From Halosolutus gelatinilyticus (GTDB lineage Archaea > Halobacteriota > Halobacteria > Halobacteriales > Natrialbaceae): a DNA stretch of 64,000 nt. The stretch's first letter is position 1, and each line of letters begins with the position of its first letter. Positions 1-64,000 of this stretch are shown in pieces. Below the pieces are notes generated by a model. It had not been told where the DNA came from and made no database searches. It saw only the letters and a list, made by a program, of their open reading frames with translations. The stretch covers positions 2,046,001 to 2,110,000 of the forward strand of contig NZ_CP095491.1 of NCBI RefSeq assembly GCF_023028105.1, read 5' to 3'. A program made the position numbers and the translations under genes.

Positions 1-329
1 ACAAACTCGACGACACGACCCGCGATCGGGTGCTGGACTTCGCCGAGGACTTTCTCGACTGCGACTGCGACGACAACCCCTACTGCGGCTGCCCGGAGCA
101 GAAGTTCATCCGGTACCTGCTCGAACTCCGCGCGCAGGGGCTCGGTCCGGGCGCGATCGTCGACGTGATGTCCGACGACTACATGGTCTACGCCTACGCC
201 GGCGACGTCCTTTCGTTCCTCGACGACGGCGTCCGCACGCTCGAAGCGGCCGAAGCCCTCGCCCGGGTCGACGGCGCCGGGGAGAAAGAAGACGAGATTC
301 GCCGGGCAAAGCGGGACCTCACGAGATAA
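1..329 (+). CDS. C-terminal end of a DEAD/DEAH-type helicase (partial)
   Basis: The frame is already open at base 3, so this is the 3' end of a gene that starts outside the window; about 108 codons are visible before the TAA stop. The visible part has a cysteine-rich stretch (DCDCDDNPYCGCPE) followed by acidic helical sequence with a YLLELRAQGLGPGAIVD segment. From memory this matches the DUF5814 C-terminal region of large haloarchaeal superfamily 2 helicases (about 900 residues). The helicase core itself is not visible, so the function is inferred only from this tail. A GTG at base 30 could be taken for a start, but the open frame upstream argues against it. Confidence 0.6.
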   Translation, partial: KLDDTTRDRVLDFAEDFLDCDCDDNPYCGCPEQKFIRYLLELRAQGLGPGAIVDVMSDDYMVYAYAGDVLSFLDDGVRTLEAAEALARVDGAGEKEDEIRRAKRDLTR

Positions 330-379
330 TCCGGAACGAATCGCCGATCGCGGTTTTCACGCCGTCAGCGCTCGCGTCC

Positions 380-790
380 CTAGCGGAGCTGCGACGGACC
401 GTCGGCCTCGTCGAGGTCGTCGAGCAGGAGTACCTCGTTGTTCTCGTCCTCGAGGCGGTCCTGGAGGTCGGTGACGTAGGATTTGTACTCGTCGAGTTGC
501 TCGCGGAGGTGGTCGGCTTCGAGTTCGAGCCGTTCGTGCTCCCGGATGAAGCTCTTCGGCACCTCCACGGTCGGAGGGAACTGGAGGTCCCCTTCTCCCT
601 CGGCAGTCCCCGCGGCTCGGAGGTCGGACTCCGGCACGACCGCGACCTGTCCGTCGTGTTCGACGAGTTGATCGACGTAGTCCCGGAAAACGGCGGACAA
701 CGAGATGTCGCGCTCCTCGGCGATGTCCTGTAACGCCTCGAACGCGTCCTCGTTCACGCGAAACGAGATCGTCTTGTTCTTGTTGCCCAT
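380..790 (-). CDS. Ribbon-helix-helix protein with C-terminal coiled coil
   Basis: This is a 136-residue acidic protein. The start is taken at the ATG giving MGNKNKTISFRVNE, because the nine residues further upstream are basic and lack family character. Residues 5-45 (ISFRVNEDAFEALQDIAEER, then LSAVFRDYVDQL) have the strand-helix-helix layout of CopG/MetJ-type DNA-binding proteins. Residues 85-120 (EHERLELEADHLREQLDEYK onward) are strongly heptad-like and probably form a coiled coil. A TTAAG box about 25 bases upstream suggests a nearly leaderless transcript. It lies downstream of the RPA pair but is separated from it by 163 bases, so a separate transcript is likely. The target sites are unknown. 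Confidence 0.7.
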   Translation of the reverse strand: MGNKNKTISFRVNEDAFEALQDIAEERDISLSAVFRDYVDQLVEHDGQVAVVPESDLRAAGTAEGEGDLQFPPTVEVPKSFIREHERLELEADHLREQLDEYKSYVTDLQDRLEDENNEVLLLDDLDEADGPSQLR

Positions 791-953
791 TGTAGGGATA
801 GTCGACCGTCGTCGCACTTAACACTTTGTCAGACGATCGCACAACGAGACCGAAGAGCCGCCGTGGGGCGTCGACAACTGCCGTCGCTCGCGTCTGGCGT
901 CGATCGCGAAAAGAACCGCGGGTGTGTCGTCGGTGGTGTGTCGGTCGCTGCGA

Positions 954-1586
954 TCAGGCCGTCGCGTCCGCTTCGATCTCTTCTAAGCTCTCGAGCGCTT
1001 GGATCACGTCGCGGCGGTAGTTCTCGACCGGCGAGTCGTACCGCTCACGGGCCATCTGGGCGTACTCGTTCGTCGGCGCCGTCGAGCCGCTCTCGGGCGC
1101 CTCCTGCTCGGCTTCCCACTCGCGGAAGGCTTCGATCCGATCGAGCGTGCGCTCGGCGGTTTCGACGACCCAGCGATCGCGAGTGGCGTCGTCGACGATC
1201 GCGATGGACTCGGGGCGGACTGAGACGTTGACGGTGCCGTCGTCGGTTTCGAAGGTTCGCGGTTTACCGACGATCGCGACGTACGCCGGCGGCTCGGCAT
1301 CCCGCAGGACCGAGGCGGCCTCGGGCTGATACTGGCCGGCGTAGACGAAGAACGTCCCCGTCGGGTCGACGACGCGGCCGCGCCAGTACTCGCTGTCCTC
1401 GCCGACGTCCTCGGTCTCGGTGAGGGTGCCGACGATGAACACGCGGTTCGCGCGATCGCCCGTCGGGAGCAGCGCGTAGTTGGGCGCGCGCTCGTCGTCG
1501 CTCTCTTTGAAGGTATACGTCGAATCGTTGAATTCGGAGGCGAAGACGCGGCGGGCGACTTCGCGGGTGAGTTCTGCCTGGCTCAT
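954..1586 (-). CDS. RPA-associated protein (COG3390 family, Rpap)
   Basis: This 210-residue protein starts one base after the stop codon of the RPA gene, so the two are almost certainly co-transcribed. Residues 40-150 look like an OB-fold (RANRVFIVGTLTETEDVGED, then WRGRVVDPTGTFFVYAGQYQ and AYVAIVGKPRTF). The C-terminal 60 residues are acidic and helical. In haloarchaea such proteins are encoded beside single-strand DNA-binding RPA subunits and are thought to form a complex with them in replication and repair. The order rpa then rpap, with the partner last, agrees with that assignment. Length is typical for the family. Confidence 0.85.
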   Translation of the reverse strand: MSQAELTREVARRVFASEFNDSTYTFKESDDERAPNYALLPTGDRANRVFIVGTLTETEDVGEDSEYWRGRVVDPTGTFFVYAGQYQPEAASVLRDAEPPAYVAIVGKPRTFETDDGTVNVSVRPESIAIVDDATRDRWVVETAERTLDRIEAFREWEAEQEAPESGSTAPTNEYAQMARERYDSPVENYRRDVIQALESLEEIEADATA

Positions 1587-1587
1587 G

Positions 1588-2517
1588 TCACATCGACCTC
1601 GCTTTGATCAGCAGTTCCTCGGCATTCGCCGGCCCGTCGAGTTCCTCGACGTCGTCGGCCAGGACGTAGCGGCCGAAGGTCGGTCCCTCGATGCGGTAGT
1701 AGGTGCCGACGATCTGATCGCGAATCTCGTCGGCGACGACGGTGGTGTCGAGCGCGTCCATCGCCATGTCTTTCGCCTCTTCTAAGCTGATGTCCGTCAG
1801 GTCCTCCGTGGCGTCCTTGTCGAAGATGACCTCGTGGGCGTCGATCCCGTCGTCGACGACGGCCTTGATCCGGAGGTCGAATTCACCTTCGACCTCGCCG
1901 TGCTCGCTGCAGCGGCCGTTCTGGAGCACTCGAGTGCAGTCGTCGTGCGGGCAGCGCTTGATGAGGCCGCTGCCGCTTTGCATGTCCACGAGGGCGCCCT
2001 CGATCTCGCTGGTGTCGTCGCCGACTTCGATGTCCTCGTCGAGTTCCTCGATGACGGTCGTCGAGTTCAGCTTGACCGAGTACCTGCCCTGGTACTCGTC
2101 GGTGACGACGTTCCGGAGTTCGTAGACGCCGCCCTCGTCGAGCGAGGGAAGGTCGGATTTGGCCCACTTAGTGAACTTGATCGTGCCCGTCGGATCGCCC
2201 AGCAGGCCGACCTGCGCGACGGAATCGCTGCGGGGCTCCCACAGTTCGATGACCTTCGCGGTGAGGTCGATCCACTGTTCCGGCTCGTCGACGTCCTCGA
2301 CCTGGGCGGCCTCGCTCGATCCGCTCGCGAGGTCCTCGCGATCGAGGCCGGCTTCCTCCAGGTAGTGGTTCGTCACGCTCCGGCGCGCCTCGTCGATCGG
2401 CACTTTGTACTCGTCGACGAGGGTTCGCAGGCGCTTTTCGACGTCCTCGACGCTCAGGTCGAGATGGTCCGAAAACTGGTCGTGTATGTCGTCCGCGTGC
2501 TGTCGTACGTCGCTCAT
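1588..2517 (-). CDS. rpa: Replication factor A, single-stranded DNA-binding protein with zinc finger
   Basis: This 309-residue protein has a helical N-terminus (about 1-70, MSDVRQHADDIHDQFSDHLD), an OB-fold at about 75-170 (WIDLTAKVIELWEP, GTIKFTKWAKSDLP, YSVKLNSTTVIEEL) and a second OB-fold with an inserted zinc finger of the form CPHDDC...CSEHG at about 195-220. This is the layout of archaeal RPA proteins that coat single-stranded DNA during replication, recombination and repair. The ATG at 2517 is chosen because it starts the family sequence and has an unusually strong ribosome-binding site before it. It forms an operon with the RPA-associated protein downstream. Confidence 0.9.
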   Translation of the reverse strand: MSDVRQHADDIHDQFSDHLDLSVEDVEKRLRTLVDEYKVPIDEARRSVTNHYLEEAGLDREDLASGSSEAAQVEDVDEPEQWIDLTAKVIELWEPRSDSVAQVGLLGDPTGTIKFTKWAKSDLPSLDEGGVYELRNVVTDEYQGRYSVKLNSTTVIEELDEDIEVGDDTSEIEGALVDMQSGSGLIKRCPHDDCTRVLQNGRCSEHGEVEGEFDLRIKAVVDDGIDAHEVIFDKDATEDLTDISLEEAKDMAMDALDTTVVADEIRDQIVGTYYRIEGPTFGRYVLADDVEELDGPANAEELLIKARSM

Positions 2518-2526
2518 GGTGTCACG

Positions 2527-2583
2527 CCTCCTCCTTGGTTTCACTGGGAGGCATGCGTCAGTTCGATCCCGATCGTATTTAAA
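2527..2583 (-). promoter_or_regulatory. rpa promoter with strong Shine-Dalgarno
   Basis: The minus strand has a TTTAAATA box at 2576-2583 and AAGGAGGAGG at 2527-2536, nine bases before the rpa ATG. The TATA-to-ATG distance of about 60 bases implies a leader of roughly 35 bases. A strong Shine-Dalgarno is unusual here, where many transcripts look leaderless. The rest of the 300-base gap up to 2818 holds no gene I can support. Confidence 0.6.
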
Positions 2584-2818
2584 CTGCCGCCACCGGAGCG
2601 GAAGTGAAATCGGCCCGGACCGATCGTCGTCGCGTTCGTCACCGGCGTCGGCTATCGCGCCGCCGCCGCCGTCCAGTTTCGGTGGTGTCGTCGCGTTCCA
2701 GACGGCGTCATCCGGCCGTCTCGTTCGCCCGCCGCGGGGCCGATCGGGGAACAGAGGGCGAGTCGACAGTCCCTCTTCGACCCCACGGATTTTCGTGGTG
2801 GACGTTCTCCACCCGGGC

Positions 2819-3802
2819 ATGGAGGTTGGACTCATGGTGACGGCCTTCGGCGACGTGGATCTCGCCGACGTCGCCGTTCGCGCGGAGGAGCGGGCGTACG
2901 ACGCGGTTTGGGTCGGCGAACTCTGGGGCGCGAGCGGCGTCGTCCAGGCCGCCGAGATCGCGGGTCGAACCGAGTCGATCGACGTCGGCACCGCGATCTT
3001 AAACGTCTACTCCCGATCGCCCGCGGTGCTCGCGATGACCGCCGCCTCGATGCAGCAGGCGTCCGACGGCCGGTTCACGCTCGGCCTGGGAACGAGCACT
3101 CCGAAGGCCGTCGAGGATCTGCACGGGATGGCCTTCGACAGACCGGTCCGGCGCGCCCACGAGACGATCGAGATCGTCCAGGAACTCACCGCGGGAACCG
3201 GCGAGCCAGTCGAGTACGACGGCGAACTGCTCTCGGTCGCCGACTTCCCGGCGATCGACGCCGAGTTCCCGATCTACCACGCTGGACTCGGACCGGCGAA
3301 CCGGCGCGTCGTCGGACGGCTCTGCGACGGGTGGATCCCCCACAACATCCCCTTCTCCGAACTGGACGACGCCTTCGAAGTCGTCGCCGAGGCGGCCCGG
3401 GAACGCGATCGCGACCCCGACGAGATCGCGATCGCCCCGTACGTCCCCGCCGCGGTGAGCGACGACTCCGACGACGCTCGAGCGGTGCTGCGCAAGCACG
3501 TCGCCTACTACGTCGGCAGCGGCGAGGGCTACCGCCGGGCGGTCGGCATGCGCTACCCCGACGCGGCCGATCGGGTCGCCGAGGCGTGGCGCGACGGCGA
3601 GAAAGGGGCGGCCGCCGAGGCCGTTACGGACGAGATGGTCGACGACCTCGGCGTGGCGGGAACGCCCGACGACGCGCGCGAGCAACTTCGAACCCTCGTC
3701 TCGGAGACGGGGGTCGATCACCCGATCGTCGTGATCCCCGCGCCCGCCTCGGATGACCTGGCCCGGCGGACGATCGACGAACTCGCGCCCGATCGACGCT
3801 GA
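2819..3802 (+). CDS. LLM-class (luciferase-like, probably F420-dependent) oxidoreductase
   Basis: This 327-residue protein begins MEVGLMVTAFGDVDLADVAV and has the bacterial-luciferase TIM-barrel pattern: an AEERAYDAVWVGELWG segment near the N-terminus, then IDVGTAILNVYSRSP and GRFTLGLGTSTP in the middle, typical of F420-dependent methylene-tetrahydromethanopterin reductase-like enzymes. Haloarchaea make F420, so F420 is the likelier cofactor, but FMN cannot be excluded and the substrate is unknown. The ATG at 2819 fits the family start; an in-frame GTG about 24 bases upstream is possible. The gene is divergent from rpa and converges on the dehydrogenase that follows. Confidence 0.8.
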   Translation: MEVGLMVTAFGDVDLADVAVRAEERAYDAVWVGELWGASGVVQAAEIAGRTESIDVGTAILNVYSRSPAVLAMTAASMQQASDGRFTLGLGTSTPKAVEDLHGMAFDRPVRRAHETIEIVQELTAGTGEPVEYDGELLSVADFPAIDAEFPIYHAGLGPANRRVVGRLCDGWIPHNIPFSELDDAFEVVAEAARERDRDPDEIAIAPYVPAAVSDDSDDARAVLRKHVAYYVGSGEGYRRAVGMRYPDAADRVAEAWRDGEKGAAAEAVTDEMVDDLGVAGTPDDAREQLRTLVSETGVDHPIVVIPAPASDDLARRTIDELAPDRR

Positions 3803-3808
3803 CGTCGG

Positions 3809-4879
3809 TCAGTCGAGATCGACCCGTCGCCCCGTCTCCGCCGACTCGTAGGCGGCCTCGATCGCCCGGAGATCCGTGACGCCGTCCTCGCCGTCGGGTT
3901 CGGGATCGGTGCCCGTGAGCACGCAGTAGCCGAAGTAATCGAACTCCTCGCGAACTTCGTCGACCGGCGGGCCCGTGTACTCCATGTACATGTCGCCGCT
4001 CTCGATGACCATTTCTTGGGGGACGACGCCGCCGAACGGCGAGGCGATCGAGATCATTCCGTCGGTGCCGATCAGTTCGAGCCGGCTGCTGGCGTGCGCG
4101 TCGAAACTCGCCGTACAGGAAGCCGTTGCCCCCGACGGGAACTCGAGTTGGAAAGCGACGTGTTCGTCGACCTCATCGAACGGGTCGCCACTGGAGTGGG
4201 TCGTCGCGTACACGCCGTCGGGATCGCGGCCGAGCACGAATCGGATCGTGTTCAGCGGGTAGACGCCGAGGTCGACGAGTGCGCCGCCGCCCGCCAGGTC
4301 GGGGTTGAGGCGCCACGTGTTCGACCCCGCGTACTCGAGGATCGGGTGCGAGAAACTGCCGTGGATCTGAACGAGGTCGCCGATCACGCCGTCGCGGACG
4401 AGTTCTCGCGTGCGCCGAACCGTCGGCTCGGTCTGCAGTCGGTAGGCGGTCATCAGGGTCACGTCGGCCTCGTGACAGGCGTCGACGACCGCCCGAGCGC
4501 GATCGACCGACGCCTCTAACGGTTTCTCACAGATGACGTGTTTGCCGTGCTCGGCTGCGGCGATCGCGTACTCGCCATGGGTCGCGTTCGGCGTCGCGAC
4601 GTAGACCGCGTCGTAGGTGCCGGCGTGGTCCCCCACGCGGAACCCGTCGTAATCGAGGACGTGGTCGACGTCGAACTCGCTTGCGAGCGATCGCGCCCGA
4701 TCGGGCGATCCCGTCACGAGCGCTGTCGCCTCGCAGTACGTCCCCTCGGCGATCGCGGGAAGGGCCCGATTCCGGGCGAAGCCGCCGGTGCCGACGACGG
4801 CGAGACGGACCGTCCCCTCGGGCGCTGTCCGCTCCCAGTCCCGCCGCGTGAAGCCGGCGAAGGGATCTTCGAGTCTCAT
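3809..4879 (-). CDS. gfo6: D-xylose 1-dehydrogenase-like Gfo/Idh/MocA oxidoreductase
   Basis: This is a 356-residue protein with an N-terminal Rossmann fold (RLAVVGTGGFARNRALPAI) and the family motif CEKPLEA, whose lysine takes part in catalysis. The C-terminal domain contains LAGGGALVDLGVYPLNTIRF and HVAFQLEFPSG. The opening DPFAGFTRRDWE and the DEHVAFQ and EEFDYF segments closely resemble, from memory, the haloarchaeal NADP-dependent D-xylose 1-dehydrogenase Gfo6 that starts oxidative pentose degradation. No other pentose-pathway gene is adjacent, so the substrate could differ. It converges with the LLM oxidoreductase, leaving only six bases between stop codons. Confidence 0.75.
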   Translation of the reverse strand: MRLEDPFAGFTRRDWERTAPEGTVRLAVVGTGGFARNRALPAIAEGTYCEATALVTGSPDRARSLASEFDVDHVLDYDGFRVGDHAGTYDAVYVATPNATHGEYAIAAAEHGKHVICEKPLEASVDRARAVVDACHEADVTLMTAYRLQTEPTVRRTRELVRDGVIGDLVQIHGSFSHPILEYAGSNTWRLNPDLAGGGALVDLGVYPLNTIRFVLGRDPDGVYATTHSSGDPFDEVDEHVAFQLEFPSGATASCTASFDAHASSRLELIGTDGMISIASPFGGVVPQEMVIESGDMYMEYTGPPVDEVREEFDYFGYCVLTGTDPEPDGEDGVTDLRAIEAAYESAETGRRVDLD

Positions 4880-5082
4880 ACCGCCTCTAGGGACGCCCGG
4901 TAAAAGAACTCAACGTCCGCATAGCGGTCGACCGGAGGAAAAATCTATTCTCCAGTCTGAAAAACCGATGGGGCGTTCCCTACTGCCGCATCTCTCGGTG
5001 GTAATCCTCCGGAATAGGATTTCGAAGGAAAAAGTTATTCAATATGGGCCGACGACGTGAGCACAACCACAGGTAGCGTAAC

Positions 5083-6216
5083 ATGGTAAAAATGGAAACG
5101 GCGGAGCTGGAGACCGATTTAAGTTTGTTCAAATACGACAACCTCGAACAGCTGCCCTCGCGATACCGGGATCTCGAGGTGGACGAGCGAACCGAGCGCA
5201 TCGAGGCGGCGCTCGCGGCGCTCGGTGACGACGTCGTAATCCTCGGACACAACTACCAGCGCCGCGAGGTCGTCGAGCACGCCGACTTCGTCGGCGACTC
5301 CTATCAGCTCTCGAAGCGGGCCGCCGAGGCTGACGCGGAGTACGTGATCTTCGGCGGGGTCACGTTCATGGCTGAGAGCGCGGATATCATCACCGACGAC
5401 GACCAGACGGTGATCCTCCCGAGCATGGAGGCGTCGTGTCCCATGGCCGGGATGGCCGAGGCACTGCAGGTCGACAGCGCGTGGGCCGAGATCACCGCGG
5501 CTGCGCCCGACGCCGACATCGTTCCGATCACGTACATGAATTCCTACGCCGATCTGAAGGCGTTCTGTGCGAGCCAGGGCGGACTCGTTTGCACCTCCTC
5601 GAACGCCCACCGCGCGTTCGAGTGGGCCTTCGATCGAGGCGACAAAGTCCTCTTCTTGCCCGACAAGCACCTCGGGGAGAACACCGCCCACCGGCTGGGA
5701 ATGGGGGGCGAAATCGCCACGTGGGACCCATGGGACCCCGAGGGCAAGGACGACGACGACGTCGCCGAGAAGGACATCATCCTCTGGGACGGCTACTGTC
5801 AGGTTCACGAGCGGTTCCGCGTGGACCACGTCGAGGCCATCCGCGAGGAACACCCCGACGCGAACGTGGTCGTCCACCCCGAGTGTCGCCGCGAGGTCGT
5901 CGAGGCCGCGGACGTCGTGGGCTCGACGGCGACGATCTGCGAGACGATCGCCGAGGCCGACCCCGGCGAGACGTGGGCGATCGGCACCGAGATCCACCTC
6001 GCGAACCATCTGGAGCGGTGGCACCCCGACGTGAACGTGCTCCCGCTCTGTGGCGACGCCTGCATGGACTGCAACGCGATGCGCCAGATCGACCCCAACT
6101 ACCTCGCCTGGGTGCTCGAGGAACTGGTCGAGGGTCGCGAACGCAACGTGATCGAGGTCGCCCCGGAGGAGAAGGAACTCGCGAAACTGGCGCTCGATCG
6201 GATGCTCGAGATCTGA
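5083..6216 (+). CDS. nadA: Quinolinate synthase
   Basis: NadA condenses iminoaspartate with dihydroxyacetone phosphate to form quinolinate, the second step of de novo NAD synthesis, using an oxygen-sensitive 4Fe-4S cluster. The 377-residue product shows VVILGHNYQRREV, FVGDSYQLSK, the MEASCPMAGMAE motif, LVCTSSNAHRAFEW, VHPECRREV and GDACMDCNAMRQI, including the conserved cysteines that hold the cluster. An alternative start is the second methionine at 5092. An AGTTATTC box at about 5034-5041 may be the promoter. nadB follows after five bases, so the two are an operon and can pass iminoaspartate between them. Confidence 0.95.
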   Translation: MVKMETAELETDLSLFKYDNLEQLPSRYRDLEVDERTERIEAALAALGDDVVILGHNYQRREVVEHADFVGDSYQLSKRAAEADAEYVIFGGVTFMAESADIITDDDQTVILPSMEASCPMAGMAEALQVDSAWAEITAAAPDADIVPITYMNSYADLKAFCASQGGLVCTSSNAHRAFEWAFDRGDKVLFLPDKHLGENTAHRLGMGGEIATWDPWDPEGKDDDDVAEKDIILWDGYCQVHERFRVDHVEAIREEHPDANVVVHPECRREVVEAADVVGSTATICETIAEADPGETWAIGTEIHLANHLERWHPDVNVLPLCGDACMDCNAMRQIDPNYLAWVLEELVEGRERNVIEVAPEEKELAKLALDRMLEI

Positions 6217-6221
6217 GAGCC

Positions 6222-7769
6222 ATGACGGAGAACCACCCCCACGAGACGACGGACGTACTCGTCGTCGGTAGCGGTATCGCGGGCTGTGCGGCCGCCCTCG
6301 CCGCGGCGCGGGCGGGCGCGGACGTCCTGCTGCTGACGAAAGCCGAACGGCCCGACGACGCCAGCACCGACCGGGCGCAGGGCGGCATCTCGACCACCCG
6401 CGGCGATCCCGAGGGTCTCAAACGGGACATTCTCGAGGCGAGCGACGGGACGGCCGATCTCGACGCCGTCGACGTCCTCGTGGAGACCGCCGACGAGGCC
6501 GTCGAGGACGTGCTCCTCGACACCCTCGGGATCGCGTTCGACGAGCGTGCGGATGGGAACGGCGAATTCGACTACACCCGCGAGGCCGCACACTCCCAGC
6601 GTCGGATCCTCCACGTCGCCGCCGCGACGGGGACGCACATTCTGCGCCCCTTCCTGAACTTCGTCGACGAGCGCGATCGGATCGAGGTTCGACAGAACGT
6701 CGCCGCGCTCGACCTGCTCACCCACGAGGGGCGCGTTCACGGCGTGATAAGCGACGAAGAACCGACCGGCAAACCGATCTACGCCGGCGCCACGATCCTC
6801 GCCACCGGCGGCATCGGCGCGCTCTACGGTCGATCGACCAACCCCGACGACGCGACTGGTGACGGGATCGCGATGGCCGCACTCGCGGGTGCCGACGTGG
6901 CTGACCTCGAGTACGTTCAGTTCCACCCCACCGCGTACGACGGGGACGCGCCCTTCTTGCTCTCCGAAGCCCTCCGCGGCGAGGGCGCCGTCCTCCGCAA
7001 CGGTGACGGCGATCGATTCATGGCCGACTACCACCCGCAGGCGGAACTCGCTCCGCGGGACGTCGTCGCGCGCGCCGTCGCCGCCGAACGGGAGGAAACC
7101 GGCGAGGTCGTCCTCGACGTGCGTCCCCTCGATTTCGAGGCCGAGTTCCCGAACCTCGCCGCGACGTGTCGCGATCGGGGCGTCGACGGCGACGAGATCC
7201 CCGTCGCACCCTGCGAGCACTTCTGCTGCGGCGGGATCGACGTCGACGATCGCGGGCGGACGACGCTCGATCGGCTCTACGCCGTCGGCGAGTGCGCGCG
7301 AACGGGCGTCCACGGTGCGAATCGGTTGGCGAGTACGAGTCTGCTAGAAGGGCTCGTCTGGGGGCTCCGCGCGGGCGAGGACGCGGTCAGCGAGGTGCAT
7401 CGCACCTCGGGGCGGAGCGGTGAAACCGCGGAGCGGTTCGACCCGGAACCGATCGAGGCGCCCGACCTCCGAAACAGCGATCCGGCCCTGCCCGATCGCT
7501 TCGCCGCCCAGAAGTTCACCCGCCTGCAGCGGACGATGGACGACTACCTGGGACTCGAACGCGATCCCGACGGAATCGCCCGCGCGAGCGCCGTCCTCCG
7601 GCGCCTCAAGGGCGAGGTCGACGCCTACGTCCGCACCCGGACGGCCCGCGACCTGTACGAACTCCGGAACGCGAGCGTCGTGGCGCTGCTGATCGCGCGC
7701 GCAGCGAGCGAGAACGCGGAGTCGAGAGGGTGCCACTACGTCGTCGACGAGCCGGCCCCCACGCAGTAA
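6222..7769 (+). CDS. nadB: L-aspartate oxidase
   Basis: NadB oxidises L-aspartate to iminoaspartate with FAD, the first step of de novo NAD synthesis. The 515-residue protein has the N-terminal dinucleotide-binding motif VVGSGIAGCAAALAAARAGA, the DRAQGGIST segment, HSQRRILHVAAATG, GRSTNPDDATGDGIAMAALAGA in two adjoining parts, and GANRLASTSLLEGLVWG, all as in the succinate dehydrogenase/fumarate reductase flavoprotein family. The ATG at 6222 gives the family start MTENHPHETTDVLVVGSG; the frame remains open far upstream, but that stretch overlaps nadA. It follows nadA directly. Confidence 0.95.
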   Translation: MTENHPHETTDVLVVGSGIAGCAAALAAARAGADVLLLTKAERPDDASTDRAQGGISTTRGDPEGLKRDILEASDGTADLDAVDVLVETADEAVEDVLLDTLGIAFDERADGNGEFDYTREAAHSQRRILHVAAATGTHILRPFLNFVDERDRIEVRQNVAALDLLTHEGRVHGVISDEEPTGKPIYAGATILATGGIGALYGRSTNPDDATGDGIAMAALAGADVADLEYVQFHPTAYDGDAPFLLSEALRGEGAVLRNGDGDRFMADYHPQAELAPRDVVARAVAAEREETGEVVLDVRPLDFEAEFPNLAATCRDRGVDGDEIPVAPCEHFCCGGIDVDDRGRTTLDRLYAVGECARTGVHGANRLASTSLLEGLVWGLRAGEDAVSEVHRTSGRSGETAERFDPEPIEAPDLRNSDPALPDRFAAQKFTRLQRTMDDYLGLERDPDGIARASAVLRRLKGEVDAYVRTRTARDLYELRNASVVALLIARAASENAESRGCHYVVDEPAPTQ

Positions 7770-7833
7770 CGATTCGGCGACGCCATCGACGGCGACGATC
7801 GCATCGTCGCGCCGGCCGGAACCGATCGTCCCG

Positions 7834-8985
7834 CTACGCGGACCGTCGTTCCGAACCGATCGCGCTCGCCCCGTCCGCGATCGACGTCGCGGACGCCGCA
7901 TCGTCGTGACCTCCCTCTGCGTTCGCCGGCTGCAGCGTGACCTCCCGCTGTGGGAACGGGATCTCGACGTCCGCCGCGGTCAGTTCCTTGTACATCGCCC
8001 GGTTGAGTCGGTGCTGCGCCTTCTTCTCCCGGATCGGCGAGGCCACCCAGCAGAGGAGTTCGTATTCGAGCGCCGAGTCGCCGAACGCGCGAAATCGCAT
8101 CCGCGGTCGCGGCGAGTCGAGGACGAGCGACTCTTCGTCCGCGATCTCCAGGACGAGTTCCTCGAAGGCGTCGACGTCCGTCCCGTAGGCGACCCCGATC
8201 GGCACTTTGAGCCGCTTCCGACGCTGGGGCGCCGACTGGTTGATCACCCTCGTGGCGTTCAGCGACGCGTTGGGGACGGTGACGAGCACTTCGTCGCGCA
8301 TCATCAGCGTCGTCGATCGGACCCCGACCTTGACGACGGTCCCGGCCTCTCCCGTGTCCAGTTCGATGTAGTCGCCCAGCTTGTACGTGTCGTCGAAGTA
8401 CAGCGCGATGCCGCCGAAGAAGTTGGCGACGGTGTCCCGGGCGGCGAACCCGACGGCGATGCCGGCGACGCCGGCCGCGCCGAGCAGCGGCGAGATGCTG
8501 TACTCCCACAGTGACAGCAGGATCCCGATCGTGCCGACGAACACGATCAACGTCCAGACGTTGGAGAAGACGGGCGCGAAGTCGAACCGCGAGCCCTTGT
8601 CCTTGACCTCCTCGACGAATCGGTTGACGACCCGGTTCGAGGCGAAGGCCCAGGCGACGACGATGATCGACAGCGACGGCTTGCCGAAGAACGTATCGAG
8701 TTGGTCGGGCGTGAGCAGGACGTTTTCGTTGACCGCCGTGAGCTGTGTGAGCACGTAGACGCCCGCCAGCGCGGCCGTCACCACGATCGGCGCCCGGAGC
8801 TCCTGGACGAGGATGTTGTCGTACTCCGTCTCCGTTCGGCCCGTGTACCGCAGCAGGGTTCGGAGGACGACGACTTCGAGTACCACCGCCAGCCCGAGCG
8901 AGAACCCCACCAGGAGCGCGGTCGCCTGCCAGGGGGGAACTCCCTCGAACAGCGAAGAGAGCGAGTCGAGAAGCGTATCGATCAT
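7834..8985 (-). CDS. mscS: MscS-family mechanosensitive ion channel
   Basis: This 383-residue membrane protein has about four transmembrane segments (residues 20-42, 65-85, 105-125, 130-175). The last carries the glycine/alanine-rich pore helix GVAGIAVGFAARDTVANFFG followed by YKLGDYIELD, as in MscS. The remainder (beta domain with GTVVKVGVRSTTLMMRDEVL, then an alpha/beta domain) is cytoplasmic. Such channels release solutes on osmotic downshock, which suits a halophile. The gene lies antisense between nadB and nadC, converging on nadB with only 64 bases between stops. The C-terminal tail of about 40 residues is low in complexity. Confidence 0.88.
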   Translation of the reverse strand: MIDTLLDSLSSLFEGVPPWQATALLVGFSLGLAVVLEVVVLRTLLRYTGRTETEYDNILVQELRAPIVVTAALAGVYVLTQLTAVNENVLLTPDQLDTFFGKPSLSIIVVAWAFASNRVVNRFVEEVKDKGSRFDFAPVFSNVWTLIVFVGTIGILLSLWEYSISPLLGAAGVAGIAVGFAARDTVANFFGGIALYFDDTYKLGDYIELDTGEAGTVVKVGVRSTTLMMRDEVLVTVPNASLNATRVINQSAPQRRKRLKVPIGVAYGTDVDAFEELVLEIADEESLVLDSPRPRMRFRAFGDSALEYELLCWVASPIREKKAQHRLNRAMYKELTAADVEIPFPQREVTLQPANAEGGHDDAASATSIADGASAIGSERRSA

Positions 8986-9084
8986 GACAGAGACAGGGCA
9001 ATGATCGACGTAACTGTTTCTGCAGTCTGAGCGTCACGTTTTCCTGATTCTCGGCGACGCGGTCGGCGGCCGGAAACGGGCGGG

Positions 9085-9090
9085 TTTATT
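9085..9090 (+). promoter_or_regulatory. nadC promoter TATA box
   Basis: A TTTATT box lies about 31 bases before the nadC ATG, in the divergent gap between mscS and nadC. This indicates that nadC has its own promoter and is not read through from nadAB. Confidence 0.5.
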
Positions 9091-9121
9091 CGATCCGGGA
9101 CCCCAGCGGCGAACGAACCGC

Positions 9122-9943
9122 ATGATCACCTCGTTACAGATCGAACGCTGGCTCCGGGAAGACGTCGGTCACCACGACGTGACGAACGACGTTCCTGGCG
9201 AGACGATCGGATCGCTCGTCGCCAACGAGCCGGGCACCGCCGCGGGCCTCGAGGCCGCAAGCGCCGTGTTCGAGTATCTCGACGTGGGCGTGCTCGAGGC
9301 CCTCGACGACGGGACGGAGATCGATCCCGGGGACGAACTCCTCCGCGTCGAGGGGCCCGCCCGGGAAGTCCTTCGGGGCGAACGGATCGCCGTGAATCTC
9401 GCGGGGCACGCCTCGGGGATCGCGACGCGGACGCGAGAAGCGGTCGATCGAGCCCGCACCGAATCCGACGACGTCCGGATCGCGGCGACCCGCAAGACGA
9501 CGCCCGGACTCCGGGGTCTCGAGAAGCGCGCCGTCGTCGCGGGCGGCGGCGACACTCACCGGCTCGACCTCTCGCACATGGCGATGGTGAAGGACAACCA
9601 CGTCGCCGAGCTGGGGCTGGAAGGGGCGATCGACCGCTTTCAGGCGCGGGCGTCGTTCGCGACGAAGATCCACGTCGAGGTCGAGACCGTCGACGATGCG
9701 CCGCGGGCCGCCGCCGCGGGCGCGGACGTCGTCCTGCTCGACAACATGAGCCCCGACGAGACGCGGACGGCCGTCGATCGACTTCGCGACGACGGACACG
9801 ACGCGGTGCTCGCGGAGGCCAGCGGCGGGATCACGATCGAGACCGTCGCCGACTACGCCGCGACGGGCGTCGACGTCATCTCGATGGGGGCGCTCACGCA
9901 CTCGGCGCCGTCGCTCGATCTGTCGTTCCGGACCGGGCAGTAG
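9122..9943 (+). CDS. nadC: Nicotinate-nucleotide pyrophosphorylase (quinolinate phosphoribosyltransferase)
   Basis: NadC converts quinolinate and phosphoribosyl pyrophosphate to nicotinate mononucleotide, the third step of de novo NAD synthesis. The 273-residue protein begins MITSLQIERWLREDVGHHDV and carries the active-site signatures TRKTTPGLRGLEKRAVVAGG, HRLDLSHMAMVKDNHV, VDVISMGALTHSAP and the DNMSPDE segment. Length is normal. Together with nadA and nadB the three-gene pathway from aspartate is complete in this window, although nadC is separated by an inverted mscS and has its own TATA box. Confidence 0.95.
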   Translation: MITSLQIERWLREDVGHHDVTNDVPGETIGSLVANEPGTAAGLEAASAVFEYLDVGVLEALDDGTEIDPGDELLRVEGPAREVLRGERIAVNLAGHASGIATRTREAVDRARTESDDVRIAATRKTTPGLRGLEKRAVVAGGGDTHRLDLSHMAMVKDNHVAELGLEGAIDRFQARASFATKIHVEVETVDDAPRAAAAGADVVLLDNMSPDETRTAVDRLRDDGHDAVLAEASGGITIETVADYAATGVDVISMGALTHSAPSLDLSFRTGQ

Positions 9944-10045
9944 GACGGCCTGGAGATCGACCGTCGCCGTCGACCTGCTCGCTGCGATCGCCCCGATCGA
10001 CGGGTCGTTCGTCGTCCTTTTCCGCTCGAGCGACGAACGTCACCC

Positions 10046-10765
10046 GTGACCGACCCGATCCGAACCTGCGCGGACCACGGTTCGTTCGGCGGCGAACGAG
10101 AACGGTGCCCGGTCTGCAACGCGCCGGGTGCGCAGTTGCTGTCGGGAACCCAGCGTCGGCGGCTCTCGAAGTTCACGAGCGGCGCGCTCCGGCACTTCCC
10201 CGACGACGTCGGGCTGGAACTGGACGATCGGGCCTGGACGGCGTACGGCGACCTCGTCGCCGCGGTCGAGCGTAGGTACGACTGGGCTACCGCGGATCAC
10301 GTCGCGGCGGTGATCGCGACGGATCCGAAGGGGCGATTCGAGCGAGCCGACGTCGACGGTGGCGACGGCGTCGCCGAGGGCGCCGATCGGGACGGGGACG
10401 ATCGCGGTCGCGTCCGGGCCGCGTACGGCCACTCGATCGACGTCGACCTCGAACCGACGGACGCGCCGGTGCCGGACGAACTGTACCACGGAACCGACCC
10501 GGAAGCCCTCGCGTCGATCCGGACGTCGGGCCTCCGGCCGATGTCGCGCCAGCACGTTCACCTCTCGGGGAGCCCCGAGGTCGCCCGACGAGTCGGACGG
10601 CGCCACGCGAGCGCCCCCGTCGCGCTGGTCGTCGACGCTGCCGGACTGCTCGCGGACGGCCGCCGAATCGCGAAGCGAGGCGCGGAGACGTACACGACCG
10701 ACGAGGTGCCGCCGGCGTACCTCTCGACGTTCTCGAAATCGCCGTCAGGGACCGATTTCGAGTGA
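10046..10765 (+). CDS. kptA: RNA 2'-phosphotransferase (Tpt1/KptA) with N-terminal zinc ribbon
   Basis: KptA/Tpt1 removes 2'-phosphates from RNA by forming ADP-ribose 1'',2''-cyclic phosphate from NAD. This 239-residue version starts at a GTG. Residues 8-24 contain CADHG...CPVC, a likely zinc ribbon. Then come LSKFTSGALRHFPDD, the RxxYGHS-type motif (RAAYGHSIDVD), LYHGTDPEALASI and the ending TYTTDEVPPAYLS, which are the conserved elements of the family. An acidic, glycine-rich insert of about 20 residues sits between the two lobes, so the protein is somewhat longer than most relatives. The gene follows nadC by about 100 bases. Its role in archaea is not settled. Confidence 0.85.
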   Translation: MTDPIRTCADHGSFGGERERCPVCNAPGAQLLSGTQRRRLSKFTSGALRHFPDDVGLELDDRAWTAYGDLVAAVERRYDWATADHVAAVIATDPKGRFERADVDGGDGVAEGADRDGDDRGRVRAAYGHSIDVDLEPTDAPVPDELYHGTDPEALASIRTSGLRPMSRQHVHLSGSPEVARRVGRRHASAPVALVVDAAGLLADGRRIAKRGAETYTTDEVPPAYLSTFSKSPSGTDFE

Positions 10766-10800
10766 GTGCCAGCGCGTTCGTTTTCGCACAGATTGTTTGG

Positions 10801-10813
10801 ATAAAATATATTT
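10801..10813 (+). promoter_or_regulatory. AT-rich TATA element
   Basis: The run ATAAAATATATTT ends 29 bases before the ATG of the next membrane protein. It is a strong TATA element, consistent with a leaderless or short-leader transcript. Confidence 0.5.
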
Positions 10814-10842
10814 GGCGGCGCTGAGTACCGTCCACCACTACC

Positions 10843-11280
10843 ATGGACACCACGCACGACGCGTCTCAGGCGTCGATCGAGGACGGCCCGATCTCTCCCG
10901 AGTTGCTCGCCGCGGCGGTCGGCGCGTTCGACGTCGTCATGTTCGCGATCGTCGGACAGGTCGCGCTCGGGGATCCGATCGTCGGCGGGCTCGCCGGCGT
11001 CTTCGTCGGCGGCGGGATCTACCTGCTCCTTCCGGTGATGCTGAACGCCCAGGAAAACGACGGATCCGGGACGATGGAGTCCCCCGACGGGAGCAACCCG
11101 GTTCGCGGGCTCCACCGACTCGCCGCCGGATTCGCGCTGTCCGTCACGGGGCTGCTCGTGCTCGCGACCCAGCTCGCCGATGTCGCGCTCCCGATCGGTC
11201 TGGGCGGAGCGGCCCTCGCCGGCGCCGTGATCTATCTGGCGGCCGGGTTCGCGTTGCCGAACGCGAATCCGCGGCGGTGA
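10843..11280 (+). CDS. Small four-helix membrane protein of unknown function
   Basis: I do not recognise the family. The 145-residue product has an acidic N-terminus, then two hydrophobic segments (about residues 22-45 and 47-68), a short polar loop rich in D, G and S, and two more (about 92-112 and 114-138), giving a probable four-helix membrane protein with both ends on the same side. A strong TATA element about 30 bases upstream and a typical haloarchaeal composition support it as a real gene. It lies alone between kptA and a convergent acetyltransferase, so context offers no functional clue. Confidence 0.65.
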   Translation: MDTTHDASQASIEDGPISPELLAAAVGAFDVVMFAIVGQVALGDPIVGGLAGVFVGGGIYLLLPVMLNAQENDGSGTMESPDGSNPVRGLHRLAAGFALSVTGLLVLATQLADVALPIGLGGAALAGAVIYLAAGFALPNANPRR

Positions 11281-11343
11281 GTTCGGCTCGCTCTCGTCAG
11301 CCGATCGGGGCCGGCCGCGAGGTGCCCGACGGTCGACTCGAGA

Positions 11344-11883
11344 CTACGTCGACGCCGACCCGTCCGATCGCGATCGATCGAGAGCGGTCCGGTCGTTTGT
11401 AGTCCGGTCGGGCGCGGCATCGAGCGGTTTCTCCAGCAGGACGAACTCGAACGTGAAGGCGCTCTCCTCGGAGCAGTCGATCGGCTCGTAGCCGCGGCGC
11501 TCGTACCACTCGAGCAGGAACGGGTGGTCGGCGAACGTCGTGAGCCGCAGGCGCTCGCCGCCGCGATCGCCGACGAGCGTCTCGACGTGATCGAGGAGCC
11601 GCGTCGCGGTGCCCTCGCGCTGTCGGTCCGGAACGACAGCGAGGCGTTCGACGGTCGGCACCGATTCGCCGAGCAGTCGCACCGTGCCGATCACCTCGCC
11701 GCCGTCTTCGGCGACGAACGTGAGTCCGTCCGAGAGCCAGGATGCGACCGTCTCCGCGTCGACGTCGGTCAGCCGCGTTCGATAGCCGAAGTCGACCGCC
11801 GTCGCGTACGCCCGTCGGTAACAGCGGGCGATCGCCGCCGCGTCGCCGCGGGTCGCTCGACGGATCTCGGGAGCAGCGTTCAC
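11344..11883 (-). CDS. GNAT-family N-acetyltransferase
   Basis: This 179-residue protein has the GNAT layout: EIRRATRGDAAAIARCYRRA at the start, then LTFVAEDGGEVIGTVRLLG, VERLAVVPDRQREGTATRLLDH (the acetyl-CoA pyrophosphate-binding motif A, here QREGTA in place of the usual Q/RxxGxG/A) and FLLEWYERRGYEPID. The C-terminal 30 residues are basic and poor in pattern and may be a non-conserved tail. The acceptor substrate cannot be inferred. It converges with the small membrane-protein gene on one side and diverges from the potassium-uptake region on the other. Confidence 0.8.
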   Translation of the reverse strand: MNAAPEIRRATRGDAAAIARCYRRAYATAVDFGYRTRLTDVDAETVASWLSDGLTFVAEDGGEVIGTVRLLGESVPTVERLAVVPDRQREGTATRLLDHVETLVGDRGGERLRLTTFADHPFLLEWYERRGYEPIDCSEESAFTFEFVLLEKPLDAAPDRTTNDRTALDRSRSDGSAST

Positions 11884-12124
11884 AGGTATCGAAAGGGACC
11901 GAGCGAGTAAAACATGTGCCAGATTCGATGCCGCTTTTCCCGAACCGGGGTAGCACGCGCTGGTTCTCGACAGCGGGTGGACCCCGGCCCTGACGGGGGC
12001 GGATCGGCGTCTACTGCTCCCGATCCCCGTTCGGCGATCCCGTCCGATCGCGTTCGCGGGGCGCTTTCGATATCGGATAGCGAATCGAAAGTGAGAATAC
12101 CTTTATATTGCTGAATCAGTGGAT

Positions 12125-12313
12125 ATGACGAAGCCTGCGGAACCGGGGTCGGCGGCGCAGGGTGGCGGGACCGACGCGCGGGTGTCTCCGGACGCGGCCG
12201 CGGATCGGCGGCCGCGCGTCGACGGCGTCTCCGACGCAGATCCGGTTCCACCGCAGACAGCCCGCGAACGCGACGGCGCGTTCGTCCGAATCGACTCCAA
12301 CGATTACGACTGA
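12125..12313 (+). CDS. Possible small ORF in the leader of trkA
   Basis: This would encode a 62-residue protein rich in D, A, P and R (MTKPAEPGSAAQGGG onward) with no recognisable fold. A TTTATAT box at 12102-12108 is close upstream, but only 16 bases separate it from the ATG, which is shorter than in the neighbouring leaderless genes, so the transcript may begin inside this ORF. It could instead be the roughly 200-base untranslated leader of trkA. I keep it as a weak candidate only. Confidence 0.3.
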   Translation: MTKPAEPGSAAQGGGTDARVSPDAAADRRPRVDGVSDADPVPPQTARERDGAFVRIDSNDYD

Positions 12314-12332
12314 CCGCACTCCAGCATCCAGT

Positions 12333-13001
12333 ATGTACCTCATCATCGTCGGCGCGGGAAGCATCGGCTCAAATCTAATCGATCTCGCCGTTGGCGACGG
12401 TAACAACGTCGTCGTCATCGAGAACGACGAAGAACGTGCGAACGCCATCTCGGCCGAGTACGACTGTCTCGTGCTCAACGCCGACGCGACGAACCACGGC
12501 ACGCTTCGGGACGCCGAGATCGATCGCGCGGACGCCGTCATCTCCACGACGGACATCGATGCCGTCAACATCATGGTGATGCTGCTCGCGCAGGAACACG
12601 ACGTGCCGAACCTCGTCAGCGTCGTCCACGATCCCGAGAACCTGCCCGTCTTCGAGAAGATCGGCGTCAGCATGATCGAGAACCCGCAACGGCTGATCGC
12701 GGACCACCTCTATCACTCCGTCCGCTACCCGAACGTCAGCGACTTCGTCGAGCTCGACGAGGAGACGGAACTGGTCGAACTGACCGTTACCGTGAATGCG
12801 CCGATGAGCGGGCAGCGCCTCTCGGCGGCCCGTGAAACCGGTATCCTTCCCGAAGGGTGTCTCGTCGTCGCGCTCGAGCGCGACGGCGAAATTCGGGCGC
12901 CGAGGGGAGAAACGACGATCCACGCGGGCGACCAGGTGACGGTGTTCACCGACGACACGGCCCTGTCCGACGCCGTCGCGGCGTTCACCGGGGATCAGTG
13001 A
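12333..13001 (+). CDS. trkA: TrkA-type potassium uptake regulatory subunit
   Basis: This 222-residue cytoplasmic protein begins with an NAD-binding RCK-N domain (MYLIIVGAGSIGSNLIDLAV, then VVVIENDEERA and LNADATNHGTLRDAEIDRAD) and ends with an RCK-C domain (about 140-220, VELTVTVNAPMSGQRLSAAR, IHAGDQVTVFT). It gates the partner membrane subunit in response to bound nucleotide. The TGA stop overlaps the ATG of trkH by one base, so both are translated from one message. No TATA box lies directly before this ATG; the closest good one is at 12102-12108. Confidence 0.92.
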   Translation: MYLIIVGAGSIGSNLIDLAVGDGNNVVVIENDEERANAISAEYDCLVLNADATNHGTLRDAEIDRADAVISTTDIDAVNIMVMLLAQEHDVPNLVSVVHDPENLPVFEKIGVSMIENPQRLIADHLYHSVRYPNVSDFVELDEETELVELTVTVNAPMSGQRLSAARETGILPEGCLVVALERDGEIRAPRGETTIHAGDQVTVFTDDTALSDAVAAFTGDQ

Positions 13002-14548
13002 TGCGCGTGCGGTTTCGGACGGTCGGACGGGACGTCGGCCGGATCGTACAGATCGTCGCCCTCATGCCGTTGGTCTCGATCCCCGTCGCACTGATTCACG
13101 GCGAGTACTACGCCGTTCCGGCCCTCGTACTGTCGGGGCTCGCGATGCTCGCGATCGGCGTCGGCGCGACCCGCCGTTTCCTCGACGCGCCCGAACCGGA
13201 CAAGCTCCACGGGATGCTCATCGCGGCCAGCGCGTGGGCCGTCGTCGGCGTGCTCGGCGGGCTGCCGTTGCTCCTCGTCGCGTGGACGGTCGCCGTCGAT
13301 CCGTTCCCGGCCTGGGCGAATACGCCGCCGCTGACCGAGACGATCTCGGCTTTCCGCGATCCGCTGAACGCGGTCTTCGAGAGTCTCAGCGGCTTCACCT
13401 CGACGGGACTGACGATGGCCTACGCCGAGGAAGATCTCACCGCGACCATGCAGTGGTGGCGATCGTTCACCGAATGGATCGGCGGTGTCGGCGTCATCGT
13501 GCTGACGGTCGCCGTCCTCGCGCGGCCGGGCAGCGGCTCGCTCACGCTCTACCAGAGCGAGGCCCGATCGACGAAGATCCACCCGAGCGTCGTCTCGACG
13601 GTGCACGAGATCTGGAAGATCTACCTCGTGCTCACGATCGGGGGAATCGCGCTGTTTTTCGCCGCCGGGATGGAACCCTGGGGCGCGATCAACCACGCGA
13701 TGACCGGCATCTCGACGGGCGGGTTCTCCATCTGGAGCGACTCGATCGGCTACTACGACAGCCCGCTGATCGAGTACGCCGTCGTCCCGGTGATGGTCGC
13801 CGGCAGCATCGCCTTCCCGATCCACTACCTGATCTTCAAAGGCGAACTGAAGAACCTCTATACGGATCTCCAGACCCGATGGGTCTTCATCTGGTTCGGC
13901 CTCGGCTCGATCGTCCTGACGGCGGTGCTCACCCTCCGCGGGACCTACGATACTGTAGAGGAGTCGTTTCGATACGGCCTCTTCCAGTTCGTCTCCGCCA
14001 CGTCGAACGCCGGCTTCGGCACGACGGCGATCGGCGACGGTGCGGAACAGATCTGGACCGCGGACGCCACGCTGCTCCTCTGTGCCGGGATGCTGACCGG
14101 CGCCGCCGCCGGGTCGACGGTCGGCGGGATCAAACTCATCCGCGCGATCACCCTCGTGAAGGGGACCCGGTGGCGGATCGCCGGCGTGTTCACCCCGGAT
14201 TCCGCGGTGCGCTACCTCCGGATCGGCGATCGCTCGCTCGACGAAACGCAGGCGAGCAGGGAGTTCGAGGAGGCGGCGATCGTCCTCGTCCTCTGGGTCG
14301 TCTTTCTTGCGATCGGTCTCGCCGTCCTGCTGGCGACGCTGCCGACGGACGTTCGGGTCGAGTACGCGCTCTTCGAGGTGATGAGTGCCCAGAGCACGGT
14401 CGGTCTCTCCGCCGGGATCACCGGCCCGGAGATGCCCATCCCGGCAAAACTGATGTTCCTCGTCAACATGTGGATCGGACGCTTAGAGATCATCCCCGTA
14501 CTGGTCTTGCTCCGCGGCGCGTTCCTCCGCGCCGGGCTGTACCGCTGA
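13001..14548 (+). CDS. trkH: TrkH-type potassium transporter, membrane subunit
   Basis: This 515-residue membrane protein of the Trk/Ktr superfamily has about ten or more hydrophobic segments arranged as four membrane-pore-membrane repeats. Filter-like segments include FESLSGFTSTGLTM, MTGISTGGFSIWSD, VSATSNAGFGTTAIGD and MSAQSTVGLSAGIT, each with the glycine expected in the selectivity filter. It should import potassium, the main compatible ion of haloarchaea, under control of the TrkA protein encoded just upstream with a one-base overlap. Length is normal. Confidence 0.93.
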   Translation: MRVRFRTVGRDVGRIVQIVALMPLVSIPVALIHGEYYAVPALVLSGLAMLAIGVGATRRFLDAPEPDKLHGMLIAASAWAVVGVLGGLPLLLVAWTVAVDPFPAWANTPPLTETISAFRDPLNAVFESLSGFTSTGLTMAYAEEDLTATMQWWRSFTEWIGGVGVIVLTVAVLARPGSGSLTLYQSEARSTKIHPSVVSTVHEIWKIYLVLTIGGIALFFAAGMEPWGAINHAMTGISTGGFSIWSDSIGYYDSPLIEYAVVPVMVAGSIAFPIHYLIFKGELKNLYTDLQTRWVFIWFGLGSIVLTAVLTLRGTYDTVEESFRYGLFQFVSATSNAGFGTTAIGDGAEQIWTADATLLLCAGMLTGAAAGSTVGGIKLIRAITLVKGTRWRIAGVFTPDSAVRYLRIGDRSLDETQASREFEEAAIVLVLWVVFLAIGLAVLLATLPTDVRVEYALFEVMSAQSTVGLSAGITGPEMPIPAKLMFLVNMWIGRLEIIPVLVLLRGAFLRAGLYR

Positions 14549-14643
14549 TCCGCGTCGCAGTCCGTCGCTCGCGCTCGTTCGTCGACGGTTCGACGCGGAC
14601 CGGAAAGGCAGAATTCGATCGTCGTTCGCGGCTCGCGCGTCGA

Positions 14644-14997
14644 CTATCGGGACGGCCGATCGAACAGATCGGTCGGCGGCCAACTCTCCAACTCCGTCGC
14701 GGCTTCGAGCAGCTGCGCGACGGATTCGTCGCGGGTGAGCGACACCGCTTCGTCGTCCCAATCGACGTCGATCACGCGCTTTTCCTCCAGCCGTGGCAGG
14801 TGCGAATGAACCAACCGGATGCGAGCGCGGTCGATCGTCCCGTCGTCGATCTTCTCGGAGGCGACGCTGTGGCGCCGAGCGGCCACCTGTCGCGAGAGAC
14901 CGTCGATCGGCGCCGTCCCCTCGTGCTCGAGTAACTCGTGGAGCAGGAGCTGGCGATCGACGCTTGCGAGGATCCAGAACGCCTCCGTTTGTTCCAT
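14644..14997 (-). CDS. DUF7344-type winged-helix protein
   Basis: This 117-residue protein begins MEQTEAFWILASVDRQLLLH and continues with a short winged-helix-like domain ending in the characteristic IRLVHSHLPRLEEKRVIDVD and WDDEAVSLTRD, as in haloarchaeal DUF7344 proteins. That family resembles ArsR/TrmB-type DNA-binding domains and is probably regulatory. It stands alone, converging with trkH with 95 bases between stops. A target cannot be inferred. A second, longer member lies at 26137-26982 in this window. Confidence 0.7.
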   Translation of the reverse strand: MEQTEAFWILASVDRQLLLHELLEHEGTAPIDGLSRQVAARRHSVASEKIDDGTIDRARIRLVHSHLPRLEEKRVIDVDWDDEAVSLTRDESVAQLLEAATELESWPPTDLFDRPSR

Positions 14998-15340
14998 ACC
15001 GGTGCTTATTTCGATAGTCGAGGCTGACGGACAAAGCGACTCCGCCTACGTCTGTTGGCACTTGCGAGTACCACCGCTGCCGTTAAGGCGGGTCGTGATC
15101 GATGGCGGAGCGGACCGTTCGCACGGACATGCGGTTCACGGTCGATTCTCGCCGCTCGCGAGTCGCTCGCAGAACCCCGGCCTCCGCCTCGCAGACCGAC
15201 TCGAACATTCGTGAGAGCCGCGTATGCGAGGGAAGGGATTTGAACCACCTCGAGACGGTCGCTCACTCCGTTCGCGCTGCGTTTCGCGTCGTTCAAATTC
15301 CTCTTCTCGCAGTCGCCGCTCACGAGTGTTCGCGGTGACA
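14998..15340. other. Gene-free stretch beside tRNA-Leu
   Basis: No protein-coding gene is supported here: the open frames are arginine-rich, unlike the acidic proteins of the neighbourhood. The stretch holds the promoter region of the DUF7344 gene and a 23-base copy of the tRNA-Leu 3' end at 15224-15246. Confidence 0.5.
15224..15246 (-). repeat. Partial duplicate of the tRNA-Leu 3' end
   Basis: These 23 bases (ATGCGAGGGAAGGGATTTGA followed by ACC) are identical to 15340-15362, which cover the T-arm and acceptor end of tRNA-Leu plus one flanking base. The two copies lie 116 bases apart in the same orientation. Beyond this core the sequences diverge. Duplicated tRNA 3' ends are the usual scar of site-specific integration, so this may be an old attachment site, although no integrase gene remains here. 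Confidence 0.7.
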
Positions 15341-15424
15341 TGCGAGGGAAGGGATTTGAACCCTCGGACCCCTACGGGAGCGGGTCTTAAGCCCACCGCC
15401 GTTGGCCTGCTTGGCTACCCTCGC
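15341..15424 (-). tRNA. tRNA-Leu (anticodon UAA)
   Basis: The minus strand reads GCGAGGG at the 5' end and CCCTCGC plus discriminator A at the 3' end, giving a seven-pair acceptor stem. The anticodon loop contains TTAAG with anticodon TAA. A long variable arm (CCCGTAGGGG) marks a class II tRNA, as expected for leucine, and the T-loop GTTCAAATCC is canonical. The 84-base length fits tRNA-Leu. The terminal CCA is not encoded. No intron is seen. Confidence 0.95.
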
Positions 15425-15498
15425 GCGAAAACGCAGTCGTTGGTAGTCGGCCCCGCGGAATGTGCGTTTCGATGTGCGTCGCGAGCACGCGGCACCGA

Positions 15499-15840
15499 CT
15501 ACCAGTCGACGCTCAGCGTCCCGTCGCCGTGCGGATCGGGCGCGATCTCCTCGTCCGTCCGCCGATCGACGACGTGGATACACCCCTCGTCTTTCTTCGC
15601 CGGACAGATCTCCGCCGCGCGGACGTTGTGCTTGAGGTCCTCCTCGGCGATGAAGTACTGCTTCGGCTTGGCCATTCCCGAGGCGATCGACATCTCCCAG
15701 TTGTCGCTGACCTCGGCGCACTTGCCCGCGCCGAAGCACTTGTTCGCCTCGAAGATGATCTTGTAGGGCTTTTCCTCGATCGGCGGCGCGTCGGCCGACC
15801 CGACGTCGCTGGCGCGCTGGACGCCCTCGTCGTCGCTCAT
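15499..15840 (-). CDS. Single-cluster ferredoxin
   Basis: This 113-residue acidic protein has a 20-residue variable N-terminus, then YKIIFEANKCFGAGKCAEVS and AAEICPAKKDEGCIHVVD. The spacing of the two N-terminal cysteines (C35 and C41) and the later CP motif fits a ferredoxin carrying one 3Fe-4S or 4Fe-4S cluster. The very conserved ending (DRRTDEEIAPDPHGDGTLSV) is one I recall from similar haloarchaeal ferredoxins. It probably acts as an electron carrier; the partner enzyme is unknown. It lies between tRNA-Leu and an SDR gene in the same orientation. Confidence 0.8.
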   Translation of the reverse strand: MSDDEGVQRASDVGSADAPPIEEKPYKIIFEANKCFGAGKCAEVSDNWEMSIASGMAKPKQYFIAEEDLKHNVRAAEICPAKKDEGCIHVVDRRTDEEIAPDPHGDGTLSVDW

Positions 15841-15902
15841 TACGTATCCGTTGGCCCGCGTCGTCTTTCGCGTTACGATCGGCCGATCGAGAAGGCGACG
15901 GA

Positions 15903-16895
15903 TTACGCGGGCCGATCCTCGACTTTCGGTCTCGGTAGCTCGTACTCAACGCCGGTCAGATCGCGCGAAATCCGCCAGAGACGACGGGCCGTTTCGCGAT
16001 CGTACGACCGATCCGACGACGCCTGCCGTTCGGGTGCGCCGCGCATGTTCGCGATCCCGTCGGGGCCGTAATACGCGCCGCCCTCGACGTCGGGCGCGGT
16101 CGCGGCGTACAGGGTCGGCAGCGCACCCTGCTCGGCCGACTGGGCGACCACCGCGTTCAGTACCCTCGAGAAGGCTTTCCGAACTCGCTGGCCGTACTGT
16201 TCCGGGCCGCGGACCTGGAGGTTGGTGGCCGCGTAGCCCGGGTGGACCGCGACGCTCTTCGCGTTCGCGTTCGCGGTGCGGAGCCGTCGCTCGAGTTCGT
16301 AGGCGAAGAGCACGTTGGCCAGCTTCGACTGCGCGTAGGAACCCCACGGACCGTACGATCGCTCGCCGTGCAGGTCGTCGAAGTCGATCGCGCCGCGCTC
16401 GTGCATGCTGCTGGAGACGGTGACGATCCGCGCCTCCTGCTCCCGTTCTCGTCCCCGATCGTCGTCCTCGCCGCCACCGCCGTCCTCGGCGAGCAGGTTC
16501 GAGAGCACCAGTCCCGTCAGCGCGAAGTGTCCGAGGTGGTTGACGCCGAACTGCGTCTCAAAGCCGTCCGCGGTCTCCGATCGCGGGATCGCCATGACGC
16601 CGGCGTTGTTGATCAGGACGTCGATCGGCTCGTCGCCGAGGCGGTCCGCGAACGCCCGGATCGACTCCAGGTTCGACAGATCGCACGCCTCGACGCGCAG
16701 GTAGGCGTCGGTGACGTCTCTTCGGACGTCCGCGGCGGCGCGTTCGCCGCGATCGACGTCCCGGCAGGCCATGATCACCGTCGCACCGTTGCGCGCGAGT
16801 TCGCGGGTCGCTTCCAGCCCGATGCCGCTGTTGGCGCCCGTGACGACGATCGTTCGTCCGGTTTGATCGGGAACGTCGGTGGCGGTCCAGCTCAT
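15903..16895 (-). CDS. Short-chain dehydrogenase, retinol-dehydrogenase-like
   Basis: This 330-residue SDR has the NAD(P)-binding motif TGANSGIGLE near residue 20, the NNAGVM motif near residue 90, a catalytic serine segment (TVSSSMHERG) and the YAQSK active-site tetrad. The long region after the glycine-rich motif and the SKLANVLFAYELERRL segment are typical of the retinol dehydrogenase/WW-domain oxidoreductase group. The start is placed at the second methionine (MSWTATDVPDQTG), which begins the family sequence; a start four codons upstream is possible. A glutamate/arginine-rich insert near residue 155 is unusual. The substrate is unknown. Confidence 0.85.
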   Translation of the reverse strand: MSWTATDVPDQTGRTIVVTGANSGIGLEATRELARNGATVIMACRDVDRGERAAADVRRDVTDAYLRVEACDLSNLESIRAFADRLGDEPIDVLINNAGVMAIPRSETADGFETQFGVNHLGHFALTGLVLSNLLAEDGGGGEDDDRGREREQEARIVTVSSSMHERGAIDFDDLHGERSYGPWGSYAQSKLANVLFAYELERRLRTANANAKSVAVHPGYAATNLQVRGPEQYGQRVRKAFSRVLNAVVAQSAEQGALPTLYAATAPDVEGGAYYGPDGIANMRGAPERQASSDRSYDRETARRLWRISRDLTGVEYELPRPKVEDRPA

Positions 16896-17129
16896 ACGAA
16901 CGTCCACGCCCCGAGGATCCTAAACCGATGCGTCTCCGGCGATTTGCGGATGGGGCCGGACGAACGGCGTGGGGAAGCGAAGATGCCGCGCCTCTCGACG
17001 CGCTCCTTCCTCGCGCGGGCGACTGCGGCCGTCACAGCCCCGATCGATCTCGCGTGGACGCTCGCCGACGGGAGCGCTCCGTAGCGCGCGGCGAACGGGT
17101 CCGTCGCACCACCGTCTCGTGGCGCTCGC

Positions 17130-20100
17130 TCACCCTTCCCGATCGTCCGCGGCGGGCAGCGCGAACGAGAACGTCGAGCCCGCGCCGGGTTCGGACTCGA
17201 CCCAGATCTCGCCGCCGTGGCGCTGGACGATCCGCTCGCAGAGGGCCAGTCCGATCCCGGCCCCTTCGTACTCCTCGTGGTTGTGGAGGCGATCGAAGAT
17301 CGTGAACACACGGTCCTGGTCGGCCGAATCGATGCCGATGCCCTCGTCGCGGACCGAAATCACCCACTCCGCGTCCCCGTCTGGTCGCTCCGCGCTGACG
17401 TGGACGCGCGGGGGCTCGTCGCCGCTGTAGGTGATCGCGTTCTCGAGCAGGTTCTGGAAGACCTGCCGCACCTGGCTGGCGTCGCCCGTCGCCCGGGGAA
17501 GGTCCTCGGCCGTGATCTCCGCGCGGCTCTCCTGGATGCGGAGCTGGAGGTCCGCGAGGACGTCCTCGAGGATCGCGTTCAGATCCATCGGCTCGAACGG
17601 ATCGCCGCGCGATTCGACCCGTGAGTACTCGAGCAATCCGTCGATCATCTCGCGCATCCGATCGGCGCCGTCGACGGCGAACGCGAGGAACTCCTCGCCG
17701 TCCGCGTCGAGGGCGTCGCCGTACCGACGCTCGATGAGTTGGAGGTAGCTCGTGACCATCCGCAGCGGCTCCTGGAGGTCGTGGGAGGCGGCGTAGGCGA
17801 ACTGCTCGAGGCGTTCGTTCGACGCCTCGAGTTTCCGCTGGTACTCCGTGCGTTCAGTGACGTCCTGAGCGAAACTCAATCCGGCGAAGATCTCGCCGTC
17901 GGAATCGCGCAGCGGGGTCGCCCACACGCGCCAGTTGCGACCCTCCAACGTCGTCTTGACGCTGCCGGTCTCGCCGTCCTCGACGGCCGCGCGGAACAGC
18001 GGTTCGAGATCCGCGACCGCCTCCGCGGGGAAGATCTCGGGCATTCGGTCGCCCTCGAGCCGGTCGGCGGTGGGGAGCGTCTCGCCGAGTTCGGCCCCTG
18101 CGGCGAGCGTGTACTCGAGATCGCGGTCGTACACGCCGACGGCCCCGTTCGGGAAGTGTTGGGCCAACGTGCGGTAGCGCCGTTCCGACTCCTCGAGCGC
18201 GCGCTGGCGCTCGACGCGATCGGTCACGTCGCGCGCGATGCCGGCGAGTATCGTGTCTCCCAGGGGATCTTCGAGCCTGGACGCGACGAACTCGAAGGGG
18301 ATGGCGTCGCCGTCTTTCGTGTAGACGTCGAGTTCGATGCTGACCGATCCCGTCTCGAAGCCCTCGCGGAACGCCGCCCCGATCGATTCTCGATCGTCGT
18401 CGTCGAAGAACGAACGCGGGCTCATCGAGGCGATTTCCTCGTCCGTGTAGCCGGTAACCTCGCTCAGGCTCCGATTCCACCGCTGGAGCGAGCCGTCCTC
18501 GTCGATGACGTAGAATACGTCCTCGATGGCGTCGAGGATGTCGTCAGTGTACTTCTTGTACCGCTCGAGGCTGCGTTCGCGCTCGCGGAGCGCTCGTTCC
18601 CGTCTCTTCTGCTTGGTCACGTTCTGGACGAGGATCATCCCCCTGGAAATCTCGTCCGTGTCGTCCCCGATCGGGACGGTGTACGCCACCCAGTCTCGGT
18701 CGTGAATCGAGAGTTCGAACGCGTTCGTCTCCCCTTCGAGCGCGGCTCTGAACCGGGGTTCCAGTTGGGCGGCGATATCCGGCGGATACCGCTCCTGAAG
18801 GGTCTGTCCGACGACCGTCTCCGCGTCGGCGCCGATCTCGTCGAAGGCCGATCCGCCGGCGGCCTGGTACTGCAGGTTCTCGTCGAACAATCCGACGGCC
18901 CCGTTCGGGAAGTGCTCGACGAGCGTCCGGTACCGGCGCTCACTCTCCGCGAGCTTTCGCTGGTTCTCCCGCCGTTCGGTGATGTCCGTGATCGTGACGA
19001 CGCCTCGGGTCACCTCGCCGTCCTCGTTTCGGACCGGCATCCCCTCCGCCCTGATGATTCGGCGCTCGCCGTCCGCGGCCTCGATCTCGAAGATGTCGGG
19101 ATCGGTGACCTCCTCTCCCCCGAGGACGCGGGCCAGGGTCATTCCCTCGGATTCGACGCGCTCGCCCGAGTCCGCCCACGTCACCGGGTACTTTTCGTAC
19201 TCCTCGATCGATTCGGCGTCGAACACCGCTCCGCCCCAGATCTCCCTCGCGGTGTCGTTGGCCTCGACGAGACGTCCGTCCCCGTCCGCGACGACGACGC
19301 CGACGGGGAGGATCTCGAAGAGCGACTCAAGTTGGTCCTTGTTCCGCTGCAACTCCAGTTCGGCCCGCTTGCGCTCCGTGATGTCGGTGAGCGCGCCGGG
19401 GAACGTGACTGGGTTTCCCTCCTCGTCGCACTCGACGCGGCCGCGAGCGACGACCCACCGGAGTTCGCCGTCGTCGTTCCAGACCCTGTACTCGGACTCG
19501 TACTCGCCCCCGGATTCGACGGCGTGCTCGATCTGTGCGACGACGCGATCGCGATCGTCCTCGTGGATAGCCTCGATGAACCGATCGAGCGAAACGCCCT
19601 CGCGGGCCGCTGCCGGGTCCACGCCGAACGTTCTGGCGAAGGACGGGCCGACGACCATCTCGTCCGCCTGGACGTCCCACTCCCACGTGCCAACCGCGCC
19701 GGCTTCGGTCGCCGCCTCCAGCTGGGACTTGGCGTCCTGCAGGTATCGCTCGCGCTCTTTCTGCTCCGTAATGTCCTGTGCCATCGTCATTCCGGCGAAG
19801 ACGTCGCCGTCCTCGTCGGTGATCGGGACCGCGTGGAGGATCCACTCCCGGCCGGCGTACGCGAGTTCGATCGACTCCTCCTCGCCGTCGAGTGCGGCCT
19901 CGAAGGCGGGCTCGAGCGTGGCGGCGGTCTCGTCGGGCCAGACGTCGTCGAACCGCTGCCCCTCGAGATCGGCTGGCTCGACGGGGATGTCCGCGAAGCC
20001 GCGCCCGGCTGCTAGCGTGTAGGTTTGGTCGCGATCGAACAGGGTGACGATCCCGTTCGGGAAGTACTCCGCGAGGGTCCGATAGCGCTGCTCGGACTGC

Positions 20101-21335
20101 TCGAGGTTTCGCTTGGCCTCGATCCGCTCGGTGACGTCCTGTGACATCCCCATGGCGGCGAAGATCTTCCCGTCGTCGTCGCGAACCGGAACGAAGTGGA
20201 ACTGGTAGGTTCGATCGTCGATCACGCGCTCGAATCTGGCCGTTGTCCCGTCGAGCGCCGCCTCGTAGTGGGGGACGACGACGTCCTCTAGGTGTGGCGG
20301 CAGCACATCTCGAAGTGAGGCCCCCTCGAGGTCCGCTCTCGTCACGTCCGTCTCTCCTACCGGCGTGCCGCCGAAGGTGACGTACCGGAGATCCTCGTCC
20401 ACGAGCGCGACGGCCCCGTTCGGGAAGTGCTCGACGAGCGTCCGGTATCGCTGCTCGGCCTCTTCGAGCCGGCGTTCTCGCTCCTTTCGGTCGGTGATGT
20501 CGCGGAAGTACACCGACAACCCCGTCTCCGACGGGTAGGCGCGCACCTCGAACCAGGCGTCCAGCGGCTCGGGATAGTACTCCTCGAACGAGACCGGTTC
20601 CTGTTCGTACATCGCGCGCTCGTACGCCGACTCGAACCGTCGATCGGTCGCGTCGGGGAACGTCTCCCAGATGCGGGTCCCGAGCAGCGGCCGATCGTCG
20701 GGGTTGATCAACTCGTAGGCGCGGTCGTTGAGGTACGTGAATCGCCACTCCTCGTCGAGCGCGAAGACGGCGTCGGAGATCCGTTCGAAGATCTCCTCGC
20801 GCTCGCTTTGCGCCCGCTCGTTTTCGATCGCCGACCCGAGGACATCGGCGATGCGCTCGACGAACGCAGTGTCGGCTCGTTCGATCTCCCGGTTCGCCGT
20901 CGAGTACGCGCCCAGAACGCCCCACGGCTCGTCGGCCGGGCCGATGGGCACGCTGACGCCGCGTTCGACGCCGTGATCGGCGAGCAACGCGGTCTCGGTA
21001 TCCCGATCGTCGGCGCACAGATCGTCGACAACCGGCTCCTCGGCGCGGAGCGCGTCGCCGATCGGCGAGCCCCGGGTCGCGGAGACCGTCGCCGATCCGA
21101 CGAGCCCCGGGCGCCAGCCGGTCCCCGCTCGAAGGACACTCTCGTTCCCGTCCGGGAGCACCTCGAAGACGCCGCAGTAGTCGCTCTCGATCGTCTCGAC
21201 GACGATCGTCGCCGCCTCGGACAGCAGTTCGTCGAGACCGTCCGTCTCCAGTGCCTGCTGGCCGAGTTCGGCGATCGCTTCCTGTCGTCGAACCCGCGTC
21301 GAGAGAGGGAGATCCGTGGGCGAAGACGATCCCAT
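17130..21335 (-). CDS. Multi-sensor histidine kinase: GAF, eight PAS, HisKA, HATPase
   Basis: This 1401-residue cytoplasmic protein has no membrane segment. A GAF domain covers about residues 20-175. Eight PAS modules follow to about residue 1180, each ending in a DITDRKERE-like or DVTER-like linker. Four of them (the second, third, sixth and eighth) begin with nearly the same phrase, RYRTLxxxFPNGxVxxxDxD, so they arose by internal duplication. The kinase core has SHDLQEPLR with the phospho-accepting histidine, then NLLENAI, DEGIGID and GAGIGLALCERIV of the ATP-binding domain. There is no receiver domain and no response regulator nearby. An ATATTTTACC box at 21361-21370 suggests a leaderless transcript. 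Ligands are unknown. Confidence 0.92.
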   Translation of the reverse strand: MGSSSPTDLPLSTRVRRQEAIAELGQQALETDGLDELLSEAATIVVETIESDYCGVFEVLPDGNESVLRAGTGWRPGLVGSATVSATRGSPIGDALRAEEPVVDDLCADDRDTETALLADHGVERGVSVPIGPADEPWGVLGAYSTANREIERADTAFVERIADVLGSAIENERAQSEREEIFERISDAVFALDEEWRFTYLNDRAYELINPDDRPLLGTRIWETFPDATDRRFESAYERAMYEQEPVSFEEYYPEPLDAWFEVRAYPSETGLSVYFRDITDRKERERRLEEAEQRYRTLVEHFPNGAVALVDEDLRYVTFGGTPVGETDVTRADLEGASLRDVLPPHLEDVVVPHYEAALDGTTARFERVIDDRTYQFHFVPVRDDDGKIFAAMGMSQDVTERIEAKRNLEQSEQRYRTLAEYFPNGIVTLFDRDQTYTLAAGRGFADIPVEPADLEGQRFDDVWPDETAATLEPAFEAALDGEEESIELAYAGREWILHAVPITDEDGDVFAGMTMAQDITEQKERERYLQDAKSQLEAATEAGAVGTWEWDVQADEMVVGPSFARTFGVDPAAAREGVSLDRFIEAIHEDDRDRVVAQIEHAVESGGEYESEYRVWNDDGELRWVVARGRVECDEEGNPVTFPGALTDITERKRAELELQRNKDQLESLFEILPVGVVVADGDGRLVEANDTAREIWGGAVFDAESIEEYEKYPVTWADSGERVESEGMTLARVLGGEEVTDPDIFEIEAADGERRIIRAEGMPVRNEDGEVTRGVVTITDITERRENQRKLAESERRYRTLVEHFPNGAVGLFDENLQYQAAGGSAFDEIGADAETVVGQTLQERYPPDIAAQLEPRFRAALEGETNAFELSIHDRDWVAYTVPIGDDTDEISRGMILVQNVTKQKRRERALRERERSLERYKKYTDDILDAIEDVFYVIDEDGSLQRWNRSLSEVTGYTDEEIASMSPRSFFDDDDRESIGAAFREGFETGSVSIELDVYTKDGDAIPFEFVASRLEDPLGDTILAGIARDVTDRVERQRALEESERRYRTLAQHFPNGAVGVYDRDLEYTLAAGAELGETLPTADRLEGDRMPEIFPAEAVADLEPLFRAAVEDGETGSVKTTLEGRNWRVWATPLRDSDGEIFAGLSFAQDVTERTEYQRKLEASNERLEQFAYAASHDLQEPLRMVTSYLQLIERRYGDALDADGEEFLAFAVDGADRMREMIDGLLEYSRVESRGDPFEPMDLNAILEDVLADLQLRIQESRAEITAEDLPRATGDASQVRQVFQNLLENAITYSGDEPPRVHVSAERPDGDAEWVISVRDEGIGIDSADQDRVFTIFDRLHNHEEYEGAGIGLALCERIVQRHGGEIWVESEPGAGSTFSFALPAADDREG

Positions 21336-21571
21336 TCTAGCTCAGTAGAGTGCCCCAGTCGGTAAAATATCTCTGGCGGAAACGCGCCGCGATCGGATCC
21401 GGCGATCGACGCTCCGATCGCGGCGCGTTTCCGCCCTTCCGATCGCGACCGCAGCGAATCCCCGCCCCTTCGTCGCAATCGCGGCGCGAACGGGTCCGCT
21501 CGTTCGGCGCGTCGCCGCGTGCGTGAAAGCGTTATGCTATCTCCTCGCCTCCCTCTCACCGGTGATGCAGC

Positions 21572-22009
21572 ATGAAGACGGTCGATCTCTCACGGCTCGA
21601 GCTGGGTGACGCGTGGTACGACTCCGACGAGACCGTTCGGTGGCGGGACACCCTTCCCCTCACGGCGGGAACGCCGGGGGCCAGCGAGGTCTCCGCCGGC
21701 GATCTCGTCGTCGTCTACTTCGAGGTCGATCCGGGCAAGCGCATCGGCCGCCACACCGACAGCGAGGAGGAGGTGCTGCTGGCGATCGCCGGCACCGTCG
21801 CGGTCACCGTCGGCGATGGCGACGACGGCGAGCTATCGGCGGGCGAGATGGCGGTCGTTCCGCCGAACGTCCCCCACGGAATCACGAACGTCGGGGACGA
21901 ACCCGCCGCGGTCGTCGGATTCTTCCCGAGTGGTGAAGTCACGCACGGGTTCGACGAACCCGTCATGCCCGACGGCGAGCGGATGTTCGTCTCGCGGCCC
22001 GAGGCGTAG
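21572..22009 (+). CDS. Cupin-domain protein
   Basis: This 145-residue protein contains one cupin barrel. Motif 1 is in the GKRIGRHTDSEEEVLLAIAG segment, with a histidine and glutamate as likely metal ligands, and motif 2 is in AVVPPNVPHGITNVGDEPA with the second histidine. The N-terminal 30 residues are helical. The function is not recognisable beyond a small-molecule-binding or metal-dependent enzyme fold. It is divergent from the large histidine kinase, with 236 bases between, and convergent with the cyclophilin gene. Confidence 0.8.
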   Translation: MKTVDLSRLELGDAWYDSDETVRWRDTLPLTAGTPGASEVSAGDLVVVYFEVDPGKRIGRHTDSEEEVLLAIAGTVAVTVGDGDDGELSAGEMAVVPPNVPHGITNVGDEPAAVVGFFPSGEVTHGFDEPVMPDGERMFVSRPEA

Positions 22010-22082
22010 CGATCGCCGCGATACGGGACGGCCTCGACGCCGTTTTGTTCCGCGGCAGAAACCGAACTGAACCGAGCCGCGA

Positions 22083-22601
22083 TTACTCGTAGTCGACCGA
22101 GACCGACTCGAGGACGACGTCCTCACGGGGTCGATCGTTCGGATCGGTGTCGACGTTGCCGATCTCGCGGACGACGTCCATGCCGTCGGTCACTTTCCCG
22201 AAGACGGAGTGGCGATCGTCGAGGTGGGGTTGCGGTCCGAGCGTGATGAAGAACTGCGAGCCGTTGGTGTTCGGCCCGGAGTTGGCCATCGAGAGAACGC
22301 CCTCGTCGTCGTGGCGCAGTTCGGGATGGAACTCGTCGTCGAACTGGTAGCCGGGGCCGCCGCGACCGGTTTCGGTCGGGTCGCCGCCCTGGATCATGAA
22401 GTCGTCGATGACGCGATGGAAAGCCACGTCGTCGTACAGCGGTTCGCCCTCGACTTCCTCGCCCGTCTCGGGGTCGGTCCAGGTCTTGCCGCCCGTAGCC
22501 AACCCGACGAAGTTGTCGACCGTGCTCGGCGCGCGTTCGTCATAGAGTTCGACCTCGATGTCGCCCCTGTTCGTGTGGAGGGTCGCAGTTACGTTGCCCA
22601 T
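22083..22601 (-). CDS. Cyclophilin-type peptidyl-prolyl cis-trans isomerase
   Basis: This 172-residue cytoplasmic cyclophilin begins [20 protein letters not shown] and carries [14 protein letters not shown], the catalytic arginine region [16 protein letters not shown], the [13 protein letters not shown] motif and [14 protein letters not shown]. It speeds proline isomerisation during protein folding. The start is at the ATG at 22601; the frame is open far upstream but that part overlaps the divergent gene in the opposite direction and is not family sequence. Length is normal for archaeal single-domain cyclophilins. Confidence 0.93.
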
Positions 22602-22805
22602 ACCCCCGCGTCGACCGGACGGGTGAAAACGGTAGTGGTCTCGATCAGTCTCACGCCGATCGTGAGTATCGATCGGAGCGTGCGCTCTCGACCCCGAATC
22701 GATGACGAACACTCCTACAAACGATCGTCGATCCACGACGGTACCTGTCTCCATCTGCTGGGTTTCGCCCGCAGGTACATACCGCGGGACGTGGTAGGCC
22801 CGTCC

Positions 22806-23777
22806 ATGAATTCCGGGTCCCACACTGCCGAGTCGGTGACGCTCGCGCGACTCCCCTCGGGCGTCGAACTCACGACGACCGTCCACATCTACCGCGGTCC
22901 CGACGACGGCCCCACGCTCTACCTCCAGGCGGCCCAGCACGGCCGCGAGATCAACGGTACCGAGACCCTGCGGCGCTTTCACGATCGCCTTCCTCTCAAC
23001 TCGCTGGCCGGGACGATCGTCGCCGTTCCCGTGGCGAATCCGCTCACTTTCGATCGCGTCTCCTACACGCTCCCGGAGGAATTCGACAGCATCAACCCCA
23101 ACATGAATCGGGTCTGGCCGGGCGATTCGACGGGGAGTCTCCACCAGCGGATGGCCGCTCGGCTCTGGGCGTACGTCGAGCGAGCCGACGCCGTGGTCGA
23201 CCTGCACACGGGCAGCCCGGACATGCTCCCGCACGTCGTCTACCTCGAGGGCGACGACCGCTCCCGCGCGATCGCCGAAGCGTTCGGGACCGACCTCCTG
23301 CTTTCCGAACCGGCCGACGAGGACGCGCCGGAGGCGTGGCATCGGCGCGGGTTCGCGGGAAAGCTCCGCGTCGTCGCCGCGACGGAGGGAATCCCGTCGA
23401 TCACGCCCGAACTCGCCTACAACAAGCAGATCGTCGAGGAGGTCGTCGAGAACGGCGTGGCGGGGCTGCTCGACGTCTGCCGCCACCTCGGGATGCTTCC
23501 CGGCGAGCCCTCCGATCGGGAGCCGACGATCGCCCGGAACCACCTCGGACAGGTGACCGCCGGCGAGTCGGGGCTGTTCCGCCCGAAGCCGTCGCTCGAT
23601 GTCGGCCAGTTCGTCCCCGACGGCGCGAAGCTCGGAACGGTCTACGATCCGACCACGTACCGGGAGGTACAGACAGCGACGGCCGATCGGGACGGCCTGC
23701 TCTATGCGCTCACGAAGGAAGCGACGGTCACCGCGGGCGATCAACTCGCGAGCGTGGCGGAGGTCCGCGACGGATGA
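22806..23777 (+). CDS. AstE/AspA-like (succinylglutamate desuccinylase/aspartoacylase family) deacylase
   Basis: This 323-residue protein of the M14-like zinc carboxypeptidase superfamily has [11 protein letters not shown], which gives the HxxE zinc pair, and [11 protein letters not shown] with the third histidine. [19 protein letters not shown] and [13 protein letters not shown] are typical of the family. The C-terminal 90 residues form a beta-rich lobe with [20 protein letters not shown], as in deacylases that cleave N-acyl amino acids or related amides. The substrate is unknown. The ATG at 22806 starts the family sequence. It is divergent from the cyclophilin gene. Confidence 0.82.
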
Positions 23778-23974
23778 CGCTCCGGGGAATCGAGTTCCGC
23801 CGCGAATCGCCCCAACGAGCACCGTTTTGACTGCATTCGCTTCGACGAGACCCGTTTCGACGGGATTCGCTCCGACCGGAATCGATCGACGACGGCCCTG
23901 CCGTCGATCGACGACTCGTCCGTTCGATCGGCGATGGCTCCGGTCCCCGATCGGCGACCCCGCCCCGCGATCGC

Positions 23975-24637
23975 TCAGTCGGCCACCAGGTCGGCGATCT
24001 CGTGCAGCGTCGTCACCTCGTACGTCGGCGTCGTCGAGAGTACCGCGTCGCGGCAGTGCGATCGGCGGACGAACGCCGAGTCGAGGCCGGCCCGACGGGC
24101 CGCGATCACGTCGCTCTCGCTGTCGCCGACGTACAGCGCCGACTCGCCGTCGAGGTCGTCGAGCGCCCGCTCGAGGTAGTACGGCTCGGGCTTTTTCCGC
24201 TCGAGGCTTTCGATCGTCTTCGGGCGACCGTAGTAGGTGCCGAACAGCGGTTCCAGGTCGAAGAAGTCCAGGACGAACTCGATCGTGCTGTGGTGGTTGT
24301 TGCTCACGACGCCGCAGGCCTCATCGAGATCTGCGATCGCCACGACGTCGTCATAGCGGGTTCGATCGCCGGCCCTGAATCGCTCGAACTGCGATCGCTC
24401 GTCGTGGTCTTCGCGCGCCTCCCAGAGCGTCGTCTCGTCGAGGTCGTAGCTCACGCAGATCTCGCGGAGTCGGTCGACGGTCACACCGGCGACGACGTCG
24501 TCGACGGACTGCCGATCGACGTCCTCGATCCCGACGGCCCGGAACGCGGCTCTGGTCGCCTCGGCTTGCGTCTCGTAGGCTGGCGGTTCGACCAGCACCC
24601 CGTCGCTGTCGAATATCACCGTATCGTACGCTGTCAC
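23975..24637 (-). CDS. HAD-superfamily hydrolase, phosphoglycolate-phosphatase-like
   Basis: This 220-residue HAD enzyme has motif [13 protein letters not shown], where the first aspartate is the nucleophile and the usual DxDGT is DSDGV. Motif II is in [16 protein letters not shown], the motif III lysine in [13 protein letters not shown], and motif IV in [21 protein letters not shown] helical cap domain spans about residues 20-90. The closest functional group is phosphoglycolate phosphatase-like, but the substrate is not defined. It follows an SDR gene in the same orientation, separated by 128 bases that contain a perfect hairpin. Confidence 0.85.
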
Positions 24638-24716
24638 TCGGCGAACCTACACAGAACAGCTAGTTGATAGTATCGATCGGGCGGCCGCCGTGCCCCGAAC
24701 GAGGTGCTGAATCCGG

Positions 24717-24735
24717 GATCTCGGATCCCGAGATC
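24717..24735 (-). terminator. Perfect eight-pair hairpin after the SDR gene
   Basis: GATCTCGG and CCGAGATC flank a three-base loop, 31 bases beyond the SDR stop codon on the minus strand. There is no T-run, so termination is only one possibility; a regulatory site before the HAD gene is another. Confidence 0.35.
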
Positions 24736-24765
24736 GCGTCGATCGCGTTCCGCCGCGCCGCCCGC

Positions 24766-25527
24766 TCAACAGGTCGAGAATCCGCCGTCGACGACCAGAC
24801 CGTGTCCGCTGACGAACGACGCCTCGTCGCTCGCGAGGAACAGGATCGCGTCGGCGACCTCCTCGGGTTCGCCCAGGCGTTTGAGTGGGTACTCCGCGGC
24901 CATCTCCTCGCGGGCGGCGTCGGGATCGTCCTGCATCGCGAGGTACTGCTCGAGCAGTGACGTGTCCGTGAAGCCGGGACAGACCGTGTTGGCGCGGACG
25001 CCGTACGGTCCCGCCTCGGCGGCGATCGCTCGGGTCAGGTTCAACACGGCGCCCTTGCTCAGCGAGTAGGCCGCCTGCTTGGGGAGTCCGAGGAGGCTCG
25101 CCAGCGAGCCGACGTTGACGATCGCGCCCGATCCCTGCTCCTTCATGTGCGGCAGGGCGGCGTGACAGCCGTTCCAGACGCCCTTGACGTTGACGTCGAT
25201 GACGAAATCGCGCATCGAGTCGTCGGTGTCCTCCAGTCGGGCGGAGGGGTGGCCCGTCCCGGCGTTGTTGACGACGATGTCGAGCCCGTACTCCTCTGCG
25301 ACCGTGTCGACGACCGCGTGGAACTGGTCGCTGTCGGTGACGTCGAGGTCGTAGAACGTCGCCGTCGCACCCGCATCCCGCAGGCTCGCGGCGACCTCCT
25401 CGCCGCCGTCGCTGTCGATGTCCGTCACGATCACTCTCGCGCCCTCCTCGGCGAACCGTTCGGCCGTCGCCCGACCGATGCCGGAAGCCGCACCCGTGAT
25501 AAGCGCTGTCTCGCCTTCGAGTCGCAT
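24766..25527 (-). CDS. Short-chain dehydrogenase/reductase, classical type
   Basis: This 253-residue classical SDR has [20 protein letters not shown] for NAD(P) binding, D residues after the second strand (TDIDSDGG) that favour NAD, NNAGTG, a catalytic serine in VGSLASLLG, and YSLSK. The end [12 protein letters not shown] is typical of 3-oxoacyl-reductase-like and sugar or alcohol dehydrogenases. The start is placed at [12 protein letters not shown]; a TATA-like AATTTATG box at 25552-25559 lies 24 bases upstream, which predicts a leaderless transcript from exactly this codon. The substrate is unknown. Confidence 0.88.
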
Positions 25528-25834
25528 ACTACTGTGATCGGGTGACCGATACATAAATTCGTTCATCATTTAGACATCACATGCAAATTCTGTTCGTTGA
25601 AACGGCCCGAAGGACGAACATTGGTGTCTTATCGCATCAGGGTTGGTCGGCAAGCTCTACCGGCCGAGCGCTCGATCGGCTAGCACGTCGGGGTCTAGAT
25701 CGGTACCGATCGGTTCGGCTCCCGATCGACGGCGTTCGCGCGGCGAGGGAGCGCCCCTCCCCGATCGGAACCTCGCGGAACCGCTCGTCCAGTAGGGAGG
25801 CGGTCCGTACCGAAGGAAGATCGCATCACGCGGC
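25528..25834. other. Intergenic stretch, promoter only
   Basis: This gap holds the TATA box of the SDR gene (minus strand, 25552-25559) and nothing else I can support. The arginine-rich open frame at 25581-25838 does not look like a haloarchaeal protein. Confidence 0.5.
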
Positions 25835-26140
25835 TTAAAACGCCGTTCGAACGCGGATTTCGTCTTCCGTCACGGTCACCTCGCAACCCTGGTAGCGAAA
25901 CGAGATCTCCATCCGGACGGCTGATTCGTCAGCGCTTTGAACGACTCTGTCCAGGTGGTCGGGATCGATCGCGTGGTACAGGGGGTCGAGATCGATCGGC
26001 GACGTGTTCGTCAGCGTCGCGACGGCCCGTACGACGACGATGCTCGGCGTTTCGTCCTCGCCGGGAGCGGCGGATAGCTCGGAAGTGGGATCCGAAGCGT
26101 CGAAGTCGGAGCCGCCGTCGGTGTACGGTATCCTCGTCAT
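25835..26140 (-). CDS. HalOD1 output-domain protein
   Basis: This 101-residue protein is a stand-alone HalOD1 domain. The signature runs SIVVVRAVATLTNTSPIDLD, then PLYHAIDPDHLDRVVQS and ISFRYQGCEVTVTEDEIRV. HalOD1 is a haloarchaeal domain often found as the output part of signalling proteins; its biochemical action is not known to me. The ATG overlaps the stop of the upstream DUF7344-type regulator as ATGA, so the two are translationally coupled and probably act together. The first 30 residues are acidic and disordered-looking. Confidence 0.85.
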   Translation of the reverse strand: MTRIPYTDGGSDFDASDPTSELSAAPGEDETPSIVVVRAVATLTNTSPIDLDPLYHAIDPDHLDRVVQSADESAVRMEISFRYQGCEVTVTEDEIRVRTAF

Positions 26141-26982
26141 GGTTCGAACGGGAGCTGATCCAGCAGGTCTTCGTTCTGGTAATCGAGGTGATCGAGCCGC
26201 GACCCCAACAGCTCGCGGACGAGAACGACCAAGGGGTTATCCTTGCCGTCTCCGACGATCGCTACCTCCGTCTCGCTATCGGTGTCCGGCTCGTCCAGTA
26301 CGGAAAGCATGATCTTCTCGCGATCGGCGAATACGAATCGGCCGACCATCGGATACCGTGAGGGATCGGTCACCCAGTCGAACTGCGGTTCCCAGACGGT
26401 CGCCTCCGGGAGTCGTTCTCGCGCGAGATCGCGAACCTCTGCGTTGTGCGAGCCGATGTACATCTCCACGCCGGAGTCGATCGCGTTCTGTGCGCGGCGG
26501 ATACACTCGTCTTCGAGGAGGTCGGTACTGACGTACATACAGAACAGTTCGTTCTCGGCCTCGTCGGCCAGGAATCGCCCGTATTCGATCGCGTCTTCGC
26601 GTCCTTCTACGACGCCGATGGTGTCATCTGCCGCGCCGGCCGTCGGTCGGAAGTACGAGAGCAGTTCATCGAACGCGTCCAGTTCCTGCCGTTCGGAAAC
26701 GACCGACGGGTAGTTTTCGTACGATACGACGTTCTCGGCCGGGTCGTAGCTGACCAGGCCGGCGTCGTCGAGCGTCGGGAGCGTTTTATGGTGTAACGAG
26801 AGGACTACCCGTTCGAGCGCGTTCTCGTCGGCGGCGTCGATCCCGGTGTCGCCGCGCGCAACAAGCCGTTCGGCGAGATCGGTGACGGTGAGCGACCGAG
26901 CGGCATCGTTGAGGATCGATAAGATGTCTCGGTTCCGGGTCTCCGCGAGGAGACGGATGATACGCTCGTCGTCAGACACCAT
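26137..26982 (-). CDS. DUF7344-type winged-helix regulator with C-terminal sensor region
   Basis: This 281-residue protein starts with a DUF7344 winged-helix domain (residues 5-95: IIRLLAETRNRDILSILNDA, LTVTDLAERLVARG, VVLSLHHKTLPTLDDAGLVS). The C-terminal part (about 110-275) contains GREDAIEYGRFLADEAENEL, FCMYVSTDLL, EMYIGSHNAEVRDLARERLP and FVFADREKIMLSVL, a pattern reminiscent of the phospholipase D-like sensor region of TrmB-type regulators; I make this comparison without a search. It overlaps the HalOD1 gene by four bases. It is probably a transcription regulator, with unknown ligand and targets. Confidence 0.75.
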   Translation of the reverse strand: MVSDDERIIRLLAETRNRDILSILNDAARSLTVTDLAERLVARGDTGIDAADENALERVVLSLHHKTLPTLDDAGLVSYDPAENVVSYENYPSVVSERQELDAFDELLSYFRPTAGAADDTIGVVEGREDAIEYGRFLADEAENELFCMYVSTDLLEDECIRRAQNAIDSGVEMYIGSHNAEVRDLARERLPEATVWEPQFDWVTDPSRYPMVGRFVFADREKIMLSVLDEPDTDSETEVAIVGDGKDNPLVVLVRELLGSRLDHLDYQNEDLLDQLPFEP

Positions 26983-27183
26983 GCGATGAGATTACCAAGC
27001 ACGCACTTAATGAGTTGGCCTGAAGGCGACGATCGGCGCCGAGAGAAGCGATCGGTCCGACATGGAATCGAGCCGTTCGCGATCGACCGATCTCGAACTG
27101 CGCGGTGACCAACGAGACCGTTGGCTCGGCTTCCGGGCACGAAGTCGAAGCCGACGACCGGAACGGGGCTCGATCGTCGCGTT

Positions 27184-28263
27184 TCAGAACCCGCGCAGGT
27201 CGTCGAGCACTGCCTCGGCGCTGCCGTCGGAGATAGCTTCGCGTGCCCGTTCGAGCCCCTCTTCGAGGCTGTCGACGTCCTGTCGGGCGTACATCCGGAA
27301 CGCGCCGTTTACCGCGATCGCGTCGGCGAAGTGATCCTCGCGATCGCCGGCGAGCACGTCCTCGGTGATCGTCGCGGAGTCGACCGTCACGTCGTCGACC
27401 GCGAGATCGTCGCTCTCCATCTCCATGCCGTACTCGGCGGTCTCGATCTCGTAGTCGTCGAGGCTGTCGCCGCTCGTCTCGCTCGCGTCCCACTCGGCGA
27501 CCTTCGTGTAGCCGGGGCGGATGTCGTCGTAGCCCTCCATCCCCTGGAAGAAGATGGCGCGCGAGTAGTCGAGTTCCGCGCTCTCGTCGATGAGATCGCT
27601 CATCTTCTTCGCGAACGCGAGGTGGTAGAACGAGCCGAGGTGGACGTCGGCGTTCGCGGGGTTGGCGACCGTCTCGATCGTGTTGACGAACGTCCGCACG
27701 CCCATCTGGTCGCGCCGATCGTAGAGGTCGTGGATCCCCGGGTTGAACGCGGGCTGGTAGTAGAAGCCGAAGCCGGTCTCGTCGACCATGTCGGCACTCT
27801 CCTCGGGATCGAGTTCGGTCCGGACGCCGAGTTCGTCGAGGACGTGCTTGTACGCCGTCGCCTTCTGCGTCGGGACGCGATCGCCGGAGTGGACGACGAC
27901 GGACGTACCGGCGGCGGCGGCGACGAGGCCGGCCCCGACGCCGAGCAGCGCGGAGGTGTGCTTGCCGTCGTAGTTCGCGCCGCAGTCGATCGGATCGCAG
28001 TCGGGTTCGGCGGTCACGACCGACTCCCCGCGCATGACGTCGGCGAAGGCCGCCAGTTCCTCGGGGTTGTTGCGCTTCCACCGGTTGGCCAGCCAGAAGG
28101 CGCCGAGGGTCGTCTCGTCGGGTTCGCCAGCGAGGATGCGTCGGAAGGCTTCACGAGCCTGCTCGCGGGTCATGTCGCCGGCCGACTTGGGACCGGAGCC
28201 GACGACTTCGGTCATCAGCCGCTTCAGCGGCCACTCGCCGAACTCCTGAGATGCCTGAGCCAT
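27184..28263 (-). CDS. TrpD-like phosphoribosyltransferase of unknown substrate
   Basis: This 359-residue protein of the anthranilate phosphoribosyltransferase fold starts at MAQASQEFGEWPLKRLMTEV. The usual phosphate-binding GTGGDGxxT loop is replaced by GANYDGKHTSALLG, and the HGNRSxSSK motif by HSGDRVPTQKATAYK. It keeps FYYQPAFNPGIHDLYDRRDQ and RTFVNTIETVANPANAD. Such changes are typical of TrpD2-like paralogs rather than the tryptophan enzyme, and no trp genes are nearby. It therefore probably transfers a phosphoribosyl or related group to an unknown acceptor, or has another role such as nucleic-acid binding, as proposed for bacterial TrpD2. An alternative start nine codons upstream exists. 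Confidence 0.75.
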   Translation of the reverse strand: MAQASQEFGEWPLKRLMTEVVGSGPKSAGDMTREQAREAFRRILAGEPDETTLGAFWLANRWKRNNPEELAAFADVMRGESVVTAEPDCDPIDCGANYDGKHTSALLGVGAGLVAAAAGTSVVVHSGDRVPTQKATAYKHVLDELGVRTELDPEESADMVDETGFGFYYQPAFNPGIHDLYDRRDQMGVRTFVNTIETVANPANADVHLGSFYHLAFAKKMSDLIDESAELDYSRAIFFQGMEGYDDIRPGYTKVAEWDASETSGDSLDDYEIETAEYGMEMESDDLAVDDVTVDSATITEDVLAGDREDHFADAIAVNGAFRMYARQDVDSLEEGLERAREAISDGSAEAVLDDLRGF

Positions 28264-28360
28264 GTGCGGGGGTTCGGAGGGACCGTGCAAAAGCGTCCCG
28301 TTTCCGGTATCGGAGAGCGACTACGCGACGCGATCTTACGTAACGAGATCTGTGTCCATG

Positions 28361-28572
28361 AACACCACGAAAGCCCCTTTTATTCCCACCCGCGGTGGCA
28401 CCCCGGTCAGCCGGCACGGGTGGGGATGAAAGGGGCTGACGCTTTCGGGGAAGGAGCGCGAAGTAAGCACTGGAACAAAGTGAGGAGCACAACGAGCGAA
28501 CCGACTCGAGAGCAAAGCTCTCCCGAGCGGACGGCGCATAGCGCCGCTAACGCTAGGGGCTTTCGTTGTGTT
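28361..28572. repeat. 212-bp structured element with terminal inverted repeats
   Basis: The ends are 18-base inverted repeats: AACACCACGAAAGCCCCT at 28361-28378 and its near-perfect reverse complement (17 of 18) at 28555-28572. Just inside, 28373-28392 pairs with 28417-28436 to form a 20-pair stem in which the only two departures from perfect complementarity are G-U pairs. Two more hairpins follow: 28505-28527 (AGAGC-AAA-GCTCT extended by CTCG/CGAG) and 28533-28545 (GGCGC-ATA-GCGCC). The segment GCCCCT belongs to both the end repeat and the long stem, so two folds compete. No transposase, no good coding frame and no clear target duplication are seen. It could be a MITE-like element or a structured RNA. 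Confidence 0.7.
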
Positions 28573-28641
28573 GGCACTCCCTTCAGAACCTCAAACACGA
28601 TCGCTGCTGACCAGGGAAAAATTCTCTACGCGAGTCCGTAC

Positions 28642-29403
28642 TCACAACTCGATCGCCATCATCACCTCGTCGATGTACTCGTCTTCGAGTTTGTAGTGGT
28701 CCTCGCGGACGGCTTCGATCTCCCAGTCACGGTCCTCGAAGAACTCGATCGCCGCCTCGTTCGTCGAAGGAACGCTCTGGTAGACCTTCTCGTGGTCGCT
28801 CGCCCGCGCCCACTCGAGCGCCCGATCGAGGAGTTGGCTCCCGATGCCCATGCCGCGGTACTCCTCTAAGATTCCGACGGTGAGTTCGGCGGTGTGGGTG
28901 AGCTTCTCGAGGTTCGGGACGTGTAGGTGCGCCCAGCCGACGACCTCGCCATCGACGGTCGCGACGAAGAACATCCGGGACTCGAACTCGTTGTGTCGGA
29001 GGAGGACGTTCTCGTGGTCGAGTTCGTCCGCGACGGTCTCGGCTTCGATGTAGGTCATCTCCTCGACGACCTGGCGCATCGCGCCGACGATCCCCGCGAG
29101 GTCCTCCTGTCTGGCCGCCCTGATCGTGACGTCGACGTCCTCGGTCGTGAACTCCTCGCGCTCGGCCTTGACGTCGATCGCGATGCGCAGCGTTCCGTCG
29201 TCGCCCTCCTCGAGGTAGCCGTCGCGTTTGAGGATCGCGACGTTGTGCTGAAACGCCCGGGTATACTGCGGGTCTCCCGGCGGATCCGCCGGGAACAGTT
29301 CCTCCCGCGCCCGCTCCCGATCGACCGCGCCGTGGGCCTCGACGTACTCGTAGATCTGTACCCGCTCGTCGCCCTCGATCGCGATCGGCTCGGTGAGCTC
29401 CAT
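28642..29403 (-). CDS. GNAT acetyltransferase with N-terminal winged-helix region
   Basis: This 253-residue protein has an N-terminal helical, winged-helix-like part (residues 10-85: VQIYEYVEAHGAVDRERARE, FQHNVAILKRDGYLEE) and a C-terminal GNAT domain (about 90-245: VTIRAARQEDLAGIVGAMRQ, FFVATVDGEVVGWAHLHVP, LTVGILEEYRGMGIGSQLLD with the RGMGIG acetyl-CoA loop, then NEAAIEFFEDRDWEIE). Related haloarchaeal proteins with this layout are common. The substrate is unknown, and the winged-helix part suggests either DNA binding or a structural role. A TTATTACT box lies about 25 bases upstream, suggesting a leaderless transcript. Confidence 0.82.
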   Translation of the reverse strand: MELTEPIAIEGDERVQIYEYVEAHGAVDRERAREELFPADPPGDPQYTRAFQHNVAILKRDGYLEEGDDGTLRIAIDVKAEREEFTTEDVDVTIRAARQEDLAGIVGAMRQVVEEMTYIEAETVADELDHENVLLRHNEFESRMFFVATVDGEVVGWAHLHVPNLEKLTHTAELTVGILEEYRGMGIGSQLLDRALEWARASDHEKVYQSVPSTNEAAIEFFEDRDWEIEAVREDHYKLEDEYIDEVMMAIEL

Positions 29404-30253
29404 GAATGCTGGTAACGGGTCGCACAGTAATAATCGTTACAGTTACTCGCGGCTCGCGCCCGGATGAATTACGCATCGAGACGTGCGAATCGCAGGCCTC
29501 ACGATTCGCAAACCAGTTCGAGTTCGCTCACGGTCCGCGAACCTGGATCGGACCAAAATAACTAGTTACAGATAGATATACACTATAGAAATATATTTGT
29601 TATTTCGACCTCGGATTTTTTCACCCGAAGTGCTTCTCTCTTGACCAGCGTCGAAAACCGGTTTTCCGGACGAAAATCGGCGAATTGGTCCGATCCCACC
29701 GATTACGCGCGTGGATCAATGGCCGTATCCGTCGTCCGTCGCCATCTACGTGATCCGTCGTTCGTCGACCGCGCTTTTGTCCGTTCGTCAGCCGCCTCTC
29801 GCCAGCAGTACGAGCCGAATTGCCGATCGCGAGCAGCAACGACGATCGATCGCAACACGACCGTCGATCGACGACGCGCAAGCGGAACGCGGCGACCGTC
29901 GAGATCCGGCTCTGCTTCGGTGGCAGACACCCCATTCGCCGTCAGAACAGCGTATTCACCCGACTGGGGGCGCTGAACTTCCGTGATCGGAAACGTCCGC
30001 TCCGGACTCGCCGTCTACGCGTCGATCGAGTACTTCACTCTCCACTCGTCTCTCCGTTGACGACGAGTCCTGTCGAGTTCGCTCTTCGATAGTGTCGATT
30101 TAGCAACTTGTATCAGGAACAATCAAATATGACACTATATATGGAATCTGTCTGGATTGTGTCCGGTACGTTGCGCATCCACTGCTGTCTCCGACCGGTC
30201 GCTCCGATCGCGGTCCCGAAAACGATACGGTCCCGGTTTCCCTAGCATCGGCA
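29404..30253. other. 850-base gene-free region with AT-rich blocks
   Basis: No coding frame here has haloarchaeal composition; the open ones are arginine- and serine-rich. Two AT-rich blocks stand out against the GC-rich surroundings: about 29555-29605 (several ATAT and TATA runs) and about 30100-30150, the latter probably holding the promoter of the siroheme decarboxylase gene. The first block also contains CTAG, a rare word elsewhere in the window. A small RNA or a decayed gene is possible but not shown. Confidence 0.45.
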
Positions 30254-31294
30254 ATGAGCAGGCTGTCTGGGGAGTGGCGCGAGACGATCGACGACTTGGA
30301 CGCAGCAATCGTCGACGGCTACCAGAGCGGGTTTCCGATCGCGGAGCGGCCGTTCCGTCGCGTCGGCTCCGAACTCGGGATCGGCGAGTCCGCGGCGCTC
30401 GATCGGGTTCGAACCCTCTCGGAACGGGGGATCATCCGCCGGTTCGGCGCCGTCCTCAATCCACCGGTGATCGGCTCGTCGACGCTCGCCGCGGTCCGGG
30501 CCCCCGCCGATCGGTTCGACGAGGTCGCCGCGGTCGTCAACGAGTACCGGCAGGTGAACCACAACTACGCCCGCGATCACGAGTGGAACATGTGGTTCGT
30601 CGTCACCGCCGGGTCGCGCGATCGGCGCGACGAGATCCTCGCGGAGATCGAGGCGCGAACCGGCTGTGCGGTGTTGAACCTGCCGATGCTGACCGACTAC
30701 TACATCGATCTCGAGTTTCCGGTGGTCAACGCCGATCGGTTCGCGCGCGAATCCCTGGAAGACGGTACTGACGCCTCGGCGACCCGCATCAGCGAGGAAG
30801 CCGCGGGCGACCTCTCGACGTTCGAGGCCGACCTCCTGCTCGCGATCCAGGACGGCTTCCCCCTCTCGAAGACGCCGTACGCGGACGTCGCCGATCGGCT
30901 CGACGCGCCCGTCGACGACGTGCTCGCGGGCGTCGAACGCCTCCGGGAGAACGGCTGTATCAAGCGCATCGGCTGCGTCGTCAACCACGTTGTCACGGGG
31001 TTCGACTCGAACTGCATGGTCGTCTGGGACGTCCCGGACGAGCGCCTCGACGCCTGGGGCGAACGCGTCGGGTGCCTCCCGTACGTCACGCTCTGTTACC
31101 ACCGGCCGCGCCGCCCCGAGCACGACTGGCCGTACAACCTGTTCACGATGATCCACGGCCGCGACCCCGACGCCGTCGACGCGAAGATCGACGAACTCGC
31201 CGCCGACTACCTCCCCGTTGAGCACGATCGGCTCTACTCGACGGCGACGCTGAAACAGACCGGCGCCAGGTACGAGGAACTGGTCGGCCGCTGA
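30254..31294 (+). CDS. Fused siroheme decarboxylase (AhbA-AhbB)
   Basis: This 346-residue protein contains two AsnC/Lrp-like modules in tandem, each with a winged helix and a ligand-binding sandwich. The first half (1-175) has RRFGAVLNPPVIG and VNHNYARDHEWNMWFVV; the second half (185-346) has IKRIGCVVNHVVTGF and CYHRPRRPEHDWPYNLFTMI. These histidine-containing segments are the signature of AhbA and AhbB, which together turn siroheme into 12,18-didecarboxysiroheme in the archaeal alternative heme pathway. Here both subunits are one chain. The other Ahb enzymes are not in this window. It is followed by a small membrane-protein gene. Confidence 0.88.
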   Translation: MSRLSGEWRETIDDLDAAIVDGYQSGFPIAERPFRRVGSELGIGESAALDRVRTLSERGIIRRFGAVLNPPVIGSSTLAAVRAPADRFDEVAAVVNEYRQVNHNYARDHEWNMWFVVTAGSRDRRDEILAEIEARTGCAVLNLPMLTDYYIDLEFPVVNADRFARESLEDGTDASATRISEEAAGDLSTFEADLLLAIQDGFPLSKTPYADVADRLDAPVDDVLAGVERLRENGCIKRIGCVVNHVVTGFDSNCMVVWDVPDERLDAWGERVGCLPYVTLCYHRPRRPEHDWPYNLFTMIHGRDPDAVDAKIDELAADYLPVEHDRLYSTATLKQTGARYEELVGR

Positions 31295-31374
31295 GCGCGA
31301 TCGGCGCGCCGCGTTCGGCCGGTCCGCCGACGGTCCGACAGAAAAGCTATTACGTGACGCCGGAACGATAGGTC

Positions 31375-31590
31375 ATGGTCAATCCGATACTGGGGACGCT
31401 CGTTCTCGCGATCGGAATCGCCGGCGCCGTCTGGCCGTACAAGGTCGCGCGGTTCGAGGAGCAACTGGACGCGATCGGCAGCACCCGGTCGCCGTCCGGC
31501 GTCGAACCCGCCGACTGGAAAGTGACGCTCACCCGGATCGTCGGCATCGCGATCGGGCTGTTCGGCGTGCTGGTGCTGTTCGATATCTGA
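31375..31590 (+). CDS. Small two-helix membrane protein
   Basis: This is a 71-residue protein with two hydrophobic helices: residues 4-22 (ILGTLVLAIGIAGAVWPY) and 50-70 (LTRIVGIAIGLFGVLVLFDI), joined by a polar loop with RFEEQLDAIGST. I do not recognise a function; the layout resembles small conserved haloarchaeal membrane proteins. The composition and a TATA-like CTATTAC box about 25 bases before the ATG support it. It lies 80 bases after the siroheme decarboxylase gene and faces the FAD/Fe-S dehydrogenase. Confidence 0.6.
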   Translation: MVNPILGTLVLAIGIAGAVWPYKVARFEEQLDAIGSTRSPSGVEPADWKVTLTRIVGIAIGLFGVLVLFDI

Positions 31591-31665
31591 TCGACTCGGT
31601 ATCGATCATATTCCGACGGATAGGCGTCGAGCGTCCGGATCTCGCTTCCGGTTCTCCGTCGATTC

Positions 31666-34600
31666 TCACCCCATCGCCTCGGCGACGAGTTCGATCGGCG
31701 TCGGCGGCTCCTCGTCGGCGCCCGGTCGATTTTCGAGTTGGGTGCGACAGGAGGCCCCGGGCGCGACGACCCGATCGCCTGCGCTCTCGTCGACCTGGTC
31801 GTAGAGGATGCCGGCGATCGCGTCGCTCATCGAGGCGTGTTCGGCCTCGTAGCCGAAGCTGCCGGCCATCCCGCAACAGCCGGAGTCGAGGGGATCGACG
31901 GCGTAGCCGGCGCGCCGAAGGACGCCGACGGCGTGGTGGTCCTTGCGGGTGGCCTTCTGGTGGCAGTGCCCGTGGTAGGTCAGGCTCGGACCCGTCTCGG
32001 GCTCGCGATCGAACGCGATCTGCTCGTCGAGTCGGAAGGTGTCCACGTACTCGCAGACGCCGTACGTCGCGTTCGCCACCTGTTCGACGGAGTCGCCGGA
32101 CAGCAGGTCGAGGTAGTCGGCCTGAAACATTACCGCGTCGGAGGGTTCGATCACGACGACGTCGCGTTCGTCCTCGACGAGCGGGGCGAGTGCGCGGACG
32201 TTCTTCCTGGCGGCGTCCCGCGATTTTTCGAGGAAGCCCTTCGAGAACGCCGGCCGGCCCGTGTCGCCGAGGTCGTCGGGGACCGTCACGTGGACGTTCG
32301 CCGCTTCGAGGACGCGAACGGCCGCCTTCCCCGCCTCGGGGTGGCTGTAGTTGGTGTAGGTGTCCGGATAGAGTACGACTCGTCGATCGGCCGCCTCCGG
32401 ATCGACGTGCGAACCGCCCCGGCGCTCGAACCACTCCCGGAACGTGATCGGGTGGAACGTCGGCAGCGGCCGATCGGTGGCGATGCCGACGGTCTTCTCG
32501 AGCAGCGTGCGGGCGCCCGGCAGCTTCGGCAAGCCGTTGGAGATGGGGGCGAGTTCCGACCCCCACTTCGAGAGGGTCGCGACGTTGGCGAAGAGTCGAT
32601 CGCGCAGGGTCGCGCCGTTTCGTCGGTGGTACTCGTGGGTGACCTCGGCCTTGAGCTTCGCCATGTCGACCTCGCTCGGGCAGTCGATCGCACAGCCCTT
32701 GCAGCCGATACACAGCCCCATCACCTCCTCGATGAACTCGTCCGAGAAGGCCTCGTCGGGATCGAGGTCGCCGCTCATGGCCTGCCGGAGCGCGTTCGCC
32801 CGACCGCGGGTGGCCGTGATCTCCTCGCGGCTGGCGCGGTAGGTCGGACACATCACCCCGCCCGTCGTGGACTGTTCGCCCCGACAGCCGCCGCAGCCGT
32901 GGCAGAGCTCGACCATCCCCTGGAAGCCGTTGTCCCCCCGCCACTCGAGTCGGGGCTCGAAGTCCGCCGCGAACTGGTAGTCCGGATCGAACCGCAGGTG
33001 CTCGCGGAGGTCCGTCGGATCGTCCTCGCGGAAGACCACCTGGCCGGGGTTCAAGAGCCAGTCGGGGTCGAACGCCGTCTTGAGGTTCTGGAACGTCCGC
33101 CAGACCCGATCGCCGTACAGTTTCCGGTTCCACTGGGTGCGGGCCCGGCCGTCGCCGTGTTCGCCGGAGACGGAGCCGTCGAGGTCGACCACCAGGTCGG
33201 TAACGTCGTCCGCGATGCCGTGCAGTTGGTCGAGCCCCACCTCCGTCTTCGTGTTGATCAGCGGCCGGATGTGGAGCACGCCGGGCCCCGCGTGGGCGTA
33301 AAAGCTGGCGTACGTGTCGTGCGCTTCGAGGATCTCTTCGAAGCGCTCGACGAACTCCGGGAGCCGTTCGGGCGGGATCGCCGTGTCCTCGATGAAGGAG
33401 ATGTGCTTTTCGTCCGTCGTCCGCGAGAGCAGGATCGGGAGGCCGGACTTGCGGAGTTTCCAGAGTTCGGCGCGCTCGGACTTCTCGTAGGCCTCGAGCG
33501 CGTCGATCGCGATCGTCTCGGCGTCGTTCATCTCACGCTCGCTCGTCGTCCCGTTCGTGTCTGAATCGCCTTCCGCCGCCGCTCCATCTGTCGCCGGCGC
33601 TCCCTCCGGTGTGACCGTCGGACACCGATCGGCGAGCAGGCCGGCGACCCGCTCGCGACCGTGGTCGGCGTCGTCGGCGTAGAACTCCACGAGGAGGACG
33701 GCGTTGGTCCCCGTCGGGAGTATCTCGGTGACGGGGCCGAACTCGGCGGTGTCGCGCGCCAGGTCGAGCAGCACGTCGTCGAGCACCTCGACCGCCGCGG
33801 GGTCGTGTTCGAGGATCGGCTCGACGTCTCTCATCGCCTCGTGGAGATCCCGGTAACAGAGCAGGGAAACGGCCTTCGTCTCGGGCACCGGTTCGAGCGA
33901 GACCGTCGCCTCGGTTACGATCGCCAGCGTCCCCTCGCTGCCCGCCAGGAGTCGGGCGAGGTTGACCGTCCCCGGCTCGCCCGTCTCTTCGCCGCCGGGC
34001 AGCGTCTCGCCCCGGGCCTCCGCAACGAGCCGATCGAGGTTGTACCCCGAGACGTTGCGCTTGAGATCCGGGTAGGCCGCCTCGATCACGTCCGCTTCCT
34101 CGTCGAGAATGCGCCGCAGTTCGGCGTAGATCCGGCCTTCGAGGTCGCCGTCGGGATCGGCCCGATCGGCGATCTCTTCGATCGTGACCTCGTCGAACGT
34201 CGTCACGGTGCCATCCGCCAGGACGGCCTCGACCTCCTCGATGTACGCGTCGGTCTTGCCGTACTGCAGCGAGTGGGCGCCGGTCGAGTTGTTGCCGATC
34301 GCGCCGCCGATCGCGCTCTTGTCGCCCCAGGCGGGGTCGGGCGCGAACTTGAGGTCGTGCGGCGCGAGCGTCTCGTTGAGCGTCCCGAGGATCGTCCCCG
34401 GCTGGACGGTCGCCGTCCGTCCGTTCGGATCCACCTCGCGGATCTCGTTCATGTGGCGCGTGAAGTCGAGGACGACCGCCCGGTTGACCGTCTGGCCGGC
34501 CAGGCTCGTCCCGCCGCCGCGCGGGAGGACCGGAATCTCCCGGGTGGCGCAGTACTCGACGATGCCGACGACGTCGGCGGTCGACTCGGGAAAGGCGACC

Positions 34601-34791
34601 GCGATCGGGGTCACCTCGTAGGGGCTCGCGTCCGTCGCGTACAGCTCTCGCGAGTAGGAATCGGCGCGCACCTCGCAGTCGACGACCTCCTCGAGATCCT
34701 CGACCAGCGCCGGACGGTCGACCTCGTCGCTCCGGTAGTCGTAGTTCGCGCGTCGATCGGCGGCCGGGTCGGCGCTCCGCTCCGTGGACAT
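31666..34791 (-). CDS. Fused FAD-linked oxidase/Fe-S/CCG dehydrogenase (D-lactate or glycolate type)
   Basis: This 1041-residue enzyme combines three modules. Residues 30-560 are a PCMH-type FAD-linked oxidase (VLPRGGGTSLAGQTVN, GNNSTGAHSLQYGKTDAY, LLAGSEGTLAIVTEA). Residues about 640-730 hold two Fe-S motifs (CHGCGGCRG...CP and CIGCKGCAIDCPSEVDM). The C-terminus has two cysteine-rich CCG regions (YHGHCHQKATRKDHHAVG, DSGCCGMAGSFGYE). This layout is known from dehydrogenases of D-lactate, D-2-hydroxyglutarate or glycolate that pass electrons to the respiratory chain. An acidic, low-complexity insert of about 30 residues lies near residue 400. The substrate is not decided by sequence; a TTTAAG box suggests a short leader. 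Confidence 0.88.
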   Translation of the reverse strand: MSTERSADPAADRRANYDYRSDEVDRPALVEDLEEVVDCEVRADSYSRELYATDASPYEVTPIAVAFPESTADVVGIVEYCATREIPVLPRGGGTSLAGQTVNRAVVLDFTRHMNEIREVDPNGRTATVQPGTILGTLNETLAPHDLKFAPDPAWGDKSAIGGAIGNNSTGAHSLQYGKTDAYIEEVEAVLADGTVTTFDEVTIEEIADRADPDGDLEGRIYAELRRILDEEADVIEAAYPDLKRNVSGYNLDRLVAEARGETLPGGEETGEPGTVNLARLLAGSEGTLAIVTEATVSLEPVPETKAVSLLCYRDLHEAMRDVEPILEHDPAAVEVLDDVLLDLARDTAEFGPVTEILPTGTNAVLLVEFYADDADHGRERVAGLLADRCPTVTPEGAPATDGAAAEGDSDTNGTTSEREMNDAETIAIDALEAYEKSERAELWKLRKSGLPILLSRTTDEKHISFIEDTAIPPERLPEFVERFEEILEAHDTYASFYAHAGPGVLHIRPLINTKTEVGLDQLHGIADDVTDLVVDLDGSVSGEHGDGRARTQWNRKLYGDRVWRTFQNLKTAFDPDWLLNPGQVVFREDDPTDLREHLRFDPDYQFAADFEPRLEWRGDNGFQGMVELCHGCGGCRGEQSTTGGVMCPTYRASREEITATRGRANALRQAMSGDLDPDEAFSDEFIEEVMGLCIGCKGCAIDCPSEVDMAKLKAEVTHEYHRRNGATLRDRLFANVATLSKWGSELAPISNGLPKLPGARTLLEKTVGIATDRPLPTFHPITFREWFERRGGSHVDPEAADRRVVLYPDTYTNYSHPEAGKAAVRVLEAANVHVTVPDDLGDTGRPAFSKGFLEKSRDAARKNVRALAPLVEDERDVVVIEPSDAVMFQADYLDLLSGDSVEQVANATYGVCEYVDTFRLDEQIAFDREPETGPSLTYHGHCHQKATRKDHHAVGVLRRAGYAVDPLDSGCCGMAGSFGYEAEHASMSDAIAGILYDQVDESAGDRVVAPGASCRTQLENRPGADEEPPTPIELVAEAMG

Positions 34792-35516
34792 ACCTGTTTC
34801 TTGCCCCTGAACGGCTTAAACTGTCGGGGAATAGCGGTCCGGATCGGACCGTTGCGCGTTGAAGGAGACTGCGAGCTACGGGCGGAACCGAACTATCCGA
34901 CGCTCCTAACCGCGGCGGATGGTCCGACCGACGGCTGATCGATCGCCGGTCTACGGACGAGATCAGAGATTAACCATATAAAATTATTATATAGTAAACA
35001 AACACATAATACATATAGCTAGTCTCCGCAGAACTACATACTGAACGCGTTACCCGATACAATTGCGCTGCTATCTGCGGTATACGGCCATTTTGGGGTC
35101 TAACTGATCGGTAAACTCGACGCGCGCTATCACACCTGTGAAACCTCGGATAAAATCGTCGATATCGACCGTAATCGCGCGTATCGCGTGGTCATGTAGA
35201 ATGAACGATCGAACGAACCGTTGTACAGTATAAAAATTGACTCTTATGGAATAATGAGTGAAAAATTGGTAATCCGTAGTCAGTCTTTGACCCCCACCGA
35301 CGGAGACGCGAGGGCGACCGTGATACCGATCGCCGCAGTGGCGGACGGGGTCGGTGTGGTGGTCTCGTTCAGTTCGAGGCGGGGACTTTCCCGGCGGGGC
35401 TGCTTGTCGACGGTGCGGAAATTCGAGGCGGCGGCCGGTTCGACCTCGCCGAACGGCTCCGCGCGGTCTCGACCGGCGAGGGGGAATTTTATTACGCTCG
35501 ATTGTGAGCATTGACC
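34792..35516. other. 725-base region with an AT-rich island
   Basis: Bases about 34965-35045 are very AT-rich (ATAAAATTATTATATAGTAA and similar) and contain CTAG. The minus strand from 35270 to 35071 has an open frame of untypical, AT-biased codons that reads as plausible protein (ITVDIDDFIRGFTGVIARVE) but has no start codon, so it may be the end of a decayed gene. The right end holds the promoter of the next small gene. No intact gene is supported. Confidence 0.45.
35487..35494 (+). promoter_or_regulatory. TATA box for the small membrane protein
   Basis: TTTTATTA ends 22 bases before the ATG at 35517, the spacing of a leaderless haloarchaeal gene. This decides that start over the TTG at 35511. 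Confidence 0.55.
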
Positions 35517-35720
35517 ATGGGCCCGGAGACCACTTCCGATCAGTCGCCCGGCGATCGGGTGATGCGCGCGCTCTCTCGCGTTCACGATACGTACGACAGC
35601 GTCGCGGACCGGGTTCGGCGCTACACCCCGTACCTCGTCCGCACGATCGAGGTCGCGCTGGCGATCGCGCTGCTCGCGGCGCTGGCGCACTGGATTCACT
35701 GGGTCTACATCGGGGCGTGA
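35517..35720 (+). CDS. Small single-helix membrane protein
   Basis: This 67-residue protein has a polar helical N-terminus (about 1-40, with RALSRVHDTYDSVADRVRRY) and one hydrophobic helix near the C-terminus (RTIEVALAIALLAALAHWIHW). No family is recognised. The TATA box at the correct distance and the normal codon pattern support it. It precedes a CoA-transferase gene on the same strand by about 120 bases, but that gene has its own TATA-like box, so a shared role is not implied. Confidence 0.6.
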   Translation: MGPETTSDQSPGDRVMRALSRVHDTYDSVADRVRRYTPYLVRTIEVALAIALLAALAHWIHWVYIGA

Positions 35721-35838
35721 CCGCGAGCGGGATTTCCGATCGACCGAACCGCCGATCGAGCGGGTCGTCAGCGCCGTCGGACGTACCGCCGGGACACCGG
35801 AACCTTATCCTTTCGCGCGACCAGATGTGTGACAGTCG

Positions 35839-37020
35839 ATGGCAATCGATACAACCAGTACGCCGCTCGAGGGCGTTCGAGTCCTCGACTGTACGCAGAT
35901 GCTCGCCGGCCCCTTCGCAACGCAACTCCTCGCCGACCTCGGCGCGGCGGTCGTCAAGATCGAGCGACCGGACTGCGGCGACATCACGCGCGCCACCGGG
36001 CCCGACGTCGGTGATTCCGGGATCACCGCCTACTTCTCGTCGTTGAACCGGGGAAAACGAAGCGTCGAACTCGACCTGTCGACCGCCGAGGGCGCGGCGG
36101 CGTTCGAGTCCCTCGCGGCGGCGACCGACGTCGTCGTCGAGAACTACCGACCCGGAACGATGGAGAAGTGGGGGCTCGGCTACGACGACCTGCGAACGGT
36201 CAACGAGGATCTCGTCTACTGCTCGATCTCCGGTTTCCTCGAGGGTCCGTACCGCGACTTGCCGGCGTTCGACATGGTCGCCCAGGCGCTCGGCGGGAGC
36301 ATGAGCATCACCGGCCACGAGGACGGTCCGCCCGTGCGCCCGGGGATTCCGATCGGAGACATCTGTGCCGGGATGTACGCCGTCGTCGGCGTCGTCACGT
36401 CGCTGTACGCGGGCGGCGGCGAGCGCATCGAGGTGCCGATGTTCGAGGGGCTGGTTTCGTGGCTCACCGAGCGGGCCGGCCGGACGTTCGTCACCGACGA
36501 GCCGTATCCGCGTCTGGGGACGGCGCACCCGGCGCTCGCCCCCTATCGGACGTTCGAGACGGCCGACGGCTGGTTCGCGCTCGCCATCGCCAGCGACAAC
36601 ACGTGGCGATCGTTCTGCGACGCCGTCGGACGTGCCGACCTCGCCGACGACGACCGGTTCGCGACGAACGACGAGCGCGTCGAAAACCGCGACGAACTCG
36701 TCGGGTCGCTGGCGCCGCTGTTCCGCGAGCGGTCGACCGACGAGTGGTTTACGACGTTTCGGGAGCACGGGCTTCCGGGCGCCCCCGTCCGGGATACGCG
36801 CGAACTGTTCGCGGACGACCACCTGCGGGAGAGCGGCGTTCTCGACGACCTCGCGATCGGCGGGGTCGAGTTCCCGTACCCGCGCTGTCCGCTCCAGTTT
36901 TCCGACGGGACGGTTCGATCGGGCCACGCGCCGCCGCGTCTCGGGGAGCACACCGAGGACGTTCTGTCCGAGGTCCTCTCCGAGTCCGAACTCGAACGAC
37001 TCGTCGCGGATCGGGAGTGA
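35839..37020 (+). CDS. Family III CoA-transferase (CaiB/BaiF type)
   Basis: This 393-residue enzyme begins with LEGVRVLDCTQMLAGPFATQ, LLADLGAAVVKIERP and FSSLNRGKRSVELDL, and contains the catalytic aspartate in LPAFDMVAQALGGSMSITG. These are the hallmarks of family III CoA-transferases, which move CoA between carboxylic acids (for example formyl-CoA, carnitine, succinyl-CoA or mesaconyl donors). The exact acids cannot be read from sequence. It stands directly before a TAXI-TRAP transporter, so activation of an imported organic acid is a reasonable inference. A CTTATCC box at 35804-35810 suggests a short leader. Confidence 0.9.
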   Translation: MAIDTTSTPLEGVRVLDCTQMLAGPFATQLLADLGAAVVKIERPDCGDITRATGPDVGDSGITAYFSSLNRGKRSVELDLSTAEGAAAFESLAAATDVVVENYRPGTMEKWGLGYDDLRTVNEDLVYCSISGFLEGPYRDLPAFDMVAQALGGSMSITGHEDGPPVRPGIPIGDICAGMYAVVGVVTSLYAGGGERIEVPMFEGLVSWLTERAGRTFVTDEPYPRLGTAHPALAPYRTFETADGWFALAIASDNTWRSFCDAVGRADLADDDRFATNDERVENRDELVGSLAPLFRERSTDEWFTTFREHGLPGAPVRDTRELFADDHLRESGVLDDLAIGGVEFPYPRCPLQFSDGTVRSGHAPPRLGEHTEDVLSEVLSESELERLVADRE

Positions 37021-37264
37021 GTCGGGTTCCGTTCGCTCCGACTCGTCGCGGCTGAGACGCCGGGACGCGAGTCGGACCCGCCTCCGTCGCGAGAGGGTTC
37101 GAACTCGAACGCGGAGCGCGATCCGCGCCGCGTTCGTACTACCACCGCGCCGAAAACGGGAGCGCCGATCGGATCGCGAAATACCCCGGTAGACCGCTCG
37201 TATCCTCTCTCGGTGAATATAATGTTTTATGCTTATTGTCGTACCGACAGATAATCTCTCGAAG

Positions 37265-37274
37265 AATATATATG
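37265..37274 (+). promoter_or_regulatory. TATA box of the TAXI binding-protein gene
   Basis: AATATATATG ends 29 bases before the ATG, consistent with a leaderless or short-leader transcript and with the start chosen for the binding protein. Confidence 0.5.
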
Positions 37275-37303
37275 GCATACCCACACAATTGCGTATTGTT
37301 ATC

Positions 37304-38422
37304 ATGCCAGACCGCAGTCCAAACCGACGAACGGTCCTACGAGCGGCTGCCCTAACCGGTACGATGGGTATCGCCGGGTGCCTCGGAGACGACGTCGACC
37401 CCGAGGAAGACAATCCGTTGGACGAGGGTGGCGACGGCGGATCGAACGACGATCGGGAGCATCACATCGACGTCGGCACGTCGGCCGGCGGGACGATGGA
37501 CGTCGGCCTCGCGGTAGAGCAGGGAGTCGCCGAGGAGAGCGACGTCCTGAGTTACTCGACGGTCGAGAGTCCCGGATACGTCGGCTCGACCTACCGGATG
37601 AACGACGACGCCTTCGACGCTGCGTTCATCGACGGCAACACGATGAACAAGGCCAGAGGGGGCCTGGACATGTTTGAGGAGGACCCGGTCGACCAGCTCC
37701 CGTGGCAGGGTATGCTGGCGTTCCCCTACAGCATCTACATGATGGCCCGCGACGGGACCGGCATCGAGACCTTCGACGACCTCGCGGGCGCGAGCGTCTA
37801 CCCCGCCGAGCCGGGATACTCGACGCGCGCGACGACTCTCGACGTGTTCAGGCAGGACCCGGTGGCGGACGTCTACGAGGAGATGGACATCGTCGATATG
37901 AACGTCGCCGACGCGCCGGGTGCGATGGAAGAAGAACGGATCGACGCGGCCATCGCCTACGGGACGCCGGGGGTCGGTAACACGGGGTGGGTTCGCGAGT
38001 ACGACGCCCGAATCGGCGTCCACTACGTCGAGCACACGGACGCCCTGGTCGAGGCGATCGAAAGCTTCCCCGGCGCCGGCCTGACGATCTACGACGACGA
38101 TCCGGGGGAGACGTTCGCCTGGGACCAGGACATCGGCGCCGACGAGATCGCCACGTGGGACCTCAACGTGACGATCGCGGCCCATCCCGAAACGGCGGAC
38201 GAAGCGATATACGAGCTGTGTCGCGTCGGAGCCGAACACGGCGACACCATCCGCAGCGCGGAGGAGCGGTTCACGCCCGAGGACGCCGAGGGCCTCGTCC
38301 AGGGCGCCCTGGACGGGTACCCGTTCCACCCGGGCGCCGCCGAGTTCTACCAGGAACAGGGCGTCTGGAACGACGACTGGGTCGTCGGCGCCCGAGACCG
38401 AATCGGCGAGTATTTCGAGTGA
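37304..38422 (+). CDS. TAXI-family TRAP transporter solute-binding lipoprotein
   Basis: This 372-residue extracytoplasmic protein has a twin-arginine signal with lipobox (RRTVLRAAALTGTMGIAGC), so it is exported by Tat and held by a lipid at the membrane, then an acidic linker. The mature part starts HHIDVGTSAGGTMDVGLAVE and continues YSTVESPGYVGSTYRMNDDA, IFETFDDLAGASVYPAEPG-like sequence, and DAAIAYGTPG, matching TAXI binding proteins. The permease gene follows after 51 bases. The solute is unknown; TAXI systems carry glutamate, dicarboxylates and other organic acids. The start is set at the ATG in front of the signal peptide. Confidence 0.88.
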   Translation: MPDRSPNRRTVLRAAALTGTMGIAGCLGDDVDPEEDNPLDEGGDGGSNDDREHHIDVGTSAGGTMDVGLAVEQGVAEESDVLSYSTVESPGYVGSTYRMNDDAFDAAFIDGNTMNKARGGLDMFEEDPVDQLPWQGMLAFPYSIYMMARDGTGIETFDDLAGASVYPAEPGYSTRATTLDVFRQDPVADVYEEMDIVDMNVADAPGAMEEERIDAAIAYGTPGVGNTGWVREYDARIGVHYVEHTDALVEAIESFPGAGLTIYDDDPGETFAWDQDIGADEIATWDLNVTIAAHPETADEAIYELCRVGAEHGDTIRSAEERFTPEDAEGLVQGALDGYPFHPGAAEFYQEQGVWNDDWVVGARDRIGEYFE

Positions 38423-38473
38423 ACGGGGTCTTCGAGCCTCGATATCCGTATTTCCCCACAAAACCGCTTACAA

Positions 38474-40621
38474 ATGAGTACCGAAACTGCCGGTCCTGAA
38501 CGGACGCCGGGAACAGACTCCCTGACAGCGAACGCGCTCGACAACGCCGTCACCGTCGGCGCGCTCTTCCTCTGGGCGATCGTCCTCTGGTGGGCGTGGA
38601 CCCAGGACATCGGACGGACGCAGTACGGCGTGCTGTTTCTCGGCGCCGTGCTGTCGGTGTACATCCTTTCGGAGGCGACCGAATCGGTCCGGGAGGGCGA
38701 CCTCCTCGACCTGCTGATCCTCGTCGCCTGCGGCGCGGTGATCGTCACCGCGACCGTCTACATCTACACCGACTTCGACGCCTTCTACACCCGTCGCCAG
38801 GGGTGGGCGACCGACTACGAGTACCGACTCGCCTGGCTCATGATTGCGGTGATCCTCTACCTGACGTGGCGATCGTACGGCAACGTCTTCCTCGCGCTCA
38901 TCGGCGGGGCGATGCTGTACGCCATGTACGGCTACTACGTCCCCGGGCTGTTCCGCCACGGCGGCCTCCAGAACATCCACATGCTGCAGATGCTGATCAC
39001 CGACCTCGGCGGCTTCTACGGCACACTCACGCAGCTTACGGCCGCATGGATCGCCCCCTTCTTGCTGTACGCCGGCTTGCTCTTCGCGTTCGGCGCGTTC
39101 GACCTCATCCTGCGGATCGCGATCGTCAGCGCCAGGTACATCGAGTCGGGCGTCGCCCAGACGGCCGTCATTTCGAGCGCGATCATCGGCTCGATCAACG
39201 GGAGCTACGCCGCGAACGCCGGGATGACGGGCTCGTTCACCATCCCGACGATGATGGACTCGGGTCTCTCGGGGCGGACCGCCGCAGGGATCGAGGGAAC
39301 CGCCTCGACCTCCGGACAGGTGCTCCCGCCGGTGATGGGCGCGTCGGCGTTCGTGATGGCCACGAAGCTCTCGATCCCCTACTGGGAAATCATCGTCGCG
39401 GGACTGATCCCCGCCGCGATCCTCGTGCTGAGCATCCTGCTGGCCGTCCACTACACGTCGATCAACGAGATCGGCGGTCAGGAGATGCGCTTCGACGAGT
39501 ACTTCGAGGACGAACTGACGCGAACCGACAAGATCGTCCAGGGGATCCGGTTCGGCGTGCCCTTCCTCATCCTGCTCGTCACGCTCGGCTACTTCCAGTA
39601 CACGGTCATGACCTCGGCGCTGTACACGATCGTCGCGATGGTGATCCTCGGGATCGGGACGCCTGTTCTCCACTCGATCTACGCCGTCAGAACCGGCGCA
39701 AAGACGAAGACGGCCGCTATCGACGGCTGGTGGACGGCTGAGTGGTGGTCTCGGGGACGCGTTCGCCCGCGCCTGTCGACGATCGGTCGCCTTCCGCTCC
39801 TGAACGAGTTCGTCTCCGCCGCGGTCTGGATTCGACGGCGGCGGCCCGTGCACACCGTTCTCGCGGAGGTGGGCAACGTCATCCGCGGCTTCCGGCGCGG
39901 CGCGGTCATCCTCGCGCCGATCGCGATCATCCTGGCGGCGGTCAACGGCGTCGTCGACCTCCTGATGGCGACCGGCGTCCCCCCGCGGATCGCGATCATG
40001 CTGATGCAGCTCTCGGGTGGCGTCCTGCTCATCGCGGTGCTGTTCGGCATGGCCGTCTGCATCATCATGGGCGTCGGGATGCCGACGGTGGCGTCCTACG
40101 TCATCGTCTCGACGCTGGTCGCGCCGACGTTCATCACCGTCTTCAACGTTCCCGAACTGGCCGCGCACTTCATGGTCTTCTACGCCGCGGTGCTGGCCGG
40201 CGTCACGCCACCGGTGGCCATCGCGGTCGTGGTCGCGTCGGGGATCGCCGGCTCGAACTTCTGGCGCTCGTGCGGGAAGGCGATCACGATCGCCGCGCCG
40301 CTGTTCGTACTCCCGATCTCCTTCGTCTACCACCCGGAGATCGTCTCGACGACGATCGACCTCCACTCGCTGTTCAGCGGCGCGCTCATCATGGCGGGGG
40401 CGATCACGATCATCTTCGCGCTCAACTACCCGTTCGGGTTGAAACGGTGGGTCGGACTGCCGCTCCGGTTCGGACTGTTCTGGCTCGGCTCGTACATCAT
40501 GATCCACCCCGAGTGGATGCTGCAAGCGGCCGGCATCGGCCTGTTCGCGGTCGTCTTCTCCGGCGCGAAGTACGTCGCGAACGGGACCGAACTCCGGTCG
40601 CCCTCGCCGATCGACCGCTGA
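38474..40621 (+). CDS. TRAP transporter fused permease (DctQ-DctM type)
   Basis: This 715-residue membrane protein has about 17-18 hydrophobic segments. It begins with a four-helix DctQ-like part (residues about 25-140) and continues as a large DctM-like part with the signatures AAWIAPFLLYAGLLFAFGAF, AGMTGSFTIPTMMDSGL, EGTASTSGQVLPPVMGASAF, GVGMPTVASYVIVSTLVAP and GVTPPVAIAVVVASGIAGSN. Fusion of both subunits is the rule for TAXI-type TRAP systems. It uses the sodium or proton gradient to import the solute caught by the binding protein encoded immediately upstream. Confidence 0.92.
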   Translation: MSTETAGPERTPGTDSLTANALDNAVTVGALFLWAIVLWWAWTQDIGRTQYGVLFLGAVLSVYILSEATESVREGDLLDLLILVACGAVIVTATVYIYTDFDAFYTRRQGWATDYEYRLAWLMIAVILYLTWRSYGNVFLALIGGAMLYAMYGYYVPGLFRHGGLQNIHMLQMLITDLGGFYGTLTQLTAAWIAPFLLYAGLLFAFGAFDLILRIAIVSARYIESGVAQTAVISSAIIGSINGSYAANAGMTGSFTIPTMMDSGLSGRTAAGIEGTASTSGQVLPPVMGASAFVMATKLSIPYWEIIVAGLIPAAILVLSILLAVHYTSINEIGGQEMRFDEYFEDELTRTDKIVQGIRFGVPFLILLVTLGYFQYTVMTSALYTIVAMVILGIGTPVLHSIYAVRTGAKTKTAAIDGWWTAEWWSRGRVRPRLSTIGRLPLLNEFVSAAVWIRRRRPVHTVLAEVGNVIRGFRRGAVILAPIAIILAAVNGVVDLLMATGVPPRIAIMLMQLSGGVLLIAVLFGMAVCIIMGVGMPTVASYVIVSTLVAPTFITVFNVPELAAHFMVFYAAVLAGVTPPVAIAVVVASGIAGSNFWRSCGKAITIAAPLFVLPISFVYHPEIVSTTIDLHSLFSGALIMAGAITIIFALNYPFGLKRWVGLPLRFGLFWLGSYIMIHPEWMLQAAGIGLFAVVFSGAKYVANGTELRSPSPIDR

Positions 40622-40735
40622 TCGCCGGGCGGTTCGGCGTCGCTCCTCCTCGCGACGGTTCTCGTGAACGCGATCGGCTCGCCGGACGACGGTCCGTCTA
40701 CCCGCGGAGCGAAGCCGGAGCGCTCCGGACGCGAG

Positions 40736-41947
40736 TCAGAACCGATTCGCCGAGAGGAGCAGCGCCGCGCTCGCCAGCAACGAACCGAGCAGCCCGTAGA
40801 AGGCGACGCCGTACGTACTCAGGTCGGCGATGAACCCGACGTACGCCGGTCCGAGGCTCCCGAGCCCCATGTAGATCGTCCGGAACCCGCCGATGTCGCC
40901 GCCCGCGTTCGAATCCGGGAGCGTCGCCATCACGTGCGCGAGAAGCGGCGGCGTCACGGACATGAGCCCGATCGCGAACAGCACGACGGCCCCGAGCAAG
41001 GTCCACGTCGATCGCGCGAGCGTCAGCGCGACCAGCCCCGCCGCGCCGACCGCGAGCGCGCAGATCGAAACCCGGAGCCGGCCGAACCGATCGCCGAGGT
41101 TCCCGGAGATCGGTTTCGTCACCATCCCGACGAGGAACAGCGACGCGAACGCGGTCGACGCGACGCCCGCCGGCAGGCCCTTCTCGTACCGGAGGAAGGT
41201 CGGAAGGAACCCGACCGCTCCCTGCCACGTGAGAAAGAACAGGCAGAACGCGCCGATCAGCCGCGTGCTCTCGCGTCCGAGAACGACGCGTGCGAACGTC
41301 TTCCCGACGTCGAAGCGCACCCGCGACAGGGAGTACGGTTCGTCGCGCCAGACGTGGATCAGGACGGCCGCGGCGACGGCGAGTCCGATAACCGGCGGGA
41401 AGGCGAGTCGCCACTCGCCGGCCGCGAGGGCCGCGGCCGCGAGTCCGGCCGAGAGTCCGCCGCCGACGTCCCAGAACGCGGTGTAGATGCCGAACGCCTT
41501 CCCCTGCCGATCGGCGTACAGCTCGGAGAGCAGGGTGTAGCCGGTCGCCGGGTAGAGACCCGAACACAGCCCCAGGATGGCGACGCCGACGAGGTAGCCC
41601 GCGAACGTCGTCGACGCCGTTACGACCCCGAACCCGAGGACGAAGCCGGCCAGTCCGAACACGAGGACCGTCTTCCGACCGGTTACGTCCGACGCCCGCC
41701 CGCCGGGGTACTGCCCGAGCGCGTTCAGCCCCCACATGACCGAGAGACCGAGCCCCGCCTGGAACGGCGTAATCGACAGGTCGGCGATGATCGCCGGCAA
41801 CAGCGGCGACATGACGAGCAATCCGACGGCGATCGTTCCGAACCCGCCCGATACCGCCGCGAGAACGCGGATCCGGTTCCGGCGGCTCGTCGATCGGCCG
41901 TCGCCGCGATCGAGCGAATCGCCGGCGGTCGAGTCGTTCCCGGTCAT
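40736..41947 (-). CDS. Major facilitator superfamily transporter
   Basis: This 403-residue protein has 12 predicted membrane helices. The N-terminal half holds LNALGQYPGGRASDVTGRKT, the loop 2-3 motif of the superfamily, and GYTLLSELYADRQGKAFGIY; the second half has PISGNLGDRFGRLRVSICAL as the matching loop 8-9 motif. The substrate cannot be deduced. The stop lies 38 bases downstream of the enolase-superfamily gene in the same direction, that is, it ends the same likely transcript starting at that gene, so uptake or export of the related acid is a reasonable guess. The ATG at 41947 starts the MTGNDSTAGDSLDRG leader. Confidence 0.88.
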   Translation of the reverse strand: MTGNDSTAGDSLDRGDGRSTSRRNRIRVLAAVSGGFGTIAVGLLVMSPLLPAIIADLSITPFQAGLGLSVMWGLNALGQYPGGRASDVTGRKTVLVFGLAGFVLGFGVVTASTTFAGYLVGVAILGLCSGLYPATGYTLLSELYADRQGKAFGIYTAFWDVGGGLSAGLAAAALAAGEWRLAFPPVIGLAVAAAVLIHVWRDEPYSLSRVRFDVGKTFARVVLGRESTRLIGAFCLFFLTWQGAVGFLPTFLRYEKGLPAGVASTAFASLFLVGMVTKPISGNLGDRFGRLRVSICALAVGAAGLVALTLARSTWTLLGAVVLFAIGLMSVTPPLLAHVMATLPDSNAGGDIGGFRTIYMGLGSLGPAYVGFIADLSTYGVAFYGLLGSLLASAALLLSANRF

Positions 41948-41985
41948 TCGGTGCTCGCGTTCGCGCGGGCGAGGGCCACGGGCGG

Positions 41986-43203
41986 TCAGAATCCCGCCGT
42001 CCCCTCGAGACGGTGTGCTTCGACGACGCGCTCGTCCAGTTCGACGCCGATTCCGGGCGCTTCCGGCACCTCGACGTAGCCGTCCCGGATGAGCGGCTCG
42101 TCCCGCTCGACCAGGTCGTCCCACCAGTCGACCTCGAGGGCGTGGTACTCGAGGACGTCGAAGTTCGGGATGGCGGCGCCGAGGTGGACGCACGCCATCG
42201 TCCCGATCGGGCTGCAGACGTTGTGCGGCGAGATCGGGATGTAGTTCTCCTCGGCGCGGTCGGCGATCCGCATCGTCTCGCCGAGCCCGCCGACGGTGGT
42301 CGGATCCGGCGTCACGATGTCGACGCCGTGATCGTAGAGCAGGTCGGAGAGCTCGTGGACCCGAAAGCGGTTCTCGCCGGTCGCGATCGGCGTCCGCGTC
42401 GCCTTCGTCACCTCCTTCTGTGCGTTCATATTCTCCGGCGGGATCAGGTCTTCGAGCCACATCAGGTCGAACTCCTCGAGTTCGCAGGCGAGCCGTTTCG
42501 CGCTCTCGACGGAGTAGTCCCAGTGGCAGTCGAACGCGAGGTCGATCTCGGAGCCGATCTCCTCGCGGACGGCCGCGACGATCTCGCGTTTGTGCTCGAT
42601 CGCGCCGTTCGTGAGGCGACCGTTGAACGGGTCCGGATCGTTGTCCGCCTCGAGATCGAGGTCGAACTTGAGCGCGGTAAAGCCCATGTCGACGACGCGG
42701 CGGGCCTCCGCCGCGTACGCCTCCGGGGAGTAGGCCTCGGCGTCGGCGTACTCGGTGTAGCCGTCGTCGACGGCGTAGGCTTCCCCGGCGTGGCAGTCGC
42801 AGTAGATCCGGACCTCGTCGCGGAACTTCCCGCCGAGGAGCTGGTAGACCGGCAGGTCGAGGAGCTTGCCGGCCGCGTCCCACAGCGCGATCTCGATTCC
42901 GGACGCGGCGGTGACGACCTTCCCGGTCGTGCCGCCGTGGCCGGACATCTCCTGGACGATCCGCCGGAAGAGCCGCTGGACGTCGAGCGGGTTCTCGCCG
43001 ATCAGGAAGCGTTTGGTGTACTCGACGAGTTCCGGCACGCCGCCGCCGCGGTAGGATTCGCCGATGCCGGTGACGCCGGCGTCGGTCTCGACTGTGATCA
43101 GGTTCCACTCGAAGTTGCCCTCGACGACGCAGGTGTTGATGTCCGTGATTTCGACGTCGCGGCTCGGCTCTCGATTCGCTATCTGGTTGGAGAAGTCTTT
43201 CAT
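41986..43203 (-). CDS. Enolase-superfamily sugar-acid dehydratase (mandelate racemase/muconate lactonizing type)
   Basis: This 405-residue enzyme has the capping-domain opening ITDINTCVVEGNFEWNLITV and a barrel with ALKFDLDLEADND (lysine/aspartate motif), LAFDCHWDY (aspartate and histidine), LMWLEDLIPPEN (glutamate metal ligand), IATGENRF (next glutamate) and PISPHNVCSPIG (histidine). This set fits acid-sugar dehydratases such as galactonate or gluconate dehydratase. The substrate is not fixed by sequence. It is encoded beside an MFS transporter and a fragment of a second enolase-like gene, and near an SDR and an FAH-type hydrolase that could act later in the same pathway. Confidence 0.88.
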   Translation of the reverse strand: MKDFSNQIANREPSRDVEITDINTCVVEGNFEWNLITVETDAGVTGIGESYRGGGVPELVEYTKRFLIGENPLDVQRLFRRIVQEMSGHGGTTGKVVTAASGIEIALWDAAGKLLDLPVYQLLGGKFRDEVRIYCDCHAGEAYAVDDGYTEYADAEAYSPEAYAAEARRVVDMGFTALKFDLDLEADNDPDPFNGRLTNGAIEHKREIVAAVREEIGSEIDLAFDCHWDYSVESAKRLACELEEFDLMWLEDLIPPENMNAQKEVTKATRTPIATGENRFRVHELSDLLYDHGVDIVTPDPTTVGGLGETMRIADRAEENYIPISPHNVCSPIGTMACVHLGAAIPNFDVLEYHALEVDWWDDLVERDEPLIRDGYVEVPEAPGIGVELDERVVEAHRLEGTAGF

Positions 43204-43285
43204 GCCTATTTCGTGCTGTGGTGTCTCGTTCGCTGTCGTCTCGTCCGGATCGCTCGCTCGTCGGTCAGCTCGTCCGAATGGCCCG

Positions 43286-43477
43286 TCAGTCGTCGCGTCT
43301 GAACCGCTCGATCGCGTCCTCGTCCGACCCGACGCCGTGTCCCGGCTCGTCCGGGAGCTGAATCACCCCTTGGTCGTCCGGCGCGAGCGGGTCCTCGACG
43401 ACGTCGTCGAAGACCTTCGCGTCCACGTCGCGGTAGAAGCACTCCACCCAGAGGGCGTTCTCGATCGTGATTTCCAC
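43286..43477 (-). pseudogene. C-terminal remnant of an enolase-superfamily dehydratase
   Basis: These 63 codons align only with the last part of mandelate racemase-like enzymes: IENALWVEC, DDVVEDPLAPDDQGVIQLPD, EPGHGVGSDEDA correspond to IPNFDVLEYH, DDLVERDEPLIRDGYVEVPE, APGIGVELDE in the intact gene next door. The catalytic barrel is missing. The frame runs about a dozen codons further upstream into a stop without family sequence, and the only start is a GTG. It lies just upstream of the intact dehydratase gene. I read it as the tail of a deleted paralog; a small functional protein is unlikely. Confidence 0.7.
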
Positions 43478-43572
43478 AGCGAACTCACGCGGAACGGAAC
43501 TAAAAAATTCTCACACCGAGGCAAATATGTCCCGAACCGATCGATCCGATCGATCGCGAGCGCGAGGCCGGC

Positions 43573-43581
43573 AGTATATAC
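43573..43581 (+). promoter_or_regulatory. TATA box for the DUF2088/LarA-like gene
   Basis: AGTATATAC ends 23 bases before the ATG at 43605, so the transcript is predicted to be leaderless from that codon. This rejects the longer frame that starts at 43467. Confidence 0.55.
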
Positions 43582-43604
43582 GTCGGGCATCTGTACGTCA
43601 GCAC

Positions 43605-44903
43605 ATGGAGTTTCCCGCTCGGAACGATCTCGACGGGCTCGTCGAACCGCAGCCGGCCCCGCCGTTCGCGCGCGTCCGGTACGAACCGCCCACGGAAACG
43701 GTGACGGATCCGATCGCCGCGACGCGATCGGCGGTGCGCGAGTTGCCGTTCGACGACCTGGCGGACGGGGCGACCGTCGCCGTCGGCGTGGGGAGCAGAG
43801 GGATTCACGGGATCGACGAGATCGCGGCCGAGACGGTTTCGGTTCTCGAGGAACTGGGGTTCGATCCGATCGTCGTCCCGGCCATGGGGAGCCACGGCGG
43901 CGCGACTCCTGACGGCCAACTGGAGATCCTCGCGGCGCTCGGAATCACGGAGGCGAGCGTCGGGGCGCCGATCGACGCCAGGATGGACGTCGAGAAGCTG
44001 GGCGAGATCGCCGTCAGCACCACCTCGACGCCGGTGTTCTTCTCCGCGGCGGCGCTCGAGGCCGACGCCGTGCTGGTCGTCAACCGGGTCAAACCGCACA
44101 CGAATTTCACGGGCCGCCTCGAGAGCGGTCTCTGCAAGATGCTCGCCGTGGGGCTGGGAAAGCAGCGGGGCGCTCGTGCGTTCCACTCGACGGCGCTGAA
44201 GGAGGGGTACGTCCACACGATCGAGTCGCTGGTCGAGGCTATCAGGGACTCGGTTCCGGTGGTCGGCGGGCTCGCGATCGTTGAGAACTTCCACGAAGAG
44301 ACGGGAGCCGTCGAGGCGATCCCGGCCGATGCACTCGAGGAGCGCGAACCCGCTCTGCTGGACCGAGCGCGGGCGGAGATGGCGACGCTGCCGACCGACG
44401 AGCTGGACCTGCTCGTCGTGGACGAACTCGGCAAGGAGATCTCCGGCGCCGGGATGGACACGAACGTGATCGGCAGGTATCGGGTGCGCAACGCGCCCGA
44501 TCCGGAGACGCCGTCGATCGGGCTGATCTACGCGCGCGGACTCACGGCGGAGACGAACGGTAACGGCAACGGGATCGGACTGGCCGACGTCACCCGACGA
44601 GCGGCGATCGAGCAGCTCGACCTCCGAAAGACGTACGCCAACGCGCTGACCAGCGGCTCCCTCGCGAAGGCGAAGCTCCCGCCCGTCGCGCCCGACGACG
44701 AACTGGCGCTTCGGGTCGCGTTCAACGCGCTCGGCGGCTACGATCCCGAGACCGTCGGCGTCGCCTGGATCGAAAACACGACGGGCCTCGCCGAGTTCCG
44801 CGTTTCGGAAGCGCTGCTCGAGACGATCTCGGACCGCGTCGCCGTCCTCGATCGCGAGCGGCTGGTTTTCGACGACGGAACGGCGTCGTTCGAGTCGCGG
44901 TGA
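43605..44903 (+). CDS. DUF2088 (LarA-like, lactate-racemase N-terminal fold) protein
   Basis: This 432-residue protein has ATVAVGVGSRGIHGIDEIAA, VVPAMGSHGGATPDGQLEIL and VVNRVKPHTNFTGRLESGLC followed by KMLAVGLGKQRGA. These belong to the DUF2088 superfamily that includes the nickel-pincer lactate racemase LarA, but to the GSRGI subgroup whose reaction is not known to me. It may racemise or epimerise a 2-hydroxy acid. No larB, larC or larE homolog for making the nickel cofactor is in the window. It converges on the IclR gene with one base between stops, and is divergent from the dehydratase region. Confidence 0.72.
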   Translation: MEFPARNDLDGLVEPQPAPPFARVRYEPPTETVTDPIAATRSAVRELPFDDLADGATVAVGVGSRGIHGIDEIAAETVSVLEELGFDPIVVPAMGSHGGATPDGQLEILAALGITEASVGAPIDARMDVEKLGEIAVSTTSTPVFFSAAALEADAVLVVNRVKPHTNFTGRLESGLCKMLAVGLGKQRGARAFHSTALKEGYVHTIESLVEAIRDSVPVVGGLAIVENFHEETGAVEAIPADALEEREPALLDRARAEMATLPTDELDLLVVDELGKEISGAGMDTNVIGRYRVRNAPDPETPSIGLIYARGLTAETNGNGNGIGLADVTRRAAIEQLDLRKTYANALTSGSLAKAKLPPVAPDDELALRVAFNALGGYDPETVGVAWIENTTGLAEFRVSEALLETISDRVAVLDRERLVFDDGTASFESR

Positions 44904-44904
44904 C

Positions 44905-45708
44905 TCACTCGACGACGTGATCGTCCGCGCTGTCGGGCGTCGAGTAGGTCGCGTTCAGTTCGAGCTCGTTGGCCGCCGCGAGCATCGTGCTCGGAAGCTC
45001 CTCCTCGTACCAGTCGCCCGTCAGTCGGTGGGACGGACCCGCGACGGCGAGCGCGCCCAGGACGGTTCCGTCGCGCCTGATCGGCACGGCGGTGCCGTTG
45101 AGCCCGTCGACGTGTTCCTCGCGGTTGAACGCGACGCCGCGGTCGCGGACCGCCTCGAGTTCGCGATAGAGCTCCTCGCGGCCGGCCACCGTGTTTTCGG
45201 TGAGCGCCGGAAGCTCCCATCGATCGAGGATCTCGTCGACCCGTTCTCGGGGGGAGTGCGCGAGGATCGCCTTCCCGGCTGACGAACAGTGCAGGTGGAT
45301 CTGCCGGCCGACGCCGAACCCGGCGCGGACGGCTCGACTGCCGGTTTCGACGTGTAGGTAGATGCCGAGGCCGTGATCCTCGACGACGAATTGCGCGCGT
45401 TCGCCGGTCTCTTCGGCGAGTGTCTGCACGTGGCGGCGGGTCATCTCGTAGGCCGGGTCTCTCGTCCGGGCGGCTCGCCCCAGCCGAGCGAACCGGAGTC
45501 CGAGCTGGTACCGCTCGCCGTCGCGGGAGACGTACCTGAGATCCAGCAGCGTCCGCAGGTGTCTGTGCGTGGTGCTCTCGGCCAGGTCGAGCCGATCCGC
45601 GATCTCCGAGAGTCGGGCGGGACCGGTCTCCTGAAGCGCGTGAACGATCTCGAAGCTCGTTTTCGTGCTCTGTATTCCGCCGTCGCGCTCGCTCTCCTCG
45701 CGTGCCAT
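44905..45708 (-). CDS. IclR-family transcription regulator
   Basis: This 267-residue regulator has an N-terminal winged helix (QSTKTSFEIVHALQETGPAR, LSEIADRLDLAESTTHRHLR) and a GAF-like effector domain (about 85-250) with GLGIYLHVETGSRAVRA, LHCSSAGKAILAHSP and NREEHVDGLNGTAVPIRRDG. The ATG at 45708 is preferred to a GTG eight codons upstream. IclR proteins usually bind palindromes in their own promoter and in that of the genes they control; three matching palindromes lie between this gene and the divergent SDR-cupin-FAH operon. The effector is probably an intermediate of that pathway. Confidence 0.9.
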   Translation of the reverse strand: MAREESERDGGIQSTKTSFEIVHALQETGPARLSEIADRLDLAESTTHRHLRTLLDLRYVSRDGERYQLGLRFARLGRAARTRDPAYEMTRRHVQTLAEETGERAQFVVEDHGLGIYLHVETGSRAVRAGFGVGRQIHLHCSSAGKAILAHSPRERVDEILDRWELPALTENTVAGREELYRELEAVRDRGVAFNREEHVDGLNGTAVPIRRDGTVLGALAVAGPSHRLTGDWYEEELPSTMLAAANELELNATYSTPDSADDHVVE

Positions 45709-45739
45709 GTCTTCACTCACCCGTCCGTCCACTTAGCAG

Positions 45740-45754
45740 TTCCGCCGTGCGGAA
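45740..45754. promoter_or_regulatory. Putative IclR operator 1
   Basis: TTCCGCCGTGCGGAA is a perfect inverted repeat (six-base arms, three-base centre) starting 32 bases upstream of the IclR start codon, where it could mediate autoregulation. Confidence 0.55.
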
Positions 45755-45860
45755 TCGATCTCGGAACCGATCGCGCTCGACGAAGACGAACAATTTCGCC
45801 GTTGATCGCCGTCGCAGGGAGTCGGCGGCGACGAGCTCGTCGGATCGACGGACGGAGTGC

Positions 45861-45875
45861 TTCCGTATCGCGGAA
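45861..45875. promoter_or_regulatory. Putative IclR operator 2
   Basis: TTCCGTATCGCGGAA repeats the form TTCCG-N5-CGGAA seen at 45740, 121 bases away. The arms are identical and the centre differs, as expected of a protein-binding site. Confidence 0.5.
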
Positions 45876-45997
45876 TCGTCTGATCGACTCGGGCCGCCGT
45901 CGACGACACTACTTTACACTCGTATGTGCGTAAATATCTGGGGCCGATTCGGAGCGAAGTCCCACGAACGATCGGTACGGGTGTCCGCGGCGCTCGT

Positions 45998-46012
45998 TCC
46001 GCTCCGTGGAAT
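45998..46012. promoter_or_regulatory. Putative IclR operator 3
   Basis: TTCCGCTCCGTGGAA matches the same pattern with one changed arm base (TGGAA for CGGAA). It lies nearest to the SDR operon among the three. Confidence 0.4.
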
Positions 46013-46194
46013 CACCGCTATTTTACGTCGCACCCTCGTGCGCGAGCGGTATCGGCGTCCCTTCGACGCTCGAAAACCGAGGCAGGGGAGCCGAGAACGC
46101 CGTCTCGCGTTCGCTCTCCGGGACGTCGGCCGGGACGCGCAGATTTACCGGAACGCCAATCTTTTTCCTCTTCTCGTCTGCGAGTACGAACGAC

Positions 46195-46980
46195 ATGGAC
46201 CTACAGATCGACGGCAACGCGGCGTTGGTGACGGCGTCCTCGAGCGGACTCGGGAGGGCGTCCGCGAAGGCGCTCGCGCGCGAGGGCGCGAACGTCGTCA
46301 TCAACGGTCGCGACGAGGGTCGACTCGCCGACGCGAAAGCCGAACTCGAGGCGATCGGAACCGGAGACGTCGTCGTCCAACGTGGCGATCTCACCGACGA
46401 GGGCGACGTCGAAGCGCTGGTCGAGGCGACCGTCGCCGAGTTCGGCGGCATCGACCACCTCGTCACCAGCGCCGGCGGGCCGCCGTCCGGCCCGTTCCTC
46501 GAGACCGACGACGAGGACTGGTACGAGGCCTACGATCTGCTCGTGATGAGCGTCGTGCGCCTCGCGCGCGAAGCCGAACCCTACCTCCGGGAGGGTGAGG
46601 GGACGATCGTCAACGTCGCCTCCCGCAGCGTCAAGGAGGCCATCGATAGCCTCGTCCTCTCGAACTCGGTCCGCATGGGCGTCATCGGCCTCGAGAAGAC
46701 GCTCGCGACGGAGTTCGCCCCCGACGTGCGGACGAACGCGGTGCTCCCCGGACCGCACGAGACCGAGCGCATCGAGAGCCTCGTCACCCAGGCGGTCGAG
46801 CGCGGCGACTACGACTCCTACGAGGAGGGCCTCGCCGACTGGGCGAGCAATCCGCTCGAGCGGGTCGGCGATCCGATGGAACTCGGCAACACCGTCGCGT
46901 TCCTCTCGTCGCCGCTGTCCGGCTACATCAACGGCGAGAGTATCCTGATCGACGGCGGCTCGACGGGGGCGACCCTATGA
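46195..46980 (+). CDS. SDR-family oxidoreductase lacking the classical YxxxK
   Basis: This 261-residue SDR has TASSSGLGRASAKALAREGA as cofactor loop, VVINGRDEGRL and LVTSAGGPPSGPF. Where the catalytic YxxxK is expected, the sequence reads SLVLSNSVRMGVIGLEKTL, with SNSVR in its place. I recall a subgroup of SDRs with this LSNxVR form, so this is a family trait more than a mutation, but the chemistry may differ. It opens a tight three-gene operon: the cupin gene overlaps by four bases and the FAH-type hydrolase follows with another four-base overlap. A role in oxidising a 2-keto-3-deoxy sugar acid is inferred from context. Confidence 0.83.
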   Translation: MDLQIDGNAALVTASSSGLGRASAKALAREGANVVINGRDEGRLADAKAELEAIGTGDVVVQRGDLTDEGDVEALVEATVAEFGGIDHLVTSAGGPPSGPFLETDDEDWYEAYDLLVMSVVRLAREAEPYLREGEGTIVNVASRSVKEAIDSLVLSNSVRMGVIGLEKTLATEFAPDVRTNAVLPGPHETERIESLVTQAVERGDYDSYEEGLADWASNPLERVGDPMELGNTVAFLSSPLSGYINGESILIDGGSTGATL

Positions 46981-47324
46981 AACCGATCGCGTTCGACGAC
47001 GCGGAAACGTACGAACCCGACGACGGGTGGCGGCGCGCGTCGATGGCCGGCAGCGACGCGTTCTCGTTCGAGTGGTTCGAGAAGCCGCCGGGCCACAGCT
47101 CGCCGATGCACGACCACGAGAACGAACAGGTGTGTCTCTGCCTCGAAGGCGAGCTCACGGTCGCGACCGAGAACGACGCGGTCACGCTCGAGCGGTACGA
47201 CTCCGTCTGGCTCGACGCCTGGGAGCCCCATCGCGTCGAGAACACCGGCGACGAGCGGGCGGTCGGGCTGGACGTGTTCGCGCCCGGACGGTCGTTCGAC
47301 TTCTGGACCGACAGAGACGAATGA
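46977..47324 (+). CDS. Single-domain cupin protein in the SDR-FAH operon
   Basis: This 115-residue cupin has the metal-binding motif HSSPMHDHENEQVCLCLEGE (two histidines and a glutamate) and a second histidine in LDAWEPHRVENTGDE. Such small cupins may bind or isomerise sugar acids or guard reactive intermediates; the specific role is unknown. ATGA overlaps on both sides couple it to the SDR before and the hydrolase after, so it is part of the same pathway. Confidence 0.85.
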   Translation: MKPIAFDDAETYEPDDGWRRASMAGSDAFSFEWFEKPPGHSSPMHDHENEQVCLCLEGELTVATENDAVTLERYDSVWLDAWEPHRVENTGDERAVGLDVFAPGRSFDFWTDRDE

Positions 47325-48142
47325 AGTACCTCGCACGCACCGTCGAGGGGCGACCGCTGCTCGGCGACGGCGACGGGTTCGTCCCGCTCGCCGCCGCCGA
47401 TCCGGAACTCGACGGCGTTCGGAACGCGCTCCCGCGGGCCGCGGCCGGCACCCTTCCGGACGTCGACGACGCGCCCACAGAGCGGATCGACCCAGCGCAC
47501 GTCCGGTTTGGACCGCCGCTCTCGCGGTTCGGGAAGCTCTGGGGGATCGGGCTGAACTACGCCGACCACGCCGGCGACCTGGACGAGCAGCGGCCTGCCG
47601 AGCCGGCGAGTTTCATGAAGCCGGCGAGCGCCGTCGTCGGCCCCGGCGGACCGATCAGGCTCCCGCCGCGCGATCGGACCGACGGCGTCACGGCGGAGGC
47701 CGAACTCGCGGTGATCGTCGGCCGCGAGTGTCGGACCGTCGCCGAGCAAGCGGTCGACGACGTGGTCGCCGGCTACCTGCCGGTGATCGACATGACCGCG
47801 GAGGACGTCCTCCGGCGAAATCCGCGATTCCTGACGCGAGCGAAGAGCTTCGACTCGTTCCTCGTCGTCGGCCCGACGATCGCGGTCCCCGACGCCCCGC
47901 TCGACCTCGAGGAGCTAACGGTCCGGACGATCGTCAACGAGCGGGTCGCGGCGGAAAACGAGATCCGCAATATGCTGTTCCCGCCGCGGGAGATCGTCTC
48001 GTTTCACTCCGACGTGATGACGCTCCGCCCCGGCGACCTGTTCAGCACGGGAACGCCCGGGGCGGAACCGATCGAGCCCGGCGATCGCGTCCGGGCGACG
48101 GTCGAGACGATCGGCGCCGTCGACGCACCCGTCGTCCGCTGA
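47321..48142 (+). CDS. Fumarylacetoacetate-hydrolase-family protein (2,4-diketo acid hydrolase or decarboxylase type)
   Basis: This 273-residue enzyme has a short N-terminal domain (1-65) and the FAH catalytic fold: LWGIGLNYADHAGD, SFMKPASAVVGPG, TAEAELAVIVGREC with the metal-binding glutamates, YLPVIDMTAEDVLRR with the aspartate, SFDSFLVVGPTI and LRPGDLFSTGTPGAEP. Members cleave C-C bonds of diketo acids, for example 2,4-diketo-3-deoxy sugar acids to pyruvate plus a hydroxy acid. It overlaps the cupin gene by four bases. The operon order SDR-cupin-FAH and the nearby dehydratase fit such a pathway, but the substrate is inferred, not shown. Confidence 0.88.
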   Translation: MKYLARTVEGRPLLGDGDGFVPLAAADPELDGVRNALPRAAAGTLPDVDDAPTERIDPAHVRFGPPLSRFGKLWGIGLNYADHAGDLDEQRPAEPASFMKPASAVVGPGGPIRLPPRDRTDGVTAEAELAVIVGRECRTVAEQAVDDVVAGYLPVIDMTAEDVLRRNPRFLTRAKSFDSFLVVGPTIAVPDAPLDLEELTVRTIVNERVAAENEIRNMLFPPREIVSFHSDVMTLRPGDLFSTGTPGAEPIEPGDRVRATVETIGAVDAPVVR

Positions 48143-48235
48143 CGACGGGTCGTCCGCGCCGTCCGTCGCGTCCGGAGGGCGGCCCGACCGGGTGGAACGG
48201 CGGTCGATCGGCGGTTCGATCGTCCGTACGAAGCG

Positions 48236-48242
48236 TTTTATC
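48236..48242 (+). promoter_or_regulatory. TATA box of the threonine-synthase-like gene
   Basis: TTTTATC ends 24 bases before the ATG at 48267, predicting a leaderless transcript separate from the SDR-cupin-FAH operon. Confidence 0.5.
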
Positions 48243-48266
48243 CCCCCGGTGAGAGTCCCAGCACGA

Positions 48267-49445
48267 ATGAATCGACGGCTTCGGTGTTACGACTGCGGGA
48301 CCGCCTACGAGGTCGACGACCGGAAACGGTGCGAGTGCGGGGAACCGCTCTGGTTCGACGCTGACACGATCGAATTCGAGTGGCCGGACTCGGCGTGGAG
48401 CGCCGGTATGTGGCGGTACGCCGACGTCCTTCCGGTGTCGGATCCGGTCGGCCTCCCTCCCGGTGCGACGCCGCTCGTTCGCGCCGACGGGCTGGACGAG
48501 TACGCCGGCTGTGCGCTCTACCTGAAAAACGAAGCCCAGAACCCGACCGGCAGCTTCAAAGACCGCGGGAGCGCGGTCGGCGTCGGCTACGCGCTCCGGA
48601 CCGGTCGCAAGTGGGTCGGCGCCGTTTCGCACGGAAACATGGCTCTCAGCACCAGCGCCTACGCCGCGAGCGCCGGCCTCGAGTGTGCGGTCTTCGTCCC
48701 GGCGGACACGCCGAAAGGACGACTCGAGCTGATCGCCAGGCACGACCCTCGGATCTTCCGGGTCGAGGGCGACTACGGGACGCTGTACGAGCGGACGCTC
48801 TCGATCGACTCCGACGTGACGTTCGTCAACTCCGATACGCCGCTGCGGGTCGCCGGGCAGAAGACGGTCGCGTACGAAATCGTCGAGCAGCTGCAACCCG
48901 ACGGCCCGGACGCGATCGTCCTCCCGGTCAGCAGCGGCGGGCAGGCCAGCGCGGTCTGGAAAGCGGTTCGGGAACTCGAGGCGGCGGGGCTGATCGACGA
49001 GCCGCCCCGGCTCTACCTGGTTCAGGCGGCGTCGTGCGATCCCGTCGCGACGGCTTACCGGGAGGACGAGCCGACGGTTCGACCGGTGACGGCGGACGAG
49101 ACGATCGCGGTGTCGATCGCGAACGGCGATCCGCCGAGCGGAACGCGGGCGCTCGCCGCCGCTCGCAGCACCGGCGGCGCGGTCGTATCCGTATCGGACG
49201 ACGAAATCCACGAGGCGATGGACCGACTCTCGACCGGGGCGGGGATCTCCGTCGAGCCCTCGAGCGCCGTCACACTCGCCGGCGTTCGTCGCCTCTCGCG
49301 ATCGAACGCCATCGGCGCGGACGAGACCGCCGTCCTGATCCTGACCGGGTCGGGGTACACGGAGCGGTACGACGGCGAGGTTCGAAGCCGAACGATCGAT
49401 CTGCCGTCGCTCGACCGAGAGCTCTCCCACGTAACGGCTCGCTGA
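48267..49445 (+). CDS. PLP-dependent threonine-synthase-like enzyme
   Basis: This 392-residue protein has an N-terminal zinc ribbon (CYDCG...CECGE, residues 7-26), then the fold type II PLP domain with the lysine motif NPTGSFKDRGSAVGVGYALR, SHGNMALSTSAYAASAGLEC, VFVPADTPKGRLELIARHDP and the phosphate-binding SSGGQASAVWKAV. It resembles threonine synthase, yet the usual SSGN after the lysine is SHGN, so it may act on another hydroxy- or phospho-amino acid. It lies next to the sugar-acid operon but has its own promoter. No other threonine genes are near. Confidence 0.82.
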   Translation: MNRRLRCYDCGTAYEVDDRKRCECGEPLWFDADTIEFEWPDSAWSAGMWRYADVLPVSDPVGLPPGATPLVRADGLDEYAGCALYLKNEAQNPTGSFKDRGSAVGVGYALRTGRKWVGAVSHGNMALSTSAYAASAGLECAVFVPADTPKGRLELIARHDPRIFRVEGDYGTLYERTLSIDSDVTFVNSDTPLRVAGQKTVAYEIVEQLQPDGPDAIVLPVSSGGQASAVWKAVRELEAAGLIDEPPRLYLVQAASCDPVATAYREDEPTVRPVTADETIAVSIANGDPPSGTRALAAARSTGGAVVSVSDDEIHEAMDRLSTGAGISVEPSSAVTLAGVRRLSRSNAIGADETAVLILTGSGYTERYDGEVRSRTIDLPSLDRELSHVTAR

Positions 49446-50002
49446 GCACCCGTTTTAGAACCCGCGCGTCGGTCCACGGGCCGATCGCGCAGCGACGGAT
49501 CGAAACCGGAATCTCGACGGGAACGGCCCGGACGTCCCTTCGGTACTCTCGGACGGTCCCGACGAACGACCGGGAGCGCTCGATCAGCGCTGATATATAC
49601 TTGAAATAGATTGTATCGCAAATCGGTAAGTAGATGGAACGGCGACGGACGTTCGATTTCCCCGTTTCGAGGGATTAGTCCCTATACTGTCCAGACAGGG
49701 GTAAGTAGGGCGGTATACGGCGTTCGATACCGAACCCGAATTCGCGTGCTTGGATAACGGACGAGCACGTGCGGATATCCCGGTACACTTCGACTACCTC
49801 GGGATATCCGGGATATTTCGGGCGGAAAGTCGGCATTTTGACGATCAACTGGTTTGGCTATCCGGATATGAGTATTATTAGAGTGGTATACCATTCTATA
49901 GCCAGAAAAGGATATCCGAGGTCGAATCTGAAGCGCGCCGTCGGAGAGCGCGCGGCGTCAGCGAGAATTCGATCGGGCGCTCGAACGGAGCGGGGTCGAT
50001 CG
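49446..50002. other. Palindrome-rich convergent intergenic region
   Basis: The genes on both sides end here, so promoters are not expected. No coding frame is convincing. Three adjacent hairpins occur at 49670-49683 (AGGGA-TTAG-TCCCT), 49687-49698 (CTGTC-CA-GACAG) and 49711-49732 (CGGTAT/ATACCG). Four GGATATCC-type palindromes follow at 49773-49780, 49802-49809, 49859-49868 (TATCCGGATA) and 49910-49917, plus TGGTATACCA at 49884-49893. The word GTAAGTAG is repeated at 49626 and 49701. The stretch is clearly more AT-rich than its neighbours. Confidence 0.5.
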
Positions 50003-50767
50003 TCACTCGAACGCCGGAGGTCGCCCTTCGAGGAACGCCTCCACGCCCTCTCGGTGCGCGTCCGTGCCGTACGCGAGCGACTGGACGTGCGCTTCGCGGT
50101 CGAGTCCGTCGCGCCACGATCGGCCGAGGTTGTCGTGGATCGCCCGCTTCGCGAGTCCGATGGTCTCCGTCGGTCGCGACGCGAGCGTCTCGAGGACGTC
50201 GTCGACCCGACCGTCGAGGTCGTCGTCGGGAACCGTTTCGTTGACGAGCCCCAGCCGTTCGGCCGCCGCGGCGTCGACGAGCCGGCCGGTGAACGCGAGT
50301 TCTTTCGCCTCGCGCAATCCGACGAGTTGCGGCAGCGTCACCGTTCCGCCCATATCGGGGACGAGGCCGACGTTGACGAACGCCGCGCCGAACCGGGCCG
50401 ACTCGCCGGCGTAGGCGAAGTCCGCGGCGGCGACCAGCGAGAGCCCGGCCCCGACGGCGTCCCCGTCGACCTTCGCGACGATCGGCACCGGACTGGTCAG
50501 CACCCGCTCCGCGACCCGACCGAGCGTCGCACGGACCCGATCGTACGCTTCCGCCGGCGTTTCGTCGCGCGCGGCCATCGCCTCGACGTCGCCGCCCGCG
50601 CTGAACGCCTCGCCCTCCCCCGCGAGGACGGCGGCGTCGAGTTCGCTCGGATCGAGGTCCGCGAGCGCGTCCGCGAGGTCCCGCGCGACGTCCGCGGTGA
50701 ACGCGTTTCGAGCCTCGGGGCGATCGAAGGTGAGGTACCGAACGTTATCCTCGTCGTGGATATCCAT
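50003..50767 (-). CDS. paaG: Enoyl-CoA hydratase/isomerase, PaaG-like
   Basis: This 254-residue crotonase-fold protein has the oxyanion-hole segments GEGEAFSAGGDVEAM and GDAVGAGLSLVAAADFAYAG. In place of the usual catalytic glutamate region it reads VGLVPDMGGTVTLPQLVGLR; the aspartate in the PDxGG motif is characteristic of PaaG, the 1,2-epoxyphenylacetyl-CoA isomerase. The neighbouring MaoC, PaaK and paaABCD genes support a part in phenylacetate degradation. Without a search, another enoyl-CoA isomerase function cannot be excluded. The gene runs with the MaoC and PaaK genes on the minus strand, 173 bases after the MaoC stop. Confidence 0.75.
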   Translation of the reverse strand: MDIHDEDNVRYLTFDRPEARNAFTADVARDLADALADLDPSELDAAVLAGEGEAFSAGGDVEAMAARDETPAEAYDRVRATLGRVAERVLTSPVPIVAKVDGDAVGAGLSLVAAADFAYAGESARFGAAFVNVGLVPDMGGTVTLPQLVGLREAKELAFTGRLVDAAAAERLGLVNETVPDDDLDGRVDDVLETLASRPTETIGLAKRAIHDNLGRSWRDGLDREAHVQSLAYGTDAHREGVEAFLEGRPPAFE

Positions 50768-50940
50768 GCCACGTCGTGCACCGGCGATCGACTTCAGCGT
50801 TGTCGAAGCGCGTTATCCGCGGAAGTGAACAGCGTCGCTCTCACTGCCGTCCCGACGACAACCGATAGCCGACGGTCGGCGGACGGCGACGATCGACGGC
50901 CGTTCGCGGTCGACGGCGAACGATAACCGGCGACGCCGAG

Positions 50941-51405
50941 CTATTTCGACTCCCTGCGCTGGATGAGGAACTTCATGTCGCCCTGGAAGACGACGGTGCC
51001 GTCCTGGTTGGTCATCTCCGTGTCGATGACGACGATCCCCGCGTCGTCGTGGTCGACGTCTTTCTTCTCGCTGACGACCATCTCCAGCGAGAGCGTGTCG
51101 CCGATGTAGACGGGGTTCGGGAGGTCCATGTAGTTCATCCCGAGGAACGCGTAGGCCGTGCGCTCGACGATGCCCGATCGGTAGACGAACCCGGTCGCCT
51201 GGACGAACGTCATCGGGCCGTGCGCGATCCGGCCGTCGAACGGCCCGTCCTCGGCGTACTCCTTGTTGGTGTGCAGCTCCGTCCAGTCGCCGGCGAGCGC
51301 CGAGTGCATCACGAAGTCGGTCTCCGTGACGGTGCGCCCGACGCTCTGGAACTCCTGGCCCTCTTCGAAGTCCTCGAAGTGATGCGGCTCGTAACTGTAT
51401 GCCAT
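50941..51405 (-). CDS. MaoC-like (R-specific) enoyl-CoA hydratase
   Basis: This 154-residue hot-dog-fold protein carries the hydratase 2 motif in SALAGDWTELHTNKEYA with the Asp/His pair, followed by RIAHGPMTFVQATGFVYRSG. The second half has NPVYIGDTLSLEMVV. It is related to the MaoC-like domain of PaaZ, which hydrolyses oxepin-CoA in the phenylacetate pathway, so it may be the detached hydratase part; the aldehyde-dehydrogenase part is not in this window. The start at MAYSYEPHHFEDFEEG is preferred to eight extra codons upstream. It lies between paaG-like and paaK genes. Confidence 0.82.
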   Translation of the reverse strand: MAYSYEPHHFEDFEEGQEFQSVGRTVTETDFVMHSALAGDWTELHTNKEYAEDGPFDGRIAHGPMTFVQATGFVYRSGIVERTAYAFLGMNYMDLPNPVYIGDTLSLEMVVSEKKDVDHDDAGIVVIDTEMTNQDGTVVFQGDMKFLIQRRESK

Positions 51406-51565
51406 ACGTAGCAATCCCAACCGGCACACAAATAAGTTACCTCGAACGTAGCGATCGGACGCGGACCGGACGATTGATAACGGCCCGTCGGTCCGTCGTC
51501 GGGTACTGCGATCGTCGTCCGCTCCTGACTCGATCGCGGTCGCCGTCTTCGGTCTGTTGCGGCGG

Positions 51566-52852
51566 TTATCGATGATCGTAAACGCGCTTGACCTTCCCCA
51601 CCTCGGTCCGTTCGATGCTCCCCGGGTCGGCGATGATCAGTTCGTCGGGCGTGAACGAGAGGGCGTTCTGGAGGCGCGTCAGCACGCGGTCGCGCAACTC
51701 CCCGTCGTCGATTTCGACGTCGGGTTCGCGCTCGATCGTCAGCTCGAACCGGTCCAGGGCGTCCTCGCGGGAGAGGTCGATGCGGTAGTAGGGTGCGACC
51801 GCGTCGAACTCGAGGACGACGGCCTCGATCTGACTGGGGTAGAGGTTGACGCCGCGGACGATGAGCAGGTCGTCGGCGCGGCCGGTGACGTTGTCCATGC
51901 GGACCATCGTGCGACCGCACTCGCACGTTTCGGTGGTGAGTGTGGTGAGATCGCCGGTGCGGTACCGCAGGACCGGGAGGGCCTCCTTCGTGAGGGTCGT
52001 CAGCACGAGCTCGCCCTCCTCGCCTGCGGGCAGTGGTTCGCCGGTCTCGGGGTCGATCACCTCGGGATAGAAGTGGTCCTCCCAGACGTGCAGGCCCTCC
52101 TGGAGCTCGTGGCACTCGTTGGAGACGCCGGGACCGATGATCTCCGAGAGGCCGTAGATGTCGATCCCCGTCGCGCCGAGTCGCGCCTCGATCTCCTCGC
52201 GCATCGGCTCGGTGCACGGCTCGGCGCCGAAGATGACCGTCGACACCGACAGATCGCGCGGATCGACGCCCATCTCGGCGGCCGTCTCGGCGAGGTACAG
52301 CGAATACGACGGCGTGCACGCGATCGCGTCGCTCTCTAAGTCCTGCAGCAACTCGACCTGTCGCTGCGTCTGCCCGCCGCCGATCGGGATGACGGTCGCC
52401 CCCAGTTCCTCGATCCCGTAGTGGAGGCCGAGTCCCCCGGTGAACAGGCCGTAGCCGTAGCCGTTCTGGACGGTATCCCCCGGTTCGACGCCGGACGCGA
52501 CGAGACACCGGGCGACCACTTCGCTCCACACGTCGAGGTCGTTCTCGGTGTAGGAGACGATCTTGGGCTTGCCCGTGGTTCCCGACGAGGCGTGAATGCG
52601 GCGGATTTCGTCGTCATCGACCGCGAAGAGGCCGTCGGGGTACTGGTCGCGGAAGTCCTCTTTCGTCGTGAACGGCAGCTTCCGGACGTCGTCGACCGTC
52701 CGGATGTCCTTCGGCGCGACGCCCGCCCCGTCGAACGCCTTCCGGTAGTACTCGACGTTCTCGTAGGCGCGACGCACCGTCTCGCGGAGCCGTTCGTTCT
52801 GTAGCTCCCGAATCTCTTCCCGCGGGGCCGTTTCGATCTGCGTATAACTCAT
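51566..52852 (-). CDS. paaK: Phenylacetate-CoA ligase, copy 1
   Basis: This 428-residue adenylate-forming enzyme has RIHASSGTTGKPKIVSYTEN as nucleotide loop, NGYGYGLFTGGLGLHYGIEE, ACTPSYSLYLAE, FGAEPCTEPMREEIEARLG, YGLSEIIGPGV, LRYRTGDLTTL and a C-terminal domain ending VGKVKRVYD. This is the PaaK pattern: phenylacetate plus CoA and ATP gives phenylacetyl-CoA. A very similar second copy is at 62256-63539 on the other strand; by eye roughly three quarters of residues agree. The ATG at 52852 matches the start of copy 2. One copy may act on another aromatic acid. Confidence 0.9.
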   Translation of the reverse strand: MSYTQIETAPREEIRELQNERLRETVRRAYENVEYYRKAFDGAGVAPKDIRTVDDVRKLPFTTKEDFRDQYPDGLFAVDDDEIRRIHASSGTTGKPKIVSYTENDLDVWSEVVARCLVASGVEPGDTVQNGYGYGLFTGGLGLHYGIEELGATVIPIGGGQTQRQVELLQDLESDAIACTPSYSLYLAETAAEMGVDPRDLSVSTVIFGAEPCTEPMREEIEARLGATGIDIYGLSEIIGPGVSNECHELQEGLHVWEDHFYPEVIDPETGEPLPAGEEGELVLTTLTKEALPVLRYRTGDLTTLTTETCECGRTMVRMDNVTGRADDLLIVRGVNLYPSQIEAVVLEFDAVAPYYRIDLSREDALDRFELTIEREPDVEIDDGELRDRVLTRLQNALSFTPDELIIADPGSIERTEVGKVKRVYDHR

Positions 52853-53239
52853 CCTCACCCCCAAATCCTCCGTAGTCCGACAAAAATCATGTGGTGTGTA
52901 CACAATCATCTTCGCCCGAAAATTTGTCCGGTCGCGATCGACGCCGATAGCTCGCGACTCGGAGACGGGCCTCGCGTCAGGGTCGCTCGACGACCACGGC
53001 GCCTCCCGGCCGAACCCGACGCACATCGTCGCGAGACCACCGTTCGTCGATTCGCCGGCGGCAATCGTCCCGCCTCGACGATCGACTCGTCGTACGCGCC
53101 GCATCCGGAGGTCGTTCGCGCCGCGATCGATCGGTTCACGCGCTCACGAGCCGAATTTAGCGCCGATCGTCGACGCTAACTTATAAAACCGCCATAAACG
53201 GGGGTCGATTTTTATAGGTTGTTATGATCAACTGCACGT
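52853..53239. other. Divergent promoter region between paaK copy 1 and the ABC importer
   Basis: No gene is supported in these 387 bases. The right part holds a TATA box (TTTTTATA, 53208-53215) 24 bases before the binding-protein ATG and a palindrome at 53188-53205. GTGTACAC at about 52895 is a further small palindrome near paaK. Confidence 0.5.
53188..53205. promoter_or_regulatory. Possible operator ACCGC-N8-GGGGT of the ABC importer
   Basis: The site reads ACCGCCATAAACGGGGGT and lies directly upstream of the importer TATA box. It matches the 59270-59287 palindrome of the paaA promoter in its half-sites, in the N8 spacing and in the flanking AAAA before and C after, with one mismatch in the right arm. 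Confidence 0.45.
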
Positions 53240-54508
53240 ATGACCCACGGTGGCAGATGGCACAGGAGGAGGCGTGACGTTCTCAAAGCGATCGCTACGG
53301 GGAGTATCGCTGGAGCGACGGGATTGTCTGGGTGTGTCGGCGATCCTGAAGAAGCGTCCGGCGAAGACGACGAAGAGTTCGATACGGTGCAATTCGGGGT
53401 GCTCGAACCGTTCACGGGGGAGTTCGCCGACCTCGCCAAGGAGCGCAATCAGGGAACCAAACTCGCGATCCAGCAGGTCAACGAGAGCGACGAGTACGAC
53501 TTCGAGATCGAGTACAGCGAGTACGACACGCAACTCGATCCGTCGACGGCGACCCAGCGGGCCCGGCAGGCGGTGCAGTCCGACGGGGCACAGTTCATCA
53601 CGGGCTGTATCTCGAGTTCCTCGGCGCTCGCGATCAACGACTTCGCGCTCGAAAACGAGGTGGTGTACACGCCCGGGGCGGCAGACGTCTCGATCACGGG
53701 GGAGAACTGCAACGAGTACGTGTTCCGCTTCGAGACGAACACGGCCCAGATCGCTGAGGTGATGGCCCAGTGGACCGTCGACGAACTCGGCGATCGGATC
53801 TTCTACCACATCGCCGACTACGCGTACGGCGAGTCGGTGCTGAACGAAGTCGAGACCCGAATGGAGTCGATCGGCGACTCCTACGAGCGGGTCGACGTGA
53901 CGCGATCGGATCCCGGATCGACCGACTTCGAGGCGTTCATCACCCAGATTTCGAACGCCAGCGACGAGACCGACGCGCTCGTGGTCGGCATGACGGGGGC
54001 CGACCTCGCGATCTTCCTCTCGCAGGCGAGCGAACGCGGGTTGCAGGACGAGGTCCCGATCGTGACGACGACGGGATCGTTCCGGGCCATCCGGGCGGGC
54101 GCCGGCGAGGGCGTCTACAACACCTACAGCGGGGTCCGGTACGTCCCGAGCATCGAAACCGGCAGCAACCAGGCGTTCGTCGAGGCGTACGAGACCGAGT
54201 ACGGCGACCCGCCGGACAACTTCTCGCGCGTCGGCTACGAGTCGATTCGGATGGTCGCGAACGGCATTCGGGAGGCGGGGTCCCGCGATCCGACGGCGGT
54301 CAAGGACGCGCTCCCCGGCATGCAACACGAGACGATCTTTGGCACGAACGAATTCCGCGAGTGCGACCAGCAGGCGATGAATCCCGTCTGGATGGGCGAG
54401 TGCGTTGAACCCGAGGACGGCGGCGACCTCGCGGACGTCAACCTGCTGACCGAACTCTCCGGCGAGGAGGCGGCGCCGGACTGCGAGGCCACCGGCTGTG
54501 ACCTGTAA
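53240..54508 (+). CDS. Branched-chain/aromatic acid ABC transporter substrate-binding lipoprotein
   Basis: This 422-residue type I periplasmic-binding protein (LivK/AmiC group) has a twin-arginine signal RRRRDVLKAIATGSIAGATG with a lipobox ending in LSGC, then an acidic linker. The mature part has VQFGVLEPFTGEFADLAKER, FITGCISSSSALAINDFALE, DYAYGESVLNEVETRMESIG and ALVVGMTGADLAIFLSQASE. It should capture the solute outside the cell and hand it to the permease encoded next. Liv-type importers carry branched-chain amino acids, amides or aromatic acids; the position inside a phenylacetate cluster points to an aromatic acid. Confidence 0.88.
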   Translation: MTHGGRWHRRRRDVLKAIATGSIAGATGLSGCVGDPEEASGEDDEEFDTVQFGVLEPFTGEFADLAKERNQGTKLAIQQVNESDEYDFEIEYSEYDTQLDPSTATQRARQAVQSDGAQFITGCISSSSALAINDFALENEVVYTPGAADVSITGENCNEYVFRFETNTAQIAEVMAQWTVDELGDRIFYHIADYAYGESVLNEVETRMESIGDSYERVDVTRSDPGSTDFEAFITQISNASDETDALVVGMTGADLAIFLSQASERGLQDEVPIVTTTGSFRAIRAGAGEGVYNTYSGVRYVPSIETGSNQAFVEAYETEYGDPPDNFSRVGYESIRMVANGIREAGSRDPTAVKDALPGMQHETIFGTNEFRECDQQAMNPVWMGECVEPEDGGDLADVNLLTELSGEEAAPDCEATGCDL

Positions 54509-54523
54509 CACCGCTCACTGATC

Positions 54524-56512
54524 ATGGTCGGAGGATTCTTACAACAACTGATCGACGGCCTGACGATCGGCGTCGTCTACGTGCTGCTCGCCGCCGGCCT
54601 GTCGGTCATCTTCGGCGTCATGCACGTGATCAACTTCGCCCACGGCGAGCTGTTCGCGCTCGGGGCGTACTTCGCGCTCGCGCTGGTCGCGCCGTTCGGC
54701 GGAACCGGCTTCTTCGTCGCGCTCCTCGTCGCGCCCCTGTTAGTGGGCGCCGTCGGCGTCGCGATCGAACGGTTCACCGTTCGGCCGCTGTACGGTCGGA
54801 ACCCGCTCTATCACATCCTACTCACGTTCGGCCTCGTCCTCGTCATCAACGACCTCATCTACCTCGTCTGGGGAACGGGGAGCACGAACCTCGCGGTTCC
54901 GTCCGTTCTCTCGGGGACGATCAGAGCGTTCGGCCTCAACGCCAGTGTCTACAACATGTTCATCATCGCCTTCGGGAGCGCCGTGGCGCTTGCGGTCTGG
55001 GCAGTGCTCGAATACACGAAGTACGGGCTGATCGTCCGCGCCGGTTCCCAGGACCGGCAGATGGTTCGCAACCTGGGGATCGACATCGATCGCTACTACT
55101 CGCTCGTCTTCGGCGGGGGTGCGGCGCTGGCCGCCCTCGCGGGCATCGTCCTCGGCGGCTACCAGGCGGTCAGCCCGGGGATGGGGATGTCGATCATCAT
55201 CCCGGCGTTCGTCATCGTCGTCCTCGGCGGCCTCGGCAGCTTCAAGGGGGCCGTCGTCGGCGGCCTGCTCGTGGGGATCATCCAGACGTCCCTGCGCTTC
55301 TACGTCCCCGCTCTGGAGGGGCTGGTGATCTTCCTGCTGATGATCGGTTTTCTCCTCGTTCGGCCGCGCGGGCTGTTCGGCGTCGAGTTCGAAGAGGAAA
55401 GCGGCGGCGACCTCCTGACGGGGTCGAAGGGCGGATTCCTCGACCCGCGGACCCGGAACCGTCTCGGGATCGCGATGGTCGGCGTCCTCGCCGTGGTTCC
55501 CCTCGGCGTAGGAACGCTGTACTCGGCGTACGCGGTCACGCTCGTGATCGAGATCATGATCTGGGGACTGTTCGCGCTCAGCCTGGACTTCGTGATGGGC
55601 TACACGGGGCTGGTCTCGCTCGGCCACGCCCTGTTCTACGGGCTCGGCGCCTACGCGGTTGCGATCGCCCTGCTCCACGTCAGCGGCTCCGCGATCGTCG
55701 CGATCGCGATCGCGATCCTCGTCTCCGCGGCGATCGCCTGGGTCGTCGGCTACCTCTCGATCCGCGTCTCGGGCGTCTACTTCGCGATGATCACGCTCGG
55801 CTTCGCCGAACTGTTCTACAACATGCTGTCCCGGGACCCGTACGGGCTGACCGGCGGCTCCGAGGGGCAGTTCGGTCTCTCGACGTACTACGGGATCGGC
55901 GGCGTGGGCGTCGCGCTCGACGAGGTCGCGATCTTCCTCGGCCCCGTGGCGCTAACCGGTCAGTCGCTGTTTTACTACATCGCGCTCGCCAGCCTCGTCG
56001 CCGCGTTTTTGCTCACCCGGCGGATGCTCCAGTCGCCGTTCGGCTCGGTGCTGAAGTCCATCCGGGAGAACGAACAGCGGGCGACGTTCGTCGGCTACGA
56101 GACGACCGTCTACAAGCGGCGCGCGTTCGTGATCAGCGGCGCGCTGGCCGGCGTGGCGGGCGGTCTCTTCACCCTCAACGCAGGCTATGCGACGCCGTCG
56201 TTCGCCCACTGGCTCCACTCCGGCGAGGTGATCGTCATGGTCATCCTCGGCGGGATGGGCACGCTCTACGGCCCGATCGTCGGCTCGGCCGTCTTCTTCG
56301 GCCTCGAAGAAATCCTCACGGACTTCACTGCCCGGTGGCGGCTGGTTCTCGGGACGGTCTTCGTCCTGTTCGTCATCTTCCTCCCGCGCGGGCTGGTGTC
56401 GCTCCCCGCCCAGATCGCCCCTGCCGTGACGGGCGGCTCCGGACCCGGCCCGGAGCCGACGGACCCCGCGGAACCGACCGCCGAGGAACCGGGCGTCAGA
56501 GGTGACGACTGA
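54524..56512 (+). CDS. Fused LivH-LivM ABC transporter permease
   Basis: This 662-residue membrane protein joins two permeases. Residues 1-290 are LivH-like (LIDGLTIGVVYVLLAAGLSV, IFGVMHVINFAHGELFALGA, PAFVIVVLGGLGSFKGAVVG) and residues 310-640 LivM-like (SLDFVMGYTGLVSLGHALFY, YFAMITLGFAELFYNML, GEVIVMVILGGMGTLYGPIV). In most organisms these are two genes; here one chain contains about 16-18 helices. The C-terminal 25 residues are an acidic, proline-rich tail. The stop overlaps the start of the LivG ATPase gene by one base. The gene follows the binding protein by 15 bases. Confidence 0.9.
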   Translation: MVGGFLQQLIDGLTIGVVYVLLAAGLSVIFGVMHVINFAHGELFALGAYFALALVAPFGGTGFFVALLVAPLLVGAVGVAIERFTVRPLYGRNPLYHILLTFGLVLVINDLIYLVWGTGSTNLAVPSVLSGTIRAFGLNASVYNMFIIAFGSAVALAVWAVLEYTKYGLIVRAGSQDRQMVRNLGIDIDRYYSLVFGGGAALAALAGIVLGGYQAVSPGMGMSIIIPAFVIVVLGGLGSFKGAVVGGLLVGIIQTSLRFYVPALEGLVIFLLMIGFLLVRPRGLFGVEFEEESGGDLLTGSKGGFLDPRTRNRLGIAMVGVLAVVPLGVGTLYSAYAVTLVIEIMIWGLFALSLDFVMGYTGLVSLGHALFYGLGAYAVAIALLHVSGSAIVAIAIAILVSAAIAWVVGYLSIRVSGVYFAMITLGFAELFYNMLSRDPYGLTGGSEGQFGLSTYYGIGGVGVALDEVAIFLGPVALTGQSLFYYIALASLVAAFLLTRRMLQSPFGSVLKSIRENEQRATFVGYETTVYKRRAFVISGALAGVAGGLFTLNAGYATPSFAHWLHSGEVIVMVILGGMGTLYGPIVGSAVFFGLEEILTDFTARWRLVLGTVFVLFVIFLPRGLVSLPAQIAPAVTGGSGPGPEPTDPAEPTAEEPGVRGDD

Positions 56513-57321
56513 TGGCCGTCGAATCCATGGAAACGACAACGTCAACCCAGCGAACCGCCGAGGAACCGATCCTCCGAACCGAGAACCTCGTCAAGAAGTT
56601 CGGCCAGTTCACGGCGACCGACGGGGTCGACCTGGCCATCGAACGCGGCGATTTCCGGAGCATCATCGGGCCGAACGGTGCCGGCAAGACCACGCTGTTC
56701 AACCTCGTCACCGGCGCGCTGCCGGTGACCGGCGGGGCGGTCTACTTCGACGGCGAGGACATCACGTCCCTGTCGCCCTCGGAGCGCGTCCGCCGGGGAA
56801 TCGGCCGCTCGTTCCAGATCTCGAACGTCTTCGGCGGCCTCACCGTCCGCGAAAACGTCAGGCTCGCCGCCCAGTCGATCGGCCGCGACGAGTACAACGC
56901 CGTCGAGGCGCTGTTCAAGCCGACCGATCGGTACGACGGGATGAACGAGCGGACCGATCGCGTCCTCGATCGAATCGGCCTCGCCGACGCCGCCGACGAA
57001 CGGGCCGACGCGCTCGCCTACGGCGACAAGCGCCGGCTCGAAATCGGCGTCGTGCTCGCGACCGACCCCGACCTCGTCCTGCTCGACGAACCGACCGCGG
57101 GCATGAGCGTCGAGGAGACGCGAGACACGATCGACCTGATCGAGGAGGTGCTGGTCGACCAGACGCTGTTGCTCATCGAGCACGACATCGAACTCGTCAT
57201 GGAACTCTCCGACCGCATCACCGTGTTGAACCGCGGCCAGATCCTCGCTGAGGGAACGCCCGACGAGATCGCTGCGAATCAGGACGTTCAGGACGCCTAC
57301 CTCGGCGGGGTGATCGAATGA
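56512..57321 (+). CDS. livG: ABC transporter ATP-binding protein, LivG type
   Basis: This 269-residue ATPase has Walker A GPNGAGKTTLFNLVTG, the LivG-specific RGIGRSFQISNVFGGLTVRE, a degenerate signature ALAYGDKRRLEIG as usual for LivG, Walker B LVLLDEPTAGMSVEE and the switch histidine in LLLIEHDIELVM. It powers import through the fused permease together with LivF. The first methionine overlaps the permease stop; a second methionine five codons later is an alternative start. The stop overlaps the livF start by four bases. Confidence 0.92.
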   Translation: MAVESMETTTSTQRTAEEPILRTENLVKKFGQFTATDGVDLAIERGDFRSIIGPNGAGKTTLFNLVTGALPVTGGAVYFDGEDITSLSPSERVRRGIGRSFQISNVFGGLTVRENVRLAAQSIGRDEYNAVEALFKPTDRYDGMNERTDRVLDRIGLADAADERADALAYGDKRRLEIGVVLATDPDLVLLDEPTAGMSVEETRDTIDLIEEVLVDQTLLLIEHDIELVMELSDRITVLNRGQILAEGTPDEIAANQDVQDAYLGGVIE

Positions 57322-58040
57322 GCGTCGACCCGCTGCTGTCGGTCGATCGGGTCGACTCGGGGTACGGCCAGACGCAGGTGCTGCGGGAACTGTCGCTGTC
57401 TGTCGGCGACGGTGAGGTCGTCTCGCTCGTCGGTCGCAACGGCGCCGGCAAGACGACGACGCTGCGGGCGATCATGGGAATCCTCACGCCGTCGAGCGGT
57501 CGGGTCACGTACCGCGGCGAGGACATCTCGACTCTCGACGCGACGGAGACGGCACAGCGTGGACTCGCGTTCGTCCCCGAGGAGCGCCGGATCTTCCCCG
57601 AACTCACGGTCAGGGAGAACCTCGAATTGGCCAGTTACGGCGGCGCGCCCGACGTCGACTCCCTGTCGGTCGGCAAGGCGCTCGACACGTTCGAGAACCT
57701 CCAGAAACGGGCGGGCAACGCCGGTTCGTCGCTGTCGGGCGGCGAACAGCAGATGCTCGCGATCGCCCGCGCCCTGGTCGGCGGCGCCGACCTCGTACTG
57801 CTCGACGAACCCACGGAGGGACTCGCACCATACATCGTCCGGGATGTGATGGACATCGTCGCCGACCTCAACGATCGCGGCATCACCGTCCTGCTCGTCG
57901 AGCAGAACGTCCACGTCTGCCTCGAACTCGCCGATCGCAACTACGTGATCAACCAGGGCGAGATCGTATACGAGGGCACGTCGGACGAACTCCGAGCGGA
58001 CGAGGAAATTCTCGATCGGTACCTCGGCGTCACCGCGTAA
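57318..58040 (+). CDS. livF: ABC transporter ATP-binding protein, LivF type
   Basis: This 240-residue ATPase has Walker A GRNGAGKTTTLRAIMG, AQRGLAFVPEERRIFPELTV, signature LSGGEQQMLAIARALVGG, Walker B LVLLDEPTEGLAPYIV and the switch histidine region VLLVEQNVHVCLELADRNYV, where the typical LivF glutamine-asparagine (VEQN) replaces histidine. It completes the binding protein-permease-LivG-LivF importer, all four genes being nearly contiguous and translationally coupled. It converges on the thioesterase gene with 48 bases between stops. Confidence 0.93.
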   Translation: MSVDPLLSVDRVDSGYGQTQVLRELSLSVGDGEVVSLVGRNGAGKTTTLRAIMGILTPSSGRVTYRGEDISTLDATETAQRGLAFVPEERRIFPELTVRENLELASYGGAPDVDSLSVGKALDTFENLQKRAGNAGSSLSGGEQQMLAIARALVGGADLVLLDEPTEGLAPYIVRDVMDIVADLNDRGITVLLVEQNVHVCLELADRNYVINQGEIVYEGTSDELRADEEILDRYLGVTA

Positions 58041-58088
58041 GTCCTCCGAGACGCCCCGATCGGCCGTCCATCGCCGATTGAACCATCC

Positions 58089-58481
58089 TCACGGCTTGTA
58101 CACGCGACCGCGAAACGTCGCCACTCGATCGCCTTCCTCGTCGGCGACGACGACCTCGAACTCGGCCGTGCGACCGCCGGCGTGGGTCTCCTCGGCCGTC
58201 GCGGTGAGGACGGTTCCGACGTCGACGGCGTCGAGGTACGAGATGTTCGTCTCCAGCGCGACCGCGGTCTCCCCGTCCGAGTTCGAGGCGGCGGCGAACG
58301 CCGCGTCGGCGAGGGAATAGACCGCGCCGCCGTGAGGCGTCCCGTGGAAGTTCGTCAGTTCGTCGGTGATCTCGAGTCGAGTCCGTGCGACGCCCGGTTC
58401 GAGGTCGACGAGATCGATGCCGATCGTCTCGCAGTAGGGATCGCTCTCGATGCGGCTTCGCACGGCTTCGATATCTGTCAT
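58089..58481 (-). CDS. paaI: PaaI-type hot-dog thioesterase
   Basis: This 130-residue hot-dog protein has the hallmark FHGTPHGGAVYSLADAAFAA, with the HGG loop and the catalytic aspartate, then ETNISYLDAVDVGTVLTATA. PaaI hydrolyses stalled CoA thioesters formed in phenylacetate breakdown and so protects the CoA pool; the surrounding paa genes agree. The start is placed at MTDIEAVRSRIES, although an ATG four codons upstream is in frame. The CATATG around the start resembles part of the paaA palindrome but is probably fortuitous. Confidence 0.87.
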   Translation of the reverse strand: MTDIEAVRSRIESDPYCETIGIDLVDLEPGVARTRLEITDELTNFHGTPHGGAVYSLADAAFAAASNSDGETAVALETNISYLDAVDVGTVLTATAEETHAGGRTAEFEVVVADEEGDRVATFRGRVYKP

Positions 58482-58590
58482 ATGGTGGCACACCTACGCC
58501 CCCGGAAATGTATCTTCCGGCCCCCAGTTCGGCGCGGTTCTCTCGTCTCCGACGCGTTTCTTCCGTCTTCGACGCGGCCCGTTCGTCTTC

Positions 58591-59229
58591 CTACTGAAAG
58601 AGTTGCTCGAACAGCGCGGCTTCGCCCCGGCGGAGGCGCTCGAGAAACGCCGATTTGCTGATCCCGAGTTCCGCGGCGACGGCCTCCGAGGAAGTCTCCC
58701 GCGGGATCGTGAAGTATCCCATCTCGAGGGCCGTCCGGATGCACTCTTCCTGGGCCGGCGTGAGATCCCACCGCTGGCTCGGGGATTCTTTCGCTTCGGA
58801 GTGGAGAGGATAGACCCGCTGGAGCCGAACCCCGACGGTTTCGCCGGCTGCCTCCATGACGCCCTTGAGGACGTCCCGGCCGACGACGGCCCCGAAGATC
58901 GTCGCCGCGCCGTCGCGGTACCGAAGCGTCTCGACGATGAGTCCGCCGTCGATCAGCCGGCGGACGACGCAGGGGTGTTTCGACAGACACCGATACCGAT
59001 TCCGTCCGTCGGTCCGCGAGACGTGGAGGTACGAGATCCGTTCGTCGTCGTCGAGCGCCCGCGTCAGCCGATCGCTCGCCGGCGAACTGAACTGCAGGAG
59101 ATCGTAGCCGTCGCCGCGCCGTTGCGGGGGCTGGGCGCTGACCTCGACGCCGACGGCTTGCGTCACCTCCGAGAGCGGGCAATCGTCGTTTTCGACCCGA
59201 AATTCGACCGCGAGGCACTCGTCGATCAT
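58591..59229 (-). CDS. Bat-type helix-turn-helix (HTH_10) regulator, probable phenylacetate regulator
   Basis: This 212-residue protein has an N-terminal ligand-sensing region of about 145 residues (AVEFRVENDDCPLSEVTQAV onward, no membrane segment) and a C-terminal bacterioopsin-activator-type HTH: LTPAQEECIRTALEMGYFTI, SSEAVAAELGISKSAFLERL, ending in RRGEAALFEQLF. Such haloarchaeal regulators commonly control adjacent catabolic genes. It is divergent from paaA, with a shared AT-rich promoter and a palindrome in between. A TTTTAAATA box on the minus strand at 59262-59270 predicts a nearly leaderless transcript. The ligand may be a phenylacetate-pathway CoA ester, by inference. Confidence 0.83.
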   Translation of the reverse strand: MIDECLAVEFRVENDDCPLSEVTQAVGVEVSAQPPQRRGDGYDLLQFSSPASDRLTRALDDDERISYLHVSRTDGRNRYRCLSKHPCVVRRLIDGGLIVETLRYRDGAATIFGAVVGRDVLKGVMEAAGETVGVRLQRVYPLHSEAKESPSQRWDLTPAQEECIRTALEMGYFTIPRETSSEAVAAELGISKSAFLERLRRGEAALFEQLFQ

Positions 59230-59261
59230 GCGGATTCGTGTCGGCCGATAGATCGGGGCGC

Positions 59262-59287
59262 TATTTAAAACCGCGTCATATGGCGGT
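59262..59287. promoter_or_regulatory. Bidirectional paaA/regulator promoter with palindrome ACCGC-N8-GCGGT
   Basis: TATTTAAAA at 59262-59270 can serve as TATA box in both directions: about 33 bases before the regulator ATG and about 60 before the paaA ATG. Overlapping its end, 59270-59287 is a perfect inverted repeat with arms ACCGC and GCGGT. A protein bound there would affect both genes. A second palindrome, TTCACGTGAA, lies at 59316-59325, just before paaA. Confidence 0.55.
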
Positions 59288-59328
59288 CAACCCCTAAGGG
59301 CGTTTCTCACGTTTGTTCACGTGAAACG

Positions 59329-60270
59329 ATGGACCTCGACACAGTGAAAGAACGGGCGGGGCCGCGGGCGTTCAGCCCCGCAGACGACCTCCCCGAGGAG
59401 TATCGCAAAGCGGCCACGCGGATGATCGAGTTCCACGCCAACAGCGAGATCATGGGCGCATATCTGGAGCGTCCGTTCATCCGCCAGGCGCCGAGCATCG
59501 ATCGGAAACTGGCGTTCTCCGCGAAGGTGCAAGACGAGATCGGTCACGGCCAGTTGCTCTACCGCGCGGCGGAGTCGCTCGGCGTGAAGACCCGCGAGGA
59601 GATGCTTACCGACCTCGCCAACGGCGACGGGAAGTTCCTCAACTGCTTCCACTACGGGATGACCGACTGGGTCGAGACGCCGATGATCGCCTTCTTCGTC
59701 GACGGCGCGGCGATGCGCCGGCAGGCGACGCTCCGGCGAACGAGCTGGGAGCCGTACGCCCACGCGATGGACAAGGTGTGCTTCGAGGAGGGCTTCCACG
59801 TCAAACACGGCGAGGACATCCTCCGGGAGCTGATGACCGGCTCGCGCGCGGAACAGCAGCGGACCCAGGAGGCCTTCGAGGAGTGGTGGCCGCGGATCAT
59901 CCAGTTCTTCGGGCCGACCGACGACAAGAGCACCCACCACGACTTCGCGACCTCGGTCGGGCTGAAACAACAGTCCAACGACGACCTTCGGAACGCCTTC
60001 CTGAACCAGTACATCCCGAAGGCCGAAAAGTACGGCCTCGAGATCCCCGACGAGCCGCGCATTCGAAAGCGCGACGACGGCACCTTCGAGGTCGAGGAGG
60101 ACGACCTCGACTGGGAGGAGTTCTTCGCGATCGCGAAGAACTCGTACGAGCCCGGACTCGACCAGATCGACGGCCGGAAAGCCGCCCAGGAGGCCGTCGA
60201 GTGGGTCCGCGAAACGATCGACACCGACGCTACTACCGCCGGCGGTCACGCGCCGCAGGCGGCTGACTGA
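59329..60270 (+). CDS. paaA: Phenylacetyl-CoA 1,2-epoxidase catalytic subunit PaaA
   Basis: PaaA is the diiron monooxygenase subunit that epoxidises the ring of phenylacetyl-CoA. The 313-residue protein shows the carboxylate and histidine ligands in MIEFHANSEIMGAYLERP, QDEIGHGQLLYRAAESLGV and CFEEGFHVKHGEDILRELM, plus SWEPYAHAMDKV. Length is normal for the family. It opens the paaABCD operon: paaB follows after two bases. The predicted leader contains the palindrome TTCACGTGAA ending three bases before the start codon, with no Shine-Dalgarno. Confidence 0.95.
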   Translation: MDLDTVKERAGPRAFSPADDLPEEYRKAATRMIEFHANSEIMGAYLERPFIRQAPSIDRKLAFSAKVQDEIGHGQLLYRAAESLGVKTREEMLTDLANGDGKFLNCFHYGMTDWVETPMIAFFVDGAAMRRQATLRRTSWEPYAHAMDKVCFEEGFHVKHGEDILRELMTGSRAEQQRTQEAFEEWWPRIIQFFGPTDDKSTHHDFATSVGLKQQSNDDLRNAFLNQYIPKAEKYGLEIPDEPRIRKRDDGTFEVEEDDLDWEEFFAIAKNSYEPGLDQIDGRKAAQEAVEWVRETIDTDATTAGGHAPQAAD

Positions 60271-60272
60271 CC

Positions 60273-60590
60273 ATGATCTGGGAAGTGTTCCGCCAGGAGA
60301 AGGAGGGGCAGTACCACACCCACTGCGGCAACGTCCACGCACCGGACCGGGAGATGGCCAAGCAGTTCGCCGCGATCCAGCACGGTCGCCGCAAGCCGAC
60401 GAACAGTCTCTGGGTCGTTCCGAAGGACGAAATCGGCGAGATCGACGCCGAGGACGTCGCCTTCGGCGGGACGACCGACAAGAGCTACCGCTGGGCGACG
60501 GCGTACAACACGGCCGGGAAGGACGCCCGCGAGGTCGTCGAGTCCGAGGACGAACAGGCCGACGCCGAGAAACAGCGGGGTGAAGCCTGA
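60273..60590 (+). CDS. paaB: Phenylacetyl-CoA epoxidase subunit PaaB
   Basis: This 105-residue protein begins MIWEVFRQEKEGQYHTHCGN and contains VHAPDREMAKQFAAIQHGRR and NSLWVVPKDEIGEID, which identify PaaB, the small subunit that links the PaaA-PaaC units of the epoxidase complex. The acidic C-terminal extension (ESEDEQADAEKQRG) is usual for haloarchaea. Its last base is shared with the start codon of paaC, so the genes are translationally coupled. Confidence 0.92.
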   Translation: MIWEVFRQEKEGQYHTHCGNVHAPDREMAKQFAAIQHGRRKPTNSLWVVPKDEIGEIDAEDVAFGGTTDKSYRWATAYNTAGKDAREVVESEDEQADAEKQRGEA

Positions 60591-61465
60591 TGGCTGCGGC
60601 CATCGACGATCCGAAGGACGTAGACGAGCGCGAACGCGCCGCGATCGAAACCCTCGTGAAGCGGCTGGCCGACGACGAGTTCGTCCTCGCCGAGCGCTAC
60701 ACGGAGTGGCAGGTTCGCGCGCCGACTCTCGAGTCGGACCTCGCGCTGTCGAACAACGCACAGGACGAACTCGGCCACGCCCGCCTCTGGTACGACGTGC
60801 TCGACGACCTCGGCTACGAGGAACGCGATCTGGTCTACGAGCGCGACCCCGAGGACTTCCACCACAGCACGCTCGTCGAGCAGCCCTTCGAGGAGGGCGA
60901 CTGGACCGACGCGATCGTCCGATCGTACCTGTACGACGTCGCAGAAGCCATCCGTCTTGAGGCCCTCGAGGGCTCGTCGCATCCGAAGATCGCCGATCGG
61001 GTCGGTAAGATCCGGAGCGAGGAGTCGTACCACCTCGAACACGCCCAGAACTGGCTTGAGCGGCTCGTCGAGGGCGAGGAGGGCCGCGAGCGGGTGCAGG
61101 ACGCGCTCGATCGGCTGTTCCCGTATGCGCTGACCCTCTTCGAACCGGTCGGTCCCGAAGTCGAGGACGATATCGTCGACCTCGGCCTCCGCGACGCGAC
61201 GCTCGAGGAGATGGGCGAGGAGTGGCTGTCGATCGTCGTCCCGTACCTCGAGTCGCTCGATCTCGAGGTGCCGGACGGCGACCAGTTCGGCGACGGCGGC
61301 TCGGACGAGTTCGCGTTCGAGGTCACCGAGGAGATGCTCCCCGAGGAACGCGGTCGCGACGGCACCCACACCGACGCGTGGTTCGACCTCTACGACGAGT
61401 TTACCCACACCTACCGCGACCTCGGGCGCAGCAACACGACGAAAATCATGGACAAACCCGAATGA
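60590..61465 (+). CDS. paaC: Phenylacetyl-CoA epoxidase structural subunit PaaC
   Basis: This 291-residue ferritin-like protein is related to PaaA: FVLAERYTEWQVRAPTLESD, NNAQDELGHARLWYDVLDDL and KIRSEESYHLEHAQNWLERL keep the helical frame, while the ligand set is incomplete, as expected of the non-catalytic partner. It forms a heterodimer with PaaA. Acidic stretches are inserted near residues 220-235. Its stop overlaps the paaD start by four bases. Confidence 0.92.
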   Translation: MAAAIDDPKDVDERERAAIETLVKRLADDEFVLAERYTEWQVRAPTLESDLALSNNAQDELGHARLWYDVLDDLGYEERDLVYERDPEDFHHSTLVEQPFEEGDWTDAIVRSYLYDVAEAIRLEALEGSSHPKIADRVGKIRSEESYHLEHAQNWLERLVEGEEGRERVQDALDRLFPYALTLFEPVGPEVEDDIVDLGLRDATLEEMGEEWLSIVVPYLESLDLEVPDGDQFGDGGSDEFAFEVTEEMLPEERGRDGTHTDAWFDLYDEFTHTYRDLGRSNTTKIMDKPE

Positions 61466-61932
61466 GCGGCGACATTCCGGACCCGGGCGCGAAATCGGAT
61501 TTCACCGCCGATACGGACGACTTCGCCCTCGATCAGGAGACCGACGCCACGCCCTGTGCGTACACCGACTACCGCGAGGGCGAGCGCGTCGAGGACCTCC
61601 CGGCGACGGGCGAGGGCGCGACCGGCGTCGAGGCCGACGTATGGGAGGCCCTCTACGCCATCGAGGACCCCGAGATGCCGATCAGCATCGTCGACCTCGG
61701 GTTGCTCTACGGCGTCGCGGTCGAGGACGGCGTCGCGACGATCGACATGACGCTCACATACTCGGGCTGTCCGGCGCGGGACATGCTTACCGAGGAGGTC
61801 AAGGCGGCGGTCGCCAACGTCGACGGCGTCGAGACGGCCGAACTGCGGCTCGTCTGGAGTCCTGAGTGGACCGTCGAGATGGTCACCGATCGGGGGAAAG
61901 ACGACCTCCGTGAGTTCGGATTGAGCGTATGA
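61462..61932 (+). CDS. paaD: PaaD, MIP18/DUF59-type Fe-S assembly factor, without its zinc ribbon
   Basis: This 156-residue protein has a variable acidic N-terminus (1-55) and a DUF59 domain: DVWEALYAIEDPEMPISIVD, LGLLYGVAVEDGV, MTLTYSGCPARDMLTEEVKA and VWSPEWTVEMVTDRG. The conserved cysteine of the SGCPA motif is present. PaaD helps mature the iron centre of the epoxidase system. In bacterial PaaD a zinc ribbon follows in the same chain; here the frame ends in a stop that overlaps, by ATGA, the start of a separate small gene encoding exactly that ribbon. Confidence 0.92.
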   Translation: MSGDIPDPGAKSDFTADTDDFALDQETDATPCAYTDYREGERVEDLPATGEGATGVEADVWEALYAIEDPEMPISIVDLGLLYGVAVEDGVATIDMTLTYSGCPARDMLTEEVKAAVANVDGVETAELRLVWSPEWTVEMVTDRGKDDLREFGLSV

Positions 61933-62099
61933 GACGACGACCGGATCCGAGCGTCGAGACCAGCGGGGACGCCGCCGGCGCCGAGTGCCCGTACTGCGGT
62001 TCGACGGACACCGTCCGCGAACACCCGAAGGGGCCGTCGCTGTGTCGATCGATGCACTACTGTAACGGCTGCTCGCAGCCGTTCGAAAAGTTCGAGTAG
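61929..62099 (+). CDS. Detached PaaD zinc-ribbon protein
   Basis: These 56 codons are too short for most gene callers. After a variable start (MRRRPDPSVETSGDA) comes CPYCGSTDTVREHPKG, then PSLCRSMHYCNGCSQPFEKF, a four-cysteine zinc ribbon equal to the C-terminal part of bacterial PaaD, including the CRSxxYCxxCxxPFE ending. Its ATG overlaps the paaD stop by four bases, so the two are translated together in similar amounts and probably assemble into one functional PaaD. It could also have been split by a one-base frameshift in evolution, but the clean start and stop indicate a stable two-gene form. Confidence 0.88.
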   Translation: MRRRPDPSVETSGDAAGAECPYCGSTDTVREHPKGPSLCRSMHYCNGCSQPFEKFE

Positions 62100-62255
62100 C
62101 GTCGAACCCCAGAGAAGCGGATAGGATCGATCAGCGTCGGGTTCGCCCGATCGCCGCCGAGTCCGTCGAGGTTCGCTCTTTCGATACCGATCCGCCTTCC
62201 CGTTCTACCGCCCGCACGAACTGTTTTGGCACTCGATATCGTCAGGTGTGATCAT

Positions 62256-63539
62256 ATGGCAGAGACTATCGCGCATGCCTCTCGGGAGGAGCTACGAGAG
62301 CTGCAGTCGACGCGGCTCCGCGACACCGTCGAACGGGCGTACGAGAACGTGTCGTTCTACCGCGATCGGCTGGGCGAGGCCGGCGTTTCGCCGGCCGATA
62401 TCGAGACGATCGACGACGTTCAAATCCTGCCCTTCACGACGAAGGAGGACTTCCGCGACGAGTACCCAGACGGCTTGTTCGCCGTCCATCGTTCGGAGCT
62501 CCGCCGCATCCACGCGTCGTCCGGGACGACGGGCAACCCCAAGATCGTCGGCTACACCGAGAGCGACCTCGACCTGTGGGACGAGGTGATGGCCCGATCG
62601 ATGTCGGCGGCCGGGATCGACGCGACCGATACCGTCCAGAACGCCTACGGCTACGGCCTGTTCACCGGGGGGCTGGGCTTCCACGGCGGCGCCGAGGCCC
62701 TCGGCGCGACGGTCGTCCCGACGGGCAGCGGCAACACGCAGCGACAGGTCGAACTCGCCCGCGACTTGGGCAGCGACGCGATCGCCTGCACCCCCTCCTA
62801 CGCGCTATACTTCGCCGAAACCGCCGAGGAGATGGGCGTCGATCCGCGCGCCCTCTCGATCAGGGCGGTGCTGTACGGCGCCGAACCCTGTACCGAGCCG
62901 ATGCGCGAGGAGATCGAGGAACGACTCGGGGCGATCGGCATCGAGAACTACGGCCTCTCGGAACTGATCGGGCCGGGCGTCGCCGCCGAGTGCCGCGAGG
63001 CCCAGGACGGGATGCACATCTGGGAGGACCACTTCTACCCCGAGGTGGTCGATCCCGCGACCGGCGAGCCCCTGCCCGAGGGCGAGGAGGGCGAGCTCGT
63101 CCTGACGTCGCTGACGAAAGAAGCCGTGCCCGTCCTACGGTACCGCACCGGAGATCTCACCACGCTCACGTCCGAAGAGTGTGAGTGCGGCCGGACGACG
63201 GTTCGGATGGACAGCGTCACCGGCCGCGCCGACGACCTGCTCATCGTCCGCGGCGTCAACCTCTACCCCAGCCAAATCGAGGCCGTCGTCCTCGAGTTCG
63301 ACGACGTCGCGCCCCAGTACCGCATCGATCTCCACCGCGAGGGGAACCTTGATCACTTCGAGTTGACCGTCGAACTCGTCGAGGGGTTCGACGGCGACGT
63401 CGACCGACTCCGCGAGGCGGTCCTCAAACGGGTACAGAACGCGCTGTCGTTCACGCCCGACGAGCTCGACCTGGTCGAGTACGGCACGATCGAACGGACG
63501 GAAGTCGGGAAGGTAAAACGCGTCTACGACCGTCGTTGA
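62256..63539 (+). CDS. paaK: Phenylacetate-CoA ligase, copy 2
   Basis: This 427-residue PaaK has the same motifs as copy 1: RIHASSGTTGNPKIVGYTES, NAYGYGLFTGGLGFHGGAEA, YGAEPCTEPMREEIEERLG, YGLSELIGPGV, LRYRTGDLTTL and VGKVKRVYD. It lies 157 bases after the zinc-ribbon gene in the same direction and so is the copy best linked to the epoxidase operon. The start MAETIAHASREELREL aligns with copy 1; ten extra codons upstream are not conserved. It makes phenylacetyl-CoA, the substrate of PaaABCD. Confidence 0.92.
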   Translation: MAETIAHASREELRELQSTRLRDTVERAYENVSFYRDRLGEAGVSPADIETIDDVQILPFTTKEDFRDEYPDGLFAVHRSELRRIHASSGTTGNPKIVGYTESDLDLWDEVMARSMSAAGIDATDTVQNAYGYGLFTGGLGFHGGAEALGATVVPTGSGNTQRQVELARDLGSDAIACTPSYALYFAETAEEMGVDPRALSIRAVLYGAEPCTEPMREEIEERLGAIGIENYGLSELIGPGVAAECREAQDGMHIWEDHFYPEVVDPATGEPLPEGEEGELVLTSLTKEAVPVLRYRTGDLTTLTSEECECGRTTVRMDSVTGRADDLLIVRGVNLYPSQIEAVVLEFDDVAPQYRIDLHREGNLDHFELTVELVEGFDGDVDRLREAVLKRVQNALSFTPDELDLVEYGTIERTEVGKVKRVYDRR

Positions 63540-63660
63540 CGCCGGGCCAACCGGTTCGCCGATCCCGAGCGGATGGAATCGGCGGCGGCGAACGGATACG
63601 ATAGAGGCGGCGCTTTCTGCCAGACCAAAACCTAAATCGTTCGTCACTCGATACCGAGAC

Positions 63661-64000
63661 ATGACTGACGGTTCGCGCTCGTATCGGCCGGTCGCCACGA
63701 CGGAGTCATCGCTTCGAATTCTCGAGCACCTCAAGCGCAGTCCCGGGCGAACGCTCGACGAGTTAACCGACGAGCTGGATCTCGCGCGCAGCACGATTCA
63801 CCGCCACCTGCGCACGCTCGAGGACAACGACCTGCTCGTCCGCGAAGACGGTCGGTTCTCCCTCGCCCTTCGGTTTCTCGACTTCGGGATCAGCGCGCGG
63901 AACCGAGTTCCCTTTTTCGAGGTCGGTCGAAGACAGGTCGATCGACTGGCCGCACAGACCGGCGAGAAGGTCTGGCTCGTCGCCAAGGAGGGCGATTTCA
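63661..64000 (+). CDS. IclR-family regulator (partial at right edge)
   Basis: The first 113 codons are present and the frame is open at the window end. The winged helix is clear: TTESSLRILEHLKRSPGRTL, DELTDELDLARSTIHRHLRT, LEDNDLLVREDGRFSLALRF. The effector domain starts with VGRRQVDRLAAQTGEKVWLV and is cut off. A CCTAAATC box about 25 bases before the ATG suggests a leaderless transcript. Its position behind paaK copy 2 suggests control of aromatic-acid genes, but what lies further right is not visible. Confidence 0.88.
   Translation, partial: MTDGSRSYRPVATTESSLRILEHLKRSPGRTLDELTDELDLARSTIHRHLRTLEDNDLLVREDGRFSLALRFLDFGISARNRVPFFEVGRRQVDRLAAQTGEKVWLVAKEGDF

Follow-up and report, generated by a model that had tools for sequence, protein, structure and literature searches.

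Does a 212-bp segment of the haloarchaeon Halosolutus gelatinilyticus that folds strongly on both strands owe its structure to an RNA or to the movement of DNA? The segment lies at positions 28361–28572 of the 64,000-nucleotide stretch analysed here (contig NZ_CP095491.1; the window), and an earlier note, made from the letters alone, had taken the G-U pairs in its longest stem as a hint that an RNA is being conserved. We favour the DNA answer. With a probability of about 0.7, the segment is a copy of a non-autonomous hairpin-module MITE of the Halobacteriales, moved by a transposase that is supplied in trans and acts at the outer ends, most likely one of the IS66 family, with the hairpins acting as DNA.

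The structures first seen in the segment are there. The end repeats (28361–28378 and 28555–28572) are identical at 17 of 18 bases, the central stem pairs 28372–28392 with 28417–28437 and departs from complementarity twice, both times as G-U on the plus strand, and two small hairpins are present (Table 1). Folded as RNA the copy reaches z = −6.5 on the plus strand and −4.5 on the minus strand, with no shuffled sequence folding equally well, and folded as DNA it stands at z = −5.4 and −5.6 against shuffles. It is situated 97 bp upstream of one minus-strand gene, predicted from its sequence to encode an anthranilate phosphoribosyltransferase-like protein, and 69 bp downstream of another, the putative product of which is GNAT acetyltransferase-like.

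Table 1. Parts of the 212-bp copy and of its surroundings, in window coordinates
Feature	Position	Strand	Basis
Left inner inverted repeat AACACCACGAAAGCCCC (the terminal repeat of the earlier note)	28361..28377	+	Conserved family repeat
Right inner inverted repeat (AACACAACGAAAGCCCC inward)	28556..28572	-	Repeat match
Central hairpin H1, stem and conserved asymmetric loop	28372..28437	-	Model R1, 85.8 bits (minus strand)
Right side hairpin module H2	28437..28555	+	Conserved interior GTAAGCAC..GAAGTGAGG..GCAGCGAG at 28463-28505
Mini-hairpin GAGAGCAAAGCTCTC inside the side module	28508..28522		Similar mini-hairpins in other copies
Mini-hairpin GGCGCATAGCGCC inside the side module	28533..28545		Fold
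Left outer arm (tentative)	28329..28360		Family-level motif and 8-bp duplications 33-45 nt outside the inner repeats
Right outer arm (tentative)	28573..28625		Carries CTCAAACAC near 28591-28599
Candidate 8-bp target-site duplication CTACGCGA, left copy (tentative)	28321..28328	+	
Candidate 8-bp target-site duplication CTACGCGA, right copy (tentative)	28626..28633	+	

Copies in the host and in other haloarchaea

A BLAST search of the host genome with the element gave 116 matches, and sites resembling the end repeat with at most three mismatches number 110, against 12 for a reversed control pattern. On the host chromosome 35 copies have both ends paired (68–432 bp) and there are about 50 copies in all; because the genome carries so many, the folded element is more than a product of chance. 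All of the listed sites in the host are on the main contig, contigs C2–C4 having none of the listed copies, unlike another genome (G023), in which many copies are found on a second large contig. R1, the covariance model of the central hairpin that was used for the genome searches, has 55 matches in the host, some of which represent both strands of one hairpin. Within the host's family it matched 25 of 61 genomes, and across the Halobacteriales 33 of 145, spread over seven families; in a draw of 119 genomes from the phylum only Halobacteriales matched. The host's family would be Natrialbaceae, as one sampled genome (G018) and the Natribaculum breve plasmid CP095392.1 have the same hit coordinates. 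The occurrence is patchy: within the same genus R1 has eight matches in one genome and none in another. The form taken by the inner repeat in other families is CACC[T/C]CGAAAGCCCC or CAGCNNGAAAGCCCC. The suspicion that the element is dispersed is borne out: this is a multicopy haloarchaeal family of MITE type with many compensatory changes in its stems. Phage records gave no match to the element, and a scan of public genomes with the 15-base repeat was too unspecific to inform. We found no published account of the repeat in the literature covered, and the family, widespread in haloarchaea, appears to be undescribed.

All 84 copies that could be placed with a simple codon-usage gene caller are intergenic. 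Their distance to a start codon has a median of 97 bp and a minimum of 41 bp, and to a stop codon a median of 57 bp and a minimum of 31 bp; with random placement in the same gaps, about 22 ends would be expected less than 40 bp from a start codon. Purifying selection may have removed copies from everywhere except intergenic DNA at some distance from promoters and gene ends. That copies arrive by insertion is shown by empty orthologous sites, which exist in four relatives for the locus of the 212-bp copy and in relatives for 12 further loci. At several intergenic sites copies are present in more than one genus, and therefore some copies are old or some sites have been re-used. The earlier note also suggested tails of the RGFRGV type in haloarchaeal hypothetical proteins, as if gene callers had captured the end repeat. 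This was not confirmed: on the Natronorubrum bangense plasmid NZ_CP031306.1 a 50-residue hypothetical protein (WP_161569816.1) is annotated over a decayed copy (L379:614-766), but it lacks a tail of this type, and the annotated gene is probably spurious.

Modular layout and true ends

Between its inner repeats a full-length copy measures 255–280 bp and consists of an end repeat, a side hairpin, the central hairpin, a mirror-image side hairpin and a second end repeat. Copy sizes cluster at 65–99, 165–185 and 255–280 bp, which correspond to zero, one and two side arms, so that the steps of about 90 bp between copies reflect the loss of side hairpins; copies longer than this contain extra mini-hairpins. 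In one orthologous pair, 172 bp in one genome and 65 bp at the same site in the other, the change of modules is seen directly. The 212-bp copy has lost its left side hairpin, and for this reason the left end of H1 overlaps the left inner repeat. The loss took place between the AGCCCCT beside the end repeat and the AGCCCCT that opens the central stem and fused the two, which accounts for the proposal that the GCCCCT segment switches between the local stem and the far end of the element. Copies with two arms have a separate AGCCCC for each pairing, and the apparent switch is a consequence of the fusion. The stem arms of H2, TGACGCTTTCGG and TAGCGTTAGCGG, match at only 8 of 12 positions, and H2 of this copy accordingly looks like a chimera of two arm types. 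In the inner repeat, every position is more than 80% conserved over 81 ends in the host genome.

Two species of one genus have copies at an orthologous site (L310:1403-1663 and L311:1403-1671) whose entire interiors face opposite ways with respect to the flanking DNA, and one flank differs over about 45 bp. At a site shared by two genera (L309, L351 and L335, about 1400–1700) the left flank is conserved right up to the repeat and the inner hairpin arms are completely different, the arms there being rewritten much faster than the flank. In family f4 long copies of 514–719 bp (L380:1011-1729, L394:992-1505, L381:956-1489) are expanded by nested strings of mini-hairpins, with no gene; the 719-bp copy, filled with hairpins, has no recognised transposase, and among the listed end-repeat sites of the host there is no long repeat-bounded version with a transposase gene. 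Two inner end repeats at L370:1448-1504, one of them decayed, are 42 bp apart, as if one element had inserted beside the remnant of another. For a full-length copy at L303:1402-1665 two folds are available, three separate hairpins or a single one of the whole length, because its two side arms are inverted copies of each other.

The 18-base repeats were at first taken for the outer ends of the element, which they are not. There is no target duplication directly at these repeats; instead, the unit ends about 40 bp outside the inner repeat in the motif GTGTT(C/T)(A/G)G, with 8-bp duplications just beyond it in many copies. The motif (cgGTCGTGTTCGGATA) has a fixed position outside the inner repeat. 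Of 179 ends, 15 have GTGTT[TC][AG]G at precisely −41, and no other offset has it more than twice; GTGTTTAG is matched at −41 with at least 6 of 8 bases in 27 ends, whereas other offsets average 0.76. Genomes G139 and G087, from another family, share a subfamily with a strongly conserved outer arm (GGYRGTGTTTAGTTTAGCAGGAATCGCTTGCAA before CAGCCAGAAAGCCCC), and perfect direct repeats of 8–10 bp are present at the outer ends of 5 of 14 copies, where 0.15 would be expected. For copies of the host's family and other relatives that were anchored on the motif, a duplication of at least 7 out of 8 bases was seen in 6 of 29 against an expectation of 0.25, tests at fixed offsets having been non-significant until the ends were anchored in this way. 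Most copies of the host family have no intact 8-bp duplication, the outer arms have little sequence in common between copies, and a comparison of spacer lengths gave mixed support for the outer arms as part of the unit. We initially read the weak consensus in the flanks as a target-site preference, because the two flanks of one copy resemble each other no more than flanks of different copies do. This reading was dropped, and the outer arms assigned to the unit, because of the conserved outer arms and the 8-bp duplications in G139 and G087. The true ends are thus shown to lie about 33–45 nt outside the inner repeats, bordered by 8-bp target-site duplications.

For the 212-bp copy itself, the left terminal motif matches at only 4 of 8 positions, which leaves the limit of the left outer arm uncertain, and sequence outside the left inner repeat probably belongs to the inserted unit. 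On the right, the reverse complement of CTCAAACAC, GTGTTTGAG, is close to the terminal motif of the family. The pair of CTACGCGA octamers is tentatively regarded as the target-site duplication of this copy, for which, as a single case, chance might also account. Taken as a whole the family has the attributes of a MITE: it is multicopy, dispersed and under about 500 bp, has no transposase gene, has inverted repeats at its ends (the inner repeats together with the outer terminal motif at a fixed distance) and inserts with a duplication of fixed 8-bp length, a candidate only in the case of the 212-bp copy.

Pairing in DNA or in RNA

Selection for an RNA structure would strongly favour G-U mispairs on one strand. 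The asymmetric loop orients the central stem and thereby allows mispairs to be counted by strand, and over 88 copies there are 56 G-U and 61 A-C mispairs (41 and 38 in 67 copies from relatives, 15 and 23 in 21 copies from the host). No excess of G-U was found in 107 side stems either, so the argument from wobble pairs to a conserved RNA fails. A structured RNA, or a cis-regulatory element conserved as RNA, would be in keeping with the very stable folds, the compensatory changes and the occupation of some orthologous intergenic sites in several genera. Besides the mispair counts, however, a search of Rfam gave no match near the gathering score, no gene context is favoured (30 of the 84 placed copies are divergent, 43 tandem and 11 convergent) and the distribution is patchy, one same-genus genome having no copies; we regard this explanation as very unlikely.

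Pairing is nevertheless preserved, at the level of DNA. The side-arm stems include 78 distinct 12-mers in 107 arms, with a mean identity between copies of 55%, and their complementarity is 82–86% within a copy against 46–56% between shuffled copies (z of about 23, with shuffles that ignore relatedness). Covariation in the central stem is above controls, and in two genomes from another family 10 of 14 copies carry the same variable dinucleotide in both of their inner end repeats, compared with 2.8 expected. In close orthologous copies single stem changes have been left uncorrected, as if stems were well paired when a copy is new and decayed after insertion.

Haloarchaea are polyploid and have efficient gene conversion, and nothing more than gene conversion between copies, or the templated repair of imperfect palindromes, could account for the complementarity of the variable stems, with folding playing no part in movement. 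The recurrence of arm types between loci and genera would agree with this, as would the orthologous site in two genera at which a conserved flank adjoins wholly different arms. On the other hand, the agreement at the variable dinucleotides extends to inner end repeats about 220–690 bp apart, which we judge far for hairpin-templated correction, and the uncorrected changes in close orthologues are not what repair would leave. Such an origin is possible, if rather unlikely in our estimation. A further suggestion, rather doubtful, is that the stems are selected for their shape and hardly for their sequence, in DNA: the element would have to fold, as a cruciform or a single strand, in order to move or be copied, and a recombining enzyme or partner that reads the three-armed fold would give rise to fast-changing, self-complementary arms. 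The integron attC sites, for which folding is needed for movement or copying, would offer a parallel to such a role.

For the MITE that we favour, the scheme would run as follows. A transposase acting in trans, most likely of the haloarchaeal IS66 family (ISH10/ISNpe8 type), would cut at the outer ends; folding, as extruded cruciforms or single strands, would be selected or regenerated during movement; and new copies would start with well-paired stems, which decay after insertion. The family is a clean natural example of base pairing maintained in DNA with no sign of RNA selection. It warns against taking covariation in intergenic repeats as proof of a structured RNA, and the repeat provides a testable system for asking whether DNA folding matters for the movement of small archaeal elements.

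Candidate transposases and known systems

All nine haloarchaeal IS66 elements examined in plasmid records are flanked by 8-bp duplications, and seven of the nine have tips that differ at no more than one position from GTA[C/T/G]GTGTTTA[G/C]; a more distant IS66 type, represented by two copies, has the tip GTAGTTGGATAG. When octamers from the tips of IS1595, IS5, ISH3 and IS66 elements were compared with the outer flanks, only GTGTTTAG of IS66 peaked at the terminal position of the family. This octamer occupies bases 5–12 of both the IS66 tips and the repeat tips. The trinucleotide GTA with which IS66 tips begin is not shared, the bases before the octamer in the repeat being mostly GGCA, GGTA or GGCG. 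Given the same octamer at the same distance from the tip, together with the 8-bp duplications, an IS66-type transposase is the probable mover of the element. No IS66 gene was found in the approximately 375 kb of host DNA examined.

The GG at the repeat tips raises the alternative of a MITE moved by a different transposase that makes 8-bp duplications, such as an archaeal IS6-family enzyme. IS6 elements have GG tips with an internal cTGTt and duplicate 8 bp of their target, and the IS6 MITEs on record are two, of 227 and 336 bp (PMC7986276); the repeat tips in two genomes are GGNNGTGTTTAG, which fits. The IS6 consensus continues with caaa after TGTT, whereas IS66 shares the full octamer at the same offset, the IS6 side of this comparison being a published family consensus. 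The plasmid stretches examined contained no haloarchaeal IS6 element. We consider this mover unlikely. An IS1595 transposase was rejected, as PF12762 is absent from the host and three other high-copy genomes and the tips (CGCTC..) differ. The repeats might also be thought of as REP-like palindromes mobilised by transposases of the Y1 (RAYT/IS200) type, with single-stranded hairpins as the substrate, given that they are high-copy intergenic palindromes with hairpins conserved at the DNA level. PF01797 is nevertheless absent from the host and from two other high-copy genomes (G023 and G139), and the units have inverted end repeats and 8-bp duplications, neither of which Y1 elements are known to make. 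We dismissed a Y1 transposase as the mover, and regard an origin of this kind as extremely improbable.

Among known systems, REP and BIME sequences associated with RAYT proteins are likewise dispersed intergenic palindromes, but REPs are 20–40 bp long and carry a GTAG or CGTC tag (PMC3733652, PMC2817692), and the host of the repeat has no Y1 transposase. The SMR-A and SMR-B repeats of Haloquadratum walsbyi are short, haloarchaeal and bounded by inverted ends, as the present repeat is, and reach up to 54 copies per genome. They are about 80–110 bp in length, leave no target duplication, bear no likeness to a transposon and have other mobile elements as their insertion sites (PMC3119063), whereas the family described here makes 8-bp duplications and sits between ordinary genes; it is for its duplications that we do not class it as an SMR. 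BOX elements of Streptococcus pneumoniae, 67–637 bp in length, share with the repeat fixed ends, a variable number of internal modules, a mostly intergenic location and stable stem-loops (PMC3049150). They differ in sequence and in the domain of their host, and in the repeat the modules are side hairpins, mirror images of each other, the loss of which shortens a copy by about 90 bp at a time. The haloarchaeal IS66 elements ISH10, ISNpe8 and ISNpe25 have the octamer GTGTTTAG from tip base 5 and 8-bp target duplications in common with the repeat, but are autonomous, 1.56–1.65 kb long, equipped with a transposase gene and begin with GTA; the inner CACCACGAAAGCCCC repeat is absent from the 44 bases of IS66 tip read.

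There is also a close likeness to prokaryotic MITEs (reviewed in PMC10969869), including the five MITE families of Haloquadratum walsbyi (PMC3119063), which are short, lack a transposase gene and have inverted end repeats and target duplications. Their tip sequences are shared with autonomous insertion sequences, as may be the case here, and the Correia MITE, which is known to invert in place, resembles the haloarchaeal repeat in this respect too. No named MITE in the literature covered matched in sequence. What sets the repeat apart from known MITEs is its interior, which is composed of three hairpin modules with variable, self-complementary stems in a layout conserved across several families of the order.
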